From assembly GCA_029884335.1 (NCBI GenBank), contig JAOUIA010000001.1:1-64000 (forward strand): a stretch of 64,000 nucleotides of DNA. Direction: 5' to 3'. This document shows positions 1 through 64,000 of the stretch, one piece after another (the first letter of the stretch is position 1; each line of letters opens with the position of its first letter). Source of the stretch: Betaproteobacteria bacterium. GTDB lineage: Bacteria > Pseudomonadota > Gammaproteobacteria > Burkholderiales > Casimicrobiaceae. The notes below the pieces were generated by a model. The model was given only the letters and a program-made list of their open reading frames with translations. It had not been told where the DNA came from and ran no database searches. The translations under genes were made by a program, and so were the position numbers.

Positions 1-2
1 CG

Positions 3-40
3 CCGGTCGCAGCGGGTATCGCGAATACCCGCAAGACCGG
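3..40. repeat. Imperfect long hairpin at window edge
   Basis: Nested inverted repeat: outer arms at 3-8 and 35-40, inner 8-bp arms GCGGGTAT (12-19) and ATACCCGC (25-32) around a 5-nt loop. No T-run follows, so it is either a structured 3' end of an upstream gene or a small palindromic repeat. From here to 219 I see no gene. Confidence 0.5.
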
Positions 41-219
41 CAACAATGCAGCGCGTCATTTCTCGCTCGTCCTTGTGCAAGGAACTTCCGGTACGGGACG
101 CTGGAGGCCAGGCATGGGGTGCGCGCCCCAGCCTACGCCGCGGAGCATAGTCGTCCGGGCCGGGGAAGCCAACCGGGGCGCCCCGGGTTGCCTACAATCG
201 GGGGTCAAGGAGAATCCCG

Positions 220-672
220 ATGCGCATTGCCGTCTGGCTGCACCTGCTCTCCACCATCGTCTGGGTGGGCGGGATGTTCTTCGCGCACGTCGCGCTGCGG
301 CCCGCGGCGCAGCAGCTCCCGCCGCCGCAGCGGCTCGCGCTCATGGCGGCGACGCTGGCCACGTTCTTCCGGTGGGTCGGCGCCGCCGTCGCGATCATCA
401 TCGTCACCGGATTCATGATGATCTTCGGCGCCGGCGGCTTCGCCCGTTTCGGGGCCCACGTGCACGCGATGAGCGCGCTGGGCCTGCTGATGGCTGCGAT
501 CTACGGGTTCATCGTCGCGGTCCCCTATCCGCGGGTGCGCGCCGGGGTCGATGCCGGCCAGTGGGAAGCGGCGGGCGCTGCCCTGGCGCAGGTGCGCCGG
601 CTCGTCGGGATCAACCTGATCCTCGGACTGGTCACGGTCACCGTGGCCGTATTGGGTCACGGCGTCGTATGA
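220..672 (+). CDS. CopD-family integral membrane protein
   Basis: 150 aa and almost entirely hydrophobic, with about four membrane segments (roughly residues 3-25, 50-72, 82-105 and 128-148). The opening, with HLLSTIVWVGGMFF, resembles the CopD/DUF2269-type small membrane proteins, whose conserved N-terminal His and WVGG motif recur in putative copper-resistance proteins. The ATG follows AAGGAGA at a good distance. No copper genes lie nearby, so a metal role is only a family guess. It precedes mobB by about 70 bp on the same strand. Confidence 0.65.
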   Translation: MRIAVWLHLLSTIVWVGGMFFAHVALRPAAQQLPPPQRLALMAATLATFFRWVGAAVAIIIVTGFMMIFGAGGFARFGAHVHAMSALGLLMAAIYGFIVAVPYPRVRAGVDAGQWEAAGAALAQVRRLVGINLILGLVTVTVAVLGHGVV

Positions 673-740
673 CTCCGCTCAAGACCCGCTAAAGCATGCC
701 ATTTGGCAGCAAAAGCGTCTAACGCGCGGCTTCTTGGCCC

Positions 741-1256
741 ATGCGAGTATTCGGATTCGCCGGCTGGTCCGGCAGCGGCAAGACCACGCTCATCGAGCAG
801 GTCATTCCCCGGCTTGTGGCGAAGGGACTTCGGGTGGCGCTGGTGAAGCATGCCCACCACGACTTCGAGATCGACCGGCCCGGCAAGGACAGCTACCGCC
901 ACCGGGCTGCGGGATGCACGGAGGTCCTGGTGACTTCGGCTGTCCGGTGGGCGCTGATGCACGAGTTGCGCGGGGCGCCCGAACTCACGCTGGCGGAGGC
1001 GCTTGCCCGGTTGTCTCCCTGCGACCTCGTGCTCGTCGAGGGCTTCAAGCGCTCGCCGATCCCGAAGCTCGAAATCCACCGGCCGGATCTCGGGAAGCCC
1101 CTCATGCTCGGGAGCGACCCGTGCATCGTCGGGCTGGCGACCGACCGGCCCGAGCGGTTTGCGGCGGAAAAAGTACCTGTATTTACTTTGGGCGACTTTG
1201 ACGCGCTTGCCACGTTTGTCGAGGCCAGGGCCGTGGCGGCCGACGCTTCGCATTGA
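741..1256 (+). CDS. mobB: Molybdopterin-guanine dinucleotide biosynthesis adaptor MobB
   Basis: 171 aa, the usual MobB length. The P-loop GWSGSGKTT (residues 8-16) and the segment around DLVLVEGFKRSPIPKLEI (about 95-112) are MobB hallmarks. MobB is a GTP-binding cytoplasmic protein that assists MobA in attaching GMP to molybdopterin. moaD and moaE follow within 1 kb on the same strand, supporting a cofactor role. moeA, a frequent neighbour in this cluster, is absent here; a beta-barrel gene sits in its place. Confidence 0.93.
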   Translation: MRVFGFAGWSGSGKTTLIEQVIPRLVAKGLRVALVKHAHHDFEIDRPGKDSYRHRAAGCTEVLVTSAVRWALMHELRGAPELTLAEALARLSPCDLVLVEGFKRSPIPKLEIHRPDLGKPLMLGSDPCIVGLATDRPERFAAEKVPVFTLGDFDALATFVEARAVAADASH

Positions 1257-1326
1257 CGCTGCCCCCCGGGCGGGTGTTTAGTGGAACCGACGGGCAGCGC
1301 AGCCGTCGAACCGTGCAGGGCAGCCA

Positions 1327-1983
1327 GTGCCGATCCCGATACGACTCACGCGCAGCAACCTGGTGGCTTATTGCGCCGCGCTGGCCCTGGCGTCGGCGCC
1401 AGCGGCGTTCGCCGCCGAGAGCGCAAAGCCGTCGGGGTTCTACGGCGGGGTCTCGGTTCGCGACGCCGGCTCCGAGCAGGGGCTGACGTTCGGCGCCCTC
1501 GCACCGAGCTTCGCGTTCGCCACGCCGCTCGAGGCCGAGCCGGCGGCGCGCACGAGCGCATTCGGCGGGTATCGATTCCGCCGCGACTTCGCTCTCGAGG
1601 CGAGCGTGGCCAGCAGCACCGCCTATCGGCTCACCGGGCGCGGCGGCGTCGGCCTCGTGCGCCCCGGCGACACGCAGGACGGTGCGCGGCAGTGGAACGT
1701 GGACGTCGTCGGCGCGTGGTCGTTCTGGCGGTCGCTCTCGCTGTACGGTCGCCTGGGCTACGCGCAGTCCGAGCTGGCGCCTGCCATGCGCACGTCGCTC
1801 GCGGGGCCCGAACGGCGCACCGACGACGGCCTGCAGTACGGCGTCGGGCTGCGCTACGACTTCACTCGCGCGCTGGGACTGAAGCTCGAGTACGCGCGCG
1901 TCGGGCACCAGACCGGCGACTACGAGCGCGGGTTGTTCCCCGACGCCGACCGCGTGCAGTTCGGCGTCCAGTTCCGCTTCTGA
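1327..1983 (+). CDS. Outer-membrane beta-barrel protein of unknown role
   Basis: 218 aa from a GTG start. Residues 1-28 form a signal peptide ending in an A-F-A type cleavage site. The rest alternates polar and hydrophobic residues as in small 8-stranded barrels, with repeated GGYRF/GLRYDF-like strands, and the chain ends in phenylalanine (QFRF), the usual outer-membrane assembly signal. It resembles OmpA-like/OmpW-like porin-family proteins. It lies between mobB and moaD, unusual company for a porin; nothing in the sequence links it to molybdate. Confidence 0.75.
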   Translation: MPIPIRLTRSNLVAYCAALALASAPAAFAAESAKPSGFYGGVSVRDAGSEQGLTFGALAPSFAFATPLEAEPAARTSAFGGYRFRRDFALEASVASSTAYRLTGRGGVGLVRPGDTQDGARQWNVDVVGAWSFWRSLSLYGRLGYAQSELAPAMRTSLAGPERRTDDGLQYGVGLRYDFTRALGLKLEYARVGHQTGDYERGLFPDADRVQFGVQFRF

Positions 1984-2011
1984 GCGCGGCGCGCCAGGCG
2001 CCGCCGCTTCC

Positions 2012-2290
2012 ATGCGCGACTCCCCGCCCGTGGCTGTCAGGCTGGTCTTCCTTGCGCGCCTGCGCGAGGCGTTCGCCAGCCCGGGCGAGACGCTGCAGCT
2101 GCCCGCGAGCGCCCCTTCGACGGTGGCCGGCGTGCTCGACGCGTTGCGCGCGCGCGGCGGCGCCTTCGCTGCCGAGCTCGCGCCGGGGCGCGCCGTGCGC
2201 GTAGCGGTGAACCACGAGCTCGCGAAGCCGGACGACGCGGTGCGCGACAACGACGAGGTCGCGCTGTTTCCGCCAGTGACCGGCGGGTAG
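2012..2290 (+). CDS. moaD: Molybdopterin synthase small (sulfur-carrier) subunit MoaD
   Basis: 92 aa ubiquitin-like protein ending in VTGG; the terminal Gly-Gly is thiocarboxylated and donates sulfur for the dithiolene of molybdopterin. The motif DEVALFPPVTGG at the C terminus is diagnostic. It is separated by 2 nt from moaE, its partner subunit, implying translational coupling. Confidence 0.95.
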   Translation: MRDSPPVAVRLVFLARLREAFASPGETLQLPASAPSTVAGVLDALRARGGAFAAELAPGRAVRVAVNHELAKPDDAVRDNDEVALFPPVTGG

Positions 2291-2292
2291 CC

Positions 2293-2745
2293 GTGGAAGT
2301 CCGCATCCAGGAGGCCGATTTCGACGTCGGCGCGGAGATCGCCGCGCTGCGCAAGGGCGACGCGCGCGTCGGCGCCGTCGCCGTGTTCGTCGGCACGGTG
2401 CGCGACGTCAACGAAGGCGACGGCGTGGCGGCCATGACGCTCGAGCACTACCCGGGCATGACCGAGAAGGCGCTGCAGGCGATCGTCGACGAGGCGAAGC
2501 GGCGCTTCGACGTCTACGCGATGCGCGTCGTGCACCGCGTCGGGGAGCTGGCGCCGTCCGACCAGATCGTGCTCGTCGCGGTGACGAGCGCGCATCGCGG
2601 CCAGGCTTTCGACGCCTGCCGGTTCGTGATGGACTATCTCAAGACGCGAGCGCCGTTTTGGAAGAAGGAGCGCACGGCGCAGGGGACCCGCTGGGTCGAA
2701 GCGCGCGCAAGCGACGACGCGGCTGCGGAGCGCTGGGAGCGCTAG
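2293..2745 (+). CDS. moaE: Molybdopterin synthase catalytic subunit MoaE
   Basis: 150 aa starting with GTG two nt after the moaD stop. It has the MoaE features GAVAVFVGTVRD (about 36-47), MTLEHYPGMTEKAL (about 50-63), the AHRGQAF segment and a late LKTRAPFWKKE with the catalytic lysines. It converts precursor Z to molybdopterin with sulfur from MoaD. Full length for the family. Confidence 0.95.
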   Translation: MEVRIQEADFDVGAEIAALRKGDARVGAVAVFVGTVRDVNEGDGVAAMTLEHYPGMTEKALQAIVDEAKRRFDVYAMRVVHRVGELAPSDQIVLVAVTSAHRGQAFDACRFVMDYLKTRAPFWKKERTAQGTRWVEARASDDAAAERWER

Positions 2746-2795
2746 CTGTCGACTGTCAGGACGTTGTTCCACCCGAACATGGGCCTGGATCATCC

Positions 2796-2887
2796 GTCGT
2801 CCCCGCGAAGGCGGGGACCCAGTGACGTCCGTTCAGGGTGACCTGCGAGCTTACAAGACGCTGCGTCCCCGCCTTCGCGGGGACGAC
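2796..2887. repeat. REP-like palindromic intergenic repeat
   Basis: A 23-nt arm at 2796-2818 is matched perfectly by its reverse complement at 2865-2887, separated by 46 nt. Core GTCCCCGCGAAGGCGGGGAC-like hairpins occur within each arm as well. This is the CCCGCGAAGGCGGG class of dispersed extragenic palindrome common in Proteobacteria. A decayed relative lies at 20151-20226. The 256-bp gap between moaE and dgoK holds nothing else I recognise. Confidence 0.85.
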
Positions 2888-3001
2888 GATTCACGTCTGC
2901 GGACAGATCCTGCCGGACGGAAACAACGTCCTGAGACTTCACAGCTAGCCCCGGCGTAGTCCCGGCGCAAGGCCGGCTGCCGGTCGTGCCAAAATGCGCG
3001 G

Positions 3002-3928
3002 ATGGACGCCGCCGCGCTGATCGCCGTCGATTGGGGCACCACCGCGGCGCGCGCCGCGCTCGTCGGGCGCGATGGGCGCGTGATCGCCTCGCGCGAGGCG
3101 CCGCTCGGCATCCAGGCGGTGCGCGATGCCCGCTTCGCGGAGGCGCTCGACGCGCTGCTCGGTGACTGGCGCGACCTGCGCGTCAAGCGCATCGCCTCCG
3201 GGATGATCGGCAGCCGGCAAGGCTGGGTCGAAGCGCCCTACGTCGAGTGCCCGGCATCGTTCGACGAACTTGCGCGCCGCCTCGTGGCGACTCCCGGAGG
3301 CGAGCTCGTCGTCGTGCCGGGGCTCCTCGCGCGCGGCGAGGACGGCCTTCCGGACGTGATGCGCGGCGAGGAGACGCAGCTCGCCGGCGCGGTCGGCGAC
3401 GACGAGACTGTGCTCGCCGTGCTGCCGGGAACGCACAGCAAGTGGGCGCACGTCGCCGGCAGGCGGCTGCAGGGCTTCACGACGTTCATGACCGGCGAGC
3501 TTTACGCGGTGCTGCTCGCGCACAGCATCCTCGGCCGCCTCGCGCAGCCAGGCGCTGCGCCCGACCCCTCCGGCCGCGCGTTCGCGCGCGGCGTCGCGCA
3601 AGGCCTGCGCGAAGGCGCGCTCTCGCACCTTGCGTTCGGCGCGCGCACGCTGGCGCTCACCGGCGCGCTCGACGGGCCCGACGTCGCCGACTGGCTCTCC
3701 GGATTGCTCATCGGCCACGAGATCCGCCACGCCCGGCAGTGGGCCGCATCGCGCGGCCTCGGCGGCGATCGCGTGCGGGTCATCGGGGCGGACGCGCTGG
3801 TGGCGCGTTACCGCTCCGCGCTCGCGCAGTCCGGCATCGCTGCCGAGCCCGGCCCGCCCGATGCCGCCGTGCGCGGCCTCGTCCGCCTCGCCCGCCACGC
3901 GGGCTGGCCCATCGAAGCGACCGCATGA
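3002..3928 (+). CDS. dgoK: 2-dehydro-3-deoxygalactonokinase
   Basis: 308 aa, typical length. The N-terminal VDWGTT (about 9-14) is the ASKHA phosphate-binding loop, and SGMIGSRQGWVEAPY (about 62-76) plus LPGTHSKWAHV (about 142-152) are DgoK signatures. It phosphorylates 2-keto-3-deoxygalactonate in the De Ley-Doudoroff galactonate pathway. Its TGA overlaps the ATG of the aldolase gene (ATGA), so the two are translationally coupled. Confidence 0.93.
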   Translation: MDAAALIAVDWGTTAARAALVGRDGRVIASREAPLGIQAVRDARFAEALDALLGDWRDLRVKRIASGMIGSRQGWVEAPYVECPASFDELARRLVATPGGELVVVPGLLARGEDGLPDVMRGEETQLAGAVGDDETVLAVLPGTHSKWAHVAGRRLQGFTTFMTGELYAVLLAHSILGRLAQPGAAPDPSGRAFARGVAQGLREGALSHLAFGARTLALTGALDGPDVADWLSGLLIGHEIRHARQWAASRGLGGDRVRVIGADALVARYRSALAQSGIAAEPGPPDAAVRGLVRLARHAGWPIEATA

Positions 3929-4554
3929 ACCCTCTCTCGCCGTACCTGACGCCGCTGCCGCTGATCGCGGTGCTGCGCGGGATCAGGCCCTCCGAAGTCG
4001 ACGCCATCGGCGATGCGCTCTTCGCCGCGGGCTTCCGCGTGCTCGAGGTTCCGCTCAACTCGCCGGACGCGTTCGACAGCATCGGCCGACTGGCCCGGCG
4101 ATTCGGCGAGCGCTGCCTGATCGGCGCGGGCACCGTGATCGAAGTCGCCGACGTGGCCCGGGTGCGCGACGCCGGTGGACGCATCGTCGTGATGCCGCAC
4201 GCCGACCTCGCCGTCGTGCGCGAGGCGAAGCGGCTCGGCATGGTCTGCTGCCCCGGTGTCGCCACTCCAACCGAGGCGTTCGCGGCGCTGGCCGCCGGCG
4301 CGGACGCGCTCAAGATGTTTCCCGCCGAAGCGCTGCCGCCGGCTGCGCTGAAGGCGTGGCGGGCAGTGTTGCCGAAGGGGACGCTGGTGTTCGCCGTCGG
4401 CGGCATTCGCGCAGACAACATGGCACCGTACTGGGCCGCGGGCGCGTCGGGATTCGGCACCGGGTCGAACCTCTACAAGCCGGGTGCCAGCGCGGAAGAC
4501 GTTGCGAAGGCGGCGCGCGAGTTCGCGACTTCGATCGGGGGGCTGAAGCGATGA
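3925..4554 (+). CDS. dgoA: 2-dehydro-3-deoxy-6-phosphogalactonate aldolase
   Basis: 209 aa KDPG/KDPGal aldolase TIM barrel. Start chosen at the ATG that overlaps the dgoK stop. Motifs: PLIAVLRGI (about 11-19), GAGTV, CCPGVATPTEA and ADALKMFPAE, which carries the Schiff-base lysine, then FAVGGI near the C terminus. It splits the DgoK product into pyruvate and glyceraldehyde 3-phosphate. Its stop overlaps the ATG of the following SDR gene. Confidence 0.93.
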   Translation: MNPLSPYLTPLPLIAVLRGIRPSEVDAIGDALFAAGFRVLEVPLNSPDAFDSIGRLARRFGERCLIGAGTVIEVADVARVRDAGGRIVVMPHADLAVVREAKRLGMVCCPGVATPTEAFAALAAGADALKMFPAEALPPAALKAWRAVLPKGTLVFAVGGIRADNMAPYWAAGASGFGTGSNLYKPGASAEDVAKAAREFATSIGGLKR

Positions 4555-5297
4555 TCACGAGCACGTTTCGCGAGGACATGCTGGCCGGGCGGGTGGCGCT
4601 GGTGACCGGCGGCACCAGCGGCATCGGGGCGGCCGTCGCCGACGCGCTGGCCTCGCTGGGCGCGGTGGTGACGGTGACGGGCGCGACGCAGGGCGAAGCC
4701 GACGCGGCGCGCGAGGCCCCGGGCTTCCGTTGCCGCGACGCGCTCGCGCTGGACGTCTGCGACGACGCCGCCGTGCAGCGCCTGGTCGGGGCCTTGCCGC
4801 GGCTCGACGTGCTGGTCAACTGCGCGGGCATCATCCGCCGCGGCGTCGAGCACGAGCCGGCAGAGTTCGAGAAGACGATCGCGGTCAACCTGACCGGAAC
4901 GATGCGCTGCTGCGCCCACTCGCGGGCGCGGCTCGCGCAGGGAAAGGGCGCCATCGTCAACATCGCCTCGATGTACTCGTTCTTCGGCGCGCCGCACGCG
5001 CCGGGCTACGCGTCGAGCAAGGGCGGCGTGGTGCAGCTCACCCGCTCGCTCGCCGTCGCGTATGCGGCCGAGGGCGTGCGCGTGAACGCCGTTGCGCCGG
5101 GCTGGATCCAGACGCCGCTCACGAAGCCCGTATGGAGCGACCCGGCGCGCAGTGCTCCCATCCTCGCGCGCACGCCGCTCAACCGCTGGGGGCAACCCGC
5201 CGACGTCGCGGCAGCGATCGCGTTCCTCGTCTCGCCCGCCGCGGCGTTCATCACCGGTGCGCTGCTCGCAGTCGACGGCGGCTGGCACATCGCCTGA
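4551..5297 (+). CDS. Short-chain dehydrogenase/reductase, probable sugar or sugar-acid dehydrogenase
   Basis: 248 aa classical SDR. The cofactor motif TGGTSGIG lies at about 19-26, NCAG at about 88-91, the catalytic Ser in NIASMYS (about 135) and the YASSK Tyr/Lys pair at about 151-155. The ATG overlaps the dgoA stop, so it belongs to the galactonate operon. It probably oxidises galactose-type sugar or an acid intermediate feeding DgoK/DgoA; the exact substrate cannot be read from sequence. Confidence 0.85.
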   Translation: MITSTFREDMLAGRVALVTGGTSGIGAAVADALASLGAVVTVTGATQGEADAAREAPGFRCRDALALDVCDDAAVQRLVGALPRLDVLVNCAGIIRRGVEHEPAEFEKTIAVNLTGTMRCCAHSRARLAQGKGAIVNIASMYSFFGAPHAPGYASSKGGVVQLTRSLAVAYAAEGVRVNAVAPGWIQTPLTKPVWSDPARSAPILARTPLNRWGQPADVAAAIAFLVSPAAAFITGALLAVDGGWHIA

Positions 5298-5307
5298 GGA
5301 GCCCTCC

Positions 5308-5568
5308 ATGCCTTTGGGAACCGCGCTGCGACACCTCCGGAAAGGCGACTGGCAGGGCGCGCACGTCCTGGTGCAGAAGGACGAGAGCGCGTTGGGCTGC
5401 TGGGCGCACGGCATCGTCCACGCGATGGAGGGCGACGTCGACAACGCGCGCTACTGGTATCGGCGCGCGCGACGCGCTTGGCCCGGGCGCTACGACGCGC
5501 CCTCCGAGCTCGCCGCGCTCGCCGAGGAGTGCAAGGCGAGGCAGGAGACCGCGAAGGACGACCGATGA
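5308..5568 (+). CDS. Small conserved protein in sugar-acid operon
   Basis: 86 aa with no signal peptide, rich in Trp, His and Arg. It reads as helical, with a single TPR-like pair (CWAHGIVHAMEGDVDNARYW). Start ATG follows GAGGAG, 10 nt after the SDR stop, and its end overlaps the cupin start. No function recognised; position suggests an accessory role in the sugar-acid pathway. Confidence 0.7.
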   Translation: MPLGTALRHLRKGDWQGAHVLVQKDESALGCWAHGIVHAMEGDVDNARYWYRRARRAWPGRYDAPSELAALAEECKARQETAKDDR

Positions 5569-6059
5569 GCGCGCCGAGCGTGCCGCCGACCACGGGCATC
5601 CGGCCGGAGATCGCCGTCGGCGCGATCCCGTCCGACGAGCGGGTCTGGGTGCCGCAGGCGAAGGACGTCTGGTTCCGGCCGCTGCTGCTCAACACGGTGA
5701 CCGGCGGCTGGTGCAACCTGCTGCGCGTGCGCCGCAGCGGCGTGCTGCATCGTCACCGCCACCCGATGGCCGTCGTCGGCTACGTCATCAAGGGGCGCTG
5801 GAAGTATCTCGAGCACCCGTGGACCGCGGAGGAGGGCAGCTTCGTCTACGAGCCTCCGGGCGAGACCCACACGCTGACCGTGCCCGCGGACTGCGCGGAG
5901 ATGATCACGTTCTTCAACATCCTCGGCGCGATGGTCTACCTCGACGACGAGGGACGGCAGGTCGGCTACGAGGACGTGTGGAGCAAGATCGACATGTGCC
6001 GCCGGCACTACGAGGCGGTGGGGCTGGGCGCCGCTTACGTCGAGCAGTTCGTCCGCTAG
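5565..6059 (+). CDS. Cupin protein, 2,4'-dihydroxyacetophenone dioxygenase family-like
   Basis: 164 aa single-domain cupin. GVLHRHRHPMAVVGYVIKG (about 59-77) supplies three His as candidate metal ligands, and YEPPGETHTLTVP (about 92-104) supplies a later Glu/His pair. The spacing fits the acetylacetone/dihydroxyacetophenone dioxygenase-like cupins. ATG overlaps the stop of the previous gene. In this operon it could be a sugar-acid isomerase or an oxygenase; both remain guesses. Confidence 0.75.
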   Translation: MSAPSVPPTTGIRPEIAVGAIPSDERVWVPQAKDVWFRPLLLNTVTGGWCNLLRVRRSGVLHRHRHPMAVVGYVIKGRWKYLEHPWTAEEGSFVYEPPGETHTLTVPADCAEMITFFNILGAMVYLDDEGRQVGYEDVWSKIDMCRRHYEAVGLGAAYVEQFVR

Positions 6060-6060
6060 A

Positions 6061-6252
6061 AAATGAGGGCCAGACTCGCATTTCGCAGAAATCGAGGGTC
6101 AGAGTCGGATTGCGGAAAATGAGGGGCGGAGTGACATCTTGCAGCGGCAGGCGCTGCAGGCCGGGCGCCGGATCGCGAAATGCGACTCTGACCCTCATTC
6201 TTCGTGGGCGCCGGCGTGGCTCCGGCAAGATGGGAGTCTGACCTCGATTCAC
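6061..6252. repeat. Cluster of five degenerate GGGTCAGACTCG-type repeats
   Basis: Three forward copies begin near 6061, 6089 and 6116, and two reverse-complement copies lie at about 6177-6202 and 6230-6252. Each is about 24 nt with the core GAGGGTCAGAGTCG. Forward copies face inverted ones, so the region can fold into alternative stem-loops. It fills the 208-bp gap after the cupin gene. Related copies are at 15474-15560, 30351-30614 and 51702-51757. Confidence 0.85.
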
Positions 6253-6267
6253 GGCCGGGAGAAGGCG

Positions 6268-6603
6268 ATGACCGAAGCCGAGGCGATCGTGCAGCGCCAG
6301 CTCGAGGCGTACAACGCGCGCGACCTCGAGGCGTTCCTCGCGTGCTACGCCGACGACGCGAGGCTCTGGCGGGCGCCGAACACGCTCACCGAGTCGGGCA
6401 AGGAGGCGCTGCGGGCGCGCTACAGGCGCCGCTTCGACGGTGCGCCTTCGCTGCACGCCAAGATCGTGCGGCGCATCGCGTTCGACCGCTTCGTCGTCGA
6501 CCACGAGCGCGTCACCGGCGTGCCGGAAGGCGTGCTCGAGGCCGTGGTCACCTACGAGGTGGTCGGCGGGCGCATCGCCAACGCATGGTTCCTGCTGCCG
6601 TAG
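6268..6603 (+). CDS. NTF2-like/SnoaL-like small protein
   Basis: 111 aa. Opens EAEAIVQRQLEAYNARDLEAFLACYADDARLW, the classic helix-strand start of the NTF2-like cone fold, and ends in a strand with VVGGRIANAWFL. Members act as small isomerases/hydrolases or as ligand-binding proteins; no specific activity can be assigned. The gene follows the repeat cluster, with crcB 10 nt downstream. Confidence 0.8.
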   Translation: MTEAEAIVQRQLEAYNARDLEAFLACYADDARLWRAPNTLTESGKEALRARYRRRFDGAPSLHAKIVRRIAFDRFVVDHERVTGVPEGVLEAVVTYEVVGGRIANAWFLLP

Positions 6604-6613
6604 AATCGCCGGC

Positions 6614-6994
6614 ATGATCGGCCAGTTCGCCGCCGTCGGGATCGGCGCCGCCCTCGGCGCGTGGCTGCGCTGGGGGCTCTCGGCGTGGCTCAACCCGAAG
6701 GCGCCGTCGTTCCCGCTCGGCACGCTTGCCGCGAACCTGATCGGCGGCTACCTCGTCGGCCTGGCGGTTGCGTTCTTCCTCGCGCGCGGCGACCTCGCGC
6801 ACGAGTGGCGGCTGTTCACGGTGACGGGCCTGCTCGGCGGGCTCACCACGTTCTCGACCTACTCGGCGGAAGTCGCGGAGCTCGCCATGCGAGGCGACCA
6901 CGGCGCCGCGTTCCTGCTCGCGGCCGCGCACCTTGCCGGCTCGCTGCTGCTGACCGTCGCGGGCTTCGCGACGTTCCGCGCCCTCGTGTCCTGA
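6614..6994 (+). CDS. crcB: Fluoride exporter CrcB/Fluc
   Basis: 126 aa, four membrane helices. Shows GAWLRWGLS (about 16-24), GTLAANLIGGYLVG (about 36-49) and the GLLGGLTTFSTYS motif (about 75-87) with the Thr/Ser/Phe residues that line the fluoride pore. Functions as a dual-topology dimer in the inner membrane. No fluoride riboswitch can fit in the 10-nt gap upstream. A TAGAAT hexamer at 6601-6606 is the only promoter-like sequence nearby. Confidence 0.95.
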   Translation: MIGQFAAVGIGAALGAWLRWGLSAWLNPKAPSFPLGTLAANLIGGYLVGLAVAFFLARGDLAHEWRLFTVTGLLGGLTTFSTYSAEVAELAMRGDHGAAFLLAAAHLAGSLLLTVAGFATFRALVS

Positions 6995-7013
6995 CTCACG
7001 GAGATCCCCTGCC

Positions 7014-7994
7014 ATGCCACGCGCCATCCGCATCCACGCCGCCGGCGGCCCCGAAGTCATGCAGTTCGAGGAAGTCGCGCTCGCGGCGCCCGGGCAGGGC
7101 GAGGCCCGCGTGCGCCACACCGCGATCGGCGTCAACTACCTCGACACGTACCACCGCAGCGGCCAGTACGCGCTGCCCCTGCCGGCCGGCCTCGGCAGCG
7201 AGGCGGCGGGCGTGATCGAGGCGCTCGGCCCGGGCACCGAAGGGTCCGGCCTCGCGGTGGGCCAGCGCGTCGCCTACTGCGGCGGCACGCCGGGCTCCTA
7301 CAGCGAGGCGCGCAACTACCCTGCCGACCGGCTCGTGCCGCTGCCCGACGACATCGCCGATCGCGACGCCGCGGCGCTGATGCTGAAGGGGCTGACCGTC
7401 GAGTACCTGTTCCGCCGGACTTTCCCGCTCAAGGGCGGCGAGACGATCCTGTTCCACGCGGCGGCCGGCGGCGTCGGGCTGATCGCCTGCCAGTGGGCGA
7501 AGGCGCTCGGCGTGCGGATGATCGGGACCGTGTCTTCCGACGCCAAGGCGGCGCTCGCTCGCGAGCACGGCTGCGCCGAGACGATCGTCTACACGCGCGA
7601 GGACTTCGCCGCGCGCGTGAAGGAGTTGACCGGCGGGCAAGGGGTGCCGGTGGTCTACGACTCGATCGGCAAGGACACGTTTCCGGCGTCGCTCGACTGT
7701 CTCTCGCCGCGCGGCCTCTTCGTGAGCTTCGGCTCCGCGTCCGGGCCGGTCCCGCCGTTCAACATCATGCTGCTCGCGCAGAAGGGCTCGCTGTTCGCGA
7801 CACGGCCGACGCTGTTCAGCTACGCGGCGAAGCGCAGCGACCTGCTCGAGATGACGCAGCAGATGTTCGCGATGGTGCGCAAGGGCGCGGTGAAGGCGGA
7901 CGTGCGGCAGACGTTCCCGCTCGCCGAGGCCGCAGCCGCGCACCGCGCGCTCGAGTCGCGCGCGACGACCGGGGCGACGCTGCTACTGCCCTGA
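7014..7994 (+). CDS. qor: Zinc-independent quinone oxidoreductase (MDR superfamily)
   Basis: 326 aa, typical for NADPH:quinone reductase. Begins PRAIRIHAAGGPEVMQFEEV and has GVNYLDTYHRSGQY (about 42-55), the nucleotide-binding HAAAGGVGLIACQWAK (about 148-163) and NIMLLAQKGS near the C terminus. No catalytic-zinc Cys/His set is seen, as expected for the QOR branch. Its 3' end overlaps the opposing nnr gene by 12 bp. Confidence 0.92.
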   Translation: MPRAIRIHAAGGPEVMQFEEVALAAPGQGEARVRHTAIGVNYLDTYHRSGQYALPLPAGLGSEAAGVIEALGPGTEGSGLAVGQRVAYCGGTPGSYSEARNYPADRLVPLPDDIADRDAAALMLKGLTVEYLFRRTFPLKGGETILFHAAAGGVGLIACQWAKALGVRMIGTVSSDAKAALAREHGCAETIVYTREDFAARVKELTGGQGVPVVYDSIGKDTFPASLDCLSPRGLFVSFGSASGPVPPFNIMLLAQKGSLFATRPTLFSYAAKRSDLLEMTQQMFAMVRKGAVKADVRQTFPLAEAAAAHRALESRATTGATLLLP

Positions 7995-9473
7995 AGACGC
8001 GCGGTTGATGAGGTCGCGGGCGGCGTCGGCGACCTCGGACGCCAGCACGCCGACGGGGCCGCGCCCCTGCGCCACGATCGCGTCCGCCGCGGCGCCGTGC
8101 AGGCACACGCCTATCTCTAGCGCGTTCCCCGCGTCGATGTGCTGCGCGAGCAGCGCGCCGACGATCCCCGACAGCACGTCTCCCGACCCCGCGGCGGCGA
8201 GGGCGGGGTTGCCGCTGGTGTTGATCGCCCACGTTCCGTCGGGATGCGCGATCACGCTACCCGCGCCCTTGACCACGACGTGGGCGCGCAGCTCGCGCGA
8301 GATCGCGTGCGCGGCTGCGAGCCGGTCGTGCTGCACGCCGGCGAGCTCGCCGCCGAGCAGGCGAGCGGCCTCCGCAGGGTGCGGCGTGGCGATCGTGTCC
8401 CGGTTGCGCGCGCGCACGCGCTCGCGCAGTGCCGGGTCGGCGGCGAGCATGTTGAGCGCGTCCGCGTCGAGCAGCAGGGGGACGGCAGCCTCGATCGCCC
8501 GGCGCAGCGCGTTCACCGCCGCCTGGGTCGCGCCGAGGCCGCAGCCGGCGACGATCGCGTTCGCCTCGCCGTCGAGCACCGTCGCCGCGTCGCGCAGCAT
8601 CAGCTCGGGCGTGCCCGGGTCGACGGCCGGGCAGCTCGCCGCCACGCAACCCACGCGGACCTTGCCGGCGCCGGCGCGCAGTGCCGCGCGACCGGCGAGC
8701 AGCGGCGCGCCGACCATGCCCTCGGCGCCGCCGACGATCGCCAGCGTACCGAACGTGCCCTTGTGCACGACGCGGGTGCGCCGTGCCAGCACTTCGGGCA
8801 ATGCGGCAGCGAGCGCGGGCCAAGCGAGCGCGCGACCGGTTGCGGGTCCGGGGTCGAGGCCGAGCGCGTGCACGCTGACGGTCCCGCACATGTCCGGCCC
8901 CACGCCGGTGAGGAGCCCCGGCTTCAGCGCGATGAACGTCGCCGTGGCCGTGGCACGGATCGCCGGCGCCGTGGCCACGCCGGTGTCCGCGTTGAGCCCC
9001 GTGGGCACATCGAGCGCGAGCACGGGCGCGCCTTGCGCGTTCGCCCACACCACGAGCTCGGCATCGCGCGGCGCGAGCGGGCGCCCCAGGCCGATGCCGT
9101 AGAGGGCGTCGACGACGAGCGCGGGCCGGCGACCGGGCGGGTCGGGCACCGTGGCGCCGCCGGACGCCTGCCACTTCGCGTGGGCCTCGGCGGCGTCGCG
9201 CGGGAGCCTCGTCGCATCGGCGCGGAAGACGACGGTCACGTCGTGGAAGGTCTCGCGCAGGCACCGCGCGACGACGAATCCGTCGCCGCCGTTGTTCCCG
9301 GGCCCCGCAAGCACGACGATCGGCCCGCGCTGCCCGGCGATCATTTCCTGCGCGACCTGCGCGGCGGCGGCGCCGGCGCGCTCCATCAGGGGGACGCCCG
9401 CGGCCCGCTCCTCGATCGCGCGCACCTCGGCGACGCGGCAGACCGGCGGCAGCTGGGGCGCGGGTGACGGCAC
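7983..9473 (-). CDS. Bifunctional NAD(P)H-hydrate epimerase / ADP-dependent dehydratase
   Basis: 496 aa from a GTG at 9473; longer upstream reading lacks family homology, so this start is preferred. The N-terminal YjeF epimerase half carries VLAGPGNNGGDGFVVAR (about 54-70) and YGIGLGRPL. The C-terminal ribokinase-like half has GTLAIVGG, TPHPAEAARLLG and the catalytic NPALAAAGSGDVLSGIVG motif (about 435-452). Together they repair damaged NAD(P)H hydrates. The gene is convergent with qor (12-bp overlap) and divergent from gltI. Confidence 0.93.
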   Translation of the reverse strand: MPSPAPQLPPVCRVAEVRAIEERAAGVPLMERAGAAAAQVAQEMIAGQRGPIVVLAGPGNNGGDGFVVARCLRETFHDVTVVFRADATRLPRDAAEAHAKWQASGGATVPDPPGRRPALVVDALYGIGLGRPLAPRDAELVVWANAQGAPVLALDVPTGLNADTGVATAPAIRATATATFIALKPGLLTGVGPDMCGTVSVHALGLDPGPATGRALAWPALAAALPEVLARRTRVVHKGTFGTLAIVGGAEGMVGAPLLAGRAALRAGAGKVRVGCVAASCPAVDPGTPELMLRDAATVLDGEANAIVAGCGLGATQAAVNALRRAIEAAVPLLLDADALNMLAADPALRERVRARNRDTIATPHPAEAARLLGGELAGVQHDRLAAAHAISRELRAHVVVKGAGSVIAHPDGTWAINTSGNPALAAAGSGDVLSGIVGALLAQHIDAGNALEIGVCLHGAAADAIVAQGRGPVGVLASEVADAARDLINRASSGQ

Positions 9474-9537
9474 GCGTCGATTATAGGGGTGCGCCGCGCC
9501 CGCGCCGGCATCGCTTTCAAAAGCGGGGCGGCACTCG

Positions 9538-9589
9538 TAGAATCGGCAGGTTCTCCCGGCCGTCCAGGCGCCGGGATCCCAAGGAGGAG
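9538..9589 (+). promoter_or_regulatory. Putative -10 (TAGAAT) and strong RBS for gltI
   Basis: TAGAAT at 9538-9543 lies about 55 nt before the gltI ATG, and AAGGAGGAG at 9581-9589 ends 8 nt before it, an excellent ribosome site. The -35 region is poor, so the promoter call is tentative. Confidence 0.4.
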
Positions 9590-9597
9590 TTGCCCCC

Positions 9598-10497
9598 ATG
9601 AAAGCCGTTCAACGCACGTCCGTCGCGATGGCGCTCGCCGCGCTCGTCGCCACCCCGGTGCTCGCCCAGCAGCTCGACGGCACGCTGAAGAAGATTCGCG
9701 ACACCGGCGCGATCACCGTCGGCCACCGCGAGTCGTCGATCCCGTTCTCCTACCTCGACGACAAGCAGCAGCCGGTCGGCTACGCGATGGACCTGTGCGC
9801 GAAGGTCGTCGACGCCGTGAAGGCCGAGCTCAAGATGCCGGCCCTCAAGGTCGCCTACCAGCCCGTGACCTCCGCGAACCGCATCCCGCTGCTGCAGAAC
9901 GGCACCATCGACATCGAGTGCGGCTCGACGACGAACTCGGTCGAGCGGCAGAAGCAGGTGGCGTTCGGGCCGACGTACTTCGTCATCAACGTCTCCGCCG
10001 CGGTGAAGAAGACCTCGGGCGTCAAGACGTTCGCCGACCTGAACGGCAAGACGGTGGCCTCGACGTCGGGCACCACGTCGATCCCGCTGCTGCGCGGCTA
10101 CGAGAAGGCCAAGGGCATCGACTTCAAGGAGCTGCAGGCGAAGGATCACGCCGAGTCGATGCAGCTCCTCGCGACCGACCGCGCGCAGGCGTTCATCATG
10201 GACGACATCCTGCTCGCCGGGCAGATCGCCAACCAGCCGAACCCGGGCGACTACATGATCCTGCCCGAATCGCTGCGCACCGAGCCCTACGGCATGATGC
10301 TGCGTCGCGACGACCCGCAGTTCAAGGCGCTGGTCGACCGCGCGGTCGCGGCCGTGTACAAGTCGGGCGAGATCAACCAGATCTACGCGAAGTGGTTCAC
10401 GAGCCCGATTCCGCCGCGCGGCATCAACATGAACTTCGCCGCGACGCCCGCGATCAGGGAAGCTTTCGCGAACCCGAACGACAAGGGCGTGCAATAG
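9598..10497 (+). CDS. gltI: Glutamate/aspartate ABC transporter periplasmic binding protein
   Basis: 299 aa. Signal peptide residues 1-23 ends VLAQ. The mature part has the family-3 solute-binding features: ITVGHRESSIPFSY, GYAMDLCAKV and the conserved ECGSTTNSVERQKQVAFGPTYF block, which matches GltI-type glutamate/aspartate receptors. Genes for two permeases and the ATPase follow. A 188-bp gap with a long hairpin separates it from gltJ, probably letting the receptor be made in excess. Confidence 0.92.
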   Translation: MKAVQRTSVAMALAALVATPVLAQQLDGTLKKIRDTGAITVGHRESSIPFSYLDDKQQPVGYAMDLCAKVVDAVKAELKMPALKVAYQPVTSANRIPLLQNGTIDIECGSTTNSVERQKQVAFGPTYFVINVSAAVKKTSGVKTFADLNGKTVASTSGTTSIPLLRGYEKAKGIDFKELQAKDHAESMQLLATDRAQAFIMDDILLAGQIANQPNPGDYMILPESLRTEPYGMMLRRDDPQFKALVDRAVAAVYKSGEINQIYAKWFTSPIPPRGINMNFAATPAIREAFANPNDKGVQ

Positions 10498-10638
10498 CAG
10501 GGGAGGTCCCGTGCCGCCATAGCCGGCGGCATGGCACCCGCGCCCGGAGTGCGCCCGCTCGCGCATTGCGCTCGGGGTTTCGTCGCCGTTGACCAGCGGC
10601 GGCGCACGGCCGCCCGAAGTCGCCGCTCTGATACCTTC

Positions 10639-10677
10639 CCGACAGAAAACGCGGAGCCTTGCCGCGTTTTCTGTCGG
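10639..10677 (+). terminator. Long perfect hairpin between gltI and gltJ (attenuator or mRNA stabiliser)
   Basis: Arms CCGACAGAAAACGCGG (10639-10654) and CCGCGTTTTCTGTCGG (10662-10677) pair perfectly over 16 bp around a 7-nt loop. The hairpin ends 8 nt before the gltJ ATG, where no clear Shine-Dalgarno is visible. It can act as a partial terminator, a 3' stabiliser for gltI mRNA, or a block to gltJ initiation. Confidence 0.75.
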
Positions 10678-10685
10678 CCGCGCCC

Positions 10686-11426
10686 ATGAACTACAAGTGG
10701 AACTGGGGGGTCTTCTTCCAGCAGACGCCCGACGGCGACGCCTTCTACTGGGAGTGGATCCTCTCGGGGCTGGCGTGGACGCTCGCGGTGTCCGCCGTCG
10801 CGTGGGTGATCGCGGTCGCGCTGGGCAGCGTGATCGGCGTGATCCGCACCACGGAGCGGCCCTGGCTGGTGCGGCTCGGCAACGCCTGGGTCGAGCTGTT
10901 CCGCAACATCCCGCTGCTGGTGCAGATGTTCCTCTGGTACTTCGTCGTGCCGGAGTTCGTCCCGCCGCTCAAGGGCTGGATGACCTCGACCGAGCCGATC
11001 TACGCGCAGTTCCTGTCGGCGATCCTCTGCCTCGGGCTGTTCACCTCGGCGCGCATCGCCGAGCAGGTGCGCGCCGGCGTGCAGTCGCTGCCGCGCGGCC
11101 AGCGCATGGCCGGCCGCGCGCTCGGCCTCTCGGAGGCCCAGGTCTACCGGCACGTGCTGCTGCCGATGGCCTTCCGCATCGTCATCCCGCCGCTCACCAG
11201 CGAGACGATGAACCTCATCAAGAACTCGTCGATCGCGCTCACGATCGGCCTGATGGAGCTCACGTTCCGCTCGCGCGAGATGGGCGAGTACACTTTCAAC
11301 TTCTTCGAGGCGTTCTCCGCGGCGACGATCGTCTACATCGTCATCGCGATGACGGCGAACCGGGTCATGGCCTGGGTCGAGCGGCGCACGGCGGTGCCCG
11401 GCTACATCGCCGGCGGCGGGAAGTAG
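10686..11426 (+). CDS. gltJ: Glutamate/aspartate ABC transporter permease GltJ
   Basis: 246 aa. Start MNYKWNWGVFFQ matches GltJ family N termini. About five membrane helices; the ELFRNIPLLVQMFLWYF segment and the EAA-type loop (RAGVQSLPRGQRMAGRALGLSEAQVYRHVLLP, about 124-155) that docks with the ATPase are clear. Pairs with GltK as the inner-membrane channel. Confidence 0.93.
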   Translation: MNYKWNWGVFFQQTPDGDAFYWEWILSGLAWTLAVSAVAWVIAVALGSVIGVIRTTERPWLVRLGNAWVELFRNIPLLVQMFLWYFVVPEFVPPLKGWMTSTEPIYAQFLSAILCLGLFTSARIAEQVRAGVQSLPRGQRMAGRALGLSEAQVYRHVLLPMAFRIVIPPLTSETMNLIKNSSIALTIGLMELTFRSREMGEYTFNFFEAFSAATIVYIVIAMTANRVMAWVERRTAVPGYIAGGGK

Positions 11427-11436
11427 GGGCCGCGTC

Positions 11437-12120
11437 GTGGGCTTCGACTTCGCGGTCATCGTCAACTCGCTGCCGTACCTCTGGAAGGGCTTCCAGTACA
11501 CGGTGCAGCTGACGGCGACGGCGGCGGCCGGCGGCCTCTTCTTCGGCACGCTGCTCGCGATGGCGCGCCTGTCGTCGTTCCGGCCGTTGGCGCTGGCGGC
11601 GGCGGGCTACGTCAACCTGATGCGGTCGATCCCGCTGGTGCTGGTCCTGTTCTGGTTCTTCTTCCTGATGCCGCTGATCGTGCAGGGGATCACCGGCTCG
11701 GAGCGGCCGCCGCCGATCGGCGCCGAGCGGACCGCGATCATCACGTTCATCCTTTTCGAGGCGGCCTACTTCTGCGAGATCATGCGCGCCGGCATCCAGT
11801 CGATCCCGCGCGGGCAGGTGTCCGCGGCGTACGCGCTCGGCCTCGACTACTGGCAGGCGATGGGGCACGTCGTGCTGCCGCAGGCGTTCCGCAACATGAT
11901 CCCGGTGCTGCTCACGCAGACGATCATCCTGTTCCAGGACACCTCGCTCGTCTACGTGATCTCCGCGACCGACTTCCTCGGGGCCGCCTCCAAGATCGCG
12001 CAGCGCGACAGCCGGCTGGTCGAGATGTACGTGTTCGTCGCGGTCGTCTACCTCGTGCTTTGCTACACGCTGTCGTGGCTGGTCAAGCGGCTGCAGCGCC
12101 GCGTCGCCGTCGTGCGTTGA
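11437..12120 (+). CDS. gltK: Glutamate/aspartate ABC transporter permease GltK
   Basis: 227 aa from a GTG start 10 nt after gltJ. Has [20 protein letters not shown] and the EAA loop around [32 protein letters not shown]. Full-length second permease subunit. gltL follows 17 nt later. Confidence 0.93.
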
Positions 12121-12137
12121 AGGGAGTCGGTGCTTCC

Positions 12138-12872
12138 ATGGCCATGATCGAGATCCGCGACGTGTCGAAGTGGTACGGCGCGTTCCAGGTGCTCAAGGAC
12201 TGCACGACGAAGGTCGAGAAGGGCGAGGTGGTCGTCGTCTGCGGCCCCTCGGGCTCCGGCAAGTCGACGCTCATCAAGGTCGTGAACGGCCTCGAGGCGT
12301 TCCAGAAGGGCGAGGTCCTCGTCGACGGCACCCCCGTCGGCGACCCGAAGACGAACCTCTCGAAGCTCCGTGCCCGCGTGGGCATGGTCTTCCAGCACTT
12401 CGAGCTGTTCCCGCACCTCACGGTGCGCCAGAACCTCACGCTGGCGCAGGTGAAGGTGCTCGGGCGCGGCAAGGACGAGGCCGATGCGCGGGGCCTGCGC
12501 TACCTCGACCGCGTGGGGCTGCAGGCGCACGTCGACAAGTTTCCCGGCCAGCTCTCCGGCGGGCAGCAGCAGCGCGTGGCGATCGCGCGCGCGCTGTCGA
12601 TGGACCCGATCTGCATGCTGTTCGACGAGCCGACCTCGGCGCTCGACCCGGAGATGATCAACGAGGTGCTCGACGTGATGGTCGGGCTCGCGAAGGAGGG
12701 GATGACGATGATGGTCGTCACCCACGAGATGGGCTTCGCGCACAAGGTCGCGCACCGCGTGATCTTCATGGACCACGGCCAGATCGTCGAGGATGCGACG
12801 AAGAGCGACTTCTTCGGCCAGCCGCGCTCCGACCGCGCGCAGCAGTTCCTCGCCAAGATCCTGCACCACTGA
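12138..12872 (+). CDS. gltL: Glutamate/aspartate ABC transporter ATP-binding protein GltL
   Basis: 244 aa. Walker [10 protein letters not shown] (about 36-44), Q-loop FQHFELFPH, signature LSGGQQQR (about 139-146) and Walker [10 protein letters not shown] (about 159-167), followed by the H-loop VVTHEM. Start [14 protein letters not shown] is favoured; an in-frame Met two codons later is an alternative. Powers the GltIJK importer. Confidence 0.95.
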
Positions 12873-12888
12873 CGCCGGCGCGGAGAGC

Positions 12889-13326
12889 GTGGACGACCCG
12901 CACGACCTCGGCCGCTTCGTCGCGGCGCAGGCGGGCGTGCACGCGACGGCGCTCGCCGAGCTGCGGGCCGGCCGCAAGCGCTCGCACTGGATGTGGTTCG
13001 TCTTCCCGCAGCTCGCCGGACTGGGGTCGAGCGCCATGGCGCGGCGCTACGCGATCGCCGGAGCTGCGGAAGCGCGGGCCTACCTCGAGCACCCGGTGCT
13101 CGGAGCGCGCCTCGTCGAGTGCGCCGAGGCGCTGCTCGCCGTCGAGGGGCGCTCGGCGCGCGAGATCATGGGCTCGCCGGACGACCTCAAGCTGCGCTCC
13201 TGCGCGACGCTGTTCGCGCGAGTCGCTCCGCCCGGTTCGGCGTTCGAGCGGCTGATCGACCGGTACTACGGAGGCGAGGAGGATGCCGCGACGCTGCGCC
13301 TTCTCGCGGCGCGGCGCGACGGCTGA
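12889..13326 (+). CDS. DUF1810 family protein
   Basis: 145 aa from a GTG 16 nt after gltL. The sequence DDPHDLGRFVAAQ followed by AELRAGRKRSHWMWFVFPQLAGLGSS, then LGARLVECAEALL and DLKLRSCATLFARV, is the conserved DUF1810 pattern. The family is all-helical, cytosolic and of unknown function. Same strand and close to gltL, but a functional link is unlikely. Confidence 0.85.
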   Translation: MDDPHDLGRFVAAQAGVHATALAELRAGRKRSHWMWFVFPQLAGLGSSAMARRYAIAGAAEARAYLEHPVLGARLVECAEALLAVEGRSAREIMGSPDDLKLRSCATLFARVAPPGSAFERLIDRYYGGEEDAATLRLLAARRDG

Positions 13327-13344
13327 CCAGGGCCCCTCGGCGGT

Positions 13345-14001
13345 TCAGCGCTTCCAGCCGCGCTTCGCCTCGATCGCCGCCGGGTAGCGCTGCGCGGCTT
13401 CCGCGGCCGACGCGACGCCGATGCCGAGGTCCTTGAGGCGCCCGTCGACCAGCCCGTAGATCAGGCCGTGCAACTCGACCGGGTGGCCGCGCCGCCAGGC
13501 ATCCTGCACGATCGTCGTGCGCGCGAGGTTGGCGACCTGCTCGACGACGTTGAGCTCGCACAAGAGGTCCGCCTTGTCGTCCCTGGACGCGAGCCGGTCG
13601 AGCAGCGCGGCATGGCGCGAGGCCACGTCCTGCACGTGTGCCAGCCAATTGTCGATCAGGCCGTGCGCGCTGTCCTCGAGCGCCGCCTTGATGCCGCCGC
13701 AGCCGTAGTGGCCGACGACCATCACGTGCTCGACCTTCAGGACGTCGACCGCGTACTGGAGCACCGCGAGACAATTGAAGTCGGTGTGGACGACGACGTT
13801 GGCGACGTTGCGATGGACGAAGACCTCGCCCGGGTCGAGGTCGATCACCTCGTTGGCGGGGACGCGGCTGTCCGCGCAGCCGATCCACAGGTACTTCGGC
13901 GTCTGCTGGGCGGCGAGCCGGCGGAAGAACCCGGGCCGGCTCGCCTCGACGGCGGCGGCCCAGGCGCGGTTGCGTTCCAGGAGGTGCTCGATCGACGGCA
14001 T
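13345..14001 (-). CDS. can: Beta-class carbonic anhydrase
   Basis: 218 aa, start MPSIEHLLERNRAWA as in the Can family. Zinc ligands Cys42 (GCADSRV), His98 and Cys101 (GHYGCGG), with the Asp44-Arg46 dyad, are all present. Interconverts CO2 and bicarbonate in the cytosol, supplying bicarbonate for purine and lipid synthesis. It runs towards the DUF1810 gene. Confidence 0.95.
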   Translation of the reverse strand: MPSIEHLLERNRAWAAAVEASRPGFFRRLAAQQTPKYLWIGCADSRVPANEVIDLDPGEVFVHRNVANVVVHTDFNCLAVLQYAVDVLKVEHVMVVGHYGCGGIKAALEDSAHGLIDNWLAHVQDVASRHAALLDRLASRDDKADLLCELNVVEQVANLARTTIVQDAWRRGHPVELHGLIYGLVDGRLKDLGIGVASAAEAAQRYPAAIEAKRGWKR

Positions 14002-14412
14002 GGCAGCGATGATACCGGCCGGCGTTCGGTGCGGGTATACTCCGCCAACGCCGCCTCCGGAAGCCCCCGGTCGCGGCGTTTTGTCGTCCGCAGCCGCAGA
14101 TGAAACGACCCCCACGCCCACTTCGTTCGCTGCCCCTCGGGGGAGCGGCGCTCGCTCGGCGGCGAGGGGTCCCCGTGTCGCGGAGCGCGCGGGGATCGAC
14201 GCCAGGGCGAATCGCCGCGTCGGCCGACATGCAAACCGCTACACGTCGTAACCGCAACGGGAGGCCGGCGGGTCAGGCGGCCTCCTTGCCCGGTCCTGCC
14301 ACCCGCGAGGTGTGCGTGTCGGCCGCCGCCCGTGCGAGCGGACGCGCTCCTCGAGCCTGGCTGCCGCCCCGATCGCATGGGCGTCCCGTGACGGCCCTCC
14401 GGAGCAACTGAC
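14002..14412. other. 411-bp intergenic region without a recognised gene
   Basis: Lies between divergent can and guaC. It has a short GC-rich palindromic stretch around 14107-14145, with CCCCTCGGGG at its core, resembling extragenic palindromes seen in Burkholderiales. I found no RNA gene, riboswitch or convincing small coding sequence. Confidence 0.5.
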
Positions 14413-15462
14413 ATGCGCCTCGAAACCGAAGTCAAGCTGGACTTCAAGGACGTGCTGATCCGCCCCAAGCGCAGCACGCTGTCGACGCGCAGCAACGTCG
14501 ACATCTCGCGCGAGTTCCGCTTCCGCCATGCCGGCGTGGAGTACCACGGCGTGCCGATCGTCGCCGCGAACATGGACACGATCGGCACGCTGGAGATCGC
14601 GCGGGCGCTGGAGCCGTTCGAGCTGTCCACCGCGCTGCACAAGCACTACGGCGTCGACGACTACGTGGGCTTCTTCCGCGGGCTGGCGCGCAAGTCGGCG
14701 GCGTTCTACTCGATGGGCATCGCCCGGTCGGACGAAGACAAGTTCCACAAGGTGATGGCCGAGGCGGGCACGGGCGCCGACTCGGCGGTCCGCTACGTCT
14801 GCATCGACGTCGCCAACGGCTACACCGAGGGCTTCGTGAAGTTCGTCGCGAAGGTCCGCGAGCGCTACCCGCACCTCGTCATCATGGCGGGCAACGTCGT
14901 CACCGGCGAAATGACCGAGGAGCTGATCCTGTCGGGCGCGGACATCGTCAAGGTCGGCATCGGACCGGGCTCGGTGTGCACGACGCGCAAGATGACCGGC
15001 GTCGGCTACCCGCAGCTGTCCGCCATCATCGAGTGCGCCGACGCGGCGCATGGCCTCGAGGGCCACATCTGCGCCGACGGCGGCTGCACGACGCCCGGCG
15101 ACGTCGCCAAGGCGTTCGGCGGCGGCGCCGACTTCGTCATGCTGGGCGGCATGTTCGCCGGGCACGACGAGTGCGGCGGCGAGACCGTCGAGCGCGACGG
15201 CGGCAAGTTCCAGCGCTTCTACGGCATGAGCAGCAAGGCGGCGATGGAGAAGTACGCGGGCGGCGTCGCGCAGTACCGCGCGGCCGAGGGCAAGGAGGTG
15301 CTCGTGCCCTACCGCGGTCCCGTCGCCGGCACCGTGCAGGAGATCCTCGGCGGCGTGCGCTCGGCCTGCACCTACGTCGGCGCGCGGCGCCTGCGCGAGC
15401 TCTCGAAGCGCACGACGTTCGTGCGCGTGACGCAGCAGCTGAACGAGGTGTTCGGGAAGTAG
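14413..15462 (+). CDS. guaC: GMP reductase
   Basis: 349 aa. The catalytic [20 protein letters not shown] loop (about 181-200) and the [16 protein letters not shown] motif (about 272-287) identify GuaC rather than IMP dehydrogenase; there is no CBS pair. Reduces GMP to IMP with NADPH, recycling guanine nucleotides. Transcribed towards purL, which starts 113 bp downstream after a palindromic repeat. Confidence 0.95.
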
Positions 15463-15471
15463 GATCGGACT

Positions 15472-15560
15472 CCGAAAGCAGGGTCAGACCCGACTTCCCG
15501 TCGGCGACGCTCCGGCCCGCGAGACCATTGCGGGAAAGTCGAGCCTGACCCTACTTTCCG
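15472..15560. repeat. Palindromic pair of the GGGTCAGACTCGACTTT family
   Basis: Forward arm about 15474-15500 and inverted arm about 15531-15560, separated by 30 nt. It occupies the guaC-purL gap and ends directly before a TATAAT hexamer. Same family as 6061-6252, 30351-30614 and 51702-51757. Confidence 0.85.
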
Positions 15561-15566
15561 TATAAT
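15561..15566 (+). promoter_or_regulatory. Consensus -10 hexamer TATAAT just before purL
   Basis: A perfect TATAAT ends 9 nt before the purL ATG at 15576, so a transcript from it would be leaderless or nearly so. No good -35 is seen in the adjoining repeat arm. Confidence 0.4.
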
Positions 15567-15575
15567 CCGCAGGCG

Positions 15576-18500
15576 ATGGCAATCCTCTCCTTGCGCGGCC
15601 GCGGAGCCCTTTCGGCGTTCCGCGTCGCCAAGCTGCTCGCCGGCGTCGCAGCCGCGAGGCCGGCGCACCACGTCGTCGGGATCAGCGCGCACTGGCAGCA
15701 CTTCGTCGAGACGTCGCGCACGCTGTCGCCTCCCGAGCGGGCCACGCTGGAGCGGCTGCTGACCTACGGACCGCGCGACGCGCGCGGCGAGGATGGCGGC
15801 ACGCCGCTGCTCGTCGTGCCGAGGCCCGGCACGATCTCGCCGTGGTCCTCGAAGGCCACCGACATCGCGCACAGCTGCGGGCTCGCGGCCGTCAATCGCA
15901 TCGAGCGCGGCACGCTGTTCACGGTCCGCAGCGAGGACGACGCTCCGCTGGTCGACGGCGACCGCCGGGCGCTGCTGCCGCTGATCCACGACCGCATGGT
16001 CGAGGTCGTGCTCGACGACGAGCGCGACGCGGAGCGCCTGTTCACGCACCTCGCGCCGCGGCCGCTCGCGACGATTCCCTTGCTGGCGCGCGGCCGGGAA
16101 GCGCTCGCGGCGGCGAACGCCGAGCTCGGCCTCGCGCTCGCCGACGACGAGATCGACTATCTCGACGCGAGCTTCCGCGCGCTGGGCCGCGACCCGACCG
16201 ACGTCGAGCTCATGATGTTTGCGCAGGCGAACTCCGAGCACTGCCGGCACAAGATCTTCAACGCCGACTGGACGATCGACGGCAAGGCGCAGGAGCGCAG
16301 CCTGTTCCGCATGATCCGCGACACGCACGCCGCGCACCCGCAGGGGACGGTGGTCGCGTACTCCGACAACGCCGCCGTGATGGTGGGCGCGACGGTCGCG
16401 CGCTTCTACCCGGGCGCCGGCGGCCGCTACGCCGCGCACCGCGAGGCGACGCACACGCTGATGAAGGTGGAGACGCACAACCACCCGACGGCGATCGCCC
16501 CGTTCCCGGGCGCGGCCACCGGCGCGGGCGGCGAGATCCGCGACGAGGGCGCCACCGGCATCGGCGCCAAGCCGAAGGCGGGGCTGGTCGGCTACACGGT
16601 GTCGCATCTCGCGATCCCGACGCTGCCGCAGCCGTGGGAGGCGCAGGCGGGCAAGCCCGATCGCATCGCCTCCGCGCTCGCGATCATGCTCGAGGGCCCG
16701 ATCGGAGCGGCGGCGTTCAACAACGAATTCGGCCGCCCGAACCTCGCGGGCTACTTCCGCACCTTCGAGATGCAGGTCGGCGGGCAGTGGCGCGGCTACC
16801 ACAAGCCGATCATGGTGGCCGGCGGCGTGGGCAACATCCGCGCCGACCACACTGCGAAGAAGCCGCTGGTCGAGGGCACGCTGCTGGTGCAGCTCGGCGG
16901 CCCCGGCATGCTGATCGGCATGGGCGGCGGCGCGGCGTCGTCGATGGCGACGGGCACGAACGCCGCCGACCTCGACTTCGACTCCGTGCAGCGCGGCAAC
17001 GCCGAGATCCAGCGCCGAGCGCAGGAGGCGATCGACCGCTGCTGGCAGCTCGGCGACGCGAACCCGATCCTGTCGATCCACGACGTCGGCGCCGGCGGGC
17101 TGTCGAACGCGCTGCCCGAGCTGGCGCACGGCGGCGGCGTCGGCGCGACGTTCGACCTTCGCGCGATCCCGACCGAAGAGTCGGGCATGTCGCCGCGCGA
17201 GCTGTGGTGCAACGAGGCGCAGGAGCGCTACGTGCTGGCGATCGCGCCGGAGAGCCTGCCGCGCTTTCGCGCCATCTGCGAGCGCGAGCGGGCGCCGTTC
17301 GCCGTCGTCGGCAGCGCGCGCGCGGACGGACGCCTGGTGGTCGAGGACTCGCGCTTCCGCAACCGGCCCGTCGACGTCCCGCTCGACGTCATCCTGGGCA
17401 AGCCGCCGCGCATGGCGCGCGACGCGCGGCGAGCGAAGCGCGAGCTCGTCGCGCCCCGGCTCGCGGGGACCGACCTCACCGAGGCCGCGTACCGCGTGCT
17501 GCAGTTCCCTGCCGTCGCCGACAAGACGTTCCTCGTCACCATCGGCGACCGCACGGTAGGGGGCCTGTGCGCGCGCGACCCGATGGTGGGGCCGTGGCAG
17601 GTGCCCGTGGCCGACGTCGCGGTGACGCTGATGGACTTCGCGGGCTACGCCGGCGAGGCGTTCGCGATGGGCGAGCGCACGCCGCTGGCGCTCATCGACG
17701 CGGCGGCCTCCGGGCGCATCGCCGTGGCGGAGTCGATCACGAACCTCATCGCGGCGCCGATCGCGGGGCTCGGCGACGTCAAGCTCTCCGCGAACTGGAT
17801 GGCCCCGGCGGGCTATCCCGGCGAAGACGCGGCGCTCTACGACACCGTGCGGGCGGTCAGCGAGTTCTGCATCGCGCTGGGGGTGTCGATCCCCGTCGGC
17901 AAGGACTCGATGTCGATGCGCACCGCGTGGCGCGACGCCGACGGTCGCGACGTGGCGGTCGTCGCCCCGGTGTCGCTCGTCGTGTCGGCCTTCGCGCCGG
18001 TCGACGACGTCCGCGGCACGCTGACGCCGTTGCTCGCGCTCGACGCCGGCGACACCGCGCTCGTGCTGCTCGACGCCTCGCAGGGCGCTCGCCGGCTCGG
18101 CGGCTCCGCGCTCGCGCAGGTGTACGGCCAGCTGGGCGACGAGGCGCCGGACGTGCATCCGGGCGCGCTGGCATCGCTTTTTCGCGTCGTGGCCGAAGCG
18201 CGCGCCGCGGGGTGGCTGGCGGCGTACCACGACGTCGCCGACGGCGGCCTGTTCGCCGCGCTCGCGGAGATGGCCTTCGCGTCGCGCTGCGGCATCGACG
18301 TCACGCTCGACGGGATCGACGCGCCTCCGCTCGCCGCGCTCTTTGCCGAGGAAGTCGGCGTCGTCGTGCAGGTTCCCGTCGCCACGGTAAAGCCGCTGCT
18401 CGACCGCGCGCGCGCGGCGGGCCTTGCTGCAGCCATCGTCGGGACGCCGAACGACTCGGACCGCCTCTCCGTGCAGACCGTCGACGGCCTCCTGCTCGAC

Positions 18501-19454
18501 GAGAAGCGCGTCGACCTGCAGCGCGCGTGGTCGGCGACCACGCACGCGATGCAGCGGTTGCGCGACGAGCCGCAGGCCGCCGACGAGGAGTACGACCGCG
18601 TGCTGGGCGACGACCCGGCGCCGCGCGTGCACCTGACGTTCGACCCCTCCGAGAACATCGCCGCGCCCTTCGTCGCGACCGGCGTGCGCCCGCGCGTGGC
18701 GGTGCTGCGCGAGCAAGGCGTCAACGGCCACGTCGAGATGGCCGCGGCGTTCGACCGCGCCGGGTTCGCCGCCTTCGACGTGCACATGAGCGACCTGATC
18801 CAGGGCAGGCGGGCGCTGGCCGAGTTCCAGGGGCTGGTCGCCTGCGGCGGCTTCTCGTACGGGGACGTGCTCGGCGCGGGCGAGGGCTGGGCGAAGTCCA
18901 TCCTGTTCAACGCGCGCGCGCGCGACGAGTTCGCCGCGTTCTTCGGGCGGCCCGGCACGTTCGCGCTGGGCGTGTGCAACGGCTGCCAGATGATGAGCAA
19001 CCTGCACGAGCTCATCCCCGGCAGCGACCACTGGCCGCACTTCGTGCGCAACCGTTCCGAGCAGTTCGAGGCGCGCGTGGTGACGCTGGAGGTCGGTCGT
19101 ACGCCGAGCCTGTTCTTCGCGGGCATGGCCGGCAGCCGCATCCCGGTGGCCACGGCGCACGGCGAGGGGCTGGCCGAGTTCCGCGACGCGGCGCAGCTCG
19201 CCGCCGCGCAGCCCTGGGTGGCGCTGCGCTACGCGGACGCCGCGGGCGAGCCCACCGAGCGGTATCCTTTCAACCCGAACGGGTCGCCGCAGGGCATCGC
19301 CGGACTGACCACGCCGGACGGGCGCTTCACCATCCTGATGCCGCACCCGGAGCGCGTGTTCCGCACGGTGCAGATGTCGTGGCACCCGCGGGAGTGGGGC
19401 GAGGATTCGCCGTGGATGCGGATGTTCCGCAACGCGCGCGTATTCGTCGGCTGA
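15576..19454 (+). CDS. purL: Phosphoribosylformylglycinamidine synthase, single-chain
   Basis: 1292 aa, the length of the large proteobacterial FGAM synthase. The N-terminal linker domain is followed by two AIR-synthase-like halves (for example [12 protein letters not shown] about 211-222, [23 protein letters not shown] about 304-326, [10 protein letters not shown] about 775). The C-terminal class I glutaminase has the nucleophile Cys in GVCNGCQMM (about 1132-1140) and MPHPERVFR (about 1255). Fourth step of purine synthesis. Confidence 0.97.
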
Positions 19455-19486
19455 GGCGACGGCGCACCACCCGACGGAGCAGACAC

Positions 19487-20113
19487 ATGGCTGGCATGGC
19501 GCTCACGGTGTACTCGATCGACGGCCTGGTCCCCGTGGTGGACCCGGCGGCATTCGTGCACCCTTCCGCGGTGCTCATCGGCGACGTGATCGTCGGGCCC
19601 GGCTGCTACATCGGGCCCTTCGCCAGCCTGCGCGGCGACTTCGGCCACATCGAGATCCGCGCGGGTGCCAACGTGCAGGACAACTGCATCCTGCACGGCT
19701 TTCCCGGCATGGGCACCGTGGTCGAGGAGGACGGCCACATCGGCCACGGCGCGATCCTCCACGGCTGCCGAGTCGAGCGCAACGGGCTCGTCGGCATGAA
19801 CGCGGTGGTGAACGACAACGCGGTCGTCGGCGAGTCCGCGATCGTCGCCGCGATGGCGTTCGTGCGCGCCGAGATGGTGATCCCGCCGCGCACGATCGCC
19901 GCCGGCGTGCCGGCGAAGGTGCTGCGCTCGCTCACCGAGACGGAACTCGCCTGGAAGCTCGAAGGCACGCGCGGCTACCAGGAGCTCGCGAAGCGCTCGC
20001 TCGCGACCATGGAGGCGGTAACGCCGCGGACGAGCGCGGAGCCGGGGCGCAGGCGGCTCGACTTTCCCGAACTGCTGCCGCTGTCGACGGTCAAGAAGCG
20101 CGAGCGCGGCTGA
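19487..20113 (+). CDS. CaiE/PaaY-type left-handed beta-helix protein (gamma-carbonic anhydrase-like)
   Basis: 208 aa. Hexapeptide-repeat core ([67 protein letters not shown]) with the three His of the gamma-carbonic anhydrase metal site. The N terminus and length resemble CaiE and PaaY, the latter a hydroxyphenylacetyl-CoA thioesterase. No carnitine or phenylacetate genes are adjacent, so substrate is open. An extra C-terminal tail of about 30 residues is Arg-rich. Confidence 0.85.
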
Positions 20114-20150
20114 GGCGACGGATGGTCGGCAGCGGCGCCTCCCCCGGCGT

Positions 20151-20226
20151 GGTCCCCGCGAAGCCGTGGACCCGGCGTCCTGCCGGCCGAAGACGCTGGA
20201 TTGCCGCTTGCGCGGGAATGACGACG
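20151..20226. repeat. Degenerate REP-like palindrome
   Basis: GTCCCCGCGAAGC near 20152 is matched imperfectly by GCTTGCGCGGGAATGAC near 20207. It looks like a decayed member of the family at 2796-2887. It fills much of the 175-bp gap before nrdJ. Confidence 0.55.
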
Positions 20227-20288
20227 CGGGGCAGCGCCATGGCACCCGAAGTACGCGCGCCGCGTGCGGGCGCAGGCGAGCGCGAACC

Positions 20289-22028
20289 ATGACGACCGGC
20301 TTCGCCAACGCGCTCGCGGAGTCGGTGTGGGAGCAGCGCTACCGCTTCGCGCCGGCTTCCGGGGCCCCCGAGTCGTCGATCGACGCGACCTGGGATCGCG
20401 TGGCGCGCGCGCTGGCGGCCGGCGAGCCGCGGGACCGCGAGCACTGGGCGGGCAGGTTCCGGGAGGCGCTGTCCGACTTCCGCTTCCTGCCCGGCGGCCG
20501 CATCCTCGCCGGCGCGGGCACCGCGCGCCGGGTCACGCTGTTCAACTGCTTCGTGATGGGCACCGTCGAGGACTCGCTCGACGGCATATTCGCGGCGCTG
20601 CGCGAATCGGCGCTCACGATGCAGCAGGGCGGCGGCATCGGCGTCGACTTCTCCACGCTGCGGCCCTACGGCGCGCTGGCTGACGCCACCGGCGGCATGG
20701 CCTCCGGCCCGGTGTCGTTCATGGACCTGTGGAACCAGATGTCCGAGACCGTGACCGGGGTGGGGCCCCGGCGCGGCGCGATGATGGGCACGCTGGCCTG
20801 CGAGCACCCCGACGTTCTCGCGTTCGTCGAGGCGAAGCGGCGTCCAGGGCGGCTCACCCACTTCAATCTCTCGGTGCTGGTCAGCGACGCGTTCATGCGC
20901 GCGGTCGAGGTTGGCGCCGACTGGACGCTGGCCTTTCCGCGTTTCGGCGTCGAGCGCCGCGTCGCTGCGCGCGCCCTGTGGGAAGGCGTCGTGCAGAGCG
21001 CCTACGAGAGCGCCGAGCCGGGCGTGCTGTTCATCGACCGCATCCGCGCCGAGGACAACCTCGCCTACGCGGAGACGATCAGCGCGACGAATCCCTGCGG
21101 CGAGATTCCGCTGCCGCCCTACGGCGCGTGCGACCTCGGCTCGATCAACCTGACGCGCTTCGTGCGCGAGGCGTTCTCGCCGCGTGCCGCGCTCGACCTT
21201 CGGGCGCTCGCCGACACCGCGGCGGTGGCGGCGAGAATGCTCGACGACGTCTACGAGGTCTCGACGTTCCCGCTGCCGCAGCAGGCCGCGGCGGCGAAGG
21301 CCTCGCGGCGGCTGGGCATCGGCATCACCGGGCTCGCCGACGCGCTCGCCATGCTCGGCCTGCGCTACGACGCTGCGGACGGGCGCAACGCCGCGGCGGC
21401 GGCGATGCGCACGATCTGCGAGGCGGCGTACGCCGCTTCGATCGAACTGGCCCGCGAGCGCGGCAGCTTCGAGCGCTTCGCGCGCGAGCGCTACCTCGCG
21501 GCGCCGTTCGTGCAGCGCCTGCCGCAGGGCTTGCGCGACGGCATCGCGCGCCACGGCATCCGGAACAGCCACCTGACCGCGATCGCGCCGGCAGGAACGA
21601 TCAGCCTGCTCGCCGGCAACGTGTCGAGCGGACTCGAGCCGATCTTCGCGCTCGAGTACGCGCGCGACGTGCGCCGGCCGGGAGGCGCGGTGGAGCGAGT
21701 CGGAGTCGAGTCGCACGCGCTGGCGCAGTGGCGGGAGCGCAGCGGCGACACGCCGCTGCCGCCGGCATTCGTCACCGCTGCCGAGGTGCCGGCGGAAGCG
21801 CAAGTCGAGATGCAGGCCGCGCTGCAGCCGCACGTCGACAACGCGATCTCCAAGACGACGAACGTGCCAGCCGACATCCCGCTCGACGAGTTCCGCGCGA
21901 TCTACCGCCGCGCGTGGGAGCGCGGCCTCAAGGGCTGCACCGTGTTCCGGCCGAACCGGGTCACCGGCGCGGTGCTGACGGGCCCCGAGCCGCGCTGCGA
22001 GCGCTGCGAGGTCGCGCCCGCGCCCTGA
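20289..22028 (+). CDS. nrdJ: Adenosylcobalamin-dependent (class II) ribonucleotide reductase
   Basis: 579 aa, the compact NrdJ form. Motifs: FNCFVMGTVEDSLDGIF (about 85-101), MQQGGGIGVDFSTLRP (about 112-127) and the active-site ATNPCGEIPLPPYGACDLGS (about 266-285), with a C-terminal Cys pair (RCERCE) for redox renewal. Makes deoxyribonucleotides with or without oxygen but needs coenzyme B12. No cobalamin riboswitch was recognised in the 175 bp upstream. Start MTTGFANALAESVW chosen because the upstream extension is repeat-derived. Confidence 0.93.
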   Translation: MTTGFANALAESVWEQRYRFAPASGAPESSIDATWDRVARALAAGEPRDREHWAGRFREALSDFRFLPGGRILAGAGTARRVTLFNCFVMGTVEDSLDGIFAALRESALTMQQGGGIGVDFSTLRPYGALADATGGMASGPVSFMDLWNQMSETVTGVGPRRGAMMGTLACEHPDVLAFVEAKRRPGRLTHFNLSVLVSDAFMRAVEVGADWTLAFPRFGVERRVAARALWEGVVQSAYESAEPGVLFIDRIRAEDNLAYAETISATNPCGEIPLPPYGACDLGSINLTRFVREAFSPRAALDLRALADTAAVAARMLDDVYEVSTFPLPQQAAAAKASRRLGIGITGLADALAMLGLRYDAADGRNAAAAAMRTICEAAYAASIELARERGSFERFARERYLAAPFVQRLPQGLRDGIARHGIRNSHLTAIAPAGTISLLAGNVSSGLEPIFALEYARDVRRPGGAVERVGVESHALAQWRERSGDTPLPPAFVTAAEVPAEAQVEMQAALQPHVDNAISKTTNVPADIPLDEFRAIYRRAWERGLKGCTVFRPNRVTGAVLTGPEPRCERCEVAPAP

Positions 22029-22037
22029 GGGCGCGGC

Positions 22038-23411
22038 TCAGGGACGCGCCGCCGCGGCGAGCGCAGCGACGCTCGCCGCGCCACCGAGGCCCGCGCACAG
22101 CGCGACCAGCTGCCGGGCGCGCTCCGCGCCCAGCACCGGATCCACCAGCGCGTGGAACTTGCGCTCCAGGTCCGCGTCGCTCATCGGGCGCTCCAGGCTG
22201 CCGATGGCGTGCGCGACGAAGCGATGCAGCCGCCGTCCGTCCCTGCAGACCACGGTGACGTCGGCCGCCTCCTCGGCGATCGCATCGTCGGCGGTGGCCG
22301 TCACGCGCTCCCGCAGCGCGACGACGTCCGGCCGCGTCACCATGGCGTCGGCGAATTCCGCCTCGCCCGCCGCGCCGAACACGATGCCGGCTGCGCAGGC
22401 GTGGTAGACGCTGAACTTGCCCTCCAGCCCGCTGCGCGGCGCCTTCTTGCCGGTGAGCTCGAGGACGAGGGGGTGCACGCGCAGCTCGACACGCTCGACA
22501 TCGTCGGCCCCGAGCGCGTGCTCGTCGCGCAGCTGCACGCAGCCGTCGATGCTCGGGTGGATCACGATGCCGCAGGCGAACGGCTTGTACGTGTTCGACG
22601 CGATCTCGAAGCGCCGTCCGAGCGCGTCGCCGATCTCGTTCCAGTCGCACTTCGTCGAGAACGTCTGCATGAGGCCGCGCGGCGCCTCGAGCGCGCGCGG
22701 CGACGCGGTGTAGCCGTGGCGCGCCATCAGCGCAGCCATCAGGCCCGCCCGCGCCGCGCCGCCGGGATGGAACGGCTTGGTCATCGTGCCGAACTGCTCG
22801 CGCACGCCGATCGGCTGCGACGCGGCGATGCCGAGCGCCATGGCGGTGGCCCCGGCGTCGAGCTTCAGCAGCCGCGCGCACGCGGCGGCGGCCCCCAGCA
22901 TGCCGGTCGACCCCGTGATGTGCCAGCCGCGGTCGTAGTGGTCGGGGTAGATCGCATTGCCGACGCGGCAGGCGACGTCGACGCCGAGCACCAGCGCGTC
23001 GACCAGCTCTCGCCCCGATGCGCCGCGGTGCTCCGCGAGCGCCAGGGCCGCCGAGGCGACCGGCCCCGCGGGGTGGATGATCGTGCGCAGGTGCGTGTCG
23101 TCGAAGTCGAACGTGTGCGAGGCGATGCCGTTGAGCAGCGCGGCGCTGGCCACGTCGACGCGCTCGGCGCGGCCGAGCAGGCTCGCCTGCGGCGCCGGGG
23201 ACAGCTCCCGCACCGCTGCCAGCGCTGCCTCGAGGGTGGCGTGGCGCGAGGCGCCGATCGCGCAGCCGAGCCAGTTGCCGAACGTGCGGTGCGCCTCGCG
23301 CTCGACTTGCGCGTCCCAGCCGTGCGACGGATGCGTCGCGACAAACTCCGCGAGCATGCGCGTGACGGCCGGCGCGTTCGAGTCGGCCGTCACCTTCGTG
23401 TTGTGCGCCAT
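22038..23411 (-). CDS. MmgE/PrpD family protein
   Basis: 457 aa. Shows [49 protein letters not shown] (about 96-128) and the FHPGGAARAGLMAALMA stretch typical of the family, whose members include 2-methylcitrate and iminodisuccinate-related lyases. Last gene of the minus-strand tctBA-ggt-Bug operon, 9 nt after the Bug gene, so its substrate is probably the imported polycarboxylate or a derivative. Confidence 0.9.
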   Translation of the reverse strand: MAHNTKVTADSNAPAVTRMLAEFVATHPSHGWDAQVEREAHRTFGNWLGCAIGASRHATLEAALAAVRELSPAPQASLLGRAERVDVASAALLNGIASHTFDFDDTHLRTIIHPAGPVASAALALAEHRGASGRELVDALVLGVDVACRVGNAIYPDHYDRGWHITGSTGMLGAAAACARLLKLDAGATAMALGIAASQPIGVREQFGTMTKPFHPGGAARAGLMAALMARHGYTASPRALEAPRGLMQTFSTKCDWNEIGDALGRRFEIASNTYKPFACGIVIHPSIDGCVQLRDEHALGADDVERVELRVHPLVLELTGKKAPRSGLEGKFSVYHACAAGIVFGAAGEAEFADAMVTRPDVVALRERVTATADDAIAEEAADVTVVCRDGRRLHRFVAHAIGSLERPMSDADLERKFHALVDPVLGAERARQLVALCAGLGGAASVAALAAAARP

Positions 23412-23420
23412 CGCCGTGCT

Positions 23421-24407
23421 TCAGTCGGTCAGCTCGATGCCGCGGTCCTTCGCGAGCTTCGACCAGCGCGCTATGTCGTCGCGGATGTACTGGCCGAACT
23501 GGTCGGGCGTCATCGGCATCGGTTCGAGCGCCTCGCCTGCGAGCCGCTCGCGCAGGTCGGGCGCTTCCAGCATCCTGTTGATCTCGTCGTTGAGCCGCTT
23601 GACGATCGGCGCGGGCAGGTTCGCCGGCCCGACGATGCCGTACCACTGCACGCCGTCGAAGCCCCTGTAGCCCAGCTCCTCGAACGTCGGCACGTCGGGC
23701 AGCAGGCGGTGGCGCGTGCGTCCCGTGACCGCCAGCGGCTTCACCTTGCCGCCCTTGATGTGCGGCAGCCCCGCCGCGAGCCCCGGGAACAGCGCCTGCG
23801 TCTGCCCGCCGAGGATGTCGGCGATCGCCGGGCCGATGCCGCGGTAGGCGACGTGCGTCGCCTCGAACCCGGCCGCGACCTTGAACTGCTCCATCGCGAG
23901 GTGCGTGAGCGTGCCCGGGCCTGCCGAGCCGTAGGAGAGCTTGCCGGCCTGCGCCTTCGCGTAGGCGACGAACTCGGGCAGCGTGGCCACCGGCATCGCC
24001 GTCGGCACGATGAGGACGTTCGGCGTGCCGCCGACCATGGCCACCGGCGTGAAGTCGCGCACGGCGTCGTAGGGGAGCTTGCGCACCGCGGGATTCGTGC
24101 CGTGCGTGCCGACGTAGCCGACCATCAGCGTGTAGCCGTCGGGCGCGGCACGCGCGGTCGCCAGCGAACCGACGACCCCGCCGCCGCCGCTCTGGTTCTC
24201 CACCACGACGCTCTGGCCGAGCGCGCGGCCGAGGCGGTCGGCCACAGTGCGGGCGACGAGGTCGACGCCGCCGCCCGGCTGCACCGGTGCGATGATGCGC
24301 AGGTTGCGGTTCGGGTAGGGGGCCTGGGCGCCGGCCGGCGCGGCGACGAATGCCGTGGCGAATGCGACCACGGCGAGCGCCGCGGCGCGTTCTCGAAGTG
24401 TCTGCAT
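23421..24407 (-). CDS. Bug/TctC-family tripartite tricarboxylate receptor
   Basis: 328 aa. ATG at 24407 preceded by AGGAGG. Signal peptide about 1-28 (ending AGAQA). Mature part has IIAPVQPGGGVDLVART, the VENQSGGGG loop, APDGYTLMVGY and HVAYRGIGPAIADILGGQTQALF, all Bug hallmarks. Periplasmic binding protein for carboxylates; lies in the same operon as tctB and tctA, so probably their cognate receptor. Confidence 0.95.
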   Translation of the reverse strand: MQTLRERAAALAVVAFATAFVAAPAGAQAPYPNRNLRIIAPVQPGGGVDLVARTVADRLGRALGQSVVVENQSGGGGVVGSLATARAAPDGYTLMVGYVGTHGTNPAVRKLPYDAVRDFTPVAMVGGTPNVLIVPTAMPVATLPEFVAYAKAQAGKLSYGSAGPGTLTHLAMEQFKVAAGFEATHVAYRGIGPAIADILGGQTQALFPGLAAGLPHIKGGKVKPLAVTGRTRHRLLPDVPTFEELGYRGFDGVQWYGIVGPANLPAPIVKRLNDEINRMLEAPDLRERLAGEALEPMPMTPDQFGQYIRDDIARWSKLAKDRGIELTD

Positions 24408-24433
24408 GATTCCTCCCACGATGCGCTGCGCGC

Positions 24434-26020
24434 TCAGTATCCCACCGGATAGCCGTCGCGGCGCGGATCGGAGCCCGCCATGTAGCCGTCGCCGGTGCGC
24501 ACGACGAACTGCCCGCAGCCGAAGCCGAACGAGTCGCCGGGCACGTTGACGCGGTGGCCGAGTGCGGCGAGACCGTCGCGCAAGTGCGCCGATGTCGTCG
24601 ACTCCACGTCGATCGCCAGCCCGCCGTTGATGCGCCACCGCGGCGCGTCGAGCACTGCCTGCGCGTTCATGCGGTGATCGACGAGCCGGGTGATCGTCTG
24701 CACGTGGCCGGGCGGCTGCACCGGTCCACCCATGACGCCGAACGCGGCCAGCGGCGCGCCGCCGCGGGTGACGAAGCCGGGGATGATCGTGTGGAACGGG
24801 CGCTTGCCGCCGGCGACCTCGTTCGGGTGGCCGGCCGCCAGCGAGAAGCCGTGGCCGCGGTTCTGCAGGCTGATGCCGGTGCCGGGCACGACCACGCCCG
24901 AGCCGAAGCCCATGTAGTTCGACTGGATGAGCGACACCATCGTGCCGGCGGCGTCGCCCAAGGCGAGGTAGACGGTGCCGCCGCGCGCGGGCTCTCCGGG
25001 CATCGGCGCCGCGGCCTTCGCAGGGTCGACGAGCTTCGCGCGGGCGTCGAGGTAGGCGGCCTCCAGGAGCGCGGAGGGTGGAAAGCGCATCGCCGCGGGA
25101 TCGGCCACGTGCGCGTAGGCGTCGGCAAACGCGAGCTTGGTGGCCTCGATCGCGAGGTGCTGGCTGGCGACCGAGTCGGGGTCGAGCGCGCCCATGTCGA
25201 AGCGCTGCAGCAGGCCGAGCGCGATCAGCGCGACGATGCCCTGGCCGCTGGGCGGGATCTCGTGGACCTCGACGTCGCGATAGCGGACCGCGAGCGGCGT
25301 CACCCAGTCGGCGGCCATGCCGGCGAAGTCCGCGAGCGTGTGCGCGCCGCCGTGGCTGCGCGCGTGCGCGACCATCGCCTCGGCCAGCGACCCCCGGTAG
25401 AACGCCTCGCCCCTGCTCATGGCGATGGCGCGCAGCGTGTCCGCCATCGCGGGGCACGCGAAGGTTTCGCCGACCGCGGGCGCGCGGCCGCGCGGCAGGA
25501 AGTGCTCGGCGAAACCGAGGTCGTGCGGAATGACCGTCGCCGCGCGCGACCACAGCTGCGCGATCGTCGGGGCCACGGCGAAGCCGTCGCGCGCGTAGCG
25601 GATCGCCGGCTCGAACAGGTCGGCGAACGGCAGCTTGCCGAAGCGCTCCGACAGCGCGCGCCAGCCGGCGACGGCGCCCGGAATCGTGACCGCGTCCCAG
25701 CCGTAGACCGGCATCGCTTCCAGCCCCGCGAAGCGCTCGCGGTTCCAGGCTGCGGGCGAGCGGCCCGAGGCATTGAGGCCGACGAGCGTCCGGCCATCCC
25801 AGAGAATGGCGAACAGATCGCTGCCGATGCCGTTGGTCGTGGGCTCGACGACCGTGAGCGTGATCGCCGTGGCGACCGCGGCGTCGACCGCGTTGCCGCC
25901 TCGCGCGAGCATGGCGAGGCCGGCCTGCGCGGCCAGCGGCTGCGACGTCGCGACGACGTTGCGGGCGAAGAGCGGCTGCCGCCGCGAAGCGTAGGGCAGT
26001 GCCGGGGCCAGGTCCCTCAC
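24434..26020 (-). CDS. ggt: Gamma-glutamyltransferase family protein, cytoplasmic type
   Basis: 528 aa. The large-subunit region has VATSQPLAAQAGLAMLARGGNAVDAAVA (about 23-50). The autocleavage/nucleophile Thr is Thr349 in RGGTVYLALGD, followed by VSLIQSNYMGFGSGVVVPGTGI. No signal peptide is visible, unlike classical periplasmic Ggt, so the enzyme is probably cytosolic (YwrD-like branch). It sits inside a TTT transport operon, which suggests hydrolysis of an imported gamma-glutamyl or similar amide. Confidence 0.9.
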   Translation of the reverse strand: MRDLAPALPYASRRQPLFARNVVATSQPLAAQAGLAMLARGGNAVDAAVATAITLTVVEPTTNGIGSDLFAILWDGRTLVGLNASGRSPAAWNRERFAGLEAMPVYGWDAVTIPGAVAGWRALSERFGKLPFADLFEPAIRYARDGFAVAPTIAQLWSRAATVIPHDLGFAEHFLPRGRAPAVGETFACPAMADTLRAIAMSRGEAFYRGSLAEAMVAHARSHGGAHTLADFAGMAADWVTPLAVRYRDVEVHEIPPSGQGIVALIALGLLQRFDMGALDPDSVASQHLAIEATKLAFADAYAHVADPAAMRFPPSALLEAAYLDARAKLVDPAKAAAPMPGEPARGGTVYLALGDAAGTMVSLIQSNYMGFGSGVVVPGTGISLQNRGHGFSLAAGHPNEVAGGKRPFHTIIPGFVTRGGAPLAAFGVMGGPVQPPGHVQTITRLVDHRMNAQAVLDAPRWRINGGLAIDVESTTSAHLRDGLAALGHRVNVPGDSFGFGCGQFVVRTGDGYMAGSDPRRDGYPVGY

Positions 26021-26051
26021 GTTGCTTCCCGGCCGGCCGGCCGGATGCCGG

Positions 26052-27560
26052 CTACGCGGCTTCCTCGTGGAACGCCTCCTCGCGCTTCTTGCGGATCATC
26101 GGCAGCGCGACGATGATCAGCAGGATCGCGGCCAGCGCGATCAGCGTGGCGGAGATCGGCCGGGTCACGAACACCGTCGGGTCGCCGCGCGACAGCAGCA
26201 GCGCGCGGCGCAGGTTCTCCTCCATCAGCGGCCCGAGGATGAAGCCGAGCAGCAGCGGCGCCGGCTCGCACTCCAGCTTGACGAAGATCCAGCCGAGCAC
26301 GCCGAACACGACGGTCAGCACCACGTCGAACACGTTGTTCTGCAGGCTGTAGGTGCCGATGCAGCAGAACACCAGGATCGCCGGGTAGAGCAGGCGGTAG
26401 GGCACCTGCAGCAGCTTGACCCAGATGCCGATCATCGGGAGGTTCAGCACCACCAGCATCAGGTTGCCGATCCACATGCTGGCGATCAGCCCCCAGAAGA
26501 GCTGCGGGTTGCTCGTCATCACCTGCGGCCCCGGCTGGATGCTGTGGATCGTCATCGCGCCGACCATCAGCGCCATGACCGCGTTGGGCGGGATGCCGAG
26601 CGTCAGCAGCGGGATGAACGAGGCCTGCGAGCCGGAGTTGTTCGCGCTCTCGGGCGCCGCCACGCCGCGGATGTTGCCCTTGCCGAAGGACTGAGGCTCC
26701 TTGCTGATCTTTTTCTCGATCGTGTAGGCGGCGAACGCCGAAAGGAGCGCCCCGCCGCCCGGCAGGATGCCGAGCACCGAGCCGATGCCGGTGCCGCGGG
26801 CGATCGCCGGCAGCACTTCCTTGAACTCCTTCCACGTCAGCATCAGGTTCGACACCTTGTCGGTGAAGACCTCGCGGTGGCCGCGGTGCTCGAGGTTGAT
26901 GATGATTTCCGCGAATGCGAACAATCCCATGGCGACGACGACGAAGCCGATGCCGTCGGAGAGTTCGGGGATGCCGAACGTGTAGCGCTGCAGGCCGGAG
27001 TTGACGTCGGTGCCGATGATGCCGAGCAGCAGGCCGAGCACGATCATGCCGATGGCTTTCACCAGGGAGCCGCTCGCGAGCACCACCGCCGAGATGAGGC
27101 CGAGCACCATCAGCGAGAAGTACTCGGCGGGGCCGAACTTCAGCGCGACCTCGGCGAGCGGCGGGGCGAATCCGGCGACGACCAGCGTGGCGAAGGTGCC
27201 CGCGATGAACGAGCCGATCGCCGCCACCGCCAGCGCCTTGCCGGCCCGGCCTTGCCGCGCCATCTGGTAGCCGTCGATGCACGTCACCACCGACGAGGAC
27301 TCGCCCGGAAGGTTGACGAGAATCGCCGTCGTCGAGCCGCCGTACTGCGCGCCGTAGTAGATGCCGGCGAGCATGATCAGCGCCGAGACCGGCGGCAGCG
27401 CGTAGGTGATCGGCAGCAGCATCGCGATCGTCGGCACCGGGCCGATGCCGGGCAGCACGCCGATCAGCGTGCCGAGCACCACGCCGAGGAAGCAGTAGAA
27501 GATGTTGGTGAACGTGAGGGCGACGGAGAACCCGAGGCCGAGGTTGCTCAGGAGTTCCAT
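26052..27560 (-). CDS. tctA: TctA-family large permease subunit of TTT transporter
   Basis: 502 aa with about 11-12 membrane helices. Two family motifs are present: GVLPGIGPVPTIAMLLPITY (about 35-54) and GTGIGSVLGILPGGGALLSAF (about 255-275). YGGSTTAILVNLPGESSSVVTCIDGYQMA is also typical. Inner-membrane sodium or proton symporter part, working with TctB and a Bug receptor. Confidence 0.96.
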   Translation of the reverse strand: MELLSNLGLGFSVALTFTNIFYCFLGVVLGTLIGVLPGIGPVPTIAMLLPITYALPPVSALIMLAGIYYGAQYGGSTTAILVNLPGESSSVVTCIDGYQMARQGRAGKALAVAAIGSFIAGTFATLVVAGFAPPLAEVALKFGPAEYFSLMVLGLISAVVLASGSLVKAIGMIVLGLLLGIIGTDVNSGLQRYTFGIPELSDGIGFVVVAMGLFAFAEIIINLEHRGHREVFTDKVSNLMLTWKEFKEVLPAIARGTGIGSVLGILPGGGALLSAFAAYTIEKKISKEPQSFGKGNIRGVAAPESANNSGSQASFIPLLTLGIPPNAVMALMVGAMTIHSIQPGPQVMTSNPQLFWGLIASMWIGNLMLVVLNLPMIGIWVKLLQVPYRLLYPAILVFCCIGTYSLQNNVFDVVLTVVFGVLGWIFVKLECEPAPLLLGFILGPLMEENLRRALLLSRGDPTVFVTRPISATLIALAAILLIIVALPMIRKKREEAFHEEAA

Positions 27561-27564
27561 CGCG

Positions 27565-28023
27565 TCACCCCACCAGCGCCGGCGGCCACGTCGGCAGCTG
27601 CAGCTGCAGGCCGTAGCGGAACGCGAGCACGACGAATGCGGCGAGCAGCACCGCGGCGATCACCGATTCCTTCCAGCGGTACTCGTAGCTCGCGGTGCTC
27701 GCGACCAGCACGACCAGGATCGTGGCGATGACGAGCCCGAGCTTGACCACGGTCAGCCCGAACACCAGCACGGCGGCCAGCACGATGAGCATCGGCTTGA
27801 GCGTCGGGAAGGAGAGCGGCTCTCCCTGCAGCCGGAACGAGCGCAAGACGAGCAGCAACCCGAGGCCGATCATGATGGTGCCGAGCCAACGCGGGAAGTA
27901 GCCGGGCCCCATGCGGCCCGCGGAGCCAATCGCGTAGTTGAACGCGATGCCCACGCCCAAGCCGCCGAGCACGATGAACATCACGCCCGCCCAGAAGTCC
28001 TTGGGGTGGGTAATGGTGCGCAT
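27565..28023 (-). CDS. tctB: TctB-family small permease subunit of TTT transporter
   Basis: 152 aa; ATG at 28023 preceded by AGGAGG. Four predicted membrane helices; MGPGYFPRWLGTIMIGLGLLL (about 38-58) is the TctB signature. First gene of the minus-strand operon, 4 nt before tctA. Shares a 154-bp intergenic region with a divergent Bug gene. Confidence 0.93.
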   Translation of the reverse strand: MRTITHPKDFWAGVMFIVLGGLGVGIAFNYAIGSAGRMGPGYFPRWLGTIMIGLGLLLVLRSFRLQGEPLSFPTLKPMLIVLAAVLVFGLTVVKLGLVIATILVVLVASTASYEYRWKESVIAAVLLAAFVVLAFRYGLQLQLPTWPPALVG

Positions 28024-28134
28024 GAAGCCCCTCCTAGCGTTTGCTGTATTGGTCCGACCCGCCGTCGTACGCGGCAGTCGTGGAAGTCTAGCACCGCCGC
28101 AGCGGCATTTCGCGCCGCGGCCCCCCGACACCGC

Positions 28135-28140
28135 TATACT
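28135..28140 (+). promoter_or_regulatory. Putative -10 TATACT for Bug gene
   Basis: TATACT lies 38 nt before the ATG at 28178 in the divergent tctB/Bug intergenic region. GGGAGG follows at 28160-28165. No convincing -35. Confidence 0.35.
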
Positions 28141-28177
28141 GCCCCGCCAAGGCAACGACGGGAGGCGCGACTTGGCG

Positions 28178-29152
28178 ATGCAACGCAGGAACGTTCTGGC
28201 CGGGCTGGCTGCAGCTGCCACGCTCGCCCTGCCGATGACCGTCGGCGCGCAGGCCTGGCCCGCGAAGCCGATCCGCCTCGTCGTCGGCTTCCCGCCCGGC
28301 GGCGGCATCGATTTCACCGCTCGCCTGATGGCGCAGCACCTCTCGGAGGGGCTGGGCCAGCAGGTCGTCGTCGAGAACAGGCCCGGGGCGGCGGGGGCGC
28401 AGGCGGCCGCGGAGGTCGCGCGCGCGGCGCCGGACGGCTACACGCTGATCCTCGCCAACATCGGCCCGTTCGCGCTGGTTCCCTCGATGATGGCGAAGCC
28501 GCCCTACGATCCGGTGCGGGAGTTCACGGCGGTCAACCAGCTGGTGTCGACGTACTTCGTCGCTGCCATCCCGGCGAGCCTCCCGGCCAGGTCGATGAAC
28601 GAGTTCTTCGCCTGGGCGAAGGCCAACGACGGGAAGGTGAACTTTGCCTCCGGCGGCAATGCCTCGATCACCCACTTGAACGGCGAGCTCGCGAACCAGG
28701 TTGCCGGCACGAAGATGGTGCACGTGCCGTACAAGGGCTCGGCGCCGGCGATCACCGACCTGATCGCCGGGCAGACGCACATCCTGATCGACGTCGGCAA
28801 CGTGATCGTGCCGCACGTCAAGAGCGGCAAGCTGCGCGCCATCGCCGTCACGTCCGCCGAGCGCGACCCGCTGTTGCCCGACGTGCCGACGATGCGCGAG
28901 TCCGGTTACCCGCAGCTCGAGACGGCGGGGTGGCAGGGCATCGTCGGCCCGGCCGGCATGCCGCGCGAGGTCGTCACCCGGCTGTCGGGGGAAATCCGCA
29001 AGGTGCTCGCGAAGCCGGAGGTGCGCGAGAAGCTCGCAGCTGCCGGCACGCCGGTCACCGACCGCGGGCCGGACGAGTTCGCCGCGTTCATCCGCGACGA
29101 GAACCAGCGCTGGCTGCCGGTCATCAGGGCGAGCGGCGCGAGGATCGAGTAG
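28178..29152 (+). CDS. Bug/TctC-family tripartite tricarboxylate receptor
   Basis: 324 aa. Signal peptide about 1-24 ending VGAQA with a Q-R-R-N motif near the start. Mature features: KPIRLVVGFPPGGGIDFTARLMA, VENRPGAAG, RAAPDGYTLILANIG, MVHVPYKGSAPAITDLIAGQTHILIDV. ATG at 28178; a TTG two codons earlier is better spaced from GGAGG and is an alternative. Divergent from tctBA, so it may share that permease. Confidence 0.94.
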   Translation: MQRRNVLAGLAAAATLALPMTVGAQAWPAKPIRLVVGFPPGGGIDFTARLMAQHLSEGLGQQVVVENRPGAAGAQAAAEVARAAPDGYTLILANIGPFALVPSMMAKPPYDPVREFTAVNQLVSTYFVAAIPASLPARSMNEFFAWAKANDGKVNFASGGNASITHLNGELANQVAGTKMVHVPYKGSAPAITDLIAGQTHILIDVGNVIVPHVKSGKLRAIAVTSAERDPLLPDVPTMRESGYPQLETAGWQGIVGPAGMPREVVTRLSGEIRKVLAKPEVREKLAAAGTPVTDRGPDEFAAFIRDENQRWLPVIRASGARIE

Positions 29153-30380
29153 GGGCCTCGCCGTCCGGCGAGTCGTGGTGCCGGCCTGTCACGTAGACGG
29201 TGCCGGTGAACGACGCGACGAGATCGCCCTCGCCGCGCGCCCCGCGGCGCACCTCGATGCGATAGGTCGCGAGCCGCCGGGTGCGGCTCACTTCGGAGGC
29301 GCGCGCCGCCAGGCGCTCGCCCTCGCGCGCCGCCGCGTGGTAGCTGATGTGCACCTCGATCCCGGCGGCGACGCGGCCGTGCGAGTTCGACGCGAGGCCG
29401 AATGCGGTGTCGGCCAGCGCGAACAGCGCGCCGCCGTGGCAGGTGCCGTTGAAGTTGAGGTGCTCGGCGCCGACCGTCATCGCCACCTCGGCGTGGCCGG
29501 CGCCGGCATCCACGAGTTCGATGCGGCAGTTGCGCGCGAACGCGTCGCGCGCGGCGAGCGCCGCCGTCCGCGCGCGTTCGTCCGCGGGAGCGGGTTCCGG
29601 GCGTGCGAGCCGGCGGCCCCGGCCGCAGGCCTGCGCGTGCGCGTCCGCGGCGTCGAGCAGCGCGGCCACGCCTTCGCCGCGCGCGGCCGAGGTGAGCAGA
29701 ACCGGCACCTTCCAGCCGCCGCGCCTGGCGCGCAGCGCGAGCATTCCCTCGAGGTCGCGCACCGTCGCGGTCGCGAGCGCGCTGTCCCCCTTGCTGACCA
29801 CGAGCAGGTCGGCGATCTCGAGGATGCCGGCCTTGATTGCCTGCACGTCGTCGCCGAGGCCGGGCGGGCAGACGACCGCGCAGGTGTCCGCCAGCGCCGC
29901 GATCGCCACTTCCGACTGGCCGGCGCCGACGGTCTCCACGATCACCGGGTCGTAGCCCGCGGCGTCGAGCAGGTCGACGATGCGCCGCGTGGTGCGCGCG
30001 AGCCCGCCGGCGTGACCGCGCGAGGCGAGCGAGCGCACGAACACGTTCTCGGCGGCGGCCTGCTCGCTCATGCGGATGCGATCGCCGAGGACCGCGCCGC
30101 CGGACAGCGGGCTCGACGGGTCGACGGCAACCACGGCGATGCGCCTGCCGCGCTTCGTGCACTCGGCGAGCAGCGCGGCGATCAGCGTCGACTTGCCCGC
30201 GCCCGGCGGTCCGGTGATCCCGATGACGTGTGCACGGCCGGCCTCCGTCGCAAGCGCGTCGGCGAGCGCCGCGGCGCCCGGCATCTCGTTTTCCAGCGCC
30301 GTGATCGCCCGCGCGATGGCCGCGCGGTCGCCGCGCCGGACCGCATCGGCGGAAAGCAGGGTCAGACTCGACTTTTCCAT
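29124..30380 (-). CDS. MeaB-type GTPase fused to PaaI-like hotdog thioesterase
   Basis: 418 aa, two domains. Residues 1-255 are a MeaB/ArgK G3E GTPase, the chaperone that loads and protects B12 acyl-CoA mutases. It has Walker A GPPGAGKS (57-64), AVDPSSPLSGG (85-95) and ETVGAGQSE (149-157), but the base-specificity motif is SKGD (196-199) instead of NKxD. Residues about 275-400 are a PaaI-like thioesterase with the active Asn and HGG in NFNGTCHGG (309-317) and Asp324 in LADTAF. The usual MeaB C-terminal dimerisation arm is missing. The ATG at 30380 lies inside a dispersed repeat copy. The 3' end overlaps the opposing Bug gene by 29 bp. Confidence 0.9.
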   Translation of the reverse strand: MEKSSLTLLSADAVRRGDRAAIARAITALENEMPGAAALADALATEAGRAHVIGITGPPGAGKSTLIAALLAECTKRGRRIAVVAVDPSSPLSGGAVLGDRIRMSEQAAAENVFVRSLASRGHAGGLARTTRRIVDLLDAAGYDPVIVETVGAGQSEVAIAALADTCAVVCPPGLGDDVQAIKAGILEIADLLVVSKGDSALATATVRDLEGMLALRARRGGWKVPVLLTSAARGEGVAALLDAADAHAQACGRGRRLARPEPAPADERARTAALAARDAFARNCRIELVDAGAGHAEVAMTVGAEHLNFNGTCHGGALFALADTAFGLASNSHGRVAAGIEVHISYHAAAREGERLAARASEVSRTRRLATYRIEVRRGARGEGDLVASFTGTVYVTGRHHDSPDGEAPTRSSRRSP

Positions 30381-30614
30381 GGGGTTGCTGCCGGCTGCTC
30401 CGGAAAGTGGGGTCAGACTCGACTTTTCAATGGGGTTGCTTTCGGCAAATGGAAAGTAGGGTCAGACTCGACTTTTCAATGGGGTTGCTTTCGGCAAGCT
30501 CCATGCGCGCCGGGAAAGTCGAGTCTGACCCTACTTTTCGAATTCGGGGTCAGACTCCGAGTGCCCTGCCGGTTGCATGCGGGCCAGGAAAGTCGAGTCT
30601 GACCCTACTTTTCG
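30351..30614. repeat. Array of GGGTCAGACTCGACTTT-family repeats
   Basis: Three direct copies start at 30351, 30402 and 30451 (unit about 50 nt including a shared ATGGGGTTGCT tail). Inverted copies lie at about 30512-30539 and 30587-30614, with a partial forward copy near 30545. The array separates the mutase from the MeaB fusion and reaches the first 10 codons of the latter. Confidence 0.9.
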
Positions 30615-30615
30615 C

Positions 30616-32295
30616 TCAGACGACGACGAGCGGCTGGCCGAAGCCGAGCTCGCGGCGCAGCGTCGCGCAGATCTCGCCGTGCGTACAGCCCGCGGCCGCG
30701 GCGTCCACGACCGCGCCGAACGTGTTGCCGCTGCCTTGCGCCGCGCGGGCGAGGGCGGAGAGCGCGCGATCGGCGTCCGCCTGGCTGCGCTGCTCCTTCC
30801 AGCGCGCGAAGTCGTCGCGGTGGGCCTGCATGAGCGCCGGATCGGGCCTGGGAAGCGCGGGCCGCGCGCTTTCGTCCTCCTCGACGGCGTACTTGTTGAC
30901 GCCGACGACCGTCTGCTCGCCGGACTCGACGCGCGCCTGGAACGCGCGCGCCGACTCGCCGATGCGGCGCTGCACCCATCCCGACTGCACGGCAGCGAAC
31001 ATGCCGCCCTGCGCGTCGACCTCGTCCATGACCTCGGCGATCCTCGCCTCCATCGCGTCGGTCAGCGACTCGACGTAGTACGAGCCGCCGAGCGGGTCGA
31101 TCACGTCGGTCAGGTGCGCCTCCTCGCGCAGGATGTTCTGCGTCGCCACGGCGATGCGCGCGCCGAACTGCGTGGGGCAGGACAGCACTTCGTCGTAGGC
31201 GTCGGTGTGCAGCGACTGCAGCCCGCCGAAGATGCCGGCGATCGCCTGAGCGGTGACTCGCGCGATGTTGTTGAGCGGCTGCTGGCGGGTGAGGTCGACG
31301 CCGGAGGTCTGCGCGTGGAACTTGAAGCGCCACGAGCGCGGGTCGCGCGCGCCGAAGCGCTCGCGCACCACCCGCTGCCAGATGCGCCGCCCGGCGCGGA
31401 ACTTGGCGACCTCCTCGAAGAACGAGAGCGAGATGTCGAAGAAGAACGTGAAGCGGGGCAGGAAGGCGTCGGGGGCGAGGCCGGCGGCGACGCAGTCACC
31501 GGCGTACTGGATCGCGGTCGACAGCGTGAACGCCATCGCCTCGGCCGGCGTGGCGCCGGCCTGCTGCATGTGCTGGCCGACCACCGACACCGGGTTCCAC
31601 TTCGGCGCGTGCGCGTTGCACCACGCGACGTGGTCGACCAGCACGCGCCGCGAGCCCGGCAGCGCGAGACGGAAGAACATGTGGTTGGCGACGTAGTGCG
31701 AGATGTAGTCGCTCTGGTTGCTGGTGCCGCTCACGAGCCTCCAGTCGACGCCGCGCCGCTTCGCGGTGGCCAGCATGAACGCGAGCAGCGTGAACGGCAG
31801 CGGGTCGTTGAGCGAGCAGGACGTCTTCGCGAGGTCCACGCCGGCGAGGCAGGCGTCCATGTGGTCGGCCGTGTTCGCGACGACGCCGCAGGTACCCAGC
31901 AGCTCCGGGTACACCTGGTCCATGTCGAAGCCGCGGTACACCGAGTTGCAGGGGATGAGCGAAACCGCGGTGGCGCCCTTGTCGAGAATGTCGAGCAGGC
32001 GCGCGTTGTAGTCGCGGGGTGTGCCCAGCCCGATGAGCTGCCGCTGCGTCCACGTGCGGCCGCGGTGCATCGTCGCGTAGATGCCGCGCGTGTAGGGCGG
32101 CTCGCCGGGAAAGCCGAGATCGGCGTCGTAGCGGGAGGCGTCGACGTCGAGCGGCGTGTAAAGCGGCTTGACGGCAATCCCCGAGCGGTTGCGGACCTCG
32201 CGCTCGCCGGGCAGCTGCGCGGCGTACTCGGCGGACCAGCGCACGTGGGCCTCCGCGGTCGACGCGGGGTTGGCAGTGGGCAGCGGCTTGTTCAT
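30616..32295 (-). CDS. Divergent B12-dependent acyl-CoA mutase, large (substrate) subunit
   Basis: 559 aa, starting [12 protein letters not shown] 13 nt after the small subunit. The core matches the methylmalonyl-CoA mutase TIM barrel: [12 protein letters not shown] (75-86), the active His242 ([10 protein letters not shown]), [41 protein letters not shown] and [12 protein letters not shown]. Substrate-setting positions differ. The Tyr89 site of methylmalonyl-CoA mutase is Leu87, the Arg207 site is Asn204, and the usual FDLPTxxGYDSDHP segment is replaced by [13 protein letters not shown] (114-126). The cobalamin domain is on the separate small subunit, as in isobutyryl- and 2-hydroxyisobutyryl-CoA mutases. 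Substrate unknown. Confidence 0.9.
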
Positions 32296-32308
32296 TCTCG
32301 CGTCCTCG

Positions 32309-32725
32309 TCAGGCGGCGAACTTGGCGGCGCGCGAGCGCGCGGCAAGCTCGCGGACGTACGTCGCGATGTCCGCGAGCGACGTCCCGGGGTGGAACACGC
32401 GCGCCACGCCCGCGTCGAGCAGCGCGCGCTCGTCGTCGTCCGGCACGATGCCGCCGACGATCACTCCGACCTCGCTCAGGCCCGCGGCGCGCAGCGCTTC
32501 CATGAGCCGCGGGACGATCAGGTGGTCGGTCGCCAGCGACGAGACGCCGATCACGTCGACGTCCTCCTCCTGCGCGAGCTTCACGACGGCGGCGATCTCC
32601 TGCCAGGGCGGCGTGTAGACCACCTCCATGCCGGCGTCGCGCAGGTGCGCCGCGACGATGCGGCTGCCGCGGTCGTGGCCGTCGAGGCCGATCTTGGTGA
32701 CGAGGACCTTGGGGCGGATGTCCAT
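32309..32725 (-). CDS. Cobalamin-binding small subunit of acyl-CoA mutase
   Basis: 138 aa, the length of IcmB/HcmB-type subunits. DGHDRG (residues 15-20) contains the His that replaces the lower axial ligand of B12; SSLATDH and VGGIVPDDD form the rest of the Rossmann-like B12 site. The common SLAAGH motif reads SLATDH here. Operon order is TetR, small subunit, large subunit, MeaB-thioesterase. Confidence 0.92.
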
Positions 32726-32765
32726 GGTTGGCAGGTGTCCGGGAACGGGGAACAGGGAACGGCAG

Positions 32766-33338
32766 TCAGAGGGTGGAGCCGTGCAGGAGGCGCACGAACC
32801 GGCGCGCGATGGCGGCCGGGCTGTCCTGACCGGAGCGGTACCACGTCTGCGACCAGTTGAGCGCGCCCAGCAGCATGAGGCGCAGCGCGCGGCGGTCGGC
32901 CTTGCGCGCGAGCGGCAACGCGTCGACGGCGCGGGCGAACAGCCGCTCGTAGCCGTTGCGGAGCTCCGCGAGCCGCCGGGCCACGTCCGGCACGTCGTCC
33001 GGGCGCACGCGGATCACCACCTGGCCGTAGTCGCTGTCGTCGAGCAGCGCGCTCAGGTGTGCCGCGCACACGCGCTCGAGGCGCTCCCACGGCTCGCCCG
33101 GCGCGCGCAGCGCCTCCTCCACGGCGGCGGTGATGCGCTTGACGCCCTCCGCGTACACGGCGACGAGCAGGTCCTCCTTCGACGCGAAGTGGTAGTACAG
33201 CGACCCCGCGAGCATCCCGGAGTCGGCGGCGATGTCGCGCATCGACGTCACGGCGTAGCCGCGCTCGCGGAACAGCCGCGCCGCGGCGTCGAGCACGAGC
33301 GGCAGGCGGTTGTCGGCGCGGGGGGCGGCGGCGGGCAT
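32766..33338 (-). CDS. TetR-family transcriptional regulator
   Basis: 190 aa. The N-terminal helix-turn-helix spans about 12-58 (VLDAAARLFRERGY, MRDIAADSGMLAGSLYYHFASKEDLLVAVY). The C-terminal ligand domain resembles those of acyl-CoA-responsive regulators. It is the first gene of the mutase operon and diverges from a Bug gene; a palindrome in the shared intergenic region is the likely operator. I infer repression relieved by a pathway acyl-CoA. Confidence 0.92.
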   Translation of the reverse strand: MPAAAPRADNRLPLVLDAAARLFRERGYAVTSMRDIAADSGMLAGSLYYHFASKEDLLVAVYAEGVKRITAAVEEALRAPGEPWERLERVCAAHLSALLDDSDYGQVVIRVRPDDVPDVARRLAELRNGYERLFARAVDALPLARKADRRALRLMLLGALNWSQTWYRSGQDSPAAIARRFVRLLHGSTL

Positions 33339-33349
33339 CGGCGGGCAGG

Positions 33350-33378
33350 TGGAAAACCTAACGCTTGTTAGGTATAGT
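33350..33378 (+). promoter_or_regulatory. Promoter with TetR-type operator in the spacer
   Basis: Perfect inverted repeat ACCTAAC-GCTT-GTTAGGT at 33356-33373. It fills the space between a -35-like TGGAAA (33350-33355) and a -10-like TATAGT (33373-33378), with a 17-bp spacer. It lies 17 bp before the TetR start on the other strand, so one site can control both directions. Confidence 0.65.
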
Positions 33379-33455
33379 CCGGCAGGAGCGCTGACCTGTC
33401 AACGGCCGCAGTGGTAGATTCGGTCCCGCGCCAGCCGTTTCCCCGGAGGAACTCC

Positions 33456-34424
33456 ATGATGCCGATCCGCCTCGCCGCGGCGTTCGTCGCCGCCCTCGCC
33501 ATCGCCGGCCCCGCCATGGGACAGGCGTTCCCCAGCAAGCCGATCCGCCTGATCGTCCCGTTCCCGCCGGGCGGCGGCACCGACATCGTCTCGCGCCACG
33601 TGGCCAAGCAGTTGTCGGAGTCGAGCGGCTGGACGATCGTCGTCGAGAACAAGGCCGGCGCCGGCGGCACGCTGGGGCTGACCGAGGCTGCGCGCGCGGC
33701 GCCGGACGGCTACACGGTCGTCATGGGGCAGGCCGACAACATGGTGGTCGCCCCGGCGCTCCAGAAGAACCTGGCGATCAATCCCGTCAAGGACCTGACG
33801 CCGGTGATGCAGGTCGCGGCCTCGCCGTTCCTGTTCATGTCGGCGGCGGGGTCGAAGTACGCGAACCTCAACGACGTCATCGCCGAGGCGAAGGCGGCTC
33901 CCGGCAAGGTGTCCTACGGCTCGGCGGGCAGCGGCACGTTCACCCACCTCGTGATGGAGCTGCTGCAGCAGCGGGGCGGCTTCACGATGGTGCACGTGCC
34001 GTACAAGGGCGCGTCGCCCGCGATGGCCGACGTGATCGGCGGTCACATCCCGATGGCCGCGCTGTCCATCGGTTCGGGCATGTCCGGCATCCAGGGCGGC
34101 AAGCTGCGCGGGCTCGCGGTGACCTCGCTCAAGCGCAGCCCGGCGCTGCCCGACGTTCCCACGCTCGACGAGCTGGGCTTCAAGGGCTTCGAAGCCAACG
34201 GCTGGCTCGGCATCCTCGTGCCCAACGGCACGCCGCCGGACGTCGTCGCGCGGCTGAACGCCGAGCTCGCCAAGGCCATGCAGAGCGCCGAGCTGCGCAA
34301 GACGCTGCTCGCCACGGGCATCGAGGCCCGCACGGGCACGCCGCAGGAGTTCGGGGCGCTGATCGCGCGCGACACGGGGACGTGGCACAAGATCGTCGAG
34401 ACGGCGGGCATCAAGGCCGAGTGA
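33456..34424 (+). CDS. Bug/TctC-family tripartite tricarboxylate receptor
   Basis: 322 aa. Signal peptide about 1-24 (ending AMGQA). Mature motifs: KPIRLIVPFPPGGGTDIVSRHVA, VENKAGAGG, RAAPDGYTVVMGQ, MVHVPYKGASPAMADVIGGHIPM. GGAGGA precedes two adjacent ATG codons (33456, 33459). First gene downstream of the operator-bearing promoter and probably delivers the substrate of the acyl-CoA locus. No tctA/tctB pair accompanies it. Confidence 0.94.
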   Translation: MMPIRLAAAFVAALAIAGPAMGQAFPSKPIRLIVPFPPGGGTDIVSRHVAKQLSESSGWTIVVENKAGAGGTLGLTEAARAAPDGYTVVMGQADNMVVAPALQKNLAINPVKDLTPVMQVAASPFLFMSAAGSKYANLNDVIAEAKAAPGKVSYGSAGSGTFTHLVMELLQQRGGFTMVHVPYKGASPAMADVIGGHIPMAALSIGSGMSGIQGGKLRGLAVTSLKRSPALPDVPTLDELGFKGFEANGWLGILVPNGTPPDVVARLNAELAKAMQSAELRKTLLATGIEARTGTPQEFGALIARDTGTWHKIVETAGIKAE

Positions 34425-34425
34425 T

Positions 34426-34731
34426 GGCCCTCACCCCCGGCCCCTCTCCCGCCTGCCGGCGGGCGAGGGGAGTGTCGGCCCTCACCCCCGGCCCCTCTCC
34501 CGGCATTCGCCGGGCGAGGGGAGTGTCGGCCCTCACCCCCGGCCCCTCTCCCGGCATTCGCCGGGCGAGGGGAGTGTCGGCCCTCACCCCCGGCCCCTCT
34601 CCCGCCTGCCGGCGGGCGAGGGGAGTGTCGGCCCTCACCCCCGGCCCCTCTCCCGGCATTCGCCGGGCGAGGGGAGTGTCGGCCCTCACCCCCGGCCCCT
34701 CTCCCGCCTGCCGGCGCGCGAGGGGAGGGTT
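34426..34731. repeat. Six-copy 51-bp tandem repeat with two alternating core types
   Basis: Units start at 34426, 34477, 34528, 34579, 34630 and 34681. All share the frame GGCCCTCACCCCCGGCCCCT and a GGCGAGGGGAGTGTC-like end. The 12-nt cores are of type A (CCTGCCGGCGGG) or B (GCATTCGCCGGG) in the order A-B-B-A-B-A, and each is a small palindrome. Reading through in one frame gives repeated LTPGPSP peptides, which I regard as non-coding. Confidence 0.9.
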
Positions 34732-34735
34732 CGAA

Positions 34736-34762
34736 CCCTCTCCCCCGGCACGGGGGAGAGGG
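34736..34762. repeat. Hairpin of the CCCTCTCCCCCG family
   Basis: Arms CCCTCTCCCCCG (34736-34747) and CGGGGGAGAGGG (34751-34762) with a GCA loop, closing the tandem array before the CoA-transferase gene. Two related hairpins are at 44991-45088. Confidence 0.8.
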
Positions 34763-34800
34763 CAGGGTGAGGGGGCCGCCAACCGCTGAGCAGCCGCAAG

Positions 34801-35979
34801 ATGCAGCTCGACGGCATCCGCGTGGTCGACCTCTCCCGGATCCTCTCCGGGCCGTTCTGCTCGATGTTCCTCGCCGACATGGGCGCGGAGGTCGTCAAGA
34901 TCGAGGACGTCGACGAGGGCGACCCGATCCGCCGCCAGGGCGAGCTGCGCGACGGCTTCTCCACCTACTTCGCCTCGTACAACCGCAACAAGAAGTCGCT
35001 CACGCTCGACCTGCGCAACCCCGACGGCATGGCGGTGCTGCGCAAGCTGATCGCCACCGCCGACGTCGTGCTGAACAACTTCCGGCCCGGCGTGATGGAC
35101 CGCATGGGCCTCTCCCGCGCCGAGCTCGAGCGCCTGCGGCCGGGGATCGTCAGCTGCCACATCACCGGATTCGGCCTCGACGGGCCGTACCGGGATCGCC
35201 CGGCATTCGACTTCATCGCGCAGGCGATGAGCGGCTTCATGAGCGTCAACGGCGCCGAGGGCGAGCCGCCGCTCAGGGCCGCGCCGCCGATCACCGACCT
35301 CGTCGCCGGCGCGTATGCCGCGATGGGGATCTGCGCGGCGCTCGTGCGCCGCCAGCGCACCGGGCAGGGGGAAGAGGTCGCCGCGAGCCTGACCGACGGC
35401 ATGGTGAGCATGCTGTCGTTCCTCGCCACGAACTACTTCGCGACGGGCAGGCTGCCGGTGCGCACCGGCAACGACCACGCGCTGGTCGCGCCGTACGGCC
35501 TGTTCGACGCCGCCGACGGGCAGGTGGCGATCGCGCCTTCCAACGACCAGGTCTACTTCAAGCTGCTCGACGCGCTGGGTCTCGCCGAGCTGCGCGAGCA
35601 CCCCGAGTTCCGCACCAACGCCGACCGCTTCGCGCGCCGCGCGGCGATCAACGCGCGCATCAACGAGCGCACGCGCGAGCGGCCGATCGCGCACTGGCTC
35701 GACGTGCTGAACGGCGCCGGCGTGCCCTGCGGTCGCGTGCTGAACGTGCGCGAAGTGTTCGACGATCCGCAGATCCGCCACCAGCGGATGCGCGTGACGA
35801 TCGATATCCCGCGCCATGGGCCGTGCGACGTGCTCGGCTTTCCCATCAAGTTCACCGACGATCCCTGCCGCGTGCACCGGCCGCCCCCCGATCTCGGCGA
35901 GCACACCGACGCGCTGCTCGCCGAGCTGGGCTACGGGCGCGAGGCGATCGGGCGCTTGCGGCAGTCACGGGCGATCTGA
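34801..35979 (+). CDS. Class III CoA-transferase (CaiB/BaiF family)
   Basis: 392 aa. Opens with LDGIRVVDLSRILSGPFCSMFLADMGAEVVKIED (about 3-36) and has NRNKKSLTLDLRNPDG (about 61-76), NNFRPGVMDRMG and ITGFGLDGPYRDRPAFDFIAQAMSG, with the candidate nucleophile Asp in the last segment. Transfers CoA between carboxylic acids. It follows the Bug gene and the tandem array and precedes an HMG-CoA-lyase-like gene; it probably activates the imported acid. Confidence 0.93.
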   Translation: MQLDGIRVVDLSRILSGPFCSMFLADMGAEVVKIEDVDEGDPIRRQGELRDGFSTYFASYNRNKKSLTLDLRNPDGMAVLRKLIATADVVLNNFRPGVMDRMGLSRAELERLRPGIVSCHITGFGLDGPYRDRPAFDFIAQAMSGFMSVNGAEGEPPLRAAPPITDLVAGAYAAMGICAALVRRQRTGQGEEVAASLTDGMVSMLSFLATNYFATGRLPVRTGNDHALVAPYGLFDAADGQVAIAPSNDQVYFKLLDALGLAELREHPEFRTNADRFARRAAINARINERTRERPIAHWLDVLNGAGVPCGRVLNVREVFDDPQIRHQRMRVTIDIPRHGPCDVLGFPIKFTDDPCRVHRPPPDLGEHTDALLAELGYGREAIGRLRQSRAI

Positions 35980-35991
35980 ACGGAGGCGCGC

Positions 35992-36948
35992 ATGGACTTC
36001 GCACGGGCGGAGGCGAACAGGCCGAAGGTCACGGTGACCGAAGTGGGAACGCGCGACGGCTTCCAGGCCGAGCCGGTGTTCATCCCCACCGCGATCAAGG
36101 CCGAGGTGATCGACGCGCTCATCGGCGCCGGGGTGCGGCACGTCGAGGCGACGTCGTTCGTGAGCCCGCGCGCCGTCCCGCAGCTCGCCGACGCCCACGA
36201 GGTGCTGGCGCTCCTGCAGCGCAGAGCCGAAGCGCACGTCGCCGCGCTGGTGCCCAACGCCCGGGGCGCGGAGCGGGCGCTGGGGGCGGGCGTGGAGGAG
36301 ATGGTCTGCTTCGTCTCGGCGAGCGAGACGCACAACGGCAAGAATCTCAATGCGACCATTGCGCAATCGCTTGCCAACGTGGGCGAGGTCGCGCAGGTGG
36401 CGGCCGGGCGCCCGGTCGCGCTGCGCGGCGCCGTGGCCTGCGCGTTCGGCTGCCCGTTCGAGGGCGACGTCGCCGTGGGCGCCGTGCTGCGCATCGCGGA
36501 GGCCTACGCGGCGCTGGGCATCGACCGCCTCACGCTGGGCGACACGACGGGAATGGCCACGCCGCCGATCGTGACGCGCGTGCTTCAGGCCCTAGGCGAG
36601 CGGCTGCCGCGCATGCGCGTGGCGCTGCACTTCCACAACACGCGTGGCGCGGGGCTCGCCAACGTGCTGGTCGGGCTCGACCTCGGCGTGCGCGAGTTCG
36701 AGTCGTCGATCGGGGGGCTGGGCGGATGCCCGTTCGCGCCCGGCGCGACGGGCAACGTCTGCACCGAGGACCTCGTCTACCTGCTGGAGGAGTCCGGCTT
36801 CGACACGGGTGTGGACCTTGACGCGCTGATCCGGGTGGCGCAGCGTGTCGAGGCGATCGTGGGCCGGGCGCTGCCGGGGCAGGTGATGAAGGCCGGCCCG
36901 CGGCTCCGGCGTTACGATCCGGCCGCCGCGCGCCGCGCGACGGGGTAG
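35992..36948 (+). CDS. Hydroxymethylglutaryl-CoA lyase-like enzyme
   Basis: 318 aa DRE-TIM metallolyase. EVGTRDGFQAE (about 17-27) carries the Arg/Asp pair, and HFHNTRGAG holds metal-binding His residues. GGLGGCPFAPGATGNVCTEDLVYLL (about 238-262) is the HMGL loop with the active Cys. It cleaves 3-hydroxy-3-methylglutaryl-CoA or related acyl-CoA esters to acetyl-CoA plus a keto product. Twelve nt after the CoA-transferase, suggesting sequential action on the same CoA ester. Confidence 0.92.
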   Translation: MDFARAEANRPKVTVTEVGTRDGFQAEPVFIPTAIKAEVIDALIGAGVRHVEATSFVSPRAVPQLADAHEVLALLQRRAEAHVAALVPNARGAERALGAGVEEMVCFVSASETHNGKNLNATIAQSLANVGEVAQVAAGRPVALRGAVACAFGCPFEGDVAVGAVLRIAEAYAALGIDRLTLGDTTGMATPPIVTRVLQALGERLPRMRVALHFHNTRGAGLANVLVGLDLGVREFESSIGGLGGCPFAPGATGNVCTEDLVYLLEESGFDTGVDLDALIRVAQRVEAIVGRALPGQVMKAGPRLRRYDPAAARRATG

Positions 36949-36980
36949 GCGGGGTCAGCAGGGTCCAGAGGAGGCGCGCC

Positions 36981-39900
36981 ATGCTTGAGGTCGCATCGCC
37001 GGCGCTTTGCGAGGTCGCCCTCGACGACAAGTACGTGCTCGAGCGCGGCCGCGTGTACCTGACCGGCATCCAGGCGCTCGCGCGGCTGATGATCGTGCAG
37101 CGCCGCCGCGACGCTGCGCTGGGCTGGAACACGGCGGGCTACGTCTCCGGCTTCCAGGGCTCGCCGCTCAACAACGTCGACAAGACGATGTGGGAGGCCG
37201 AAGCGCTGCTGAACGCGAACGGCATCCGCTTCCAGCCGGGGCAGAACGAGGAGCTCGCGGTGATGGGCGTGTGGGGCGCGCAGCAGGTCGCGCTCGACCC
37301 GCGCGCGAAGGTGGGCGGGGTGTTCGCGCTGTGGTACGGCAAGTGGGCGGGGCTGGCCCGCAGCGGCGACGCGCTGCTGCACGGCAATCACGCCGGCGCG
37401 TCGCCGAAGGGCGGCGTGCTGCTGGTCTGCGGCGACGACCACATGGCGCGCAGCTCGACCATCGCCACGCAGAGCGAGACGATGCTGAGCTCGCCGATGA
37501 TCCCGGTGCTCGCCCCCACCGGCGTGCAGGAGTACCTCGACCTCGGCCTTCACGGCTTCGCGATGTCGCGCTACTCCGGCTCGTGGGTCGCGTTCAAGGC
37601 GCTCGACGACACGATCGAGTGCTCGGCGTCGGTGCACGTCGACCCCGCGCGCGTGGACATCCGCCTGCCCGAGGACTTCACGCCGCCGCCGGGGGCCCTC
37701 GGTCTGCGGCTGCCCGACCAGCCGCTGACGATGGAGCGGCGCATCCACGAGCAGCGCCTGCCGGCCGTGCTCGCCTACGTGCGCGCGAACCGGCTCAACC
37801 GCGTCACGCTCGACAGCCCGCTGCCGCGGCTGGGCATCGTCGCGGCGGGCAAGAGCTACCTCGACGTCCTGCAGGCGCTCGACCACCTCCGTATCGACGA
37901 GCGCGAGGCGGCGCGGCTGGGCCTGCGCCTGCTCAAGGTCGGCGTGACCTGGCCGCTGGAGCCGCAGTCGCTGCACGCGTTCGCGCTGGGACTCGAGGAG
38001 ATCGTCGTCGTCGAGGAGAAGCGGCCGATCCTCGAGGAGCAGATCCGCTGCCTGCTCTACCACTGGCCGGACGGCAGGCGGCCGCGCGTGCTCGGCAAGC
38101 GCGCCGAGGACGGCAGCGCGGCGCCGTGGCTGTTCCCGCCCACCGGGGAGCTGCGCGCCGAGCCGATCGCGCTGGCGATCGCGCAGCGCATCGCCCGCTA
38201 CGCGCCGGGCGCGGCGCTGGACGAGCGCGTCCGCTGGCTCGAAGCGAAGGAGGCCTCGCTCGCGAAGCCGTCGCTGTCGCCGCAGCTGCGGGGCTACCTC
38301 GCCGACGCGGGCCGCGTGCCGTACTTCTGCTCGGGCTGCCCGCACAACACGTCGACGCGCGTGCCGGAAGGCAGCGCGGCGATCGCGGGCGTGGGCTGCC
38401 ACTTCATGGCGACCTACATCTTCCCGGGCACGAAGATCTTCTCGCCGATGGGCTGCGAGGGCGCGGCGTGGGTGGGCCAGGCGCCGTTCACGGACACGCC
38501 GCACATCTTCGCCAACATGGGCGACGGCACCTACTACCACTCGGGGCTGCTGTCGATCCGCGCGGCGGTGTCCGCGCGCTCCCGCATCACGTTCAAGATC
38601 CTCTACAACGACGCCACGGCCGCGACCGGCGGCCAGCGCCTGCCCGCGCAGCTCTCGGTGCCCGCCGTCACGCGCCAGCTCGAGGCCGAGGGCGTGGCGC
38701 AGATCGTCGTGGTGACCGACCAGCCGGACAAGTACGGACGCGACGCGCCGTTCGCCAGGGGCGTGACGGTGCGCCACCGCGACCACCTCGACGCCGTGCA
38801 GCGCGAGCTCGCGCGAGTCGACGGCGTCACTGTGCTCGTCTACGACCAGACCTGCGCGGCCGAGAAGCGGCGCCGCCGCAAGCGCGGCCGCTTCCCCGAC
38901 CCCGCGCGCCGCTCGTTCGTCAACACGCGCGTGTGCGAGGGTTGCGGCGACTGCGGCGTCAAGTCGAACTGCGTGTCCGTGCTGCCGGTGGAGACCGAGT
39001 TCGGCCGCAAGCGCGCCATCGACCAGACGCACTGCAACAAGGACTTCTCCTGCCAGAACGGCTTCTGCCCGAGCTTCGTGTCGGTCGAGGGCGGGCGGCT
39101 GCGGCGCGGTCAGGCGCTCGAGGCGGAGGGGCAGCTGTTCGACGCGCTTCCGCACCCCGCGCTGCCCCCGCTGGACCGGAGCTGGTCGATCGTCGTGGCC
39201 GGCGTGGGCGGCACCGGCATCATCACCGTCGGCGCGCTGCTCGGCATGGCCGCGCACCTCGAGGGCAAGGGCGTGTCGGTGCTCGACATGACCGGCGTGG
39301 CGCAGAAGGGCGGGGCGGTCACGACCTACGTGAAGATCGGCGCGACGCCCGAGTCGATCCACACGGTGCGCATCGCCGCCGGCGAGGCCGACGCCGTCAT
39401 CGGCGCCGACGTGCTGTGCACGGCCGAGAACGCGATCCTCAATCGCGTGAAGCGCGGCGTCACGCGTGCCGTGATCAACGCCAACCGCAGTCCCACGGTG
39501 GCGTTCATCCGGCAGCCCGACCTCGTCACGCCGTGGGAGGCGATGGAGGAGGGGCTGCGCGAGGCGATCGGGGGGGAGGGCGTGCGCTTCGTCGATGCCA
39601 CGCGGCTGACCACTGCGTTGACGGGCGACGGCGTGGCCGCCAACCTGTTCCTGCTGGGCCATGCGTGGCAGATGGGCCTGGTGCCGCTCTCGGCCGCCGC
39701 CATCGACCGCGCGATCGAGCTCAACGGCACCGCGGTCGAGGCGAACCGGCGCGCATTCGCGTGGGGCCGGCTCGCCTGTCACGACCCGGCGCGCGTCGAG
39801 CGCGCCGCGACGCCGCCACCGGCTGCGACGGCGAGCGATCGCGCGCTCTCGGCCACGCTCGACGAGGCGATCGCGCGCCGCGTCGCCTACCTCGCGGCCT

Positions 39901-40517
39901 ACCAGGACGACGCATACGCGCTGCGCTACCGCGCGCTGGTCGAGCGTGTCCGCGCGGCCGAGCAGCCGCTTGCGCGCGGCCACCGCCTCGCCGAAGCGGT
40001 CGCGCGCAACTACTTCCGGCTGCTCGCGGTCAAGGACGAGTACGAGGTCGCGCGCCTGTACACCGACGGCGAGTTCGAGCGCGAGGTCGCCTCGGCGTTC
40101 GAGGGCGACTACCGCATCGCCTATCACTTCGCGCCGCCGCTGTGGGCAAAGCCGGATCCGGTCACGGGCGTTCCGCGCAAGCGCCGCTACGGGCCCTGGA
40201 TGCGGCCGCTGCTCGCGCTGCTCGCGCGCCTCAAGGGACTGCGCGGAACCCCGTTCGACGTGTTCGGCTACAGCGCCGAGCGGCGCGTCGAGCGGCAGCT
40301 CGCCGCCGACTACGAGAAGCGCATCGGCGAGCTGTTGCGAACGCTGAGCGGCGAGTCGCTCGACGTGGCCGTGGAGATAGCGTCGCTGCGGGAGACGATC
40401 CGCGGCTACGGGCACGTGAAGCTCGCGAGCGTCGAAGACGCGCGCAAGCGCGAGGCCGAGCTGATCGCGGGGCTGCGCGTGCCGGCGGCGAGGCGCATGC
40501 CACTCGCCGCGGACTAG
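36981..40517 (+). CDS. Fused indolepyruvate ferredoxin oxidoreductase-like protein (2-oxoacid:acceptor oxidoreductase)
   Basis: 1178 aa, the usual length of the proteobacterial fused form. Residues about 15-430 are the pyrimidine/IorA-like domain (GYVSGFQGSPLNNVDK, FQPGQNEELAVMGVWGAQQ). About 445-600 is the thiamine-diphosphate-binding region (NMGDGTYYHSG). A Cys-rich Fe-S segment CEGCGDCGVKSNC follows at about 653-665. From about 735 comes the IorB/gamma-type domain (VAGVGGTGIITVGALLGMAAH). Oxidatively decarboxylates a 2-oxoacid to an acyl-CoA. Starts 32 nt after the HMGL-like gene, so it may form the CoA ester used by the mutase locus. Confidence 0.92.
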   Translation: MLEVASPALCEVALDDKYVLERGRVYLTGIQALARLMIVQRRRDAALGWNTAGYVSGFQGSPLNNVDKTMWEAEALLNANGIRFQPGQNEELAVMGVWGAQQVALDPRAKVGGVFALWYGKWAGLARSGDALLHGNHAGASPKGGVLLVCGDDHMARSSTIATQSETMLSSPMIPVLAPTGVQEYLDLGLHGFAMSRYSGSWVAFKALDDTIECSASVHVDPARVDIRLPEDFTPPPGALGLRLPDQPLTMERRIHEQRLPAVLAYVRANRLNRVTLDSPLPRLGIVAAGKSYLDVLQALDHLRIDEREAARLGLRLLKVGVTWPLEPQSLHAFALGLEEIVVVEEKRPILEEQIRCLLYHWPDGRRPRVLGKRAEDGSAAPWLFPPTGELRAEPIALAIAQRIARYAPGAALDERVRWLEAKEASLAKPSLSPQLRGYLADAGRVPYFCSGCPHNTSTRVPEGSAAIAGVGCHFMATYIFPGTKIFSPMGCEGAAWVGQAPFTDTPHIFANMGDGTYYHSGLLSIRAAVSARSRITFKILYNDATAATGGQRLPAQLSVPAVTRQLEAEGVAQIVVVTDQPDKYGRDAPFARGVTVRHRDHLDAVQRELARVDGVTVLVYDQTCAAEKRRRRKRGRFPDPARRSFVNTRVCEGCGDCGVKSNCVSVLPVETEFGRKRAIDQTHCNKDFSCQNGFCPSFVSVEGGRLRRGQALEAEGQLFDALPHPALPPLDRSWSIVVAGVGGTGIITVGALLGMAAHLEGKGVSVLDMTGVAQKGGAVTTYVKIGATPESIHTVRIAAGEADAVIGADVLCTAENAILNRVKRGVTRAVINANRSPTVAFIRQPDLVTPWEAMEEGLREAIGGEGVRFVDATRLTTALTGDGVAANLFLLGHAWQMGLVPLSAAAIDRAIELNGTAVEANRRAFAWGRLACHDPARVERAATPPPAATASDRALSATLDEAIARRVAYLAAYQDDAYALRYRALVERVRAAEQPLARGHRLAEAVARNYFRLLAVKDEYEVARLYTDGEFEREVASAFEGDYRIAYHFAPPLWAKPDPVTGVPRKRRYGPWMRPLLALLARLKGLRGTPFDVFGYSAERRVERQLAADYEKRIGELLRTLSGESLDVAVEIASLRETIRGYGHVKLASVEDARKREAELIAGLRVPAARRMPLAAD

Positions 40518-40559
40518 CCTGCCCGGGATCGGCTACGCAACATCGTCGAGAGCACACCG

Positions 40560-41561
40560 GTGTCCTCGCTCCGAGACCCCCGGCGGCGCATCCTGCTGGC
40601 CGCGACCGCGACGCTGCTCGTGCCCGCGCTGCGCGCCCAGCAGCCGCGCAAGAGCGCGCGCATCGGCATCGTCTTCAACAGCTTCCGGCTCGCCGACGTG
40701 CAGGGCGACAAGCCCGTCGAGCCGGTGATGCGCGAGTTTCTCGCGGGCTTGCGCGAGCACGGCTGGATCGAGGGCACGAACATCGTCGTCGAGCGCCGCA
40801 GCGCCGAAGGGAAGCTCGAGCGGCTGGAGTCGATCGTGCGCGAGCTGGTTGCGCTTCCCGTCGACGTCATCGTGACCGCGGGGCACGCGGCGACGGTTGC
40901 CGCACGCAAGGTGACTGCGACCGTGCCGATCGTGTCGTCGGGCATGACATCCCCGGTCGAGAACGGACTCGTGGCGAGCCTCGCCCGTCCCGGCGGCAAC
41001 GTCACCGGGACCGTGCCTTCGTTCGGTTCGGAGACCGCCGTCAAGCGCCTCGAGCTGCTGCGCGAGCTCCTGCCTGCAGCGAAACGCGTCGTGTACTTCG
41101 GCACGAGGACGGCGGACGAGGTGCCGGCCGAGGTTCGCGCTGCCGCGACAGGCATTGGTCTGACGCTGGTCTACGTCGACGCGGGCCTGCCGCGCCTCGA
41201 AACGGGGCTGGCGCAGGCGGAGAAGGAGCGCCCCGACGCCCTGATGGCTGTCCCGACCGTGCCGCTGTATCCCCACCAGCGCGCGATAGTCGCCTTTGCC
41301 GCGCGGACGCGCCTCCCCGACATCTACGGCTTCTCGGAAGCCGTCGAGGCCGGGGGGCTCGCATCGTTCGGCGGCGACACGGCGGACGCGTGGCACCGCG
41401 TAGCTCGCTACGTGCACCGCATCCTGCAAGGGGCGAAACCGGGGGACCTGCCCATCGAAAAGACGGACCGCTACAAGCTGCTGGTCAACCGGACGCGGGC
41501 GCGCGCCCTGGGCATCGCCATCCCGACGGCGCTCGCCCAGCGCGCCGAGATCGTCGAATAG
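40560..41561 (+). CDS. ABC transporter substrate-binding protein, TrpX/pfam04392 type
   Basis: 333 aa from a GTG start. N-terminal secretion signal contains a twin Arg cluster (RDPRRRILLAATATLLVPALRAQ). RIGIVFNSF, GLREHGWIEGTNIVVERRSAEGK, PVDVIVTAGHAATVAARK and VASLARPGGNVTG are characteristic of this family. No matching permease or ATPase is adjacent. Same strand as the acyl-CoA genes, 42 nt after the oxidoreductase. Confidence 0.88.
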   Translation: MSSLRDPRRRILLAATATLLVPALRAQQPRKSARIGIVFNSFRLADVQGDKPVEPVMREFLAGLREHGWIEGTNIVVERRSAEGKLERLESIVRELVALPVDVIVTAGHAATVAARKVTATVPIVSSGMTSPVENGLVASLARPGGNVTGTVPSFGSETAVKRLELLRELLPAAKRVVYFGTRTADEVPAEVRAAATGIGLTLVYVDAGLPRLETGLAQAEKERPDALMAVPTVPLYPHQRAIVAFAARTRLPDIYGFSEAVEAGGLASFGGDTADAWHRVARYVHRILQGAKPGDLPIEKTDRYKLLVNRTRARALGIAIPTALAQRAEIVE

Positions 41562-41627
41562 AACGGGGCCGGATCCGCCGCATCGGCGCCATCGGGCCGA
41601 TGCGACGGAACCGGCCCCGGCGGGGCG

Positions 41628-42461
41628 TCAGACGCCGTTCTTGACGCGCAGGTCGCGCAGGTACTTGTCGAGCGCCTGTGCCTGCATGCGCTGCTGGATC
41701 TGCGGGCGCACTTCCTCGAACGGCGGCACCTTGGCGTCGCGGACGTCGTCCACGCGGATCACGTGCCAGCCGAACGGCGACTGCACCGGCTGCGGCGTGA
41801 ACTTGCCCTTCTCGACCTTCACCATGGCGTCGGAGAACGGCTTCACGAAGTTGCCCGGCGCGGCCCAGTCGAGGTCGCCGCCGCGGTCCTTGCTGCCCGG
41901 ATCCTTGCTGCGCTGCTTGGCGATCTCGTCGAACTTCTGGCCCTTCTGGAGGTCGGCGATCACCTGCTTCGCCTCGTCCTCCTTCTCGACCAGGATGTGC
42001 GCGACCTTGTACTCCTTGTCGCCCATCTGCTTCTTGATGTTCTCGTACTCGCTGCGCACGGCCGCCTCGGGCACCGGGTTCGCCTTCACCCAGTCGTTGA
42101 CGTAGGCGCGCACCAGCACGGTCTGCGACGCGAGGTCCATTTGCGTCTTGACCTCGTCCTGCTTGTCGAGGCCCTTCTTCTTCGCCTCGGTGACGAGCAG
42201 CGAGCGCGTGTTGAGCTCCTCGCGCACGGCGCCGCGCAGCTCGGCGTTGTCCGGCTGGCCCTGCGCCATGCGCTCGCGCAGCAGGAGGTCGAATTGCCCC
42301 TGCGAGTAGAGCGTCTTGCCCTGCGCGGCGGCGGGAGCGGCGGCAGGCGCCGCGGCAGCGGGCTTCGGCGCGGCGGGCTTGGGCGCGGCCTGCTGGGCGT
42401 GCAGCGCGGTCACCGGGAAGAGCGCAGCCAGCACGGCAGCCGCGATACGGGTCTTGTTCAT
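41628..42461 (-). CDS. Periplasmic parvulin-type peptidylprolyl isomerase
   Basis: 277 aa. Signal peptide about 1-22, then a Pro/Ala-rich linker (about 24-48). A SurA-N-like helical region precedes the rotamase domain (about 150-250; VAHILVEKEDEAKQVIADLQKG, KDRGGDLDWAAPGNFVKPFSDAM, VQSPFGWHVIRV). Assists outer-membrane protein folding. Third gene in the yciB-bolA-parvulin order conserved in betaproteobacteria. Confidence 0.94.
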   Translation of the reverse strand: MNKTRIAAAVLAALFPVTALHAQQAAPKPAAPKPAAAAPAAAPAAAQGKTLYSQGQFDLLLRERMAQGQPDNAELRGAVREELNTRSLLVTEAKKKGLDKQDEVKTQMDLASQTVLVRAYVNDWVKANPVPEAAVRSEYENIKKQMGDKEYKVAHILVEKEDEAKQVIADLQKGQKFDEIAKQRSKDPGSKDRGGDLDWAAPGNFVKPFSDAMVKVEKGKFTPQPVQSPFGWHVIRVDDVRDAKVPPFEEVRPQIQQRMQAQALDKYLRDLRVKNGV

Positions 42462-42480
42462 GGAGCCTTCCTCGTGGGAG

Positions 42481-42762
42481 TTAGTCGGGGAATTCCTCGG
42501 GCGCGTAGGCCTGGATGGCGAGCGCGTGGACCGGATGGGGAATCATGTCGCCGACGCGGTCGAGCACCGCGCGGTGCCGGGCGAGCCGCGATTGGCCGCA
42601 GAACGCCTTCGACACGATGACCAGCGAAAAGTGCCCGCCCCCGCCGGCCGCGCCCGCGTGGCCCGCGTGGTCGGCGGAGTCGTCGGCGAGGTCGAGCAGC
42701 AGGGGGTCGAGCGGGGCGAGCCGCGCGCGCAGCTCCGCGGCGAGGGCGCCAGAGGCTCTCAC
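42481..42762 (-). CDS. bolA: BolA-family protein
   Basis: 93 aa from a GTG at 42762 whose codon overlaps the yciB TGA (GTGA), indicating coupling. BolA fold with FSLVIVSKAFCGQSRLARHRAVLDRVGD and the C-terminal HALAIQAYAPEEF. His/Cys candidates for Fe-S binding with monothiol glutaredoxin are present. An Ala/Gly/His-rich insert (SADHAGHAGAAGGGGH) sits before the core. Confidence 0.88.
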   Translation of the reverse strand: MRASGALAAELRARLAPLDPLLLDLADDSADHAGHAGAAGGGGHFSLVIVSKAFCGQSRLARHRAVLDRVGDMIPHPVHALAIQAYAPEEFPD

Positions 42763-43292
42763 GAGCGCTCCTCCTGCGGCATGTGCCTCGCCAGCCACAC
42801 CCCCTGCGCGAGCGCGAAGGCGAGGAACAGGCCGATGCCGCCCCAAACCTTGAAGTTCACCCACGCCTCGGTGGAGAAGTGGAACGCGACGTACCAGTTG
42901 GCGATCGCCATCGCGGCGAAGAACGCGACCCAGGACCACGTCACGCCCGACCACACGGCGGCGGGCAGCGTGACGCCCTTGAGCAGCGCCGCGATCCAGT
43001 CGCGGCGGAACGCGAGCTTGCCCACGGCCAGGACGCCGCCGAACAGCGCGTAGAGGACCGTGGGCTTCCACTTGATGAACGTCTCGTCCTGCAGCAGCAG
43101 CGTCGCCCCGCCGAACACGCCGATGATCGCCAGCGACAGCCAGTGCACGGCCGAGACCGTGCCGCGCGCCTTGAAGTACGCGATCTGCACGACGGAGGCC
43201 GCGATCGCCACCGCGGTGGCGACGTAGATGCCCTGCCACTTGAAGGCGACGAAGAACAGGATCAGCGGCAGGTAGTCGGCGAAGAACTGCAT
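42759..43292 (-). CDS. yciB: Inner-membrane septation protein YciB
   Basis: 177 aa with five to six membrane helices. Starts MQFFADYLPLILFFVAFKW and has FIKWKPTVLYALFGGVLAVG and the NWYVAFHFSTEAWVNFKVWG motif near the end. Involved in cell-envelope synthesis and division. A TATAAT on the minus strand at 43324-43319 lies 27 nt upstream and is a likely -10. Confidence 0.95.
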   Translation of the reverse strand: MQFFADYLPLILFFVAFKWQGIYVATAVAIAASVVQIAYFKARGTVSAVHWLSLAIIGVFGGATLLLQDETFIKWKPTVLYALFGGVLAVGKLAFRRDWIAALLKGVTLPAAVWSGVTWSWVAFFAAMAIANWYVAFHFSTEAWVNFKVWGGIGLFLAFALAQGVWLARHMPQEERS

Positions 43293-43318
43293 GGGCCCTG
43301 GACGGACGAAAACCGCCC

Positions 43319-43324
43319 ATTATA
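43319..43324 (-). promoter_or_regulatory. -10 hexamer TATAAT upstream of yciB
   Basis: Perfect TATAAT read on the minus strand, 26 nt before the yciB ATG; probable promoter of the yciB-bolA-parvulin operon. The -35 region is not conserved. Confidence 0.4.
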
Positions 43325-43383
43325 CCGGGGGATGGGGGGCGGCTCTGCCGCCCGTCGCGCCCGGGCCGCCGCCGGGAGGCTAC

Positions 43384-44151
43384 CTAAGCCCGCCCGCGGG
43401 CGGCCGCGCTCCCGAGCAGGGCGCGCAGCCGCCGCCAGTCGAAAGACGATCCCGGATCGGTCTTGCGCCCCGGCGCGACGTCGCTGTGCCCGGCCAGGTG
43501 CGCGATCGGGTAGTGCCGCTGCAGCGCGCGAACCAGGCGCGCGAGGCGGGCGTACTGGCGCGCAGTGTAGGGTCGGGTGTCGGTGCCCTCGAGTTCGACG
43601 CCGATCGAGTAGTCGTTGCAGCGCTCGCGCCCGCGCCACGAGGACGCGCCGGCGTGCCAGGCGCGCATCGCGCAGGGCACGAACTGCACCACGGCGCCGT
43701 CGCGGCGAACGAGGAAGTGGGCGGAGACGCGCAGATCCGCGATGCCGGCGTAGTACGGGTGCGCGCGCGGGTCGAGCCGGTTGGTGAAGAGGCGTTCGAT
43801 CCCGTCGCCGCCGAACTCGCCGGGGGGCAGCGAGATGCCGTGGACGACGACCAGCGACACCCGCGTGCCCTCCGGACGGGCGTCGCAGTTGGGCGAGGGG
43901 CGCCGGCGCGCGCCGGCGAGCCACCCGGCAGCGTCCAGGCGCGGCCCCGCAGCCGGCGCCGCGGCCGACGGCGGGCGCAGCGCTATCAGTTCGGGGAGGC
44001 GGCGCGCACTGCGCCGCCGTGGGTGCGCACGCCCGGCGCGCGGGGGAACGGCATGACGGCTCCTCCTTGTGCAGGCAGCCCCCGGCGCGCTTGCCGCGGA
44101 GGCCGTCCTGCGAACGGGACCCAAGTTAGCATCATCGGCGCGGGCTTGCAC
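43384..44151 (-). CDS. ampD: 1,6-anhydro-N-acetylmuramyl-L-alanine amidase AmpD, start uncertain
   Basis: The AmpD domain is clear from about codon 72: LDAAGWL, RRPSPNCDARPEGTRVSLVVVHGISLPPGEFGG, the zinc His in VVVHG, NDYSIGVELEGTDT, and LAGHSDVAPGRKTDPG near the end. Recycles cell-wall muropeptides in the cytosol. The family normally starts just before LDAAGWL, but the only in-frame ATG is 44151, giving a 70-residue Arg/Ala-rich extension. A strong AAGGAGGAG followed by ATG at 44054 is in another frame and stops at 43986, so a frameshift, a sequencing error or a leader peptide is possible. Confidence 0.8.
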   Translation of the reverse strand: MQARADDANLGPVRRTASAASAPGAACTRRSRHAVPPRAGRAHPRRRSARRLPELIALRPPSAAAPAAGPRLDAAGWLAGARRRPSPNCDARPEGTRVSLVVVHGISLPPGEFGGDGIERLFTNRLDPRAHPYYAGIADLRVSAHFLVRRDGAVVQFVPCAMRAWHAGASSWRGRERCNDYSIGVELEGTDTRPYTARQYARLARLVRALQRHYPIAHLAGHSDVAPGRKTDPGSSFDWRRLRALLGSAAARGRA

Positions 44152-44266
44152 GGCGGAATAACCGCGCCGGCCGGGACGTTGACGCTATCGGCGGAGTGCG
44201 CGGAGAATGCCGCCCGGATCGCGACGGCGGCCATGTTGCTTTGCACAATCCAATGAGGGGAGAGTA

Positions 44267-44959
44267 ATGCACCGCACGATGAGGACGACGCTGGTCGCCA
44301 TGGCCTGTGCAACGGCGCTTTCCGGCTGCGCCGGCATGCAGGCGTGGCAGTCGGGCCCGCAGCACATGACGTTCTTCGTGACCAGCGTCAATCCGGGCAA
44401 GGGCGCCGACTTCGGCGGCATCGAGGGTGCGGACAGGCACTGCCAGTCCCTGGCGGCCGGCGCCGGCGCCGGGAGCCGCACGTGGCGCGCCTATCTCAGC
44501 ACGCAGGCCACCGGCGGCCTCACCGACAAGAACTACGTCAACGCGCGCGACCGCATCGGCGCAGGGCCGTGGCAGAACGCGAAGGGCGTGGTAATCGCGC
44601 GCAACGTGCAGGAGCTGCACTCGATGCGCAGCGCGCTGGTCAAGGAAACCGCGCTCGACGAGAAAGGCAACCTGGTGAAGGGGCGCACCGAGAAGCCGAA
44701 CGAGCACGACATTCTCACCGGCTCGCGGCCCGACGGCACCGCGTTCCCCGGCCCGCCGTTCGCCGACATGACCTGCGGCAACTGGACGAAGGGCGGCAAG
44801 GACGGCTCGGCGATGACCGGCCACCACGATCGCGCCGGACCGCTCGACGAGTCCTGGGCGCGCTCGTGGAACTCGGCGCACCCATCGCGCGGCTGCGACG
44901 TGGAGAGCCTGCGCTCGACCGGTGGAGCGGGGCTGCTCTACTGCTTCGCCACGAACTGA
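44267..44959 (+). CDS. Lipoprotein with lectin/endostatin-like domain
   Basis: 230 aa. Lipobox ALSGC with Cys21. The mature part contains MTFFVTSVNPGKGADFGGIEGADRHCQSLAAGAG followed by TWRAYLST, NARDRIGAGPWQN and a final Cys-containing AGLLYCFATN. This is the pattern of a bacterial C-type-lectin/endostatin-like fold found in uncharacterised lipoproteins. ATG preceded by AGGGGAGAG. No partner genes; likely periplasmic or surface-anchored. Confidence 0.75.
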   Translation: MHRTMRTTLVAMACATALSGCAGMQAWQSGPQHMTFFVTSVNPGKGADFGGIEGADRHCQSLAAGAGAGSRTWRAYLSTQATGGLTDKNYVNARDRIGAGPWQNAKGVVIARNVQELHSMRSALVKETALDEKGNLVKGRTEKPNEHDILTGSRPDGTAFPGPPFADMTCGNWTKGGKDGSAMTGHHDRAGPLDESWARSWNSAHPSRGCDVESLRSTGGAGLLYCFATN

Positions 44960-44990
44960 CGCCGCTGAGGCATCGTCCCCCTCACCCTGA

Positions 44991-45088
44991 CCCTCTCCCC
45001 CGTGCCGGGGGAGAGGGAACGGAGGCACTCGCGCCTGCGTGAGCGCGTCGCGGTGAGGGCAGCCCCCTCTCCCGCTTGCGGGAGAGGG
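44991..45088. repeat. Two CCCTCTCCC-family hairpins between convergent genes
   Basis: Hairpin 1 at 44991-45017 (CCCTCTCCCCCG over CGGGGGAGAGGG-like arms) and hairpin 2 at 45065-45088 (CCCTCTCCCGC / GCGGGAGAGGG). Flanking CTCACCC and GGAGTGAGGG extend the symmetry. The 275-bp gap between the lipoprotein gene and pilR holds nothing else recognised; the hairpins may terminate both transcripts. Confidence 0.8.
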
Positions 45089-45234
45089 TTGGAGTGAGGG
45101 CACTTCGGCCGCCTCCCTGACCCGTCTGCGGCGGTCGGGAACTGCGAGTGTCGGCGGCGACCGGGACTCGCCCTGCCGCGGATCCCGGTTGCGCTGCGCG
45201 GCAAGGGGGGCCCTCGTCGCGTGGCGGGCCCAAC

Positions 45235-46572
45235 CTACTTGATGCCGAGCCGCTCCATGCGATAGCGCATCGCGCGAAACGTGATGCCGAGCAGCTTCGC
45301 CGCCGCGGTGCGGTTGTAGCGCGTCTTCTCCAGCGCCTCGTTGATCGCCGCGCGCTCGACGCGGTCGAGGTAGTCCTGCAGCGGCCACTTCTCGCCCGGC
45401 GGCATCGCGGCGTCGGTCTCGTCGGCCACCGGCGTCAGGTGCAGGTCCTCGGCGGCGATCTGCTGCGGATCGGCGGCGAGCGACAAACCGCGCTCGAGGA
45501 TGTTCTCGAGCTCCCGCACGTTGCCGGGGAACGGATACTTCTCCAGCGCGACGACGGCGTCGGGCATCAGCCGCGCGGGCGTGCCGCGCGCGAGCTTGGC
45601 GAGGATCGCGTGCGCGATCTCGGGGATGTCCTCGCGCATCTCGCGGAGCGGCGGCATCGACAGCTCGATCACGTGCAGCCGGTAGAAGAGGTCCTGGCGG
45701 AACTCCCCCGACTCGACCAGCGCGGCGAGGTTCTTGTGGGTGGCGCTGATGAGGCGCACGTCGACCGGCTCCTCCTGCGGCGAGCCCACCTTGCGCACCT
45801 TCTTCTCCTGGATCGCGCGCAGGAGCTTCACCTGCATCGCCAGCGGCAGGTCGGCGACCTCGTCGAGGAACAGCGTGCCGCCGTTTGCGGCCTGGAAGAA
45901 GCCGTCGCGGTCGGCCTCGGCGCCGGTGAACGCGCCCTTGCGGTAGCCGAAGAACTCGCTCTCCATCAGGTTCTCGGGGATCGCGCCGCAGTTCACGGCC
46001 ACGAACGGCAGCTCCGCGCGCGGGCCGCCGCGGTGGATCATGCGCGCGGCCAGTTCCTTGCCGGAGCCCGACTCGCCGTTGATGTAGACCGGCGCCTGGC
46101 TCTTGGCGAGGCGCTCGATCATCGCGCGCACCTGCTCCATCGCCGGCGAGTTGCCGAGGAGCTGGTAGGAGGCCTGCGGCTGCACCTTGTCCGGGACCTT
46201 GAGCGCCTGCTTGACCAGCGCGCGCAGCTGCTCGAGCGCGACCGGCTTGGCGAGGTAGTCGAACGCGCCGGCCTTCAGCGCCGCGACCGCGTTCTCGGCG
46301 CTCCCGTAGGCGGTGATCACGGCCACCGGGACGTCGAGTCCCTTCTGGTTGATGTGCTCGACCACGCGCAGCCCCTCGCCGTCGGGCAGGCGCATGTCGG
46401 TGAGGCAGAGGTCGTACGCCTCGCGGTCGAGCAGGCGGATCGCCTCGCCCACCGACTCGGCGCGCGTGGTGTCGAGCCCCATGCGCGAGAGCGTGAGCTC
46501 GAGGAGTTCGAGGAGGTCCGGCTCGTCGTCGATGACGAGGACCTTCGGCTGGCCACGGGATTTGCGGATCAT
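45235..46572 (-). CDS. pilR: Sigma-54-dependent response regulator PilR-like
   Basis: 445 aa NtrC-class activator. Receiver domain 9-125 with phosphoacceptor Asp in [10 protein letters not shown] (about 59). AAA+ domain with Walker A GESGSGKE (about 166-173), the sigma-54 contact GAFTGA (about 215-220) and [14 protein letters not shown]-terminal Fis-type HTH ([26 protein letters not shown]). Downstream of its sensor kinase; expected to activate type IV pilin transcription, though no pilA is in this window. Confidence 0.9.
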
Positions 46573-46594
46573 CGGTCTTCCAGGTTGCTGGCGT

Positions 46595-48241
46595 TCAGGT
46601 GGCGGCGGGCTCCACGGCGGCCGCGGCGCGCCGCAGCGTCATGCGGAAGTGCGCGCCGGGCGTGCGCGGGATCAGCTCGAGCGTGGCGCCGTTGGCGTCG
46701 GCGAGCTCGCGGGCGATGTACAGGCCGAGCCCGGTGCCGCCGGGGCGCGTGGTGAAGAACGGCTCGAAGATCTGGCCGCGCAGCTCGGCGGGGATGCCGG
46801 GGCCGTCGTCGGAGAGCTCCAGGATGACGGCGTCGCCCATGTAGCCCGCGCGCGCGGTGATGCGCACGCTGCCTTCCTTCTTCTGGCAATGCTGCCACGC
46901 GTTGCGCACCAGGTTCCACAGGATCTGGTTCAGGTGGCCGCGGTCGAACAGCACGGCCAGGTCGGGCGGCAGGTTGAGCTCCACGGCGCCCGGCGGCATG
47001 TTCTCGCCGTGCACGATCTCCTCGACCAGGCTGCGCACGAAGTCGGTGAGCGGCACCACCTCGGACTGCTGGCGGTCGCGGCGGTTGAGCTGCAGCACCT
47101 CGCCGACGATGCGGTCGATGCGGCGCGTGTTGTTGCGGATCATCGTGAGCAGCCGCTGGCCCTCGGGCGCGACCGCGCCGTCCTCCTCGAGCAGCTGCGC
47201 CGCCTGGTTGATCGCCGAGAGCGGGTTGCGCACCTCGTGGGCGATCGACGCCGTCAGCCGGCCCATCGCGGCGAGCTTCATCTGCTGCGCCTCGGACTGC
47301 GCGCGGCCGAGGTCCTCGAGATAGATCAGCGTGCCGCCGTTGAGCCCCGAGCCGATGCGCACGAGTCGCACGCGCAGCAGGCGCTGGGTCGCGTCGACCT
47401 TGAACGGCGGGAACGGCTCGGTCATGTCCTCCTGCCAGCGCCGCCAGTAGTCGTGCAGCACCGAGCTGAACTCGGAGAGCCGCATGCCGCCGCGCATGCG
47501 CCCGAAGCCGCCGAGCAGCCGCGTCACCTGCGCGTTGTGCCCGCGCACGACGCCGTTGAGGTCGACGACCAGCACGCCGTCCTGCATGTCCTGGATGATC
47601 AGCCGGTTGACCTGCTCCAGGTTGGCGACGTCGATGCCGCGCTGCGCGGCGAGGTCCTCGGAGGCCTTCGTGTAGCGGCCCAGAGCCACGGCCACCGCGA
47701 CCATGGCGAAGTAGCCGATGCACACGAGCGCGGTCTGCAGCAGCGGCGTGTAGGCGATGCGCCCCTCGGCGAAGCGGAAGATGTCGAGCCCGAGCAGCAC
47801 CACCGTCGCGAGCGCGGCGTGGAAGAACGCGGTCCGCGTGCGCAGCAGCCATCCGCTCGCCGCGAGCTGCGGGAACAGCAGGATCGGCAGCGGGGCGACC
47901 GACGAGCCGCCGGCGACGACGATCATCGCGAGCATCAGGATGTCGGCCGCCAGGAGGACGAGCGCGAGGATCGGCAGCGCGATCGGCAGGCGCGGCTGCT
48001 GCTGGAACCACCAGAAGGCGCCCAGCGCGAAGAGGAAGTAGAGCCCGGCCGCGGTGACGAACGCATTGGGCGCGGCGACCGAGAGCGCCTGCAGGTCGGC
48101 GAGCAGCGCGATGCCGAGCAGGACCGCGCCGCACACCGCGCGATACAGCGCGACGATCCACAGGATGCGCCGGTTGGAGTCGGCGATCGCTGCCGACAGG
48201 GGCGGCGACGCGAACGGCGGCGTGGCGGGCGCGGGCTGCAC
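46595..48241 (-). CDS. pilS: Sensor histidine kinase PilS-like
   Basis: 548 aa. Six hydrophobic segments in residues about 25-195, then a PAS-like region (QDMQDGVLVVDLNGVVRGHN), H-box SIAHEVRNPLSAINQAAQL (about 338-356) and the catalytic ATPase boxes NLVRNAWQH, DDGPGIP and GGTGLGLYIARELA. Architecture and pairing with the NtrC-class regulator 22 nt downstream fit PilS. Confidence 0.9.
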   Translation of the reverse strand: MQPAPATPPFASPPLSAAIADSNRRILWIVALYRAVCGAVLLGIALLADLQALSVAAPNAFVTAAGLYFLFALGAFWWFQQQPRLPIALPILALVLLAADILMLAMIVVAGGSSVAPLPILLFPQLAASGWLLRTRTAFFHAALATVVLLGLDIFRFAEGRIAYTPLLQTALVCIGYFAMVAVAVALGRYTKASEDLAAQRGIDVANLEQVNRLIIQDMQDGVLVVDLNGVVRGHNAQVTRLLGGFGRMRGGMRLSEFSSVLHDYWRRWQEDMTEPFPPFKVDATQRLLRVRLVRIGSGLNGGTLIYLEDLGRAQSEAQQMKLAAMGRLTASIAHEVRNPLSAINQAAQLLEEDGAVAPEGQRLLTMIRNNTRRIDRIVGEVLQLNRRDRQQSEVVPLTDFVRSLVEEIVHGENMPPGAVELNLPPDLAVLFDRGHLNQILWNLVRNAWQHCQKKEGSVRITARAGYMGDAVILELSDDGPGIPAELRGQIFEPFFTTRPGGTGLGLYIARELADANGATLELIPRTPGAHFRMTLRRAAAAVEPAAT

Positions 48242-48275
48242 AGGAGTGGTCTTATGACGGGTCGCGGCCGTTTCG

Positions 48276-48530
48276 TCAACGCCGGCGCGCGCAGGCGGGG
48301 TCGCCGCACCGATAGCCGTCGGGGCCGGGCTTCGCCTCGGACTTCGGCAGGTAGGTGCCGCAGTCCACGCACCGCACAGTCGGCTCGGCTTCGAGTTCCT
48401 TGCGGCTGGCCTTCGTTTCGCGACCGCCGCCGGCGGCGTTGCGCCGCGCCTTGGCGGCGGCGATGCCCGCCAGGCGAGCCGCGAGCAGGATGACGAAGAA
48501 GACGACGATCCAGAAGACGATCTTGCCCAT
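48276..48530 (-). CDS. PP0621-family small membrane protein
   Basis: 84 aa. One N-terminal membrane helix (about 4-24), a basic linker, then a Cys-rich knuckle VRCVDCGTYLPKSEA ending with CGDPAC, likely binding zinc. This is the PP0621 pattern, often found next to pilS. Function unknown. Confidence 0.85.
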   Translation of the reverse strand: MGKIVFWIVVFFVILLAARLAGIAAAKARRNAAGGGRETKASRKELEAEPTVRCVDCGTYLPKSEAKPGPDGYRCGDPACARRR

Positions 48531-49946
48531 TCAGAGGACCTTGCCGGGGTTCATGAGGCCTTGCGGGTCGAGCGCGTCCTTGACGCGGCGCATGAGCTCG
48601 AGCTCCAGCGCGCTCTTGTAGCGCGCCAGCTCGTCGCGCTTCAGCTGCCCTATGCCGTGCTCGGCGCTTATGCTGCCGCCGTGGGCGGCGACGAGGTCGT
48701 GGACGATGCGGTTGGCGGCGGGCGCGTTCGCCATGAAGGCCGTCGCGTCCTCGCGCTCGGGGGCGGAGAGGTTGTAGTGGAGGTTGCCGTCGCCCAGGTG
48801 GCCGAAGGTCACGAAGCGCACGCCGGGCAACGCCGCGCGCAGCGAATGCGCGGCCTCGTCGAGGAAGCGCGGGATCGCGGACACCGGCAGCGAGATGTCG
48901 TGCTTGACGTTCGGCCCCTCGCGGCGCTGGCCCTCCGAGATGTTCTCGCGCAGCGCCCACAGCGCGGCTGCCTGCGCCTGCGACTGCGCGATCGTCGCGT
49001 CCGCGACGAGCCCGCGCTCGGCGGCGGCGCCCAGCGCGGCTTCCAGGTCGGCGGCCGTCGGCGCATCCTGCGCCCCGTCGTCGGCCTGCACGAGCACGTA
49101 CCACGCGTGGCCGGGCAGCGGGTCGGGCAGCGCCGGGTGGTGCTTGCGGCACAGCGCCAGCGGCAGCGCGCCGATCAGCTCGAAGCCGGTGAGGCGGTCG
49201 GCGAGCCGCCCGCGCAGCCCGCCGAGCAGCGCGACGGCCGCTGCCGGGTCGGGGACCGCGACGAACGCGGTTGCCTGCGAGCGTGGCGCGGGAAACAGCT
49301 TGAGCACCGCCGCGGTGACGATACCGAGCGTGCCTTCGGCACCGACGAACAGCTGCTTGAGGTCGTAGCCGGTGTTGTCCTTGCGCAGGCCGCGCAGGCC
49401 GTCCCACACGCGGCCGTCGGCGAGGACCACCTCGAGCCCCAGCACCAGCTCGCGCGCGTTGCCGTAGCGGAGCACGGCCGTGCCTCCCGCATTGGTCGAG
49501 AGCACGCCGCCGACGGTCGCGCTGCCCTCGGAGGCCAGCGACAGCGGGAACAGCATGTCCTGCGCGCGCGCCGCATCCTGCGCGGCGGCGAGCGTGACGC
49601 CGGCCTCGACGGTGAGCGTCGCATTCGCCGAGTCGATCGCGCGCACGCGGTGCATGCGCCCGAGCGACAGCAGCAACGCGTTGCCCGAGGTATCGGGAGT
49701 CGCGGCTCCGCACATGCTGGTGTTGCCGCCCTGCGGGACGATCGGCACGCCGTGCTCGCGGCAGGCCGCGACGACCGCGGCGACTTCGGCGGTCGAGCCC
49801 GGACGCACGAGCGCCAGGGCGCGGCCGGTGTAGCGGCCGCGCCAGTCGGTGAGCCAGGGTGCGAGGTCGGCCGGCGCGGTCAGCACGTGCGACGGGCCGA
49901 CGGCGGCGGCCAGACGCGCGAGCAAGGTTGCGCCGGGTTCCGCCAT
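48531..49946 (-). CDS. FAD-binding oxidoreductase, GlcD/D-2-hydroxyacid dehydrogenase family
   Basis: 471 aa. FAD-binding (PP-loop) motif VPIVPQGGNTSMCGAA (about 69-84), ASEGSATVGGVLSTNAGG (about 137-154), and the C-terminal FGHLGDGNLHYN metal-binding His pair plus ISAEHGIGQLKR. Oxidises D-lactate, glycolate or D-2-hydroxyglutarate-like acids. Ends one base before the PP0621 start. No glcE/glcF partners adjacent, favouring a single-subunit enzyme. Confidence 0.9.
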   Translation of the reverse strand: MAEPGATLLARLAAAVGPSHVLTAPADLAPWLTDWRGRYTGRALALVRPGSTAEVAAVVAACREHGVPIVPQGGNTSMCGAATPDTSGNALLLSLGRMHRVRAIDSANATLTVEAGVTLAAAQDAARAQDMLFPLSLASEGSATVGGVLSTNAGGTAVLRYGNARELVLGLEVVLADGRVWDGLRGLRKDNTGYDLKQLFVGAEGTLGIVTAAVLKLFPAPRSQATAFVAVPDPAAAVALLGGLRGRLADRLTGFELIGALPLALCRKHHPALPDPLPGHAWYVLVQADDGAQDAPTAADLEAALGAAAERGLVADATIAQSQAQAAALWALRENISEGQRREGPNVKHDISLPVSAIPRFLDEAAHSLRAALPGVRFVTFGHLGDGNLHYNLSAPEREDATAFMANAPAANRIVHDLVAAHGGSISAEHGIGQLKRDELARYKSALELELMRRVKDALDPQGLMNPGKVL

Positions 49947-49991
49947 AGGGGAATATTAGCCGATTCCGACAACGCATCAGGGAGAGCGACG

Positions 49992-50390
49992 ATGGCAGGG
50001 CAGGACTCGGGAGGGGGCGGGCCGTCGCTGCCGTTCTCGCCGCAGGACGCGGCGCAGTTCATGATGCGCATGTGGAACCCGCTCGGGCTGGCCGTGCCGG
50101 GCTTCGGGGCGCCGGCAGCGGGTGCACCCGCGGCGGGTGTGCAGTTCCCCAATCCGGCCGCGCTCTTCGCGGCGCTGGATCCCGTGGAGATCGAGCGCAA
50201 GCTCGCCGAGCTGCGCGTGATCGAAGGCTGGCTGGCGATGAGCCTCGACATGATGCGCATGAGCATCAAGACGCTCGAGCTGCAGAAGGCCTCCGTCGAG
50301 GCGTTCGCGGCCGCACAGCGGCCGCGGCAGGACACCGGGGCGCCGGAGCAGGGCAGCGGCGCCCGTTCGCGGACAAGGAAGAAAGGCTGA
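49992..50390 (+). CDS. PhaM-like polyhydroxyalkanoate granule regulatory protein
   Basis: 132 aa. The stretch MRMWNPLGLAVPG and then PVEIERKLAELRVIEGWLAMSLDMMRMSIKTLELQKASVEAF (about 61-102) match the PhaM family helix; the C terminus is Arg/Lys-rich (SRTRKKG), as expected for DNA contact. PhaM links PHB granules to the nucleoid and activates PHB synthase. No pha genes are nearby, so the call rests on the motif alone. Divergent from the FAD oxidase gene. Confidence 0.75.
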   Translation: MAGQDSGGGGPSLPFSPQDAAQFMMRMWNPLGLAVPGFGAPAAGAPAAGVQFPNPAALFAALDPVEIERKLAELRVIEGWLAMSLDMMRMSIKTLELQKASVEAFAAAQRPRQDTGAPEQGSGARSRTRKKG

Positions 50391-50394
50391 CACG

Positions 50395-51051
50395 ATGGCG
50401 ATCGTCCTCTATTACGGGTCGGGCTCCCCCTACGCCTGGAAGGTGCAGCTGGCACTCGAGCACAAGGCGCTGCCCTACGAGCGCCGCGTGCTGTCGTTCT
50501 CCGCCGGCGACACGCGCAAGCCGGAGTTCGTCGCGCTCAATCCGCGCCACCGCGTGCCGACGATCGACGACGACGGCTTCGTGCTCTACGAGTCGAACGC
50601 CATCGTCGAGTACCTCGACGAGCAGTACCCCGGGCGCGGCGCACCGCTGTTTCCGGGTGATGCGCGCTCGCGGGCGCTGGTGCGCAGGCTCGTGTGCGAG
50701 GTGGACAGCTACTTCTCGCCGGCGCTCGACCAGGTCACCGACGAGCTGTTCGGAAAGAAGCCCGAGGAGCGCGATTCCGCGGTGATCGCCAAGGGCCGCG
50801 CGGCGGTCGTCGACGAGATCGCGATGTTCACGCGCTCGCTGCGCGGGCCGTTCCTCGCCGGGCCGCTCTCCGCGGCCGATTTCGCGCTCTACCCGCTGGT
50901 CGCGTTCGTCTTTCGCGCGCAGGAGGTCCGCATGCCGGAGCTCGACGCCGACGGCATGCTGACGCCGGAGCTGCGCGCCTGGAAGGCCCGCGTCGAATCG
51001 CTGCCCTATCTCGCTTCCACGATCCCGCCGCACTGGCAGAAGAAGGGCTGA
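50395..51051 (+). CDS. Glutathione S-transferase family protein
   Basis: 218 aa, thioredoxin-like N-terminal domain (LYYGSGSPYAWKVQLALEHKALPYERR, HRVPTIDDDGFVLYESNAIVEYLDEQYPG) and helical C-terminal domain. The Ser in GSGSPYAWK is the probable glutathione-activating residue. Four nt after the PhaM-like gene. Confidence 0.9.
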   Translation: MAIVLYYGSGSPYAWKVQLALEHKALPYERRVLSFSAGDTRKPEFVALNPRHRVPTIDDDGFVLYESNAIVEYLDEQYPGRGAPLFPGDARSRALVRRLVCEVDSYFSPALDQVTDELFGKKPEERDSAVIAKGRAAVVDEIAMFTRSLRGPFLAGPLSAADFALYPLVAFVFRAQEVRMPELDADGMLTPELRAWKARVESLPYLASTIPPHWQKKG

Positions 51052-51053
51052 CC

Positions 51054-51683
51054 ATGAAGCTCACCACCACCGCATTCGCCGACATGGCGCCGATCCCGCC
51101 CCGGTACGCGTTCGGTCGCATGGATCCCAAGGCGCACGTCGCGCTCTCGGACAACCGTAATCCCGGCTTCCGCTGGAGCGACGCGCCTGCCGGGACGAAG
51201 TCGTTCGCGCTCGTCTGCCACGACCCGGACGTGCCCTCGCGCGGCGACGACGTGAACCAGGAAGGCCGCGTCGTGCCGCGGAGCCTGCCCCGCGTCGACT
51301 TCTTCCACTGGGTGCTGGTCGACCTGCCGCCCTCGCAGAGCGAGATCGCCGAGGGCGCGCACTCGAATGGCGTGACCGCGCGCGGCAAGCCGGGGCCGGG
51401 TGCGCCCGGCGGCGGCCGTCACGGCATCAACGACTACACGGGGTGGTTCGCCGGCGACAAGGACATGGGCGGCGACTATCACGGCTACGACGGGCCGTGC
51501 CCGCCCTGGAACGACGAGATCGTCCACCGCTACGTCTTCACGCTGTACGCGCTCGACGTCGCCAGGCTGGAACTGCCGGCGCGCTTCACCGGCGCGGACG
51601 CGCGCAACGCGATGAAGGGCCACGTCCTCGCCGAGGCGAAGGTCACGGGGCGCTACGCGCTGAACCCCGCCGTGCCCCTGTAG
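51054..51683 (+). CDS. PEBP / YbhB-YbcL family protein
   Basis: 209 aa. DAPAGTKSFALVCHDPDVPSRGDD (about 44-67) and HWVLVDLPPSQSEIAEG (about 84-100) with HRYVFTLYALD near the C terminus form the phosphatidylethanolamine-binding-protein fold. ATG is 2 nt after the GST stop. Cytosolic; function unknown in bacteria. Confidence 0.9.
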   Translation: MKLTTTAFADMAPIPPRYAFGRMDPKAHVALSDNRNPGFRWSDAPAGTKSFALVCHDPDVPSRGDDVNQEGRVVPRSLPRVDFFHWVLVDLPPSQSEIAEGAHSNGVTARGKPGPGAPGGGRHGINDYTGWFAGDKDMGGDYHGYDGPCPPWNDEIVHRYVFTLYALDVARLELPARFTGADARNAMKGHVLAEAKVTGRYALNPAVPL

Positions 51684-51701
51684 CGGGGTGTCCCCGGGAA
51701 C

Positions 51702-51757
51702 GAAAGTGAGGGTCAGAGTCGCATTTCGCCCGGAAATGCGGCTCTGACCCTCATTTC
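51702..51757. repeat. Compact palindrome of the GGGTCAGACTCGACTTT family
   Basis: Arms at 51702-51726 and 51734-51757 pair almost perfectly around a short loop, between the convergent PEBP and M61 peptidase genes. Could serve as a bidirectional terminator-like hairpin. Confidence 0.85.
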
Positions 51758-51767
51758 TTGCAGGGCC

Positions 51768-53600
51768 CTACGTACCCAGCCACGCCCGGCGGCGGGCGAC
51801 GGCCTCCGCCGGTACGGCGTCGTCGAGCGCGAGCCAGCAGGTGTCCTCCGGCGCGGCGTCGAGCGTCACTGCGAAGGTCATCAGCTCGTCGCGGCGAAAC
51901 GCCGTCAGCGCGATCGTGTCGCCGGGCGCGCGTCGCGCGACCGCCGCGTCGAGCGTCTCCGCGTTCACCCTGAGCCCGTCGGCCGCGATGATCGTGTCGC
52001 CGCCCGAGATGCCCGCGCGCTGCGCAGGGCCGCCGGCGAACGCGAACTGCACGCGCGCCTCGCTGCCGGCGGCGAGCTTGAGGCCCAGCGTCGCGGCGGG
52101 TCGCATCGATGCGCTCTTGCCCGGCGGCGTGCCCCCGCGGTCGCGCGGTCCCGTCGCGGCGCGCGTTCGCAAGGCGATGCCGCACTCGGCGAGCAGTCCG
52201 GCGAGCGGCAGGTCGTCCGTGCCGTCGACGTGGCGCGCGAAGAACTCCGCGAGGTCGCGGCCGGCCAGCTCGCTCGCCAGCGCCGGGATGCCGTCCTCCG
52301 GCACGCCGGCGCCGCGCGCGCCGTAGCGCTGCCACAGCGCGCGCATCAGCTCGTCGAGGCTCGATCCGGCGCGCCGCAGCGTGAGGTCGAGCGCCATGCC
52401 GACGAGCGCGCCCTTCGCGTAATAGCTGATCACCGCGTTGGGCGTGTTCTCGTCGGGGCGGTAGTACTTGATCCACGCGTCGAAGCTCGACTCGGCCACG
52501 CTCTGGAGGCGCCTTCCGGGCGTGCGCAGCACAGCGGTGATCGTGCGGCCGGCGAGCTCGAGCCAGCTTGCGGCGTCGACGACGCCGCTGCGCACGAGCG
52601 CGAGGTCGTCGTAGTAGCTGGTGAAGCCCTCGAACGCCCACAGCTGGCGCGTGTACCCCTCGCGCGCGAGGTCGTAGGGGACGAACGCGGCGGGCTTGAT
52701 GCGCTTGACGTTCCAGCTGTGGAAGTACTCGTGGCTGCAGAGACCCAGGAAGTTGCGGTAGTCGTCGTCGATCTCCGCCTGCCCCGCGCGCGGCAGCCCG
52801 TTGCGCGACGTGACGAGTGCCGTGCTGGCGCGGTGCTCGAGCCCGCCGTAGCCGTCGCCGACGGCGGCGACGAGGAACAGGTAGCGGTCGAATGGTGCGC
52901 GGCTGCCGGGCGCGCCGCCGAAGAGATCGCACTGCCACTGGCAGATGCGCGCGAGGTCGGCGGCGAGTCGCGGCAGGTCCGCTTCGTGACGCCCGCTGAT
53001 CACGACGTCGTGCGCAGCGCCGCCTGCCTCGAACTCGACGTGCGCGAAGTCGGCGATCTCCACGGGGTGGTCGACCAGCTCGTCGTAGTCGGCCGCGCGG
53101 TAGCTCCCGTAGCCCCAGGCGGGCGCGCCGTCGCGCGGCAGCGTGGTCGCCACGCGCCAGCTGCCCGTCGCCGGCGAGGGCGCGATCTCGACCGCGCACG
53201 GCGCGTGCTCGCGCCCGACGGGGCAGAGGAACACGCTGGAGCCGTTGAAGAACGCGCGCGCCGCGTCGAGGTAGGCGGTGCGCACCGACAGGTCGTAGGC
53301 ATAGACGTGCGCGGTGACGGTCAGCGCTCCGGCGCAGGGCTCGGCCCGCCAGGTGTCCTTGGCCTCCTTGACGATGCGCACCGGCGCGCCTTCGCAGTGC
53401 GCGCGCACGTCGACGAAGTGGCGGGCGAACTCGCGGATCAGGTAGCTGCCGGGGATCCACGCTGGCAGGCGCAGGCACTGGCCCCGCGGGTCGGGCTGCT
53501 CGACGACGCAGTCGACCTCGAAGAGGTGCGCCGCGGGGTCGCGGGGAACGATGCGGTAGCGGGTCGGCGGGAGCGACGGCACGGGAGTCGGGCGATGCAT
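51768..53600 (-). CDS. M61-family glycyl aminopeptidase-like metalloprotease with PDZ domain
   Basis: 610 aa. The N-terminal beta-rich domain (LRLPAWIPGSYLIREFARH about 43-61) is followed by the zinc motif HEYFH (290-294) in LCSHEYFHSWNVKRIKP. GGLEHRAST and the W-A-F-E-G-F-T-SYYDDL segment follow. A PDZ domain (about 510-590: ARVQFAFAGGPAQRAGISGGDTII) is C-terminal. No signal peptide is evident. Family members cleave N-terminal Gly/Ala. Confidence 0.92.
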   Translation of the reverse strand: MHRPTPVPSLPPTRYRIVPRDPAAHLFEVDCVVEQPDPRGQCLRLPAWIPGSYLIREFARHFVDVRAHCEGAPVRIVKEAKDTWRAEPCAGALTVTAHVYAYDLSVRTAYLDAARAFFNGSSVFLCPVGREHAPCAVEIAPSPATGSWRVATTLPRDGAPAWGYGSYRAADYDELVDHPVEIADFAHVEFEAGGAAHDVVISGRHEADLPRLAADLARICQWQCDLFGGAPGSRAPFDRYLFLVAAVGDGYGGLEHRASTALVTSRNGLPRAGQAEIDDDYRNFLGLCSHEYFHSWNVKRIKPAAFVPYDLAREGYTRQLWAFEGFTSYYDDLALVRSGVVDAASWLELAGRTITAVLRTPGRRLQSVAESSFDAWIKYYRPDENTPNAVISYYAKGALVGMALDLTLRRAGSSLDELMRALWQRYGARGAGVPEDGIPALASELAGRDLAEFFARHVDGTDDLPLAGLLAECGIALRTRAATGPRDRGGTPPGKSASMRPAATLGLKLAAGSEARVQFAFAGGPAQRAGISGGDTIIAADGLRVNAETLDAAVARRAPGDTIALTAFRRDELMTFAVTLDAAPEDTCWLALDDAVPAEAVARRRAWLGT

Positions 53601-53643
53601 CGGGTCCGTCGCTGCGGCGCGCGGGCGAAGCGACGCAGCGAGG

Positions 53644-53719
53644 TGGTACCCCCGGCCGGAGTTGAACCGGCGGCCTACCGCTTAGGAGGCGGTCGCTCTA
53701 TCCACTGAGCTACGGGGGC
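53644..53719 (-). tRNA. tRNA-Arg (anticodon CCT)
   Basis: 76 nt including the encoded CCA. Acceptor GCCCCCG pairs with CGGGGGT; D-arm GCTCAGTGGATAGAGC; anticodon stem ACCGC/GCGGT around loop CTCCTAA, giving CCT for AGG codons; T-arm GCCGG/CCGGC around TTCAACT. All stems are intact. Confidence 0.95.
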
Positions 53720-53730
53720 GCGGATGGCGA

Positions 53731-54306
53731 TTATAGTCGTCCGCCGCCGAGCGCTCGCCAGCGCGGGCAGGTCGCCAGGTGGTCGTTGACCAGGCCGGTG
53801 GCCTGCATGAACGCGTAGACGATCGTCGGTCCGACGAAGCGGAAGCCCCGCTTGCGCAGGTCCCGCGACAGCGCCTCGGCCTGCGGCGTCACCGCGGGCA
53901 CTTCGGCGAGCGTGCGCCACGCGTTCTGCCGCGGACTGCCGTCGACGAAGCTCCAGGCGTACGCGGCGAAACTGCCGAACTCGCGCTGCACGGCGAGAAA
54001 CGCGCGCGCGTTGCCGATCGCCGCGGCGATCTTGGCGCGGTTGCGCACGATGCCCGCGTCCGCCACGAGCCGCGCCTCGTCGCGCGCGGTGAACCGCGCG
54101 ACGCGCTCCGGCTCGAACGCGGCGAACGCGCGGCGGTAGCCTTCGCGCTTGGCGAGGATGGTCGACCACGCGAGCCCCGCCTGCGCGCCTTCGAGCAGCA
54201 GGAACTCGAAGAGCACGCGGTCGTCGCGTACGGGCACCCCCCACTCGTCGTCGTGATAGGCGCGATAGGCGTCGCTGCCTTCCGCCCACGGGCAGCGCCG
54301 GGACAT
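53731..54306 (-). CDS. tag: DNA-3-methyladenine glycosylase I
   Basis: 191 aa. Start MSRRCPWAEGSDAYRAYHDDEWGVP matches Tag N termini; FEFLLLEGAQAGLAWSTILAKREGYRRAF and FVGPTIVYAFMQATGLVNDHLATCPRW complete the fold. The early Cys and His and the late NDHxxxC residues form the zinc snap. Base-excision repair of 3-methyladenine. Confidence 0.95.
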   Translation of the reverse strand: MSRRCPWAEGSDAYRAYHDDEWGVPVRDDRVLFEFLLLEGAQAGLAWSTILAKREGYRRAFAAFEPERVARFTARDEARLVADAGIVRNRAKIAAAIGNARAFLAVQREFGSFAAYAWSFVDGSPRQNAWRTLAEVPAVTPQAEALSRDLRKRGFRFVGPTIVYAFMQATGLVNDHLATCPRWRALGGGRL

Positions 54307-54374
54307 GGTCAGGCCCTCGCCGGCACGGTGCGTTGCGACGACATCGGCAGCAGGGCCTCGCCCTCGGGCGCGCG

Positions 54375-54863
54375 TCAGTTCGCCTGGAAGCGCACGCGCC
54401 GCACGCGCTTGTCGTACTCGGCTTCCGTGGCGATCGTGATCTCCTGGCCGCTGGCGGCGTAGACGCGGCCGCCGCCGGCGCGGCAGGCGTTGCGCTCGTA
54501 CTGGCAGGGCCCCATCTCGGGGTGCCTGCGGCACAGCGCGTGCACCTTCGGCGCGAACTCGATCACCGTCTGGCTGCGCCGGCCGTCACGGTCGGTCACG
54601 CAGACGTAGATCGCCTCCGGCGGCACGGCGACGGTCGTGGGCGGCGACACGGACGCGGGGGCGGCCGGAGCGCGCGAAGGCGCAGCCGAGGCGAGCGGCG
54701 GTACCGCCTGCGGGGAAGGGGGCTCGACTTGCCGGCGCGCGACCGGCGGTGCGGCATCCTGCGGCCCGGCGACCGGAGCGCTCTCGCGCGTTGCGCACCC
54801 GGCGGCCAGCAGCAAGGGCAGCAGCGGAAGAAGCCGGCGCGCGGCGTGGGGAACGGCGTTCAT
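54375..54863 (-). CDS. Hypothetical proline-rich lipoprotein
   Basis: 162 aa. Lipobox LLAAGC with Cys23; residues about 28-80 are Pro/Ala-rich and probably disordered; the C-terminal 75 residues hold four Cys (ICV..., ALCRRHPEMGPCQYERNACRAGG) likely forming disulfides. No family recognised. Confidence 0.7.
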   Translation of the reverse strand: MNAVPHAARRLLPLLPLLLAAGCATRESAPVAGPQDAAPPVARRQVEPPSPQAVPPLASAAPSRAPAAPASVSPPTTVAVPPEAIYVCVTDRDGRRSQTVIEFAPKVHALCRRHPEMGPCQYERNACRAGGGRVYAASGQEITIATEAEYDKRVRRVRFQAN

Positions 54864-54970
54864 GCGCAGCGCATTCTAGTGGACTGCAACGGCCAAATCG
54901 ATAGCGTCTGGCGGGCCCTTCGCCTGAAGCCGCTGTTACCATCCGGGCTCGACCCGAGCGGGGGCCCGCC

Positions 54971-55897
54971 TTGCCCGACCTGCCGAACATCCGACCCGCC
55001 ACCGCGGCCCGCGTGCTCGCCGAGGCGATGCCGTACCTGCGCGAGTACCACGGCAAGGTGCTCGTCGTGCGTTTCGGCGGGCGCGCCATGGCGGACGCGT
55101 CGCTCATGAGCGCGTTCGCGCGCGACGTCGCCCTGTTGCGCCTGTCGGGCATGAAGCCCGTCGTCGTCCACGGCGGCGGCTGGCGCATCGACGAGCAGAT
55201 GCGCAAGATGGGGCTCGAGCCGCGGCGCGTGGGCGGCTTCCGCGTCACCGACGCCGAGACGCTGAACGTCGTCGAGATGGCGCTCGACGAGCTGAACCAG
55301 GAGCTGACCGGGCTCATCAACCGCCACGGCGGGCGCGCGATCGGCATCAACGGACAGGACGGGCGCTTCATCCGCGCGAGGCGCATGGCGGGGCCCGACG
55401 GCGCGGACCTCGGCTTCGTCGGCGAGCCGGCGAGCGTCGACGTGGAACTCGTCGACCTGCTGCTGTCGCGCGAGTTCGTGCCCGTGGTGATGCCCATCGG
55501 CGTGGGCGAGGACGGCACCGCGTACCACATCAACTCGGATCTCCTCGCGAGCCGGCTCGCGCGCGAGCTCGGCGCGGAGAAGCTCGTGCTGATGACCAAC
55601 GTCGCGGGCATCGCCGGCGCCGACGGCCGCACGGTGTGGATCCTGCGCGCACGCGAGGCACAGGCGATGCTGCGCGAGGGGCGCGTCGAGCCCGCGATGG
55701 CGCGGCGCGTCGAGGCCGCGCTCGCGGCCGTGCGCGAGGGCGTGCGCTCGGTGCACATCATCGACGGCGGCGTGCCCGACGCGCTGCTGCTCGAGGTGCT
55801 GACGGCGGACGGGGCGGGAACGGCGATCCGCTCCGACGCCACGCCGGACTTCCTCGAGGACAGCCGGGCCTACCTGCTCGCGACCGGCCAGTCCTGA
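54971..55897 (+). CDS. Acetylglutamate kinase-like protein lacking both catalytic lysines
   Basis: 308 aa, TTG start. Overall clearly an ArgB-type amino-acid kinase: MKPVVVHGGG (61-70), GGFRVTDAETLNVVEMAL (88-105), LMTNVAGI (208-214), VHIIDGGVPDALLLEVLTADGAGTAI (261-286). The first catalytic Lys (KYGGN/KLGG in ArgB) is Arg34 (VVRFGG), and the second (GGMIPKV) is Arg246 (AMARRV). HGGGPQI reads HGGGWRI. Asn188/Asp190 and Arg91 are kept. It may be a paralog with another substrate, a regulatory subunit, or an inactive kinase. No arginine genes adjoin. Confidence 0.85.
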   Translation: MPDLPNIRPATAARVLAEAMPYLREYHGKVLVVRFGGRAMADASLMSAFARDVALLRLSGMKPVVVHGGGWRIDEQMRKMGLEPRRVGGFRVTDAETLNVVEMALDELNQELTGLINRHGGRAIGINGQDGRFIRARRMAGPDGADLGFVGEPASVDVELVDLLLSREFVPVVMPIGVGEDGTAYHINSDLLASRLARELGAEKLVLMTNVAGIAGADGRTVWILRAREAQAMLREGRVEPAMARRVEAALAAVREGVRSVHIIDGGVPDALLLEVLTADGAGTAIRSDATPDFLEDSRAYLLATGQS

Positions 55898-55965
55898 GCC
55901 CGCCGAGCGGCGCGGACGCGGCGCGCAGGCTATGATCGCCGCTCGCCCCTCCGCCTTTTGCCTCC

Positions 55966-57003
55966 ATGCGCCTCGTCACGCTTCCCGGCACCGATCTTTC
56001 CGTCTCCGAAGTCTGCCTCGGCACGATGACCTGGGGCGAGCAGAACACCGAAGCCGAGGCCCACGCGCAGCTCGACTGCGCGTTCGAGCACGGCGTGAAC
56101 TTCGTGGACACCGCCGAGATGTACCCGGTGCCGCCGCGGGCGGCGACGCAGGGCCGCACCGAGGAGTACCTCGGAGGCTGGCTCGCGAAGCAGCCGCCCG
56201 GGCGCGCGATCGTCGCGACGAAGGTCGCCGGTCCCGGACGGCGCGACTGGATCCGCAACGGGCGCACCGACCTCACGCGCGACGTCGTGGCCGAAGCCTG
56301 CGACACGAGCCTCGCGCGCCTGCGCATCGAGCGCATCGACCTCTTCCAGATCCACTGGCCGCAGCGCAACGTGCCGATGTTCGGGGCGGTGGCCTTCGAC
56401 CCGACGCTCGAGCGTGCGGGGCCGGCGATCGCGGAGCAGGTCGACGCGATGGGCGCGCTGGTGAAGGCCGGCAAGATCCGCCACTGGGGGTTGTCGAACG
56501 AGACGGCGTGGGGCATCGCCGAGTTCGCCCGCGTCGCGCGCGAGCGGGGCGTTCCGCCGCCGGTGACCGTGCAGAACAGCTGCAGCCTGCTGTGCCGCAC
56601 GCCGGAGCGCGACGTGGCGGAGGCGCTGCATCGCGAGAACATGCGCCTGCTCGCGTTCAGCCCGCTCGCCGGCGGCTTTCTCACCGGCAAGTACCTCGAC
56701 GGGGCCAGGCCGGCCGGCACGCGCTACGTCGCGTTCGACAACTTCGGCATGATGTTCCGCAAGCCGATGGTCCCGGAAGCGACGGCGGCGTTCGCGGAGC
56801 TGGCGCGCAAGCTGGGAATGCCGCTCCTGGACCTTGCGCTCGGCTACGTGCGCAGCCGCTGGTACGTGGCCGCGACCATCGTCGGCGCGACGAGCACCGC
56901 CCAGCTCGCCGACGACATCCGCGCCGCGCAGGTGAGCCTCGCGTCCGAAGCGCTGGAGGCGATCGCGCAGGTGCACCTGCGCTATCCCAATCCCGCGCCG
57001 TAG
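55966..57003 (+). CDS. Aldo/keto reductase, Tas-like
   Basis: 345 aa (beta/alpha)8 barrel. [37 protein letters not shown] (about 18-54) with the catalytic Asp and Tyr, IVATKVAG with the Lys, and [10 protein letters not shown] with the His form the tetrad; the long insert and length fit the Tas/YajO group. NADPH-dependent carbonyl reductase; natural substrate unknown. Confidence 0.92.
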
Positions 57004-57065
57004 GCGCGAGGCCGGAGCCGGCGCACTCGCTCGACGGCGCGAACGCGGCGTATCCGACCGCGGGG

Positions 57066-57071
57066 TAGAAT
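57066..57071 (+). promoter_or_regulatory. Putative -10 TAGAAT for serC
   Basis: TAGAAT 29 nt before the serC ATG (57101). The -35 is weak. Similar TA-AAT-type hexamers lie shortly before several other genes here. Confidence 0.35.
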
Positions 57072-57100
57072 CGCCCGGTCCACGACTCACGCCCCACGCG

Positions 57101-58180
57101 ATGCGCGCCTACAACTTCAGCGCCGGCCCCGCCGTGCTCCCCGAATCCGTGCTGCGCCAGGCGGCCGCGGAGATGCTCGACTGGCACGGCAGCGGCATGT
57201 CGGTGATGGAGATGAGCCACCGCGGGCCGGAGTTCGTCGCCATCCATGCGAAGGCGGAGGCCGACCTGCGGACGCTGCTCGCGATCCCGGCGAACTACCG
57301 GGTGCTCTTCCTGCAGGGCGGGGCGATCGGCGAGAACGCGATCGTGCCGATGAACCTGGCGCGGGGGTTCGCGACGGCCTCCTACGTCAACACCGGCGAG
57401 TGGTCGAAGAAGTCGATCAAGGAAGCGGGCAAGTACCTGAAGGTCGCCGTTGCGGCGAGCGCCGAGGACCGCAGCTTCAGCTACGTGCCGCCGCAGTCGG
57501 CGTGGCGCGTCGCGCCGGGCTCCGCTTACGTCCACGTCTGCACGAACGAGACGATCGGCGGCGTCGAGTACCACTGGACGCCGGACACCGGCGACGTCCC
57601 GCTGGTCGCCGACATGTCCTCGCACATCCTGTCGCGCGCGGTCGACGTGGCGAAGTACGGCGTCATCTACGGCGGCGCGCAGAAGAACATCGGCCCCGCC
57701 GGCCTCACCATCGTGATCGTCCGCGACGACCTGCTCGACCGCGCGCTGCCGATCTGCCCGTCCGCCTTCCACTGGCAGGAGCAGGCGGCGGCCGACTCGA
57801 TGCTGAACACGCCTCCCACCTACGCGATCTACGTCGCGGGCCTCGTGTTCGAGTGGCTGCTCGCGCAGGGCGGCGTGGCGGCGATCGAGCGGCGCAACGT
57901 CGCCAAGGCGAAGCTCCTGTACGACTACCTCGACGCGTCGGCGTTCTACCGGAACCCCGTGGCCCCGGCCGACCGCTCGCGGATGAACGTCCCGTTCCGC
58001 CTGCGCGACGAGTCGCTCGACGGCGCGTTCCTGAAGGGCGCGGAGGAGCGCGGCATGCTGCAGCTCAAGGGCCACCGGTCGGTGGGCGGCATGCGCGCGT
58101 CGATCTACAACGCGATGCCCGTCGAGGGCGTGCAGGCGCTGGTCGACTACATGCGCGAGTTCGAGCGCCGGCACGGGTGA
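57101..58180 (+). CDS. serC: Phosphoserine aminotransferase
   Basis: 359 aa. [18 protein letters not shown] (about 4-21), [28 protein letters not shown] and the PLP lysine in [16 protein letters not shown] (about 189-204). Second step of serine synthesis and also used in pyridoxal phosphate synthesis. serA follows 7 nt later. Confidence 0.96.
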
Positions 58181-58187
58181 GGGCGGC

Positions 58188-59402
58188 GTGCGCTACCGGA
58201 TCCTCACGCTGAACCAGATCTCCGCGCAGGGCCTGGCGCGCTTTCCCGCCGAGCGCTACGACGTGGGCCCTGCGGTGGACGCGCCCGACGCGATCGTCGT
58301 GCGCTCGCACGACATGCACGCGACGGCGATCCCCGCGACGGTCAAGGCGATCGGCCGCGCGGGGGCGGGCACCAACAACATCCCTGTCGCGGCGCTGAGC
58401 CGGCGCGGCGTGCCCGTGTTCAATGCGCCGGGCGCCAACGCGAACGCGGTCAAGGAGCTGGTGCTGACCGCGCTGCTGATGGCCGCGCGCAACGTGGTTC
58501 CCGCGCTGCGCTTCGTCGCCGCGCTCGACCGCGGAGCGAGCGACCTCGAGGAGCGCGTCGAGGCGGGCAAGAAGCAGTTCGCCGGCGTCGAGCTGCCCGG
58601 CCGCACGCTCGGCATCGTCGGCCTGGGGGCCATCGGCAGCCTGGTCGCCGACACCGCGATCAAGCTCGGCATGCGCGTGGTCGGCTTCGACCCCGAGATC
58701 ACCGTCGACGCCGCGTGGCGGCTGCCCTCGGCGGTGCGGCGCGCGCACTCGATCGACGAGCTCATGCGCGCCTGCGACTACGTCACGCTGCACGTGCCGC
58801 TGCTGACGGTCACCCGGCACCTGGTCGACGCGAGCCGCCTGGCGGCGGCGAAGCCGGGCGCTGTGCTGCTCAACTTCGCGCGCGAGGGCGTGGTCGACGA
58901 GCAGGCGGTGGTCGCCGCGCTCGACGGCGGCCGGCTCGCCGCCTACCTGTGCGACTTCCCGACCGCCGCGCTGATCGGCCACCCGAAGGTCGTGGCGCTC
59001 CCGCACCTCGGCGCGTCCACCGCCGAGGCGGAGGAGAACTGCGCGATCATGGTCGTCGACGAGGTGCGCGACTACCTCGAGCACGGCACCATTCGCCACG
59101 CGGTCAACTTCCCCGCCGTGGCCATGGACCGCGAGTCGCCGTGGCGCGTCGCCATCGCCAACGCGAACGTGCCGAACATGCTGGGGCAGATCAGTTCGAC
59201 GATGGCCCACGCCGGTCTCAACATCCACAACATGGTCAACAAGTCGCGCGGCGAGATGGCCTACACGCTGGTCGACGTCGACAGCCCGGTAGAGACGCCG
59301 GTGATCCGGGCGATCGCCGCCATCGACGGCGTGCTTTCGGTGCGCTCGATCCCCGCCGAGACCATCGCGCGCGAGACCTACGCCGGCGCAGCGTCGGGCT
59401 AG
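58188..59402 (+). CDS. serA: D-3-phosphoglycerate dehydrogenase
   Basis: 404 aa from a GTG start. NAD-binding GIVGLGAIGSLVADTA (about 142-157), VDEQAVVAALDGGRL, and catalytic HLGAST (about 271-276). A C-terminal ACT domain (about 325-395) suggests serine feedback. First step of serine synthesis; operon with serC. The N terminus is short, as in the SerA group with only one ACT domain. Confidence 0.94.
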   Translation: MRYRILTLNQISAQGLARFPAERYDVGPAVDAPDAIVVRSHDMHATAIPATVKAIGRAGAGTNNIPVAALSRRGVPVFNAPGANANAVKELVLTALLMAARNVVPALRFVAALDRGASDLEERVEAGKKQFAGVELPGRTLGIVGLGAIGSLVADTAIKLGMRVVGFDPEITVDAAWRLPSAVRRAHSIDELMRACDYVTLHVPLLTVTRHLVDASRLAAAKPGAVLLNFAREGVVDEQAVVAALDGGRLAAYLCDFPTAALIGHPKVVALPHLGASTAEAEENCAIMVVDEVRDYLEHGTIRHAVNFPAVAMDRESPWRVAIANANVPNMLGQISSTMAHAGLNIHNMVNKSRGEMAYTLVDVDSPVETPVIRAIAAIDGVLSVRSIPAETIARETYAGAASG

Positions 59403-59406
59403 CAGC

Positions 59407-59835
59407 TCAGCGCCGGTCGCGGCGCGCGGCGGCGACGCGCTCGAGCGTGAGCGCGGCGATCGACGCGGACAGCGCGGCGATCGTCGTCGCATCGCGCGCC
59501 AGCAGCTCGAGCAGGCGCTCGAAGAGCTGCGGATTCGTCTGCTGGATCGCGCGCGCAACGTCCGCGACCTGCGCGGCCGTCGCACGCGCCGCGTCCTCCA
59601 GCGTGACCGGCACCAGCGGGAGCCGGTTGTTCGTCACGTACTTGGCGAACGCGCCGCCGGCGGCCGCGGCCAGCGCGGAGGGGCCGAGCGGCGCGAGCAG
59701 GCGCCCCAGCAGACGCGCGCGCGCGCCCACGTCGAGGCGGACGAAAGCGTTCGCGACGATGGCGGGAAGCGAGGGCTTGTCGTCGCCGCGGGGGTCGGCG
59801 GGCGGGACGCGGGGCGGATGCTCGTCGCGATGCAC
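59407..59835 (-). CDS. Hypothetical protein
   Basis: 142 aa from a GTG at 59835. Mostly helical, Ala/Arg/Leu-rich (for example ARARLLGRLLAPLGPSALAAAAGGAFAKYV); no signal peptide, no family recognised. Convergent with serA. Confidence 0.55.
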   Translation of the reverse strand: MHRDEHPPRVPPADPRGDDKPSLPAIVANAFVRLDVGARARLLGRLLAPLGPSALAAAAGGAFAKYVTNNRLPLVPVTLEDAARATAAQVADVARAIQQTNPQLFERLLELLARDATTIAALSASIAALTLERVAAARRDRR

Positions 59836-59909
59836 AATTATGACAATAGCATACAGGCGCTCCGCTGCGCAGTGCGCGCCACGGCCGCGCCTTGGAACAT
59901 AATGGACAG

Positions 59910-60671
59910 GTGCCGCGCACCCGCAGTTCCGTCGCAATCCTGCTTTCCGCGCTCGCCGTGCTGCTCGGCGGCCCGCTGGCGACGCTCGCGTTCGGCCCGG
60001 TGTCGGTCCGCGGCGACTGGGCCAGCGCGACTCACCGCAGCGCCGGCCTCGCGCCGGACCCGGCGGAGCACCGCGGGGCGATCGTGCAGGTGTACGCGGC
60101 GCGCACGTTCGGCTGGCGCGGCGCGTTCGCCGTCCACACCTGGCTCGCGGCGAAACCGGCGGGCGCGCCGGCCTACACGCGCTACGAGGTGATCGGCTGG
60201 CGCGCGCGTCTCGGCGGCTCGGGCCTGACGGTGCATTCGGGACGCGCGCCCGACGCCGAGTGGTACGGCGCCGCGCCGCAACTGCTGCGCGACCTGCGCG
60301 GTGAGCAGGCGGAGGCGGTCATCGCGCGGCTCGACGCCGTCGCCGCCGCGTATCCGTTCGAAAGCTACCGCGCGTGGCCGGGTCCGAACAGCAACACGTT
60401 CGTCGCGTTCGTCGCCCGCGAGATCCCGCAGCTGCGCGTCGCGCTGCCGCCGCACGCGGTCGGCAAGGACTTCCTGCCGCACGGCCGCGTCGTCGCGCGG
60501 ACGCCGAGCGGCACCGGCTGGCAGGCCTCGCTCGGCGGCCTGCTGGGGCTTGCGGTCGCGCTCGACGAAGGGCTCGAGGTGAACCTGCTCGGGCTCGTCA
60601 CCGGCGTCGACGTCGCACCGCCGGCGCTCAAGCTGCCGGGGGTGGGGCGGTTGCCGGCGTCGCGCATCTAG
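59910..60671 (+). CDS. DUF3750 domain protein
   Basis: 253 aa from a GTG; a TTG six codons upstream is an alternative. N-terminal signal or anchor (about 8-30), then VQVYAARTFGWRGAFAVHTWLAAKPAG, YEVIGWR and the highly conserved YRAWPGPNSNTFVAFVAREIP (about 150-170), typical of DUF3750. Likely periplasmic; function unknown. Confidence 0.85.
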   Translation: MPRTRSSVAILLSALAVLLGGPLATLAFGPVSVRGDWASATHRSAGLAPDPAEHRGAIVQVYAARTFGWRGAFAVHTWLAAKPAGAPAYTRYEVIGWRARLGGSGLTVHSGRAPDAEWYGAAPQLLRDLRGEQAEAVIARLDAVAAAYPFESYRAWPGPNSNTFVAFVAREIPQLRVALPPHAVGKDFLPHGRVVARTPSGTGWQASLGGLLGLAVALDEGLEVNLLGLVTGVDVAPPALKLPGVGRLPASRI

Positions 60672-60828
60672 GGAATCCCTGCGCAACATCACGGCGCGCG
60701 CAACCTCGCAGGCGGGACCATCCGCAAAGCGCCTCGTGCAGTTCGCCAGGCTGTCCTTCGGGACGCGCATGCGCGGGTTGCGCAGAGCTTCCCTGGGAAC
60801 CAGTTGCCGCGCGTCGACTATACTCGCG

Positions 60829-60834
60829 CCGCGC
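60829..60834 (+). promoter_or_regulatory. Putative -10 TATACT
   Basis: TATACT 29 nt before the ATG at 60863. The -35 is not evident. The rest of this 191-bp gap holds an imperfect inverted repeat but no gene. Confidence 0.35.
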
Positions 60835-60862
60835 CGGCTTCCCCGGCAGCACGGAGCCGGGC

Positions 60863-61438
60863 ATGAAGTGGAAGATGGCGGAGAACTCGCTGTTCGCGGT
60901 GCTGCTGCGCTCGCCGTGGTGGGTGAGCGCGGCGATCGCGGCGGCGGTGGGCGGCATCGCCTACGCGCTGCTTCCCGCCGACTATCGCATCGCGGGCTCG
61001 TTCGGCGCGCTGCCGTTCGTCGCCATCGCCGCGTGGACCGCGTGGAAACGTTTGCAGGCACCCTCGAGCGCCCGCGTGGGGCGCACGCTGGACGCGGTGC
61101 GCGCGATGTCCTGGCCCGAGTTCGCCGCCGCGCTCGAGGCCGCGTGGCAGCGCGAGGGCTATGCGGTCACGCGCACGCAGGGCGCCGCGGACTTCGAGCT
61201 CGCGAAGGAGTCGCGCGTCACGCTGGTCGCGGCCAAGCGCTGGAAGGCCGTGCGCACCGGCATCGAGCCGCTGCGCGAGCTCGCGAAGGCGCTCGACGCG
61301 CGGGACACGGGCGCCGCGGCCTGGGTCAGCGCCGGGGAGCTCACCGACCAGGCGCGCGCGTTCGCGGCGAGCCGCGGCATCCGCATCGTCGGCGGCGCCG
61401 AGCTCGCCCGCATGCTGCCCGACGCGGGCCGGCGCTGA
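60863..61438 (+). CDS. Membrane-anchored Mrr-like restriction endonuclease-fold protein
   Basis: 191 aa. Two N-terminal membrane helices (about 15-60), then an Mrr_cat-type fold (about 80-190): MSWPEFAAALEAAWQREGYAV, GAADFEL with the Asp, and VTLVAAKRWKAVRTGIEPLRELAKAL. The usual (Q/E)xK of the nuclease motif is AAK here, losing the acidic or Gln residue, so cleavage activity is doubtful. Not in a restriction system. Confidence 0.75.
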   Translation: MKWKMAENSLFAVLLRSPWWVSAAIAAAVGGIAYALLPADYRIAGSFGALPFVAIAAWTAWKRLQAPSSARVGRTLDAVRAMSWPEFAAALEAAWQREGYAVTRTQGAADFELAKESRVTLVAAKRWKAVRTGIEPLRELAKALDARDTGAAAWVSAGELTDQARAFAASRGIRIVGGAELARMLPDAGRR

Positions 61439-61465
61439 CGTCCGCGCGCGCGGCGCGTTCGGGAG

Positions 61466-61957
61466 CTACTTCCCGAGCGCCTTGCGCGACTTGTCGAGCA
61501 TCATGTCGAACTTCTGCAGGACGTCGGCGACGTGCTTCGGCGCGTCGGCGGGCTTCACCTCGATCTCGGAGATTCCCGCGGACGAGCACCAGACGCGCGC
61601 GCCGGCGGTGACGGTCGTCTTCGTCGCCCGCCCGCCCTGCAGGTCCTCGAGGTAGACGTAGCAGCGCGCGAACGGCGCCGGCTTGTCCCAGCTGTCGATC
61701 GTCGCCTTTTCGCTCTTGCGGAAGCCCTTCTTCTCGAGCGCGGCGAGCACGTCGATGAAGCGGTGGAACGCGCGGTCGTCGTACTTGGGGTCGTTCCGCC
61801 AGAAGTTCGTGGAGACGAGCACCTTGTGCCCGGCGCCGTCCATCATGTAGACGTACGGGTTGACGGCGCGGTTCACCGACTCGGGATCGGGCAGCGGCTG
61901 CGCGACTGCCGCGCCGGCGGCGAGCGCGAGGGCGGCGAGGATGGCGGTGCGGTGCAT
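61466..61957 (-). CDS. Hypothetical exported protein
   Basis: 163 aa. Signal peptide 1-19 (LAAGAAVAQ). The mature part has SVNRAVNPYVYMMDGAGHKVLVST and ends in a Lys-rich helix; two Cys. Family not recognised. Convergent with the Mrr-like gene. Confidence 0.65.
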   Translation of the reverse strand: MHRTAILAALALAAGAAVAQPLPDPESVNRAVNPYVYMMDGAGHKVLVSTNFWRNDPKYDDRAFHRFIDVLAALEKKGFRKSEKATIDSWDKPAPFARCYVYLEDLQGGRATKTTVTAGARVWCSSAGISEIEVKPADAPKHVADVLQKFDMMLDKSRKALGK

Positions 61958-62210
61958 GGTGCTTCTCCTGTTGGGGGAAGGGCATCCTAGCGAAAGTTCG
62001 CGCAGCCGGGTAGCGGCCGGGCTGTCCTCGGTTGCCGGGATCGCGCCAGGGACGGCAGTGACCACGGCGCGGGGAAGACGATTGCGCTGCAACAATCGGT
62101 AACGATCCCGCGGCCGTCCCCCGCGGCTGCCGTGTAAACGCCGGCGACGAGGCGCGCGTTGCTATGCTTGCGAGACCGCCCCCGGCGGCCGGCCGTTCGA
62201 CGGAGACCCC

Positions 62211-62993
62211 ATGCCGATCAAGCACATCCTCGCCGCCCTCGGCTTGCTGCTGGCCACGCCGGCCACCCATGCCCAGGTCACGTTCTATTCGCAGGAGGGC
62301 TTCACGGGCCGCGTCTACGTCGTCGGCGGCGCCGTTCCGGATTTCTCGGGCACGGGTTTCAACGACCGCGCCTCGTCGGTGATCGTCGACAGGGGGCGCT
62401 GGGAATTGTGCGAGCACGCCGGCTACCAGGGACGCTGCGTGCTGCTGCAGCGCGGCCAGTACCCGTCGCTGGCATCGATGGGAATCAACAACCAGGTCTC
62501 GTCGGTGCGCCCGGCACAAGCGCGGCCACCGCAGGCCTACGTGCCGCCGCCCCCGCCGGGGCCGCCGGCGTACTCGTACTACCAGCGCCACGGCGAGCGG
62601 CTCTACCAGGCCGATGTGGTCGCCGTGCGCGTGGTCATGGGCCCGCCCGAGCAGCGCTGCTGGGTCGAGCGCGAGCGGCTCGGCCAGTACGGGCCGAACG
62701 TGCCCGGCGCGATCCTCGGCGGCGTCATCGGCGGCGTGCTGGGCCACCAGATCGGCGGCGGCAGCGGGCGCGACGTCGCGACGGCGATCGGCGCCATCGG
62801 CGGCGCCGCGGTCGGTGCGAACACGCGCGGGCCGTCGTACGACGTGCAGCGCTGCGCGGCGGTGCCCGGGACGGGGCAGCCATCCTACTGGGACGTCACC
62901 TACCTGTTCCGCGGGCGCGAGTACCGCGCGCAGCTTGCTTTCGACCCCGGCCCGACGATCACCGTGAACGGGCGCGGCGAGCCGCGCGTGTAG
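62211..62993 (+). CDS. Exported protein: beta/gamma-crystallin domain plus glycine zipper
   Basis: 260 aa. Signal peptide 1-22. Residues about 23-100 form a beta/gamma-crystallin domain (VTFYSQEGFTGRVYVVGG, WELCEHAGYQGRCVLLQRGQYPSL), followed by a Pro-rich linker (about 103-125). The segment about 160-205 is a glycine-zipper 2TM (VPGAILGGVIGGVLGHQIGGGSG, AIGAIGGAAVGA), as in outer-membrane SlyB-like proteins. Probably an envelope calcium-binding or stress protein. TATGCT at 62163-62168 is a candidate -10. The gap before it (61958-62210) holds nothing else. Confidence 0.85.
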   Translation: MPIKHILAALGLLLATPATHAQVTFYSQEGFTGRVYVVGGAVPDFSGTGFNDRASSVIVDRGRWELCEHAGYQGRCVLLQRGQYPSLASMGINNQVSSVRPAQARPPQAYVPPPPPGPPAYSYYQRHGERLYQADVVAVRVVMGPPEQRCWVERERLGQYGPNVPGAILGGVIGGVLGHQIGGGSGRDVATAIGAIGGAAVGANTRGPSYDVQRCAAVPGTGQPSYWDVTYLFRGREYRAQLAFDPGPTITVNGRGEPRV

Positions 62994-63001
62994 CAGATCG
63001 A

Positions 63002-63059
63002 TGCAAAAGGCGTTCGGGAGCGCGGTGGATGCCGCGACGCCGGCGCAGCGCCTTTTGCA
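63002..63059. terminator. Hairpin between convergent genes
   Basis: TGCAAAAGGCG (63002-63012) and CGCCTTTTGCA (63049-63059) are a perfect 11-bp inverted repeat with a 36-nt loop, a few bases after the crystallin-gene stop. Possible bidirectional terminator, though the loop is long. The remaining 160 bp to 63220 hold nothing recognised. Confidence 0.5.
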
Positions 63060-63220
63060 GCGAGCCAGGAATCACGCGAGCGCCCTCGGGGCGGCCCGTC
63101 GGGCGCTCGCCGGCAACGGCACGAAGCAACGCGCGCCGTGCCCGCGTTGGTGTTCCAGTTGTCCTTCCACATCATGCGGTTGGTCGTCGGGCGCCATTGG
63201 CCGCCGGGCCGCGCCGGCCG

Positions 63221-63682
63221 TCACTTTCGCGTTCTCGCGCCGCCGCTTGCAGCCAGCTGCTCGAGCCGGCGCGCGGCCTCGCGCTTGCCGAGGCCGCGCA
63301 GCGTCGCCAGCCGCGCGAGCTGCGCCTTGCCCGGACGCGCGTTCTCGCGCTCCCAGTTGTAGATGGTCTGGGCGCTCACGCTGGCGAGCTTGCCGAAGTC
63401 CGACGCCGACAGCCCGAGCCGGCTGCGCTGCGACCGCAGGCCCTTGGCGACGAAGCGCACGCGATGGCCCGCAGGCTGGTCGGAGCTCGCTTCGCCGTTG
63501 ACGCGCGCGCGGCGCGCGAGGCCGGCGAGCTGGCGCTGCTGCACGGCCAGCAGCCGCCGCAGCGCAGCGACGTGCTTGCGCTGCTGCGCGCTCGCCTTCT
63601 TGAGCGCGTCGACTTCGGCGCGCAGGCTGCGACGCGCGACGCGCGCGATTTCCTCCCTCAACGTGCTGGCGAGATTGGGCAC
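63221..63682 (-). CDS. XRE-family DNA-binding protein with N-terminal coiled coil
   Basis: 153 aa from a GTG at 63682 preceded by GAGGAGGT. The N-terminal half (about 1-60) is a Lys/Arg/Ala-rich coiled coil (AEVDALKKASAQQRKHVAALRRLLAVQQRQL). The C-terminal half is a Cro/C1-type HTH (about 82-125: RSQRSRLGLSASDFGKLASVSAQTIYNWERENARP) followed by LARLATLRGLGKREAARRLEQL. Target unknown. Confidence 0.85.
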   Translation of the reverse strand: MPNLASTLREEIARVARRSLRAEVDALKKASAQQRKHVAALRRLLAVQQRQLAGLARRARVNGEASSDQPAGHRVRFVAKGLRSQRSRLGLSASDFGKLASVSAQTIYNWERENARPGKAQLARLATLRGLGKREAARRLEQLAASGGARTRK

Positions 63683-63796
63683 TGCCACCTCCTCGTGGGC
63701 GATGGGACGCAGTGTAGCGCGAACAGCGGCAGCCCATGGTTCGCCACGCTGCGCAATTGGGACTATGCTGCGCACTTTCCCCGGAAGAGGAACGCC

Positions 63797-64000
63797 ATGA
63801 GCCGCCCGATCCGTTGCCGAATCGCGCAGCGCCCGCTCGCCGTCCTCGCGTTCGCGCTAATGCCTGCGCTCGCCGCCCCTGCGCACGCGCAGAACAAGTG
63901 CACTGCGACCGGCGTCATGGCCGGCGAGAAGTTCTCCACGGGCCACTGCGCGGTCGCGTTCATGGACGATCAGCGCAGCGTGACGATCTGGTTCAACGAG
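63797..64000 (+). CDS. Exported protein, truncated by window end
   Basis: First 68 codons only. Signal peptide with a hydrophobic core to about residue 32 (ALAAPAHAQ), then KCTATGVMAGEKFSTGHCAVAFMDDQRSVTIWFNE, which places two Cys about 16 apart, probably a disulfide. Family not determined. TATGCT at 63765-63770 may be its -10. Confidence 0.7.
   Translation, partial: MSRPIRCRIAQRPLAVLAFALMPALAAPAHAQNKCTATGVMAGEKFSTGHCAVAFMDDQRSVTIWFNE

Follow-up and report, generated by a model that had tools for sequence, protein, structure and literature searches.

What purpose could be served by joining a chaperone for a B12-dependent mutase to a thioesterase, at the point where the chaperone should carry the arm that holds its dimer together? 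The way in which MeaB-type chaperones employ their dimer, with one protomer swinging by approximately 180 degrees, is recent knowledge, and a locus that seems to have dispensed with the dimerisation arm bears directly on it. Such a locus lies in the stretch of 64,000 nucleotides from a Betaproteobacteria bacterium (Casimicrobiaceae), hereafter the window, and comprises the following features.

29124..30380, minus strand: MeaB G domain-PaaI-type hotdog thioesterase fusion (ORF call, Pfam, NCBIfam, AF2, Foldseek)
30359..30605, no strand assigned: GGGTCAGACTCGACTTTTC repeat, five copies, between the mutase gene and the fusion (sequence search)
30616..32298, minus strand: PcmA-like subunit (large, binds the substrate) of a split B12 acyl-CoA mutase (PF01642, 558.6 bits)
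32309..32725, minus strand: small B12-binding subunit, PcmB-like (PF02310)
32766..33338, minus strand: TetR-family regulator with which the run begins (PF00440)
34801..35979, plus strand: class III CoA-transferase (CaiB-like), divergent (PF02515)
35992..36948, plus strand: HMG-CoA-lyase-family protein, adjoining the CoA-transferase (NF004283, 354.9 bits, cut-off 246)

The large mutase subunit has its probable ATG start at 32298; the longest ORF extends to 32346.

The fusion frame encodes 418 amino acids, starts with ATG and has no internal stops, with a G domain at about residues 11-254, a linker of about 15 residues and a hotdog domain at about 268-402. As a sequence-only reading of this DNA had proposed, a GTPase and a thioesterase share this single frame: Pfam finds PF03308 (MeaB; 283.4 bits, cut-off 23.1, residues 22-254) in the N-terminal part and PF03061 (4HBT; 58.8 bits, residues 311-383) in the C-terminal part, and NCBIfam finds TIGR00750 (MeaB; 294.9 bits, cut-off 240.75, residues 17-252) and TIGR00369 (hotdog; 79.6 bits, cut-off 36.6, residues 287-396). 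The protein scores under the cut-offs of the longer MeaB equivalog NF006958 (239 versus 329) and the PaaI equivalog TIGR02286 (111.3 versus 118.9 bits). Foldseek with the AF2 model (mean pLDDT 85.5) returned both MeaB and PaaI; the hotdog model fits Thermus thermophilus PaaI at 0.9 Å (TM 0.96, 47% identity), and the G domain is 36-42% identical to the solved M. extorquens MeaB entries (Z about 27-30).

Both halves retain their functional residues. The thioesterase Asn, HGG and Asp, correctly described earlier as intact, are N309, H315-G316-G317 and D324, and are conserved in 45 (N309, G317) or all (H315, G316, D324) of the 46 fusions that we collected. By fold and by these residues the hotdog half is of thioesterase type, its activity being predicted, and GTPase function and AdoCbl loading are likewise predicted for the fusion. 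The Discussion of PMC9974510 names D92, R108, E154, Q160, D182, Q185 and K188, also D105, as cross-dimer residues of MeaB; with a constant offset of 5, which we infer and with which the letters agree, these correspond to D87, R103, E149, Q155, D177, Q180, K183 and D100, each identical in 46/46 fusions. The G4 motif was rightly read as SKGD (residues 196-199) instead of the canonical NKxD, but it is unremarkable: its first residue is Thr in 23, Ser in 15 and Asn in 8 fusions, with K and D kept in all 46, and on these counts we rejected SKGD as a special feature. In another MeaB of the same genome, which bears an arm, the motif reads SKCD.

The arm itself is missing, as had been claimed. The PF03308 profile is matched only over positions 1-240 of 273, and the three C-terminal helices in the model of a split-type MeaB (L110; 257-283, 287-297 and 303-320) are absent from the AF2 model of the fusion, which together indicate that the protein is no standard MeaB but a new architecture built on a MeaB G domain. 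The tail behind the matched G domain measures 57-91 amino acids in 17 of 18 unfused MeaB proteins, and 140-207, hotdog included, in 45 of 46 fusions; the 46th breaks off at a contig edge. Judged from profile and model, the hotdog is in the position of the former dimerisation arm.

The join might still be due to chance or error, as an assembly-joined frame or a decaying gene, and the surroundings of its start codon lend this some colour. GGGTCAGACTCGACTTTTC occurs in three exact copies on the plus strand and two on the minus strand with one mismatch; the copy at 30359 extends over the opening codons of the fusion gene, codons 2-7 (EKSSLT) match the repeat, and the start codon lies within the flank, which is also repeated as judged by eye. 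Its 17-base core has 19 exact copies in the genome, as befits a dispersed repeat. The first codons being inside it, the N-terminus of the window copy is not typical. Against error stand the in-frame join shared by ten genomes of the same genus and present in 46 of 65 collected operons, the same join on the RefSeq plasmid of Diaphorobacter sp. HDW4B, and the retained catalytic and G motifs. For the fusion family this explanation is already refuted, and overall we consider it extremely improbable.

The recurrence of the architecture across genomes, which the sequence-only reading had suggested checking, is to be read in the light of how the operons were gathered. The collection is biased, most entries having been recruited through similarity to the fusion; six exact duplicates were removed while near-identical rows (e.g. 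L108, L109 and L110) remain, which means that not all of the 65 operons are independent, and the relatives drawn on were the best 80 of at least 357, with architectures sampled unevenly. Besides the fused operons there are 8 split ones, 1 that is cut off and 10 in which the 2.5 kb behind MeaB contain no gene for a PaaI-type thioesterase; 2 of these 10 carry a 4HBT_2 thioesterase, and none was found in the other 8. Records recovered via the mutase alone (n=16), which take in 6 of 13 plasmid records (identity at least 60%; the 7 below 60% excluded), comprise 5 fused, 6 split, 3 without the thioesterase and 2 ending at a contig edge. A phylum-wide draw recovered only the window's own genome, and within open-licence PMC text we found no MeaB-thioesterase fusion described.

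Homologues encoding the two parts as separate genes, which had been named as an argument against the fusion, are present outside the fused lineages; the fusion stands nonetheless, and its origin is explained by them. In seven operons including that of Xanthobacter (three of the seven near-identical), a MeaB with an arm-length tail has the thioesterase as its next gene, and a separate thioesterase directly follows meaB in the split operons L108-type, L115, L134 and L152. The order on Xanthobacter pXAUT01 is TetR, PcmB-like, PcmA-like, 329-aa MeaB and PaaD (4-nt overlap); the Diaphorobacter plasmid has the same order, but with one fused gene, the only one seen in an annotated record, listed simply as MeaB, an annotation that is hereby corrected. 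The fusion thus unites two genes that belong to the same operon, and its thioesterase, which is the next gene in Xanthobacter, Roseobacters and others, is no foreign add-on. A same-operon fusion with replacement of the arm is very probable from these comparisons. Thioesterases of another hotdog family, 4HBT_2, also lie between mutase and MeaB (one in L101, one in L150, two in L152). Quick trees without bootstrap imply at least four changes of fusion state for the mutase and seven for MeaB, two being forced in each case (by strong branches for the mutase); a single change occurred in 0 of 200 bootstrap trees of the hotdog, and a one-origin constraint gave p-AU 0.287, so one origin is not rejected.

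The partner was earlier called simply the mutase. A B12 mutase does adjoin the fusion, but by sequence it is of the PCM type and not a mutase in general. Its large and small subunits are 63% and 71% identical to Xaut_5043 and Xaut_5044 of Xanthobacter autotrophicus Py2, which we take to be the characterised isovaleryl-CoA/pivalyl-CoA mutase (PCM). The signature of the window mutase is L104/I131/N221 (longest-ORF numbering); among the collected mutases L is found in 62/62 readable rows, I in 52 and L in 10 of 62, and N in 63/63, while controls read Y/A/R (five MCM-type mutases) or I/D/Q (seven HCM-type mutases). Xaut_5043 has the L and N in common with the window mutase, as seen in the printed motifs. 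N221 aligns with MCM Arg207, and the adjacent A220 is likewise invariant among readable rows. HCM was rejected as the neighbour for want of I/D/Q, despite 4r3u being the best PDB match, and MCM for want of Tyr and Arg. A PCM-type substrate is probable on this evidence.

The TetR-first order recurs in most mutase-bearing loci. A CoA-transferase homologue is complete near the operon in L034, L036 and L037, and partial at the stretch edge in L038 and L040; the HMG-CoA-lyase-family gene, whose six listed PDB matches are without exception HMG-CoA lyases, is also in the former three. In Roseobacters the split operon runs on into genes for a carboxyltransferase, a crotonase, a biotin carboxylase and an acyl-CoA dehydrogenase. 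Its carboxyltransferase scores 588 bits with methylcrotonyl-CoA carboxylase versus 250-260 with propionyl-CoA carboxylases 1vrg and 3n6r, and slightly higher, 596-612 bits, with 4q0g, 9tps and 9yx0 (named acetyl-/propionyl-CoA carboxylase or carboxyl transferase); the biotin carboxylase slightly prefers the methylcrotonyl over the propionyl alpha subunit (516 versus 503), and the dehydrogenase general acyl-CoA dehydrogenases (310 bits) over isovaleryl-CoA dehydrogenases (229-231). The window's genome has a similar set of genes, and the HMG-CoA-lyase-family gene is a neighbour of the operon there. Carboxylase-type genes beside the operon are clear only in Roseobacters, the biotin carboxylase matches near four fused loci (48-50%) not being specific. 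When the neighbours of 44 fused loci were clustered, few proved to be conserved outside the operon; an AMP-ligase, an acyl-CoA dehydrogenase and a Liv-type ABC transporter recur at some of the loci. The pairing of chaperone and thioesterase is found in many bacteria and has the appearance of a functional component of a mutase system for isovalerate/pivalate.

We propose that the fusion, with the operon's thioesterase attached, is the GTP-dependent B12 chaperone that serves an isovaleryl-CoA/pivalyl-CoA-mutase-like enzyme. The mutase would convert pivalyl-CoA to isovaleryl-CoA and back, or act on a closely related branched compound. A hotdog dimer or tetramer would assume the lost arm's role of holding the protein together, a flexible linker would allow the G domains the rotation with which MeaB has to wedge the mutase open, and the thioesterase would hydrolyse a dead-end acyl-CoA of the pathway so that CoA is freed. 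This dead end would most likely be quaternary pivalyl-CoA, or else another intermediate trapped upon B12 loss. To the reading as a whole we assign a probability of roughly 0.55. Among its parts, replacement of dimerisation by the hotdog is likely, and catalytic removal of a pathway dead end by the thioesterase is slightly favoured; pivalyl-CoA as main substrate is a tentative and rather doubtful suggestion. Stray acyl-CoA clearance and hotdog oligomerisation in lieu of the arm, both suggested earlier, survive as roles, and the comparative data favour their combination.

Hotdog enzymes dimerise, and the fused domain might be mainly a dimerisation module, its catalysis incidental. The fusions lack the arm; the arm position holds a nitroreductase-like domain in L044 and XdhC/CoxI in L093, and the MeaB of L089, with no mutase match nearby, has a hotdog-like tail devoid of HGG. 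Yet nearly every fusion (45-46 of 46) retains the catalytic residues, the operon repeatedly contains thioesterases of another family, and in seven operons a separate thioesterase accompanies an arm-tailed MeaB that does not need it to dimerise, all of which makes this rather unlikely. Somewhat less so, though still doubtful, is a thioesterase serving an up- or downstream catabolic intermediate that has no link to what the mutase does, much as PaaI serves phenylacetate degradation, with the fusion merely fixing co-expression: the fold is PaaI-type, overlapping genes could fuse easily, and in Xanthobacter the hotdog gene is followed by genes for a phenylacetate-CoA-ligase-like protein, an AMP-ligase and an ABC transporter, but the fusion partner is a chaperone and no ligase or dehydrogenase, and in split operons the thioesterase sits directly behind meaB. 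Beyond the proposed hotdog-dimerised chaperone, a GTP-gated editing chaperone, its thioesterase cutting acyl-CoA stranded in or released from a mutase opened to eject damaged B12, seems improbable; if true, it would couple cofactor repair with substrate clearance in a single machine, and the arm position would be an exchangeable socket, filled by hotdog, nitroreductase-like domain or XdhC according to lineage.

An arm exchanged for an unrelated dimerising enzyme, with all listed cross-dimer residues kept, lends itself directly to testing if the arm is a mere tether. The thioesterase, moreover, is now tied to pivalyl-CoA-type mutases, which as enzymes are of interest for the breakdown of quaternary-carbon acids.

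Among known systems, MeaB/MMAA, the methylmalonyl-CoA mutase chaperone, shares with the fusion the P-loop, switch regions, cross-dimer residues and a gene beside a B12 mutase, whereas the fusion has a PaaI-type thioesterase in place of the C-terminal dimerisation helices and a PCM-type partner. The X. autotrophicus Py2 operon (Xaut_5045-5041), presumably a PCM system, has the same order of TetR, small subunit, large subunit, MeaB and hotdog (MeaB 59% and hotdog 49% identical, beside the 71% and 63% of the subunits), but its arm-length-tailed MeaB and hotdog are two genes. PaaI, the hydroxyphenylacetyl-CoA thioesterase, has the same fold and N/HGG/D residues; the window hotdog, unlike it, is attached to a G protein and stays under the PaaI cut-off. 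IcmF, the fused isobutyryl-CoA mutase, also contains a MeaB-type domain within a natural fusion and also converts pivalyl- and isovaleryl-CoA, according to PMC10481361 and PMC9974510, the Discussion of the latter raising the question of how IcmF copes with a dimer mechanism; there, chaperone and mutase form one chain, whereas the window mutase consists of separate ORFs (30616-32298 and 32309-32725). MeaH, the chaperone of 2-hydroxyisobutyryl-CoA mutase, is likewise a MeaB homologue adjoining a split mutase (PMC7176365), and the window's genome has an HCM-type system of its own (C118), with signature I/D/Q and an arm-type MeaB, in contrast to the L/I/N signature and fusion of the present locus.

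The open reading frame at 29124-30380 on the minus strand encodes 418 residues in a single frame, within which profile matches delimit two domains:

Residues 17-254 of the fusion, minus strand: MeaB G domain
Residues 287-397 of the fusion, minus strand: hotdog thioesterase, nearest PaaI

An AlphaFold2 model, computed from 36 aligned fused proteins with this one among them, was confident and two-domained (mean pLDDT 85.5). Structure comparison matched it to the solved MeaB 8dpb (Z 30.3, 262 residues, 2.3 Å) and matched residues 278-398 to T. thermophilus PaaI 1j1y (Z 21.0, 116 residues, 0.7 Å), for which Foldseek gave 0.9 Å and 47% identity over the hotdog part. The sequence-only reading, of a MeaB G domain joined to a PaaI-like thioesterase with its active site intact, is upheld. 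The catalytic residues N309 (45/46 fusions), H315 (46/46), G316 (46/46), G317 (45/46) and D324 (46/46) are kept, so that the thioesterase half is, judging by conservation, not a relic. N309 and D324 lie 15 residues apart, as do D48 of T. thermophilus PaaI and its N33, the residue to which the title of 2dsl refers. The SKGD reading of the G4 motif also stands, but not as an oddity: its first residue is Thr in 23, Ser in 15 and Asn in 8 of the 46 fusions, and an arm-bearing MeaB of the same genome reads SKCD. Unfused MeaBs have Asn in 18/18, a contrast that is confounded by ancestry.

Nine of the 21 other genomes searched in the genus contain a near full-length match (62-75% identity), and a tenth match is cut by a contig end; the join is in frame in all ten, which disposes of a frame joined by sequencing error. 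Operons were pooled from fusion-similarity and mutase searches and kept if the mutase reached 58% identity and a MeaB lay within 4 kb; 71 loci passed, or 65 once six exact duplicates were removed. These comprise 46 fused operons, 8 split, with the hotdog as a separate gene behind MeaB, 10 without a PaaI-type thioesterase in the 2.5 kb behind MeaB, and one cut off, shares which are biased because most loci entered through likeness to the fusion. Some rows (L108-L110) are near-identical. A mutase-only sample was drawn from class, order and phylum genome searches and from six of 13 plasmids at 60% identity or more.

Operon states in the mutase-only sample (n = 16)
Fused, 5: own genome, G014, G667, G153, Diaphorobacter
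Split, 6: G046, G530, G420, Xanthobacter, Sulfitobacter, Pseudosulfitobacter (the last from the annotation of its record)
Without, 3: G724, Sphingobium, Roseovarius
Cut by contig ends, 2: G147; G047 (contig stops just inside MeaB)

The mutase, resembling pivalyl-CoA/isovaleryl-CoA mutase (PCM), is itself scarce: at the limits used and with the own genome counted, it occurs in 4/369 class and 7/399 order genomes, and in the phylum draw of 398 genomes it was found in the own genome only. Two operons from MAGs labelled Desulfovibrionaceae (L085) and Propionibacterium (L086) group in trees among those of Hydrogenophaga and Polaromonas, reflecting either misbinned contigs or transfer. The MeaB-hotdog architecture is real and conserved, and apparently undescribed, no description of a MeaB-thioesterase fusion having been met in the open-licence PMC papers searched.

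Separate genes, which the sequence-only reading had set against a true fusion, do occur, although 46/65 collected operons are nevertheless fused. Xanthobacter encodes a MeaB of 329 residues, whose gene overlaps, at its stop, the first 4 nt of a PaaD-like gene; in Roseobacters (L108-L110, L116), L115 and L152 the thioesterase is a separate frame following a MeaB whose tail has arm length. The tail past the matched G domain spans 57-91 residues in 17/18 unfused MeaBs, against 140-207 in 45/46 fusions, the remaining one being cut by a contig end. The exception (184 residues) is L044:8523-9788 (minus strand), from a pcm-type operon, whose C-terminal stretch is nitroreductase-like (PF00881, E 4.8e-7) and whose hotdog thioesterase follows separately. 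Three helices close the model of L110, a split-type MeaB, and have no counterpart in the fusion model; the dimerisation arm is absent, as had been proposed, and together with the tail comparison this puts the thioesterase in the arm's former place. Switches between the fused and unfused states must number no fewer than four on the mutase tree, where strong branches impose two of them, and seven on the MeaB tree, two of them again imposed; the hotdog tree showed a single change in 0/200 bootstrap trees, yet one common origin for the fused hotdogs was not rejected (p-AU 0.287).

Other tails occur on MeaB. At L093:5944-7098 the G domain continues in the same frame into an XdhC/CoxI-like domain (PF02625, E 1.6e-25), a tail also recognised by eye at L090:5998-7110 and the similar L091-L099; the neighbours of L093 look, by eye, like molybdenum hydroxylase genes. 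No mutase match was found at L090-L099, where the MeaB domain has apparently moved to another metalloenzyme's maturation. A quick MeaB tree places these proteins near the hotdog-fused ones with weak support. In a Rhizobacter MAG (L089:6001-7179) a hotdog-like tail has lost HGG and kept the Asp, with no Pfam thioesterase match in the tail and no mutase match within about 6 kb on each side. Two loci from the window genome's family have XdhC-Rossmann-like tails, weak at L046:8254-9474 (PF13478, E 1.8e-4, below cut-off) and judged by eye at L045.

The active state of MeaB requires cross-dimer contacts and the swing of one protomer, according to PMC9974510. The seven cross-dimer residues listed there, and D105, correspond to fusion residues at a constant offset of five. 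Because all are identical in 46/46 fusions, the armless chaperone appears still equipped for pairing. Hotdog thioesterases are active as dimers whose active site lies between the subunits, and the hotdog dimer would thus be a natural new tether in place of the arm. The likeliest task of the thioesterase would be clearing a dead-end acyl-CoA; pivalyl-CoA comes first among the candidates, since its quaternary carbon blocks beta-oxidation. That more than one hotdog family recurs in pcm-type operons is an argument for hydrolysis being important there, 4HBT_2-family enzymes lying between mutase and MeaB at three loci:

L101:5570-5986: one thioesterase, pcm-type operon
L150:2108-2488: one thioesterase, 61% identical to that of L101
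L152:6768-7661, minus strand: two thioesterases, besides a separate PaaI-type gene

Apart from these three, and from L142 and L145, which hold shorter versions of L150 and L152, no locus of L034-L155 gave a 4HBT_2 match at E 1e-5, and the window gave none either. Against dead-end clearing, neither kind of thioesterase was found in 8/65 operons (the 10 without the PaaI type, minus L101 and L150).

Behind the split operon of Sulfitobacter come genes for a TetR regulator, a carboxyltransferase, a crotonase, a biotin carboxylase and an acyl-CoA dehydrogenase. For the carboxyltransferase, the match to methylcrotonyl-CoA carboxylase of P. aeruginosa reaches 588 bits, as against 250-260 for the propionyl-CoA carboxylases 1vrg/3n6r and 596-612 for 4q0g, 9tps and 9yx0, named acetyl-/propionyl-CoA carboxylase or carboxyl transferase; the biotin carboxylase best matches methylcrotonyl-CoA carboxylase alpha (516 bits; a propionyl alpha, 503), and the dehydrogenase scores 310 bits against general acyl-CoA dehydrogenases and 229-231 against isovaleryl-CoA dehydrogenases. 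Contig C61 of the window's genome holds a like group (beta 53%, alpha 47%, hydratase 43%, two dehydrogenases 35%, lyase 43%). In the window, the operon's neighbours include a CoA-transferase gene and one of the HMG-CoA-lyase family, and in Xanthobacter and Diaphorobacter there are, in addition, genes for an AMP-ligase and for an ABC transporter of the Liv type. This content resembles the leucine/isovalerate route, which a mutase yielding isovaleryl-CoA would need, with individual scores being no proof. Two repeats were also seen: a tandem array of GVSALTPGPSP-like units (34382-34789), in a frame flanked by a TctC-like gene and the CoA-transferase, and an array of a dispersed GTCAGACTCGACTTTTC repeat (30359-30605) that reaches into the first codons of the fusion gene at its 5' end; this repeat has 19 exact copies in the genome and two weaker ones at 15481-15551.

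TetR, small subunit, large subunit and fusion follow one another in this order on the minus strand, and the order holds in most mutase-bearing loci among the fusion relatives compared. The large and small subunits are 63% and 71% identical to Xaut_5043 and Xaut_5044, mutase subunits on plasmid pXAUT01 of Xanthobacter autotrophicus Py2, the strain from which isovaleryl-CoA/pivalyl-CoA mutase reportedly came in the 2015 work of Kitanishi, Cracan and Banerjee. Signature positions were mapped through PDB alignments, using Tyr89 and Arg207 of methylmalonyl-CoA mutase (MCM) and Asp117 of 2-hydroxyisobutyryl-CoA mutase (HCM). The Tyr89 position is Leu in 62/62 readable operons, that of Asp117 Ile in 52/62 and Leu in 10/62, and that of Arg207 Asn in 63/63, whereas MCM-type controls (n = 5) have Tyr/Ala/Arg and HCM-type controls (n = 7, one from the window's own genome) Ile/Asp/Gln; the general-acid His is present in every readable operon row and in 12/12 control mutases. 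The second mutase of the window's genome (G000:C118, L051) is HCM-type (Ile/Asp/Gln) with its own arm-bearing MeaB. A Sphingobium sp. YC-XJ3 plasmid (L155:14962-29010) carries two copies of the pcm-type operon, TetR to MeaB, separated by IS6100 and another transposase. The chaperone of the fusion is an already known chaperone, in an already known kind of mutase operon.
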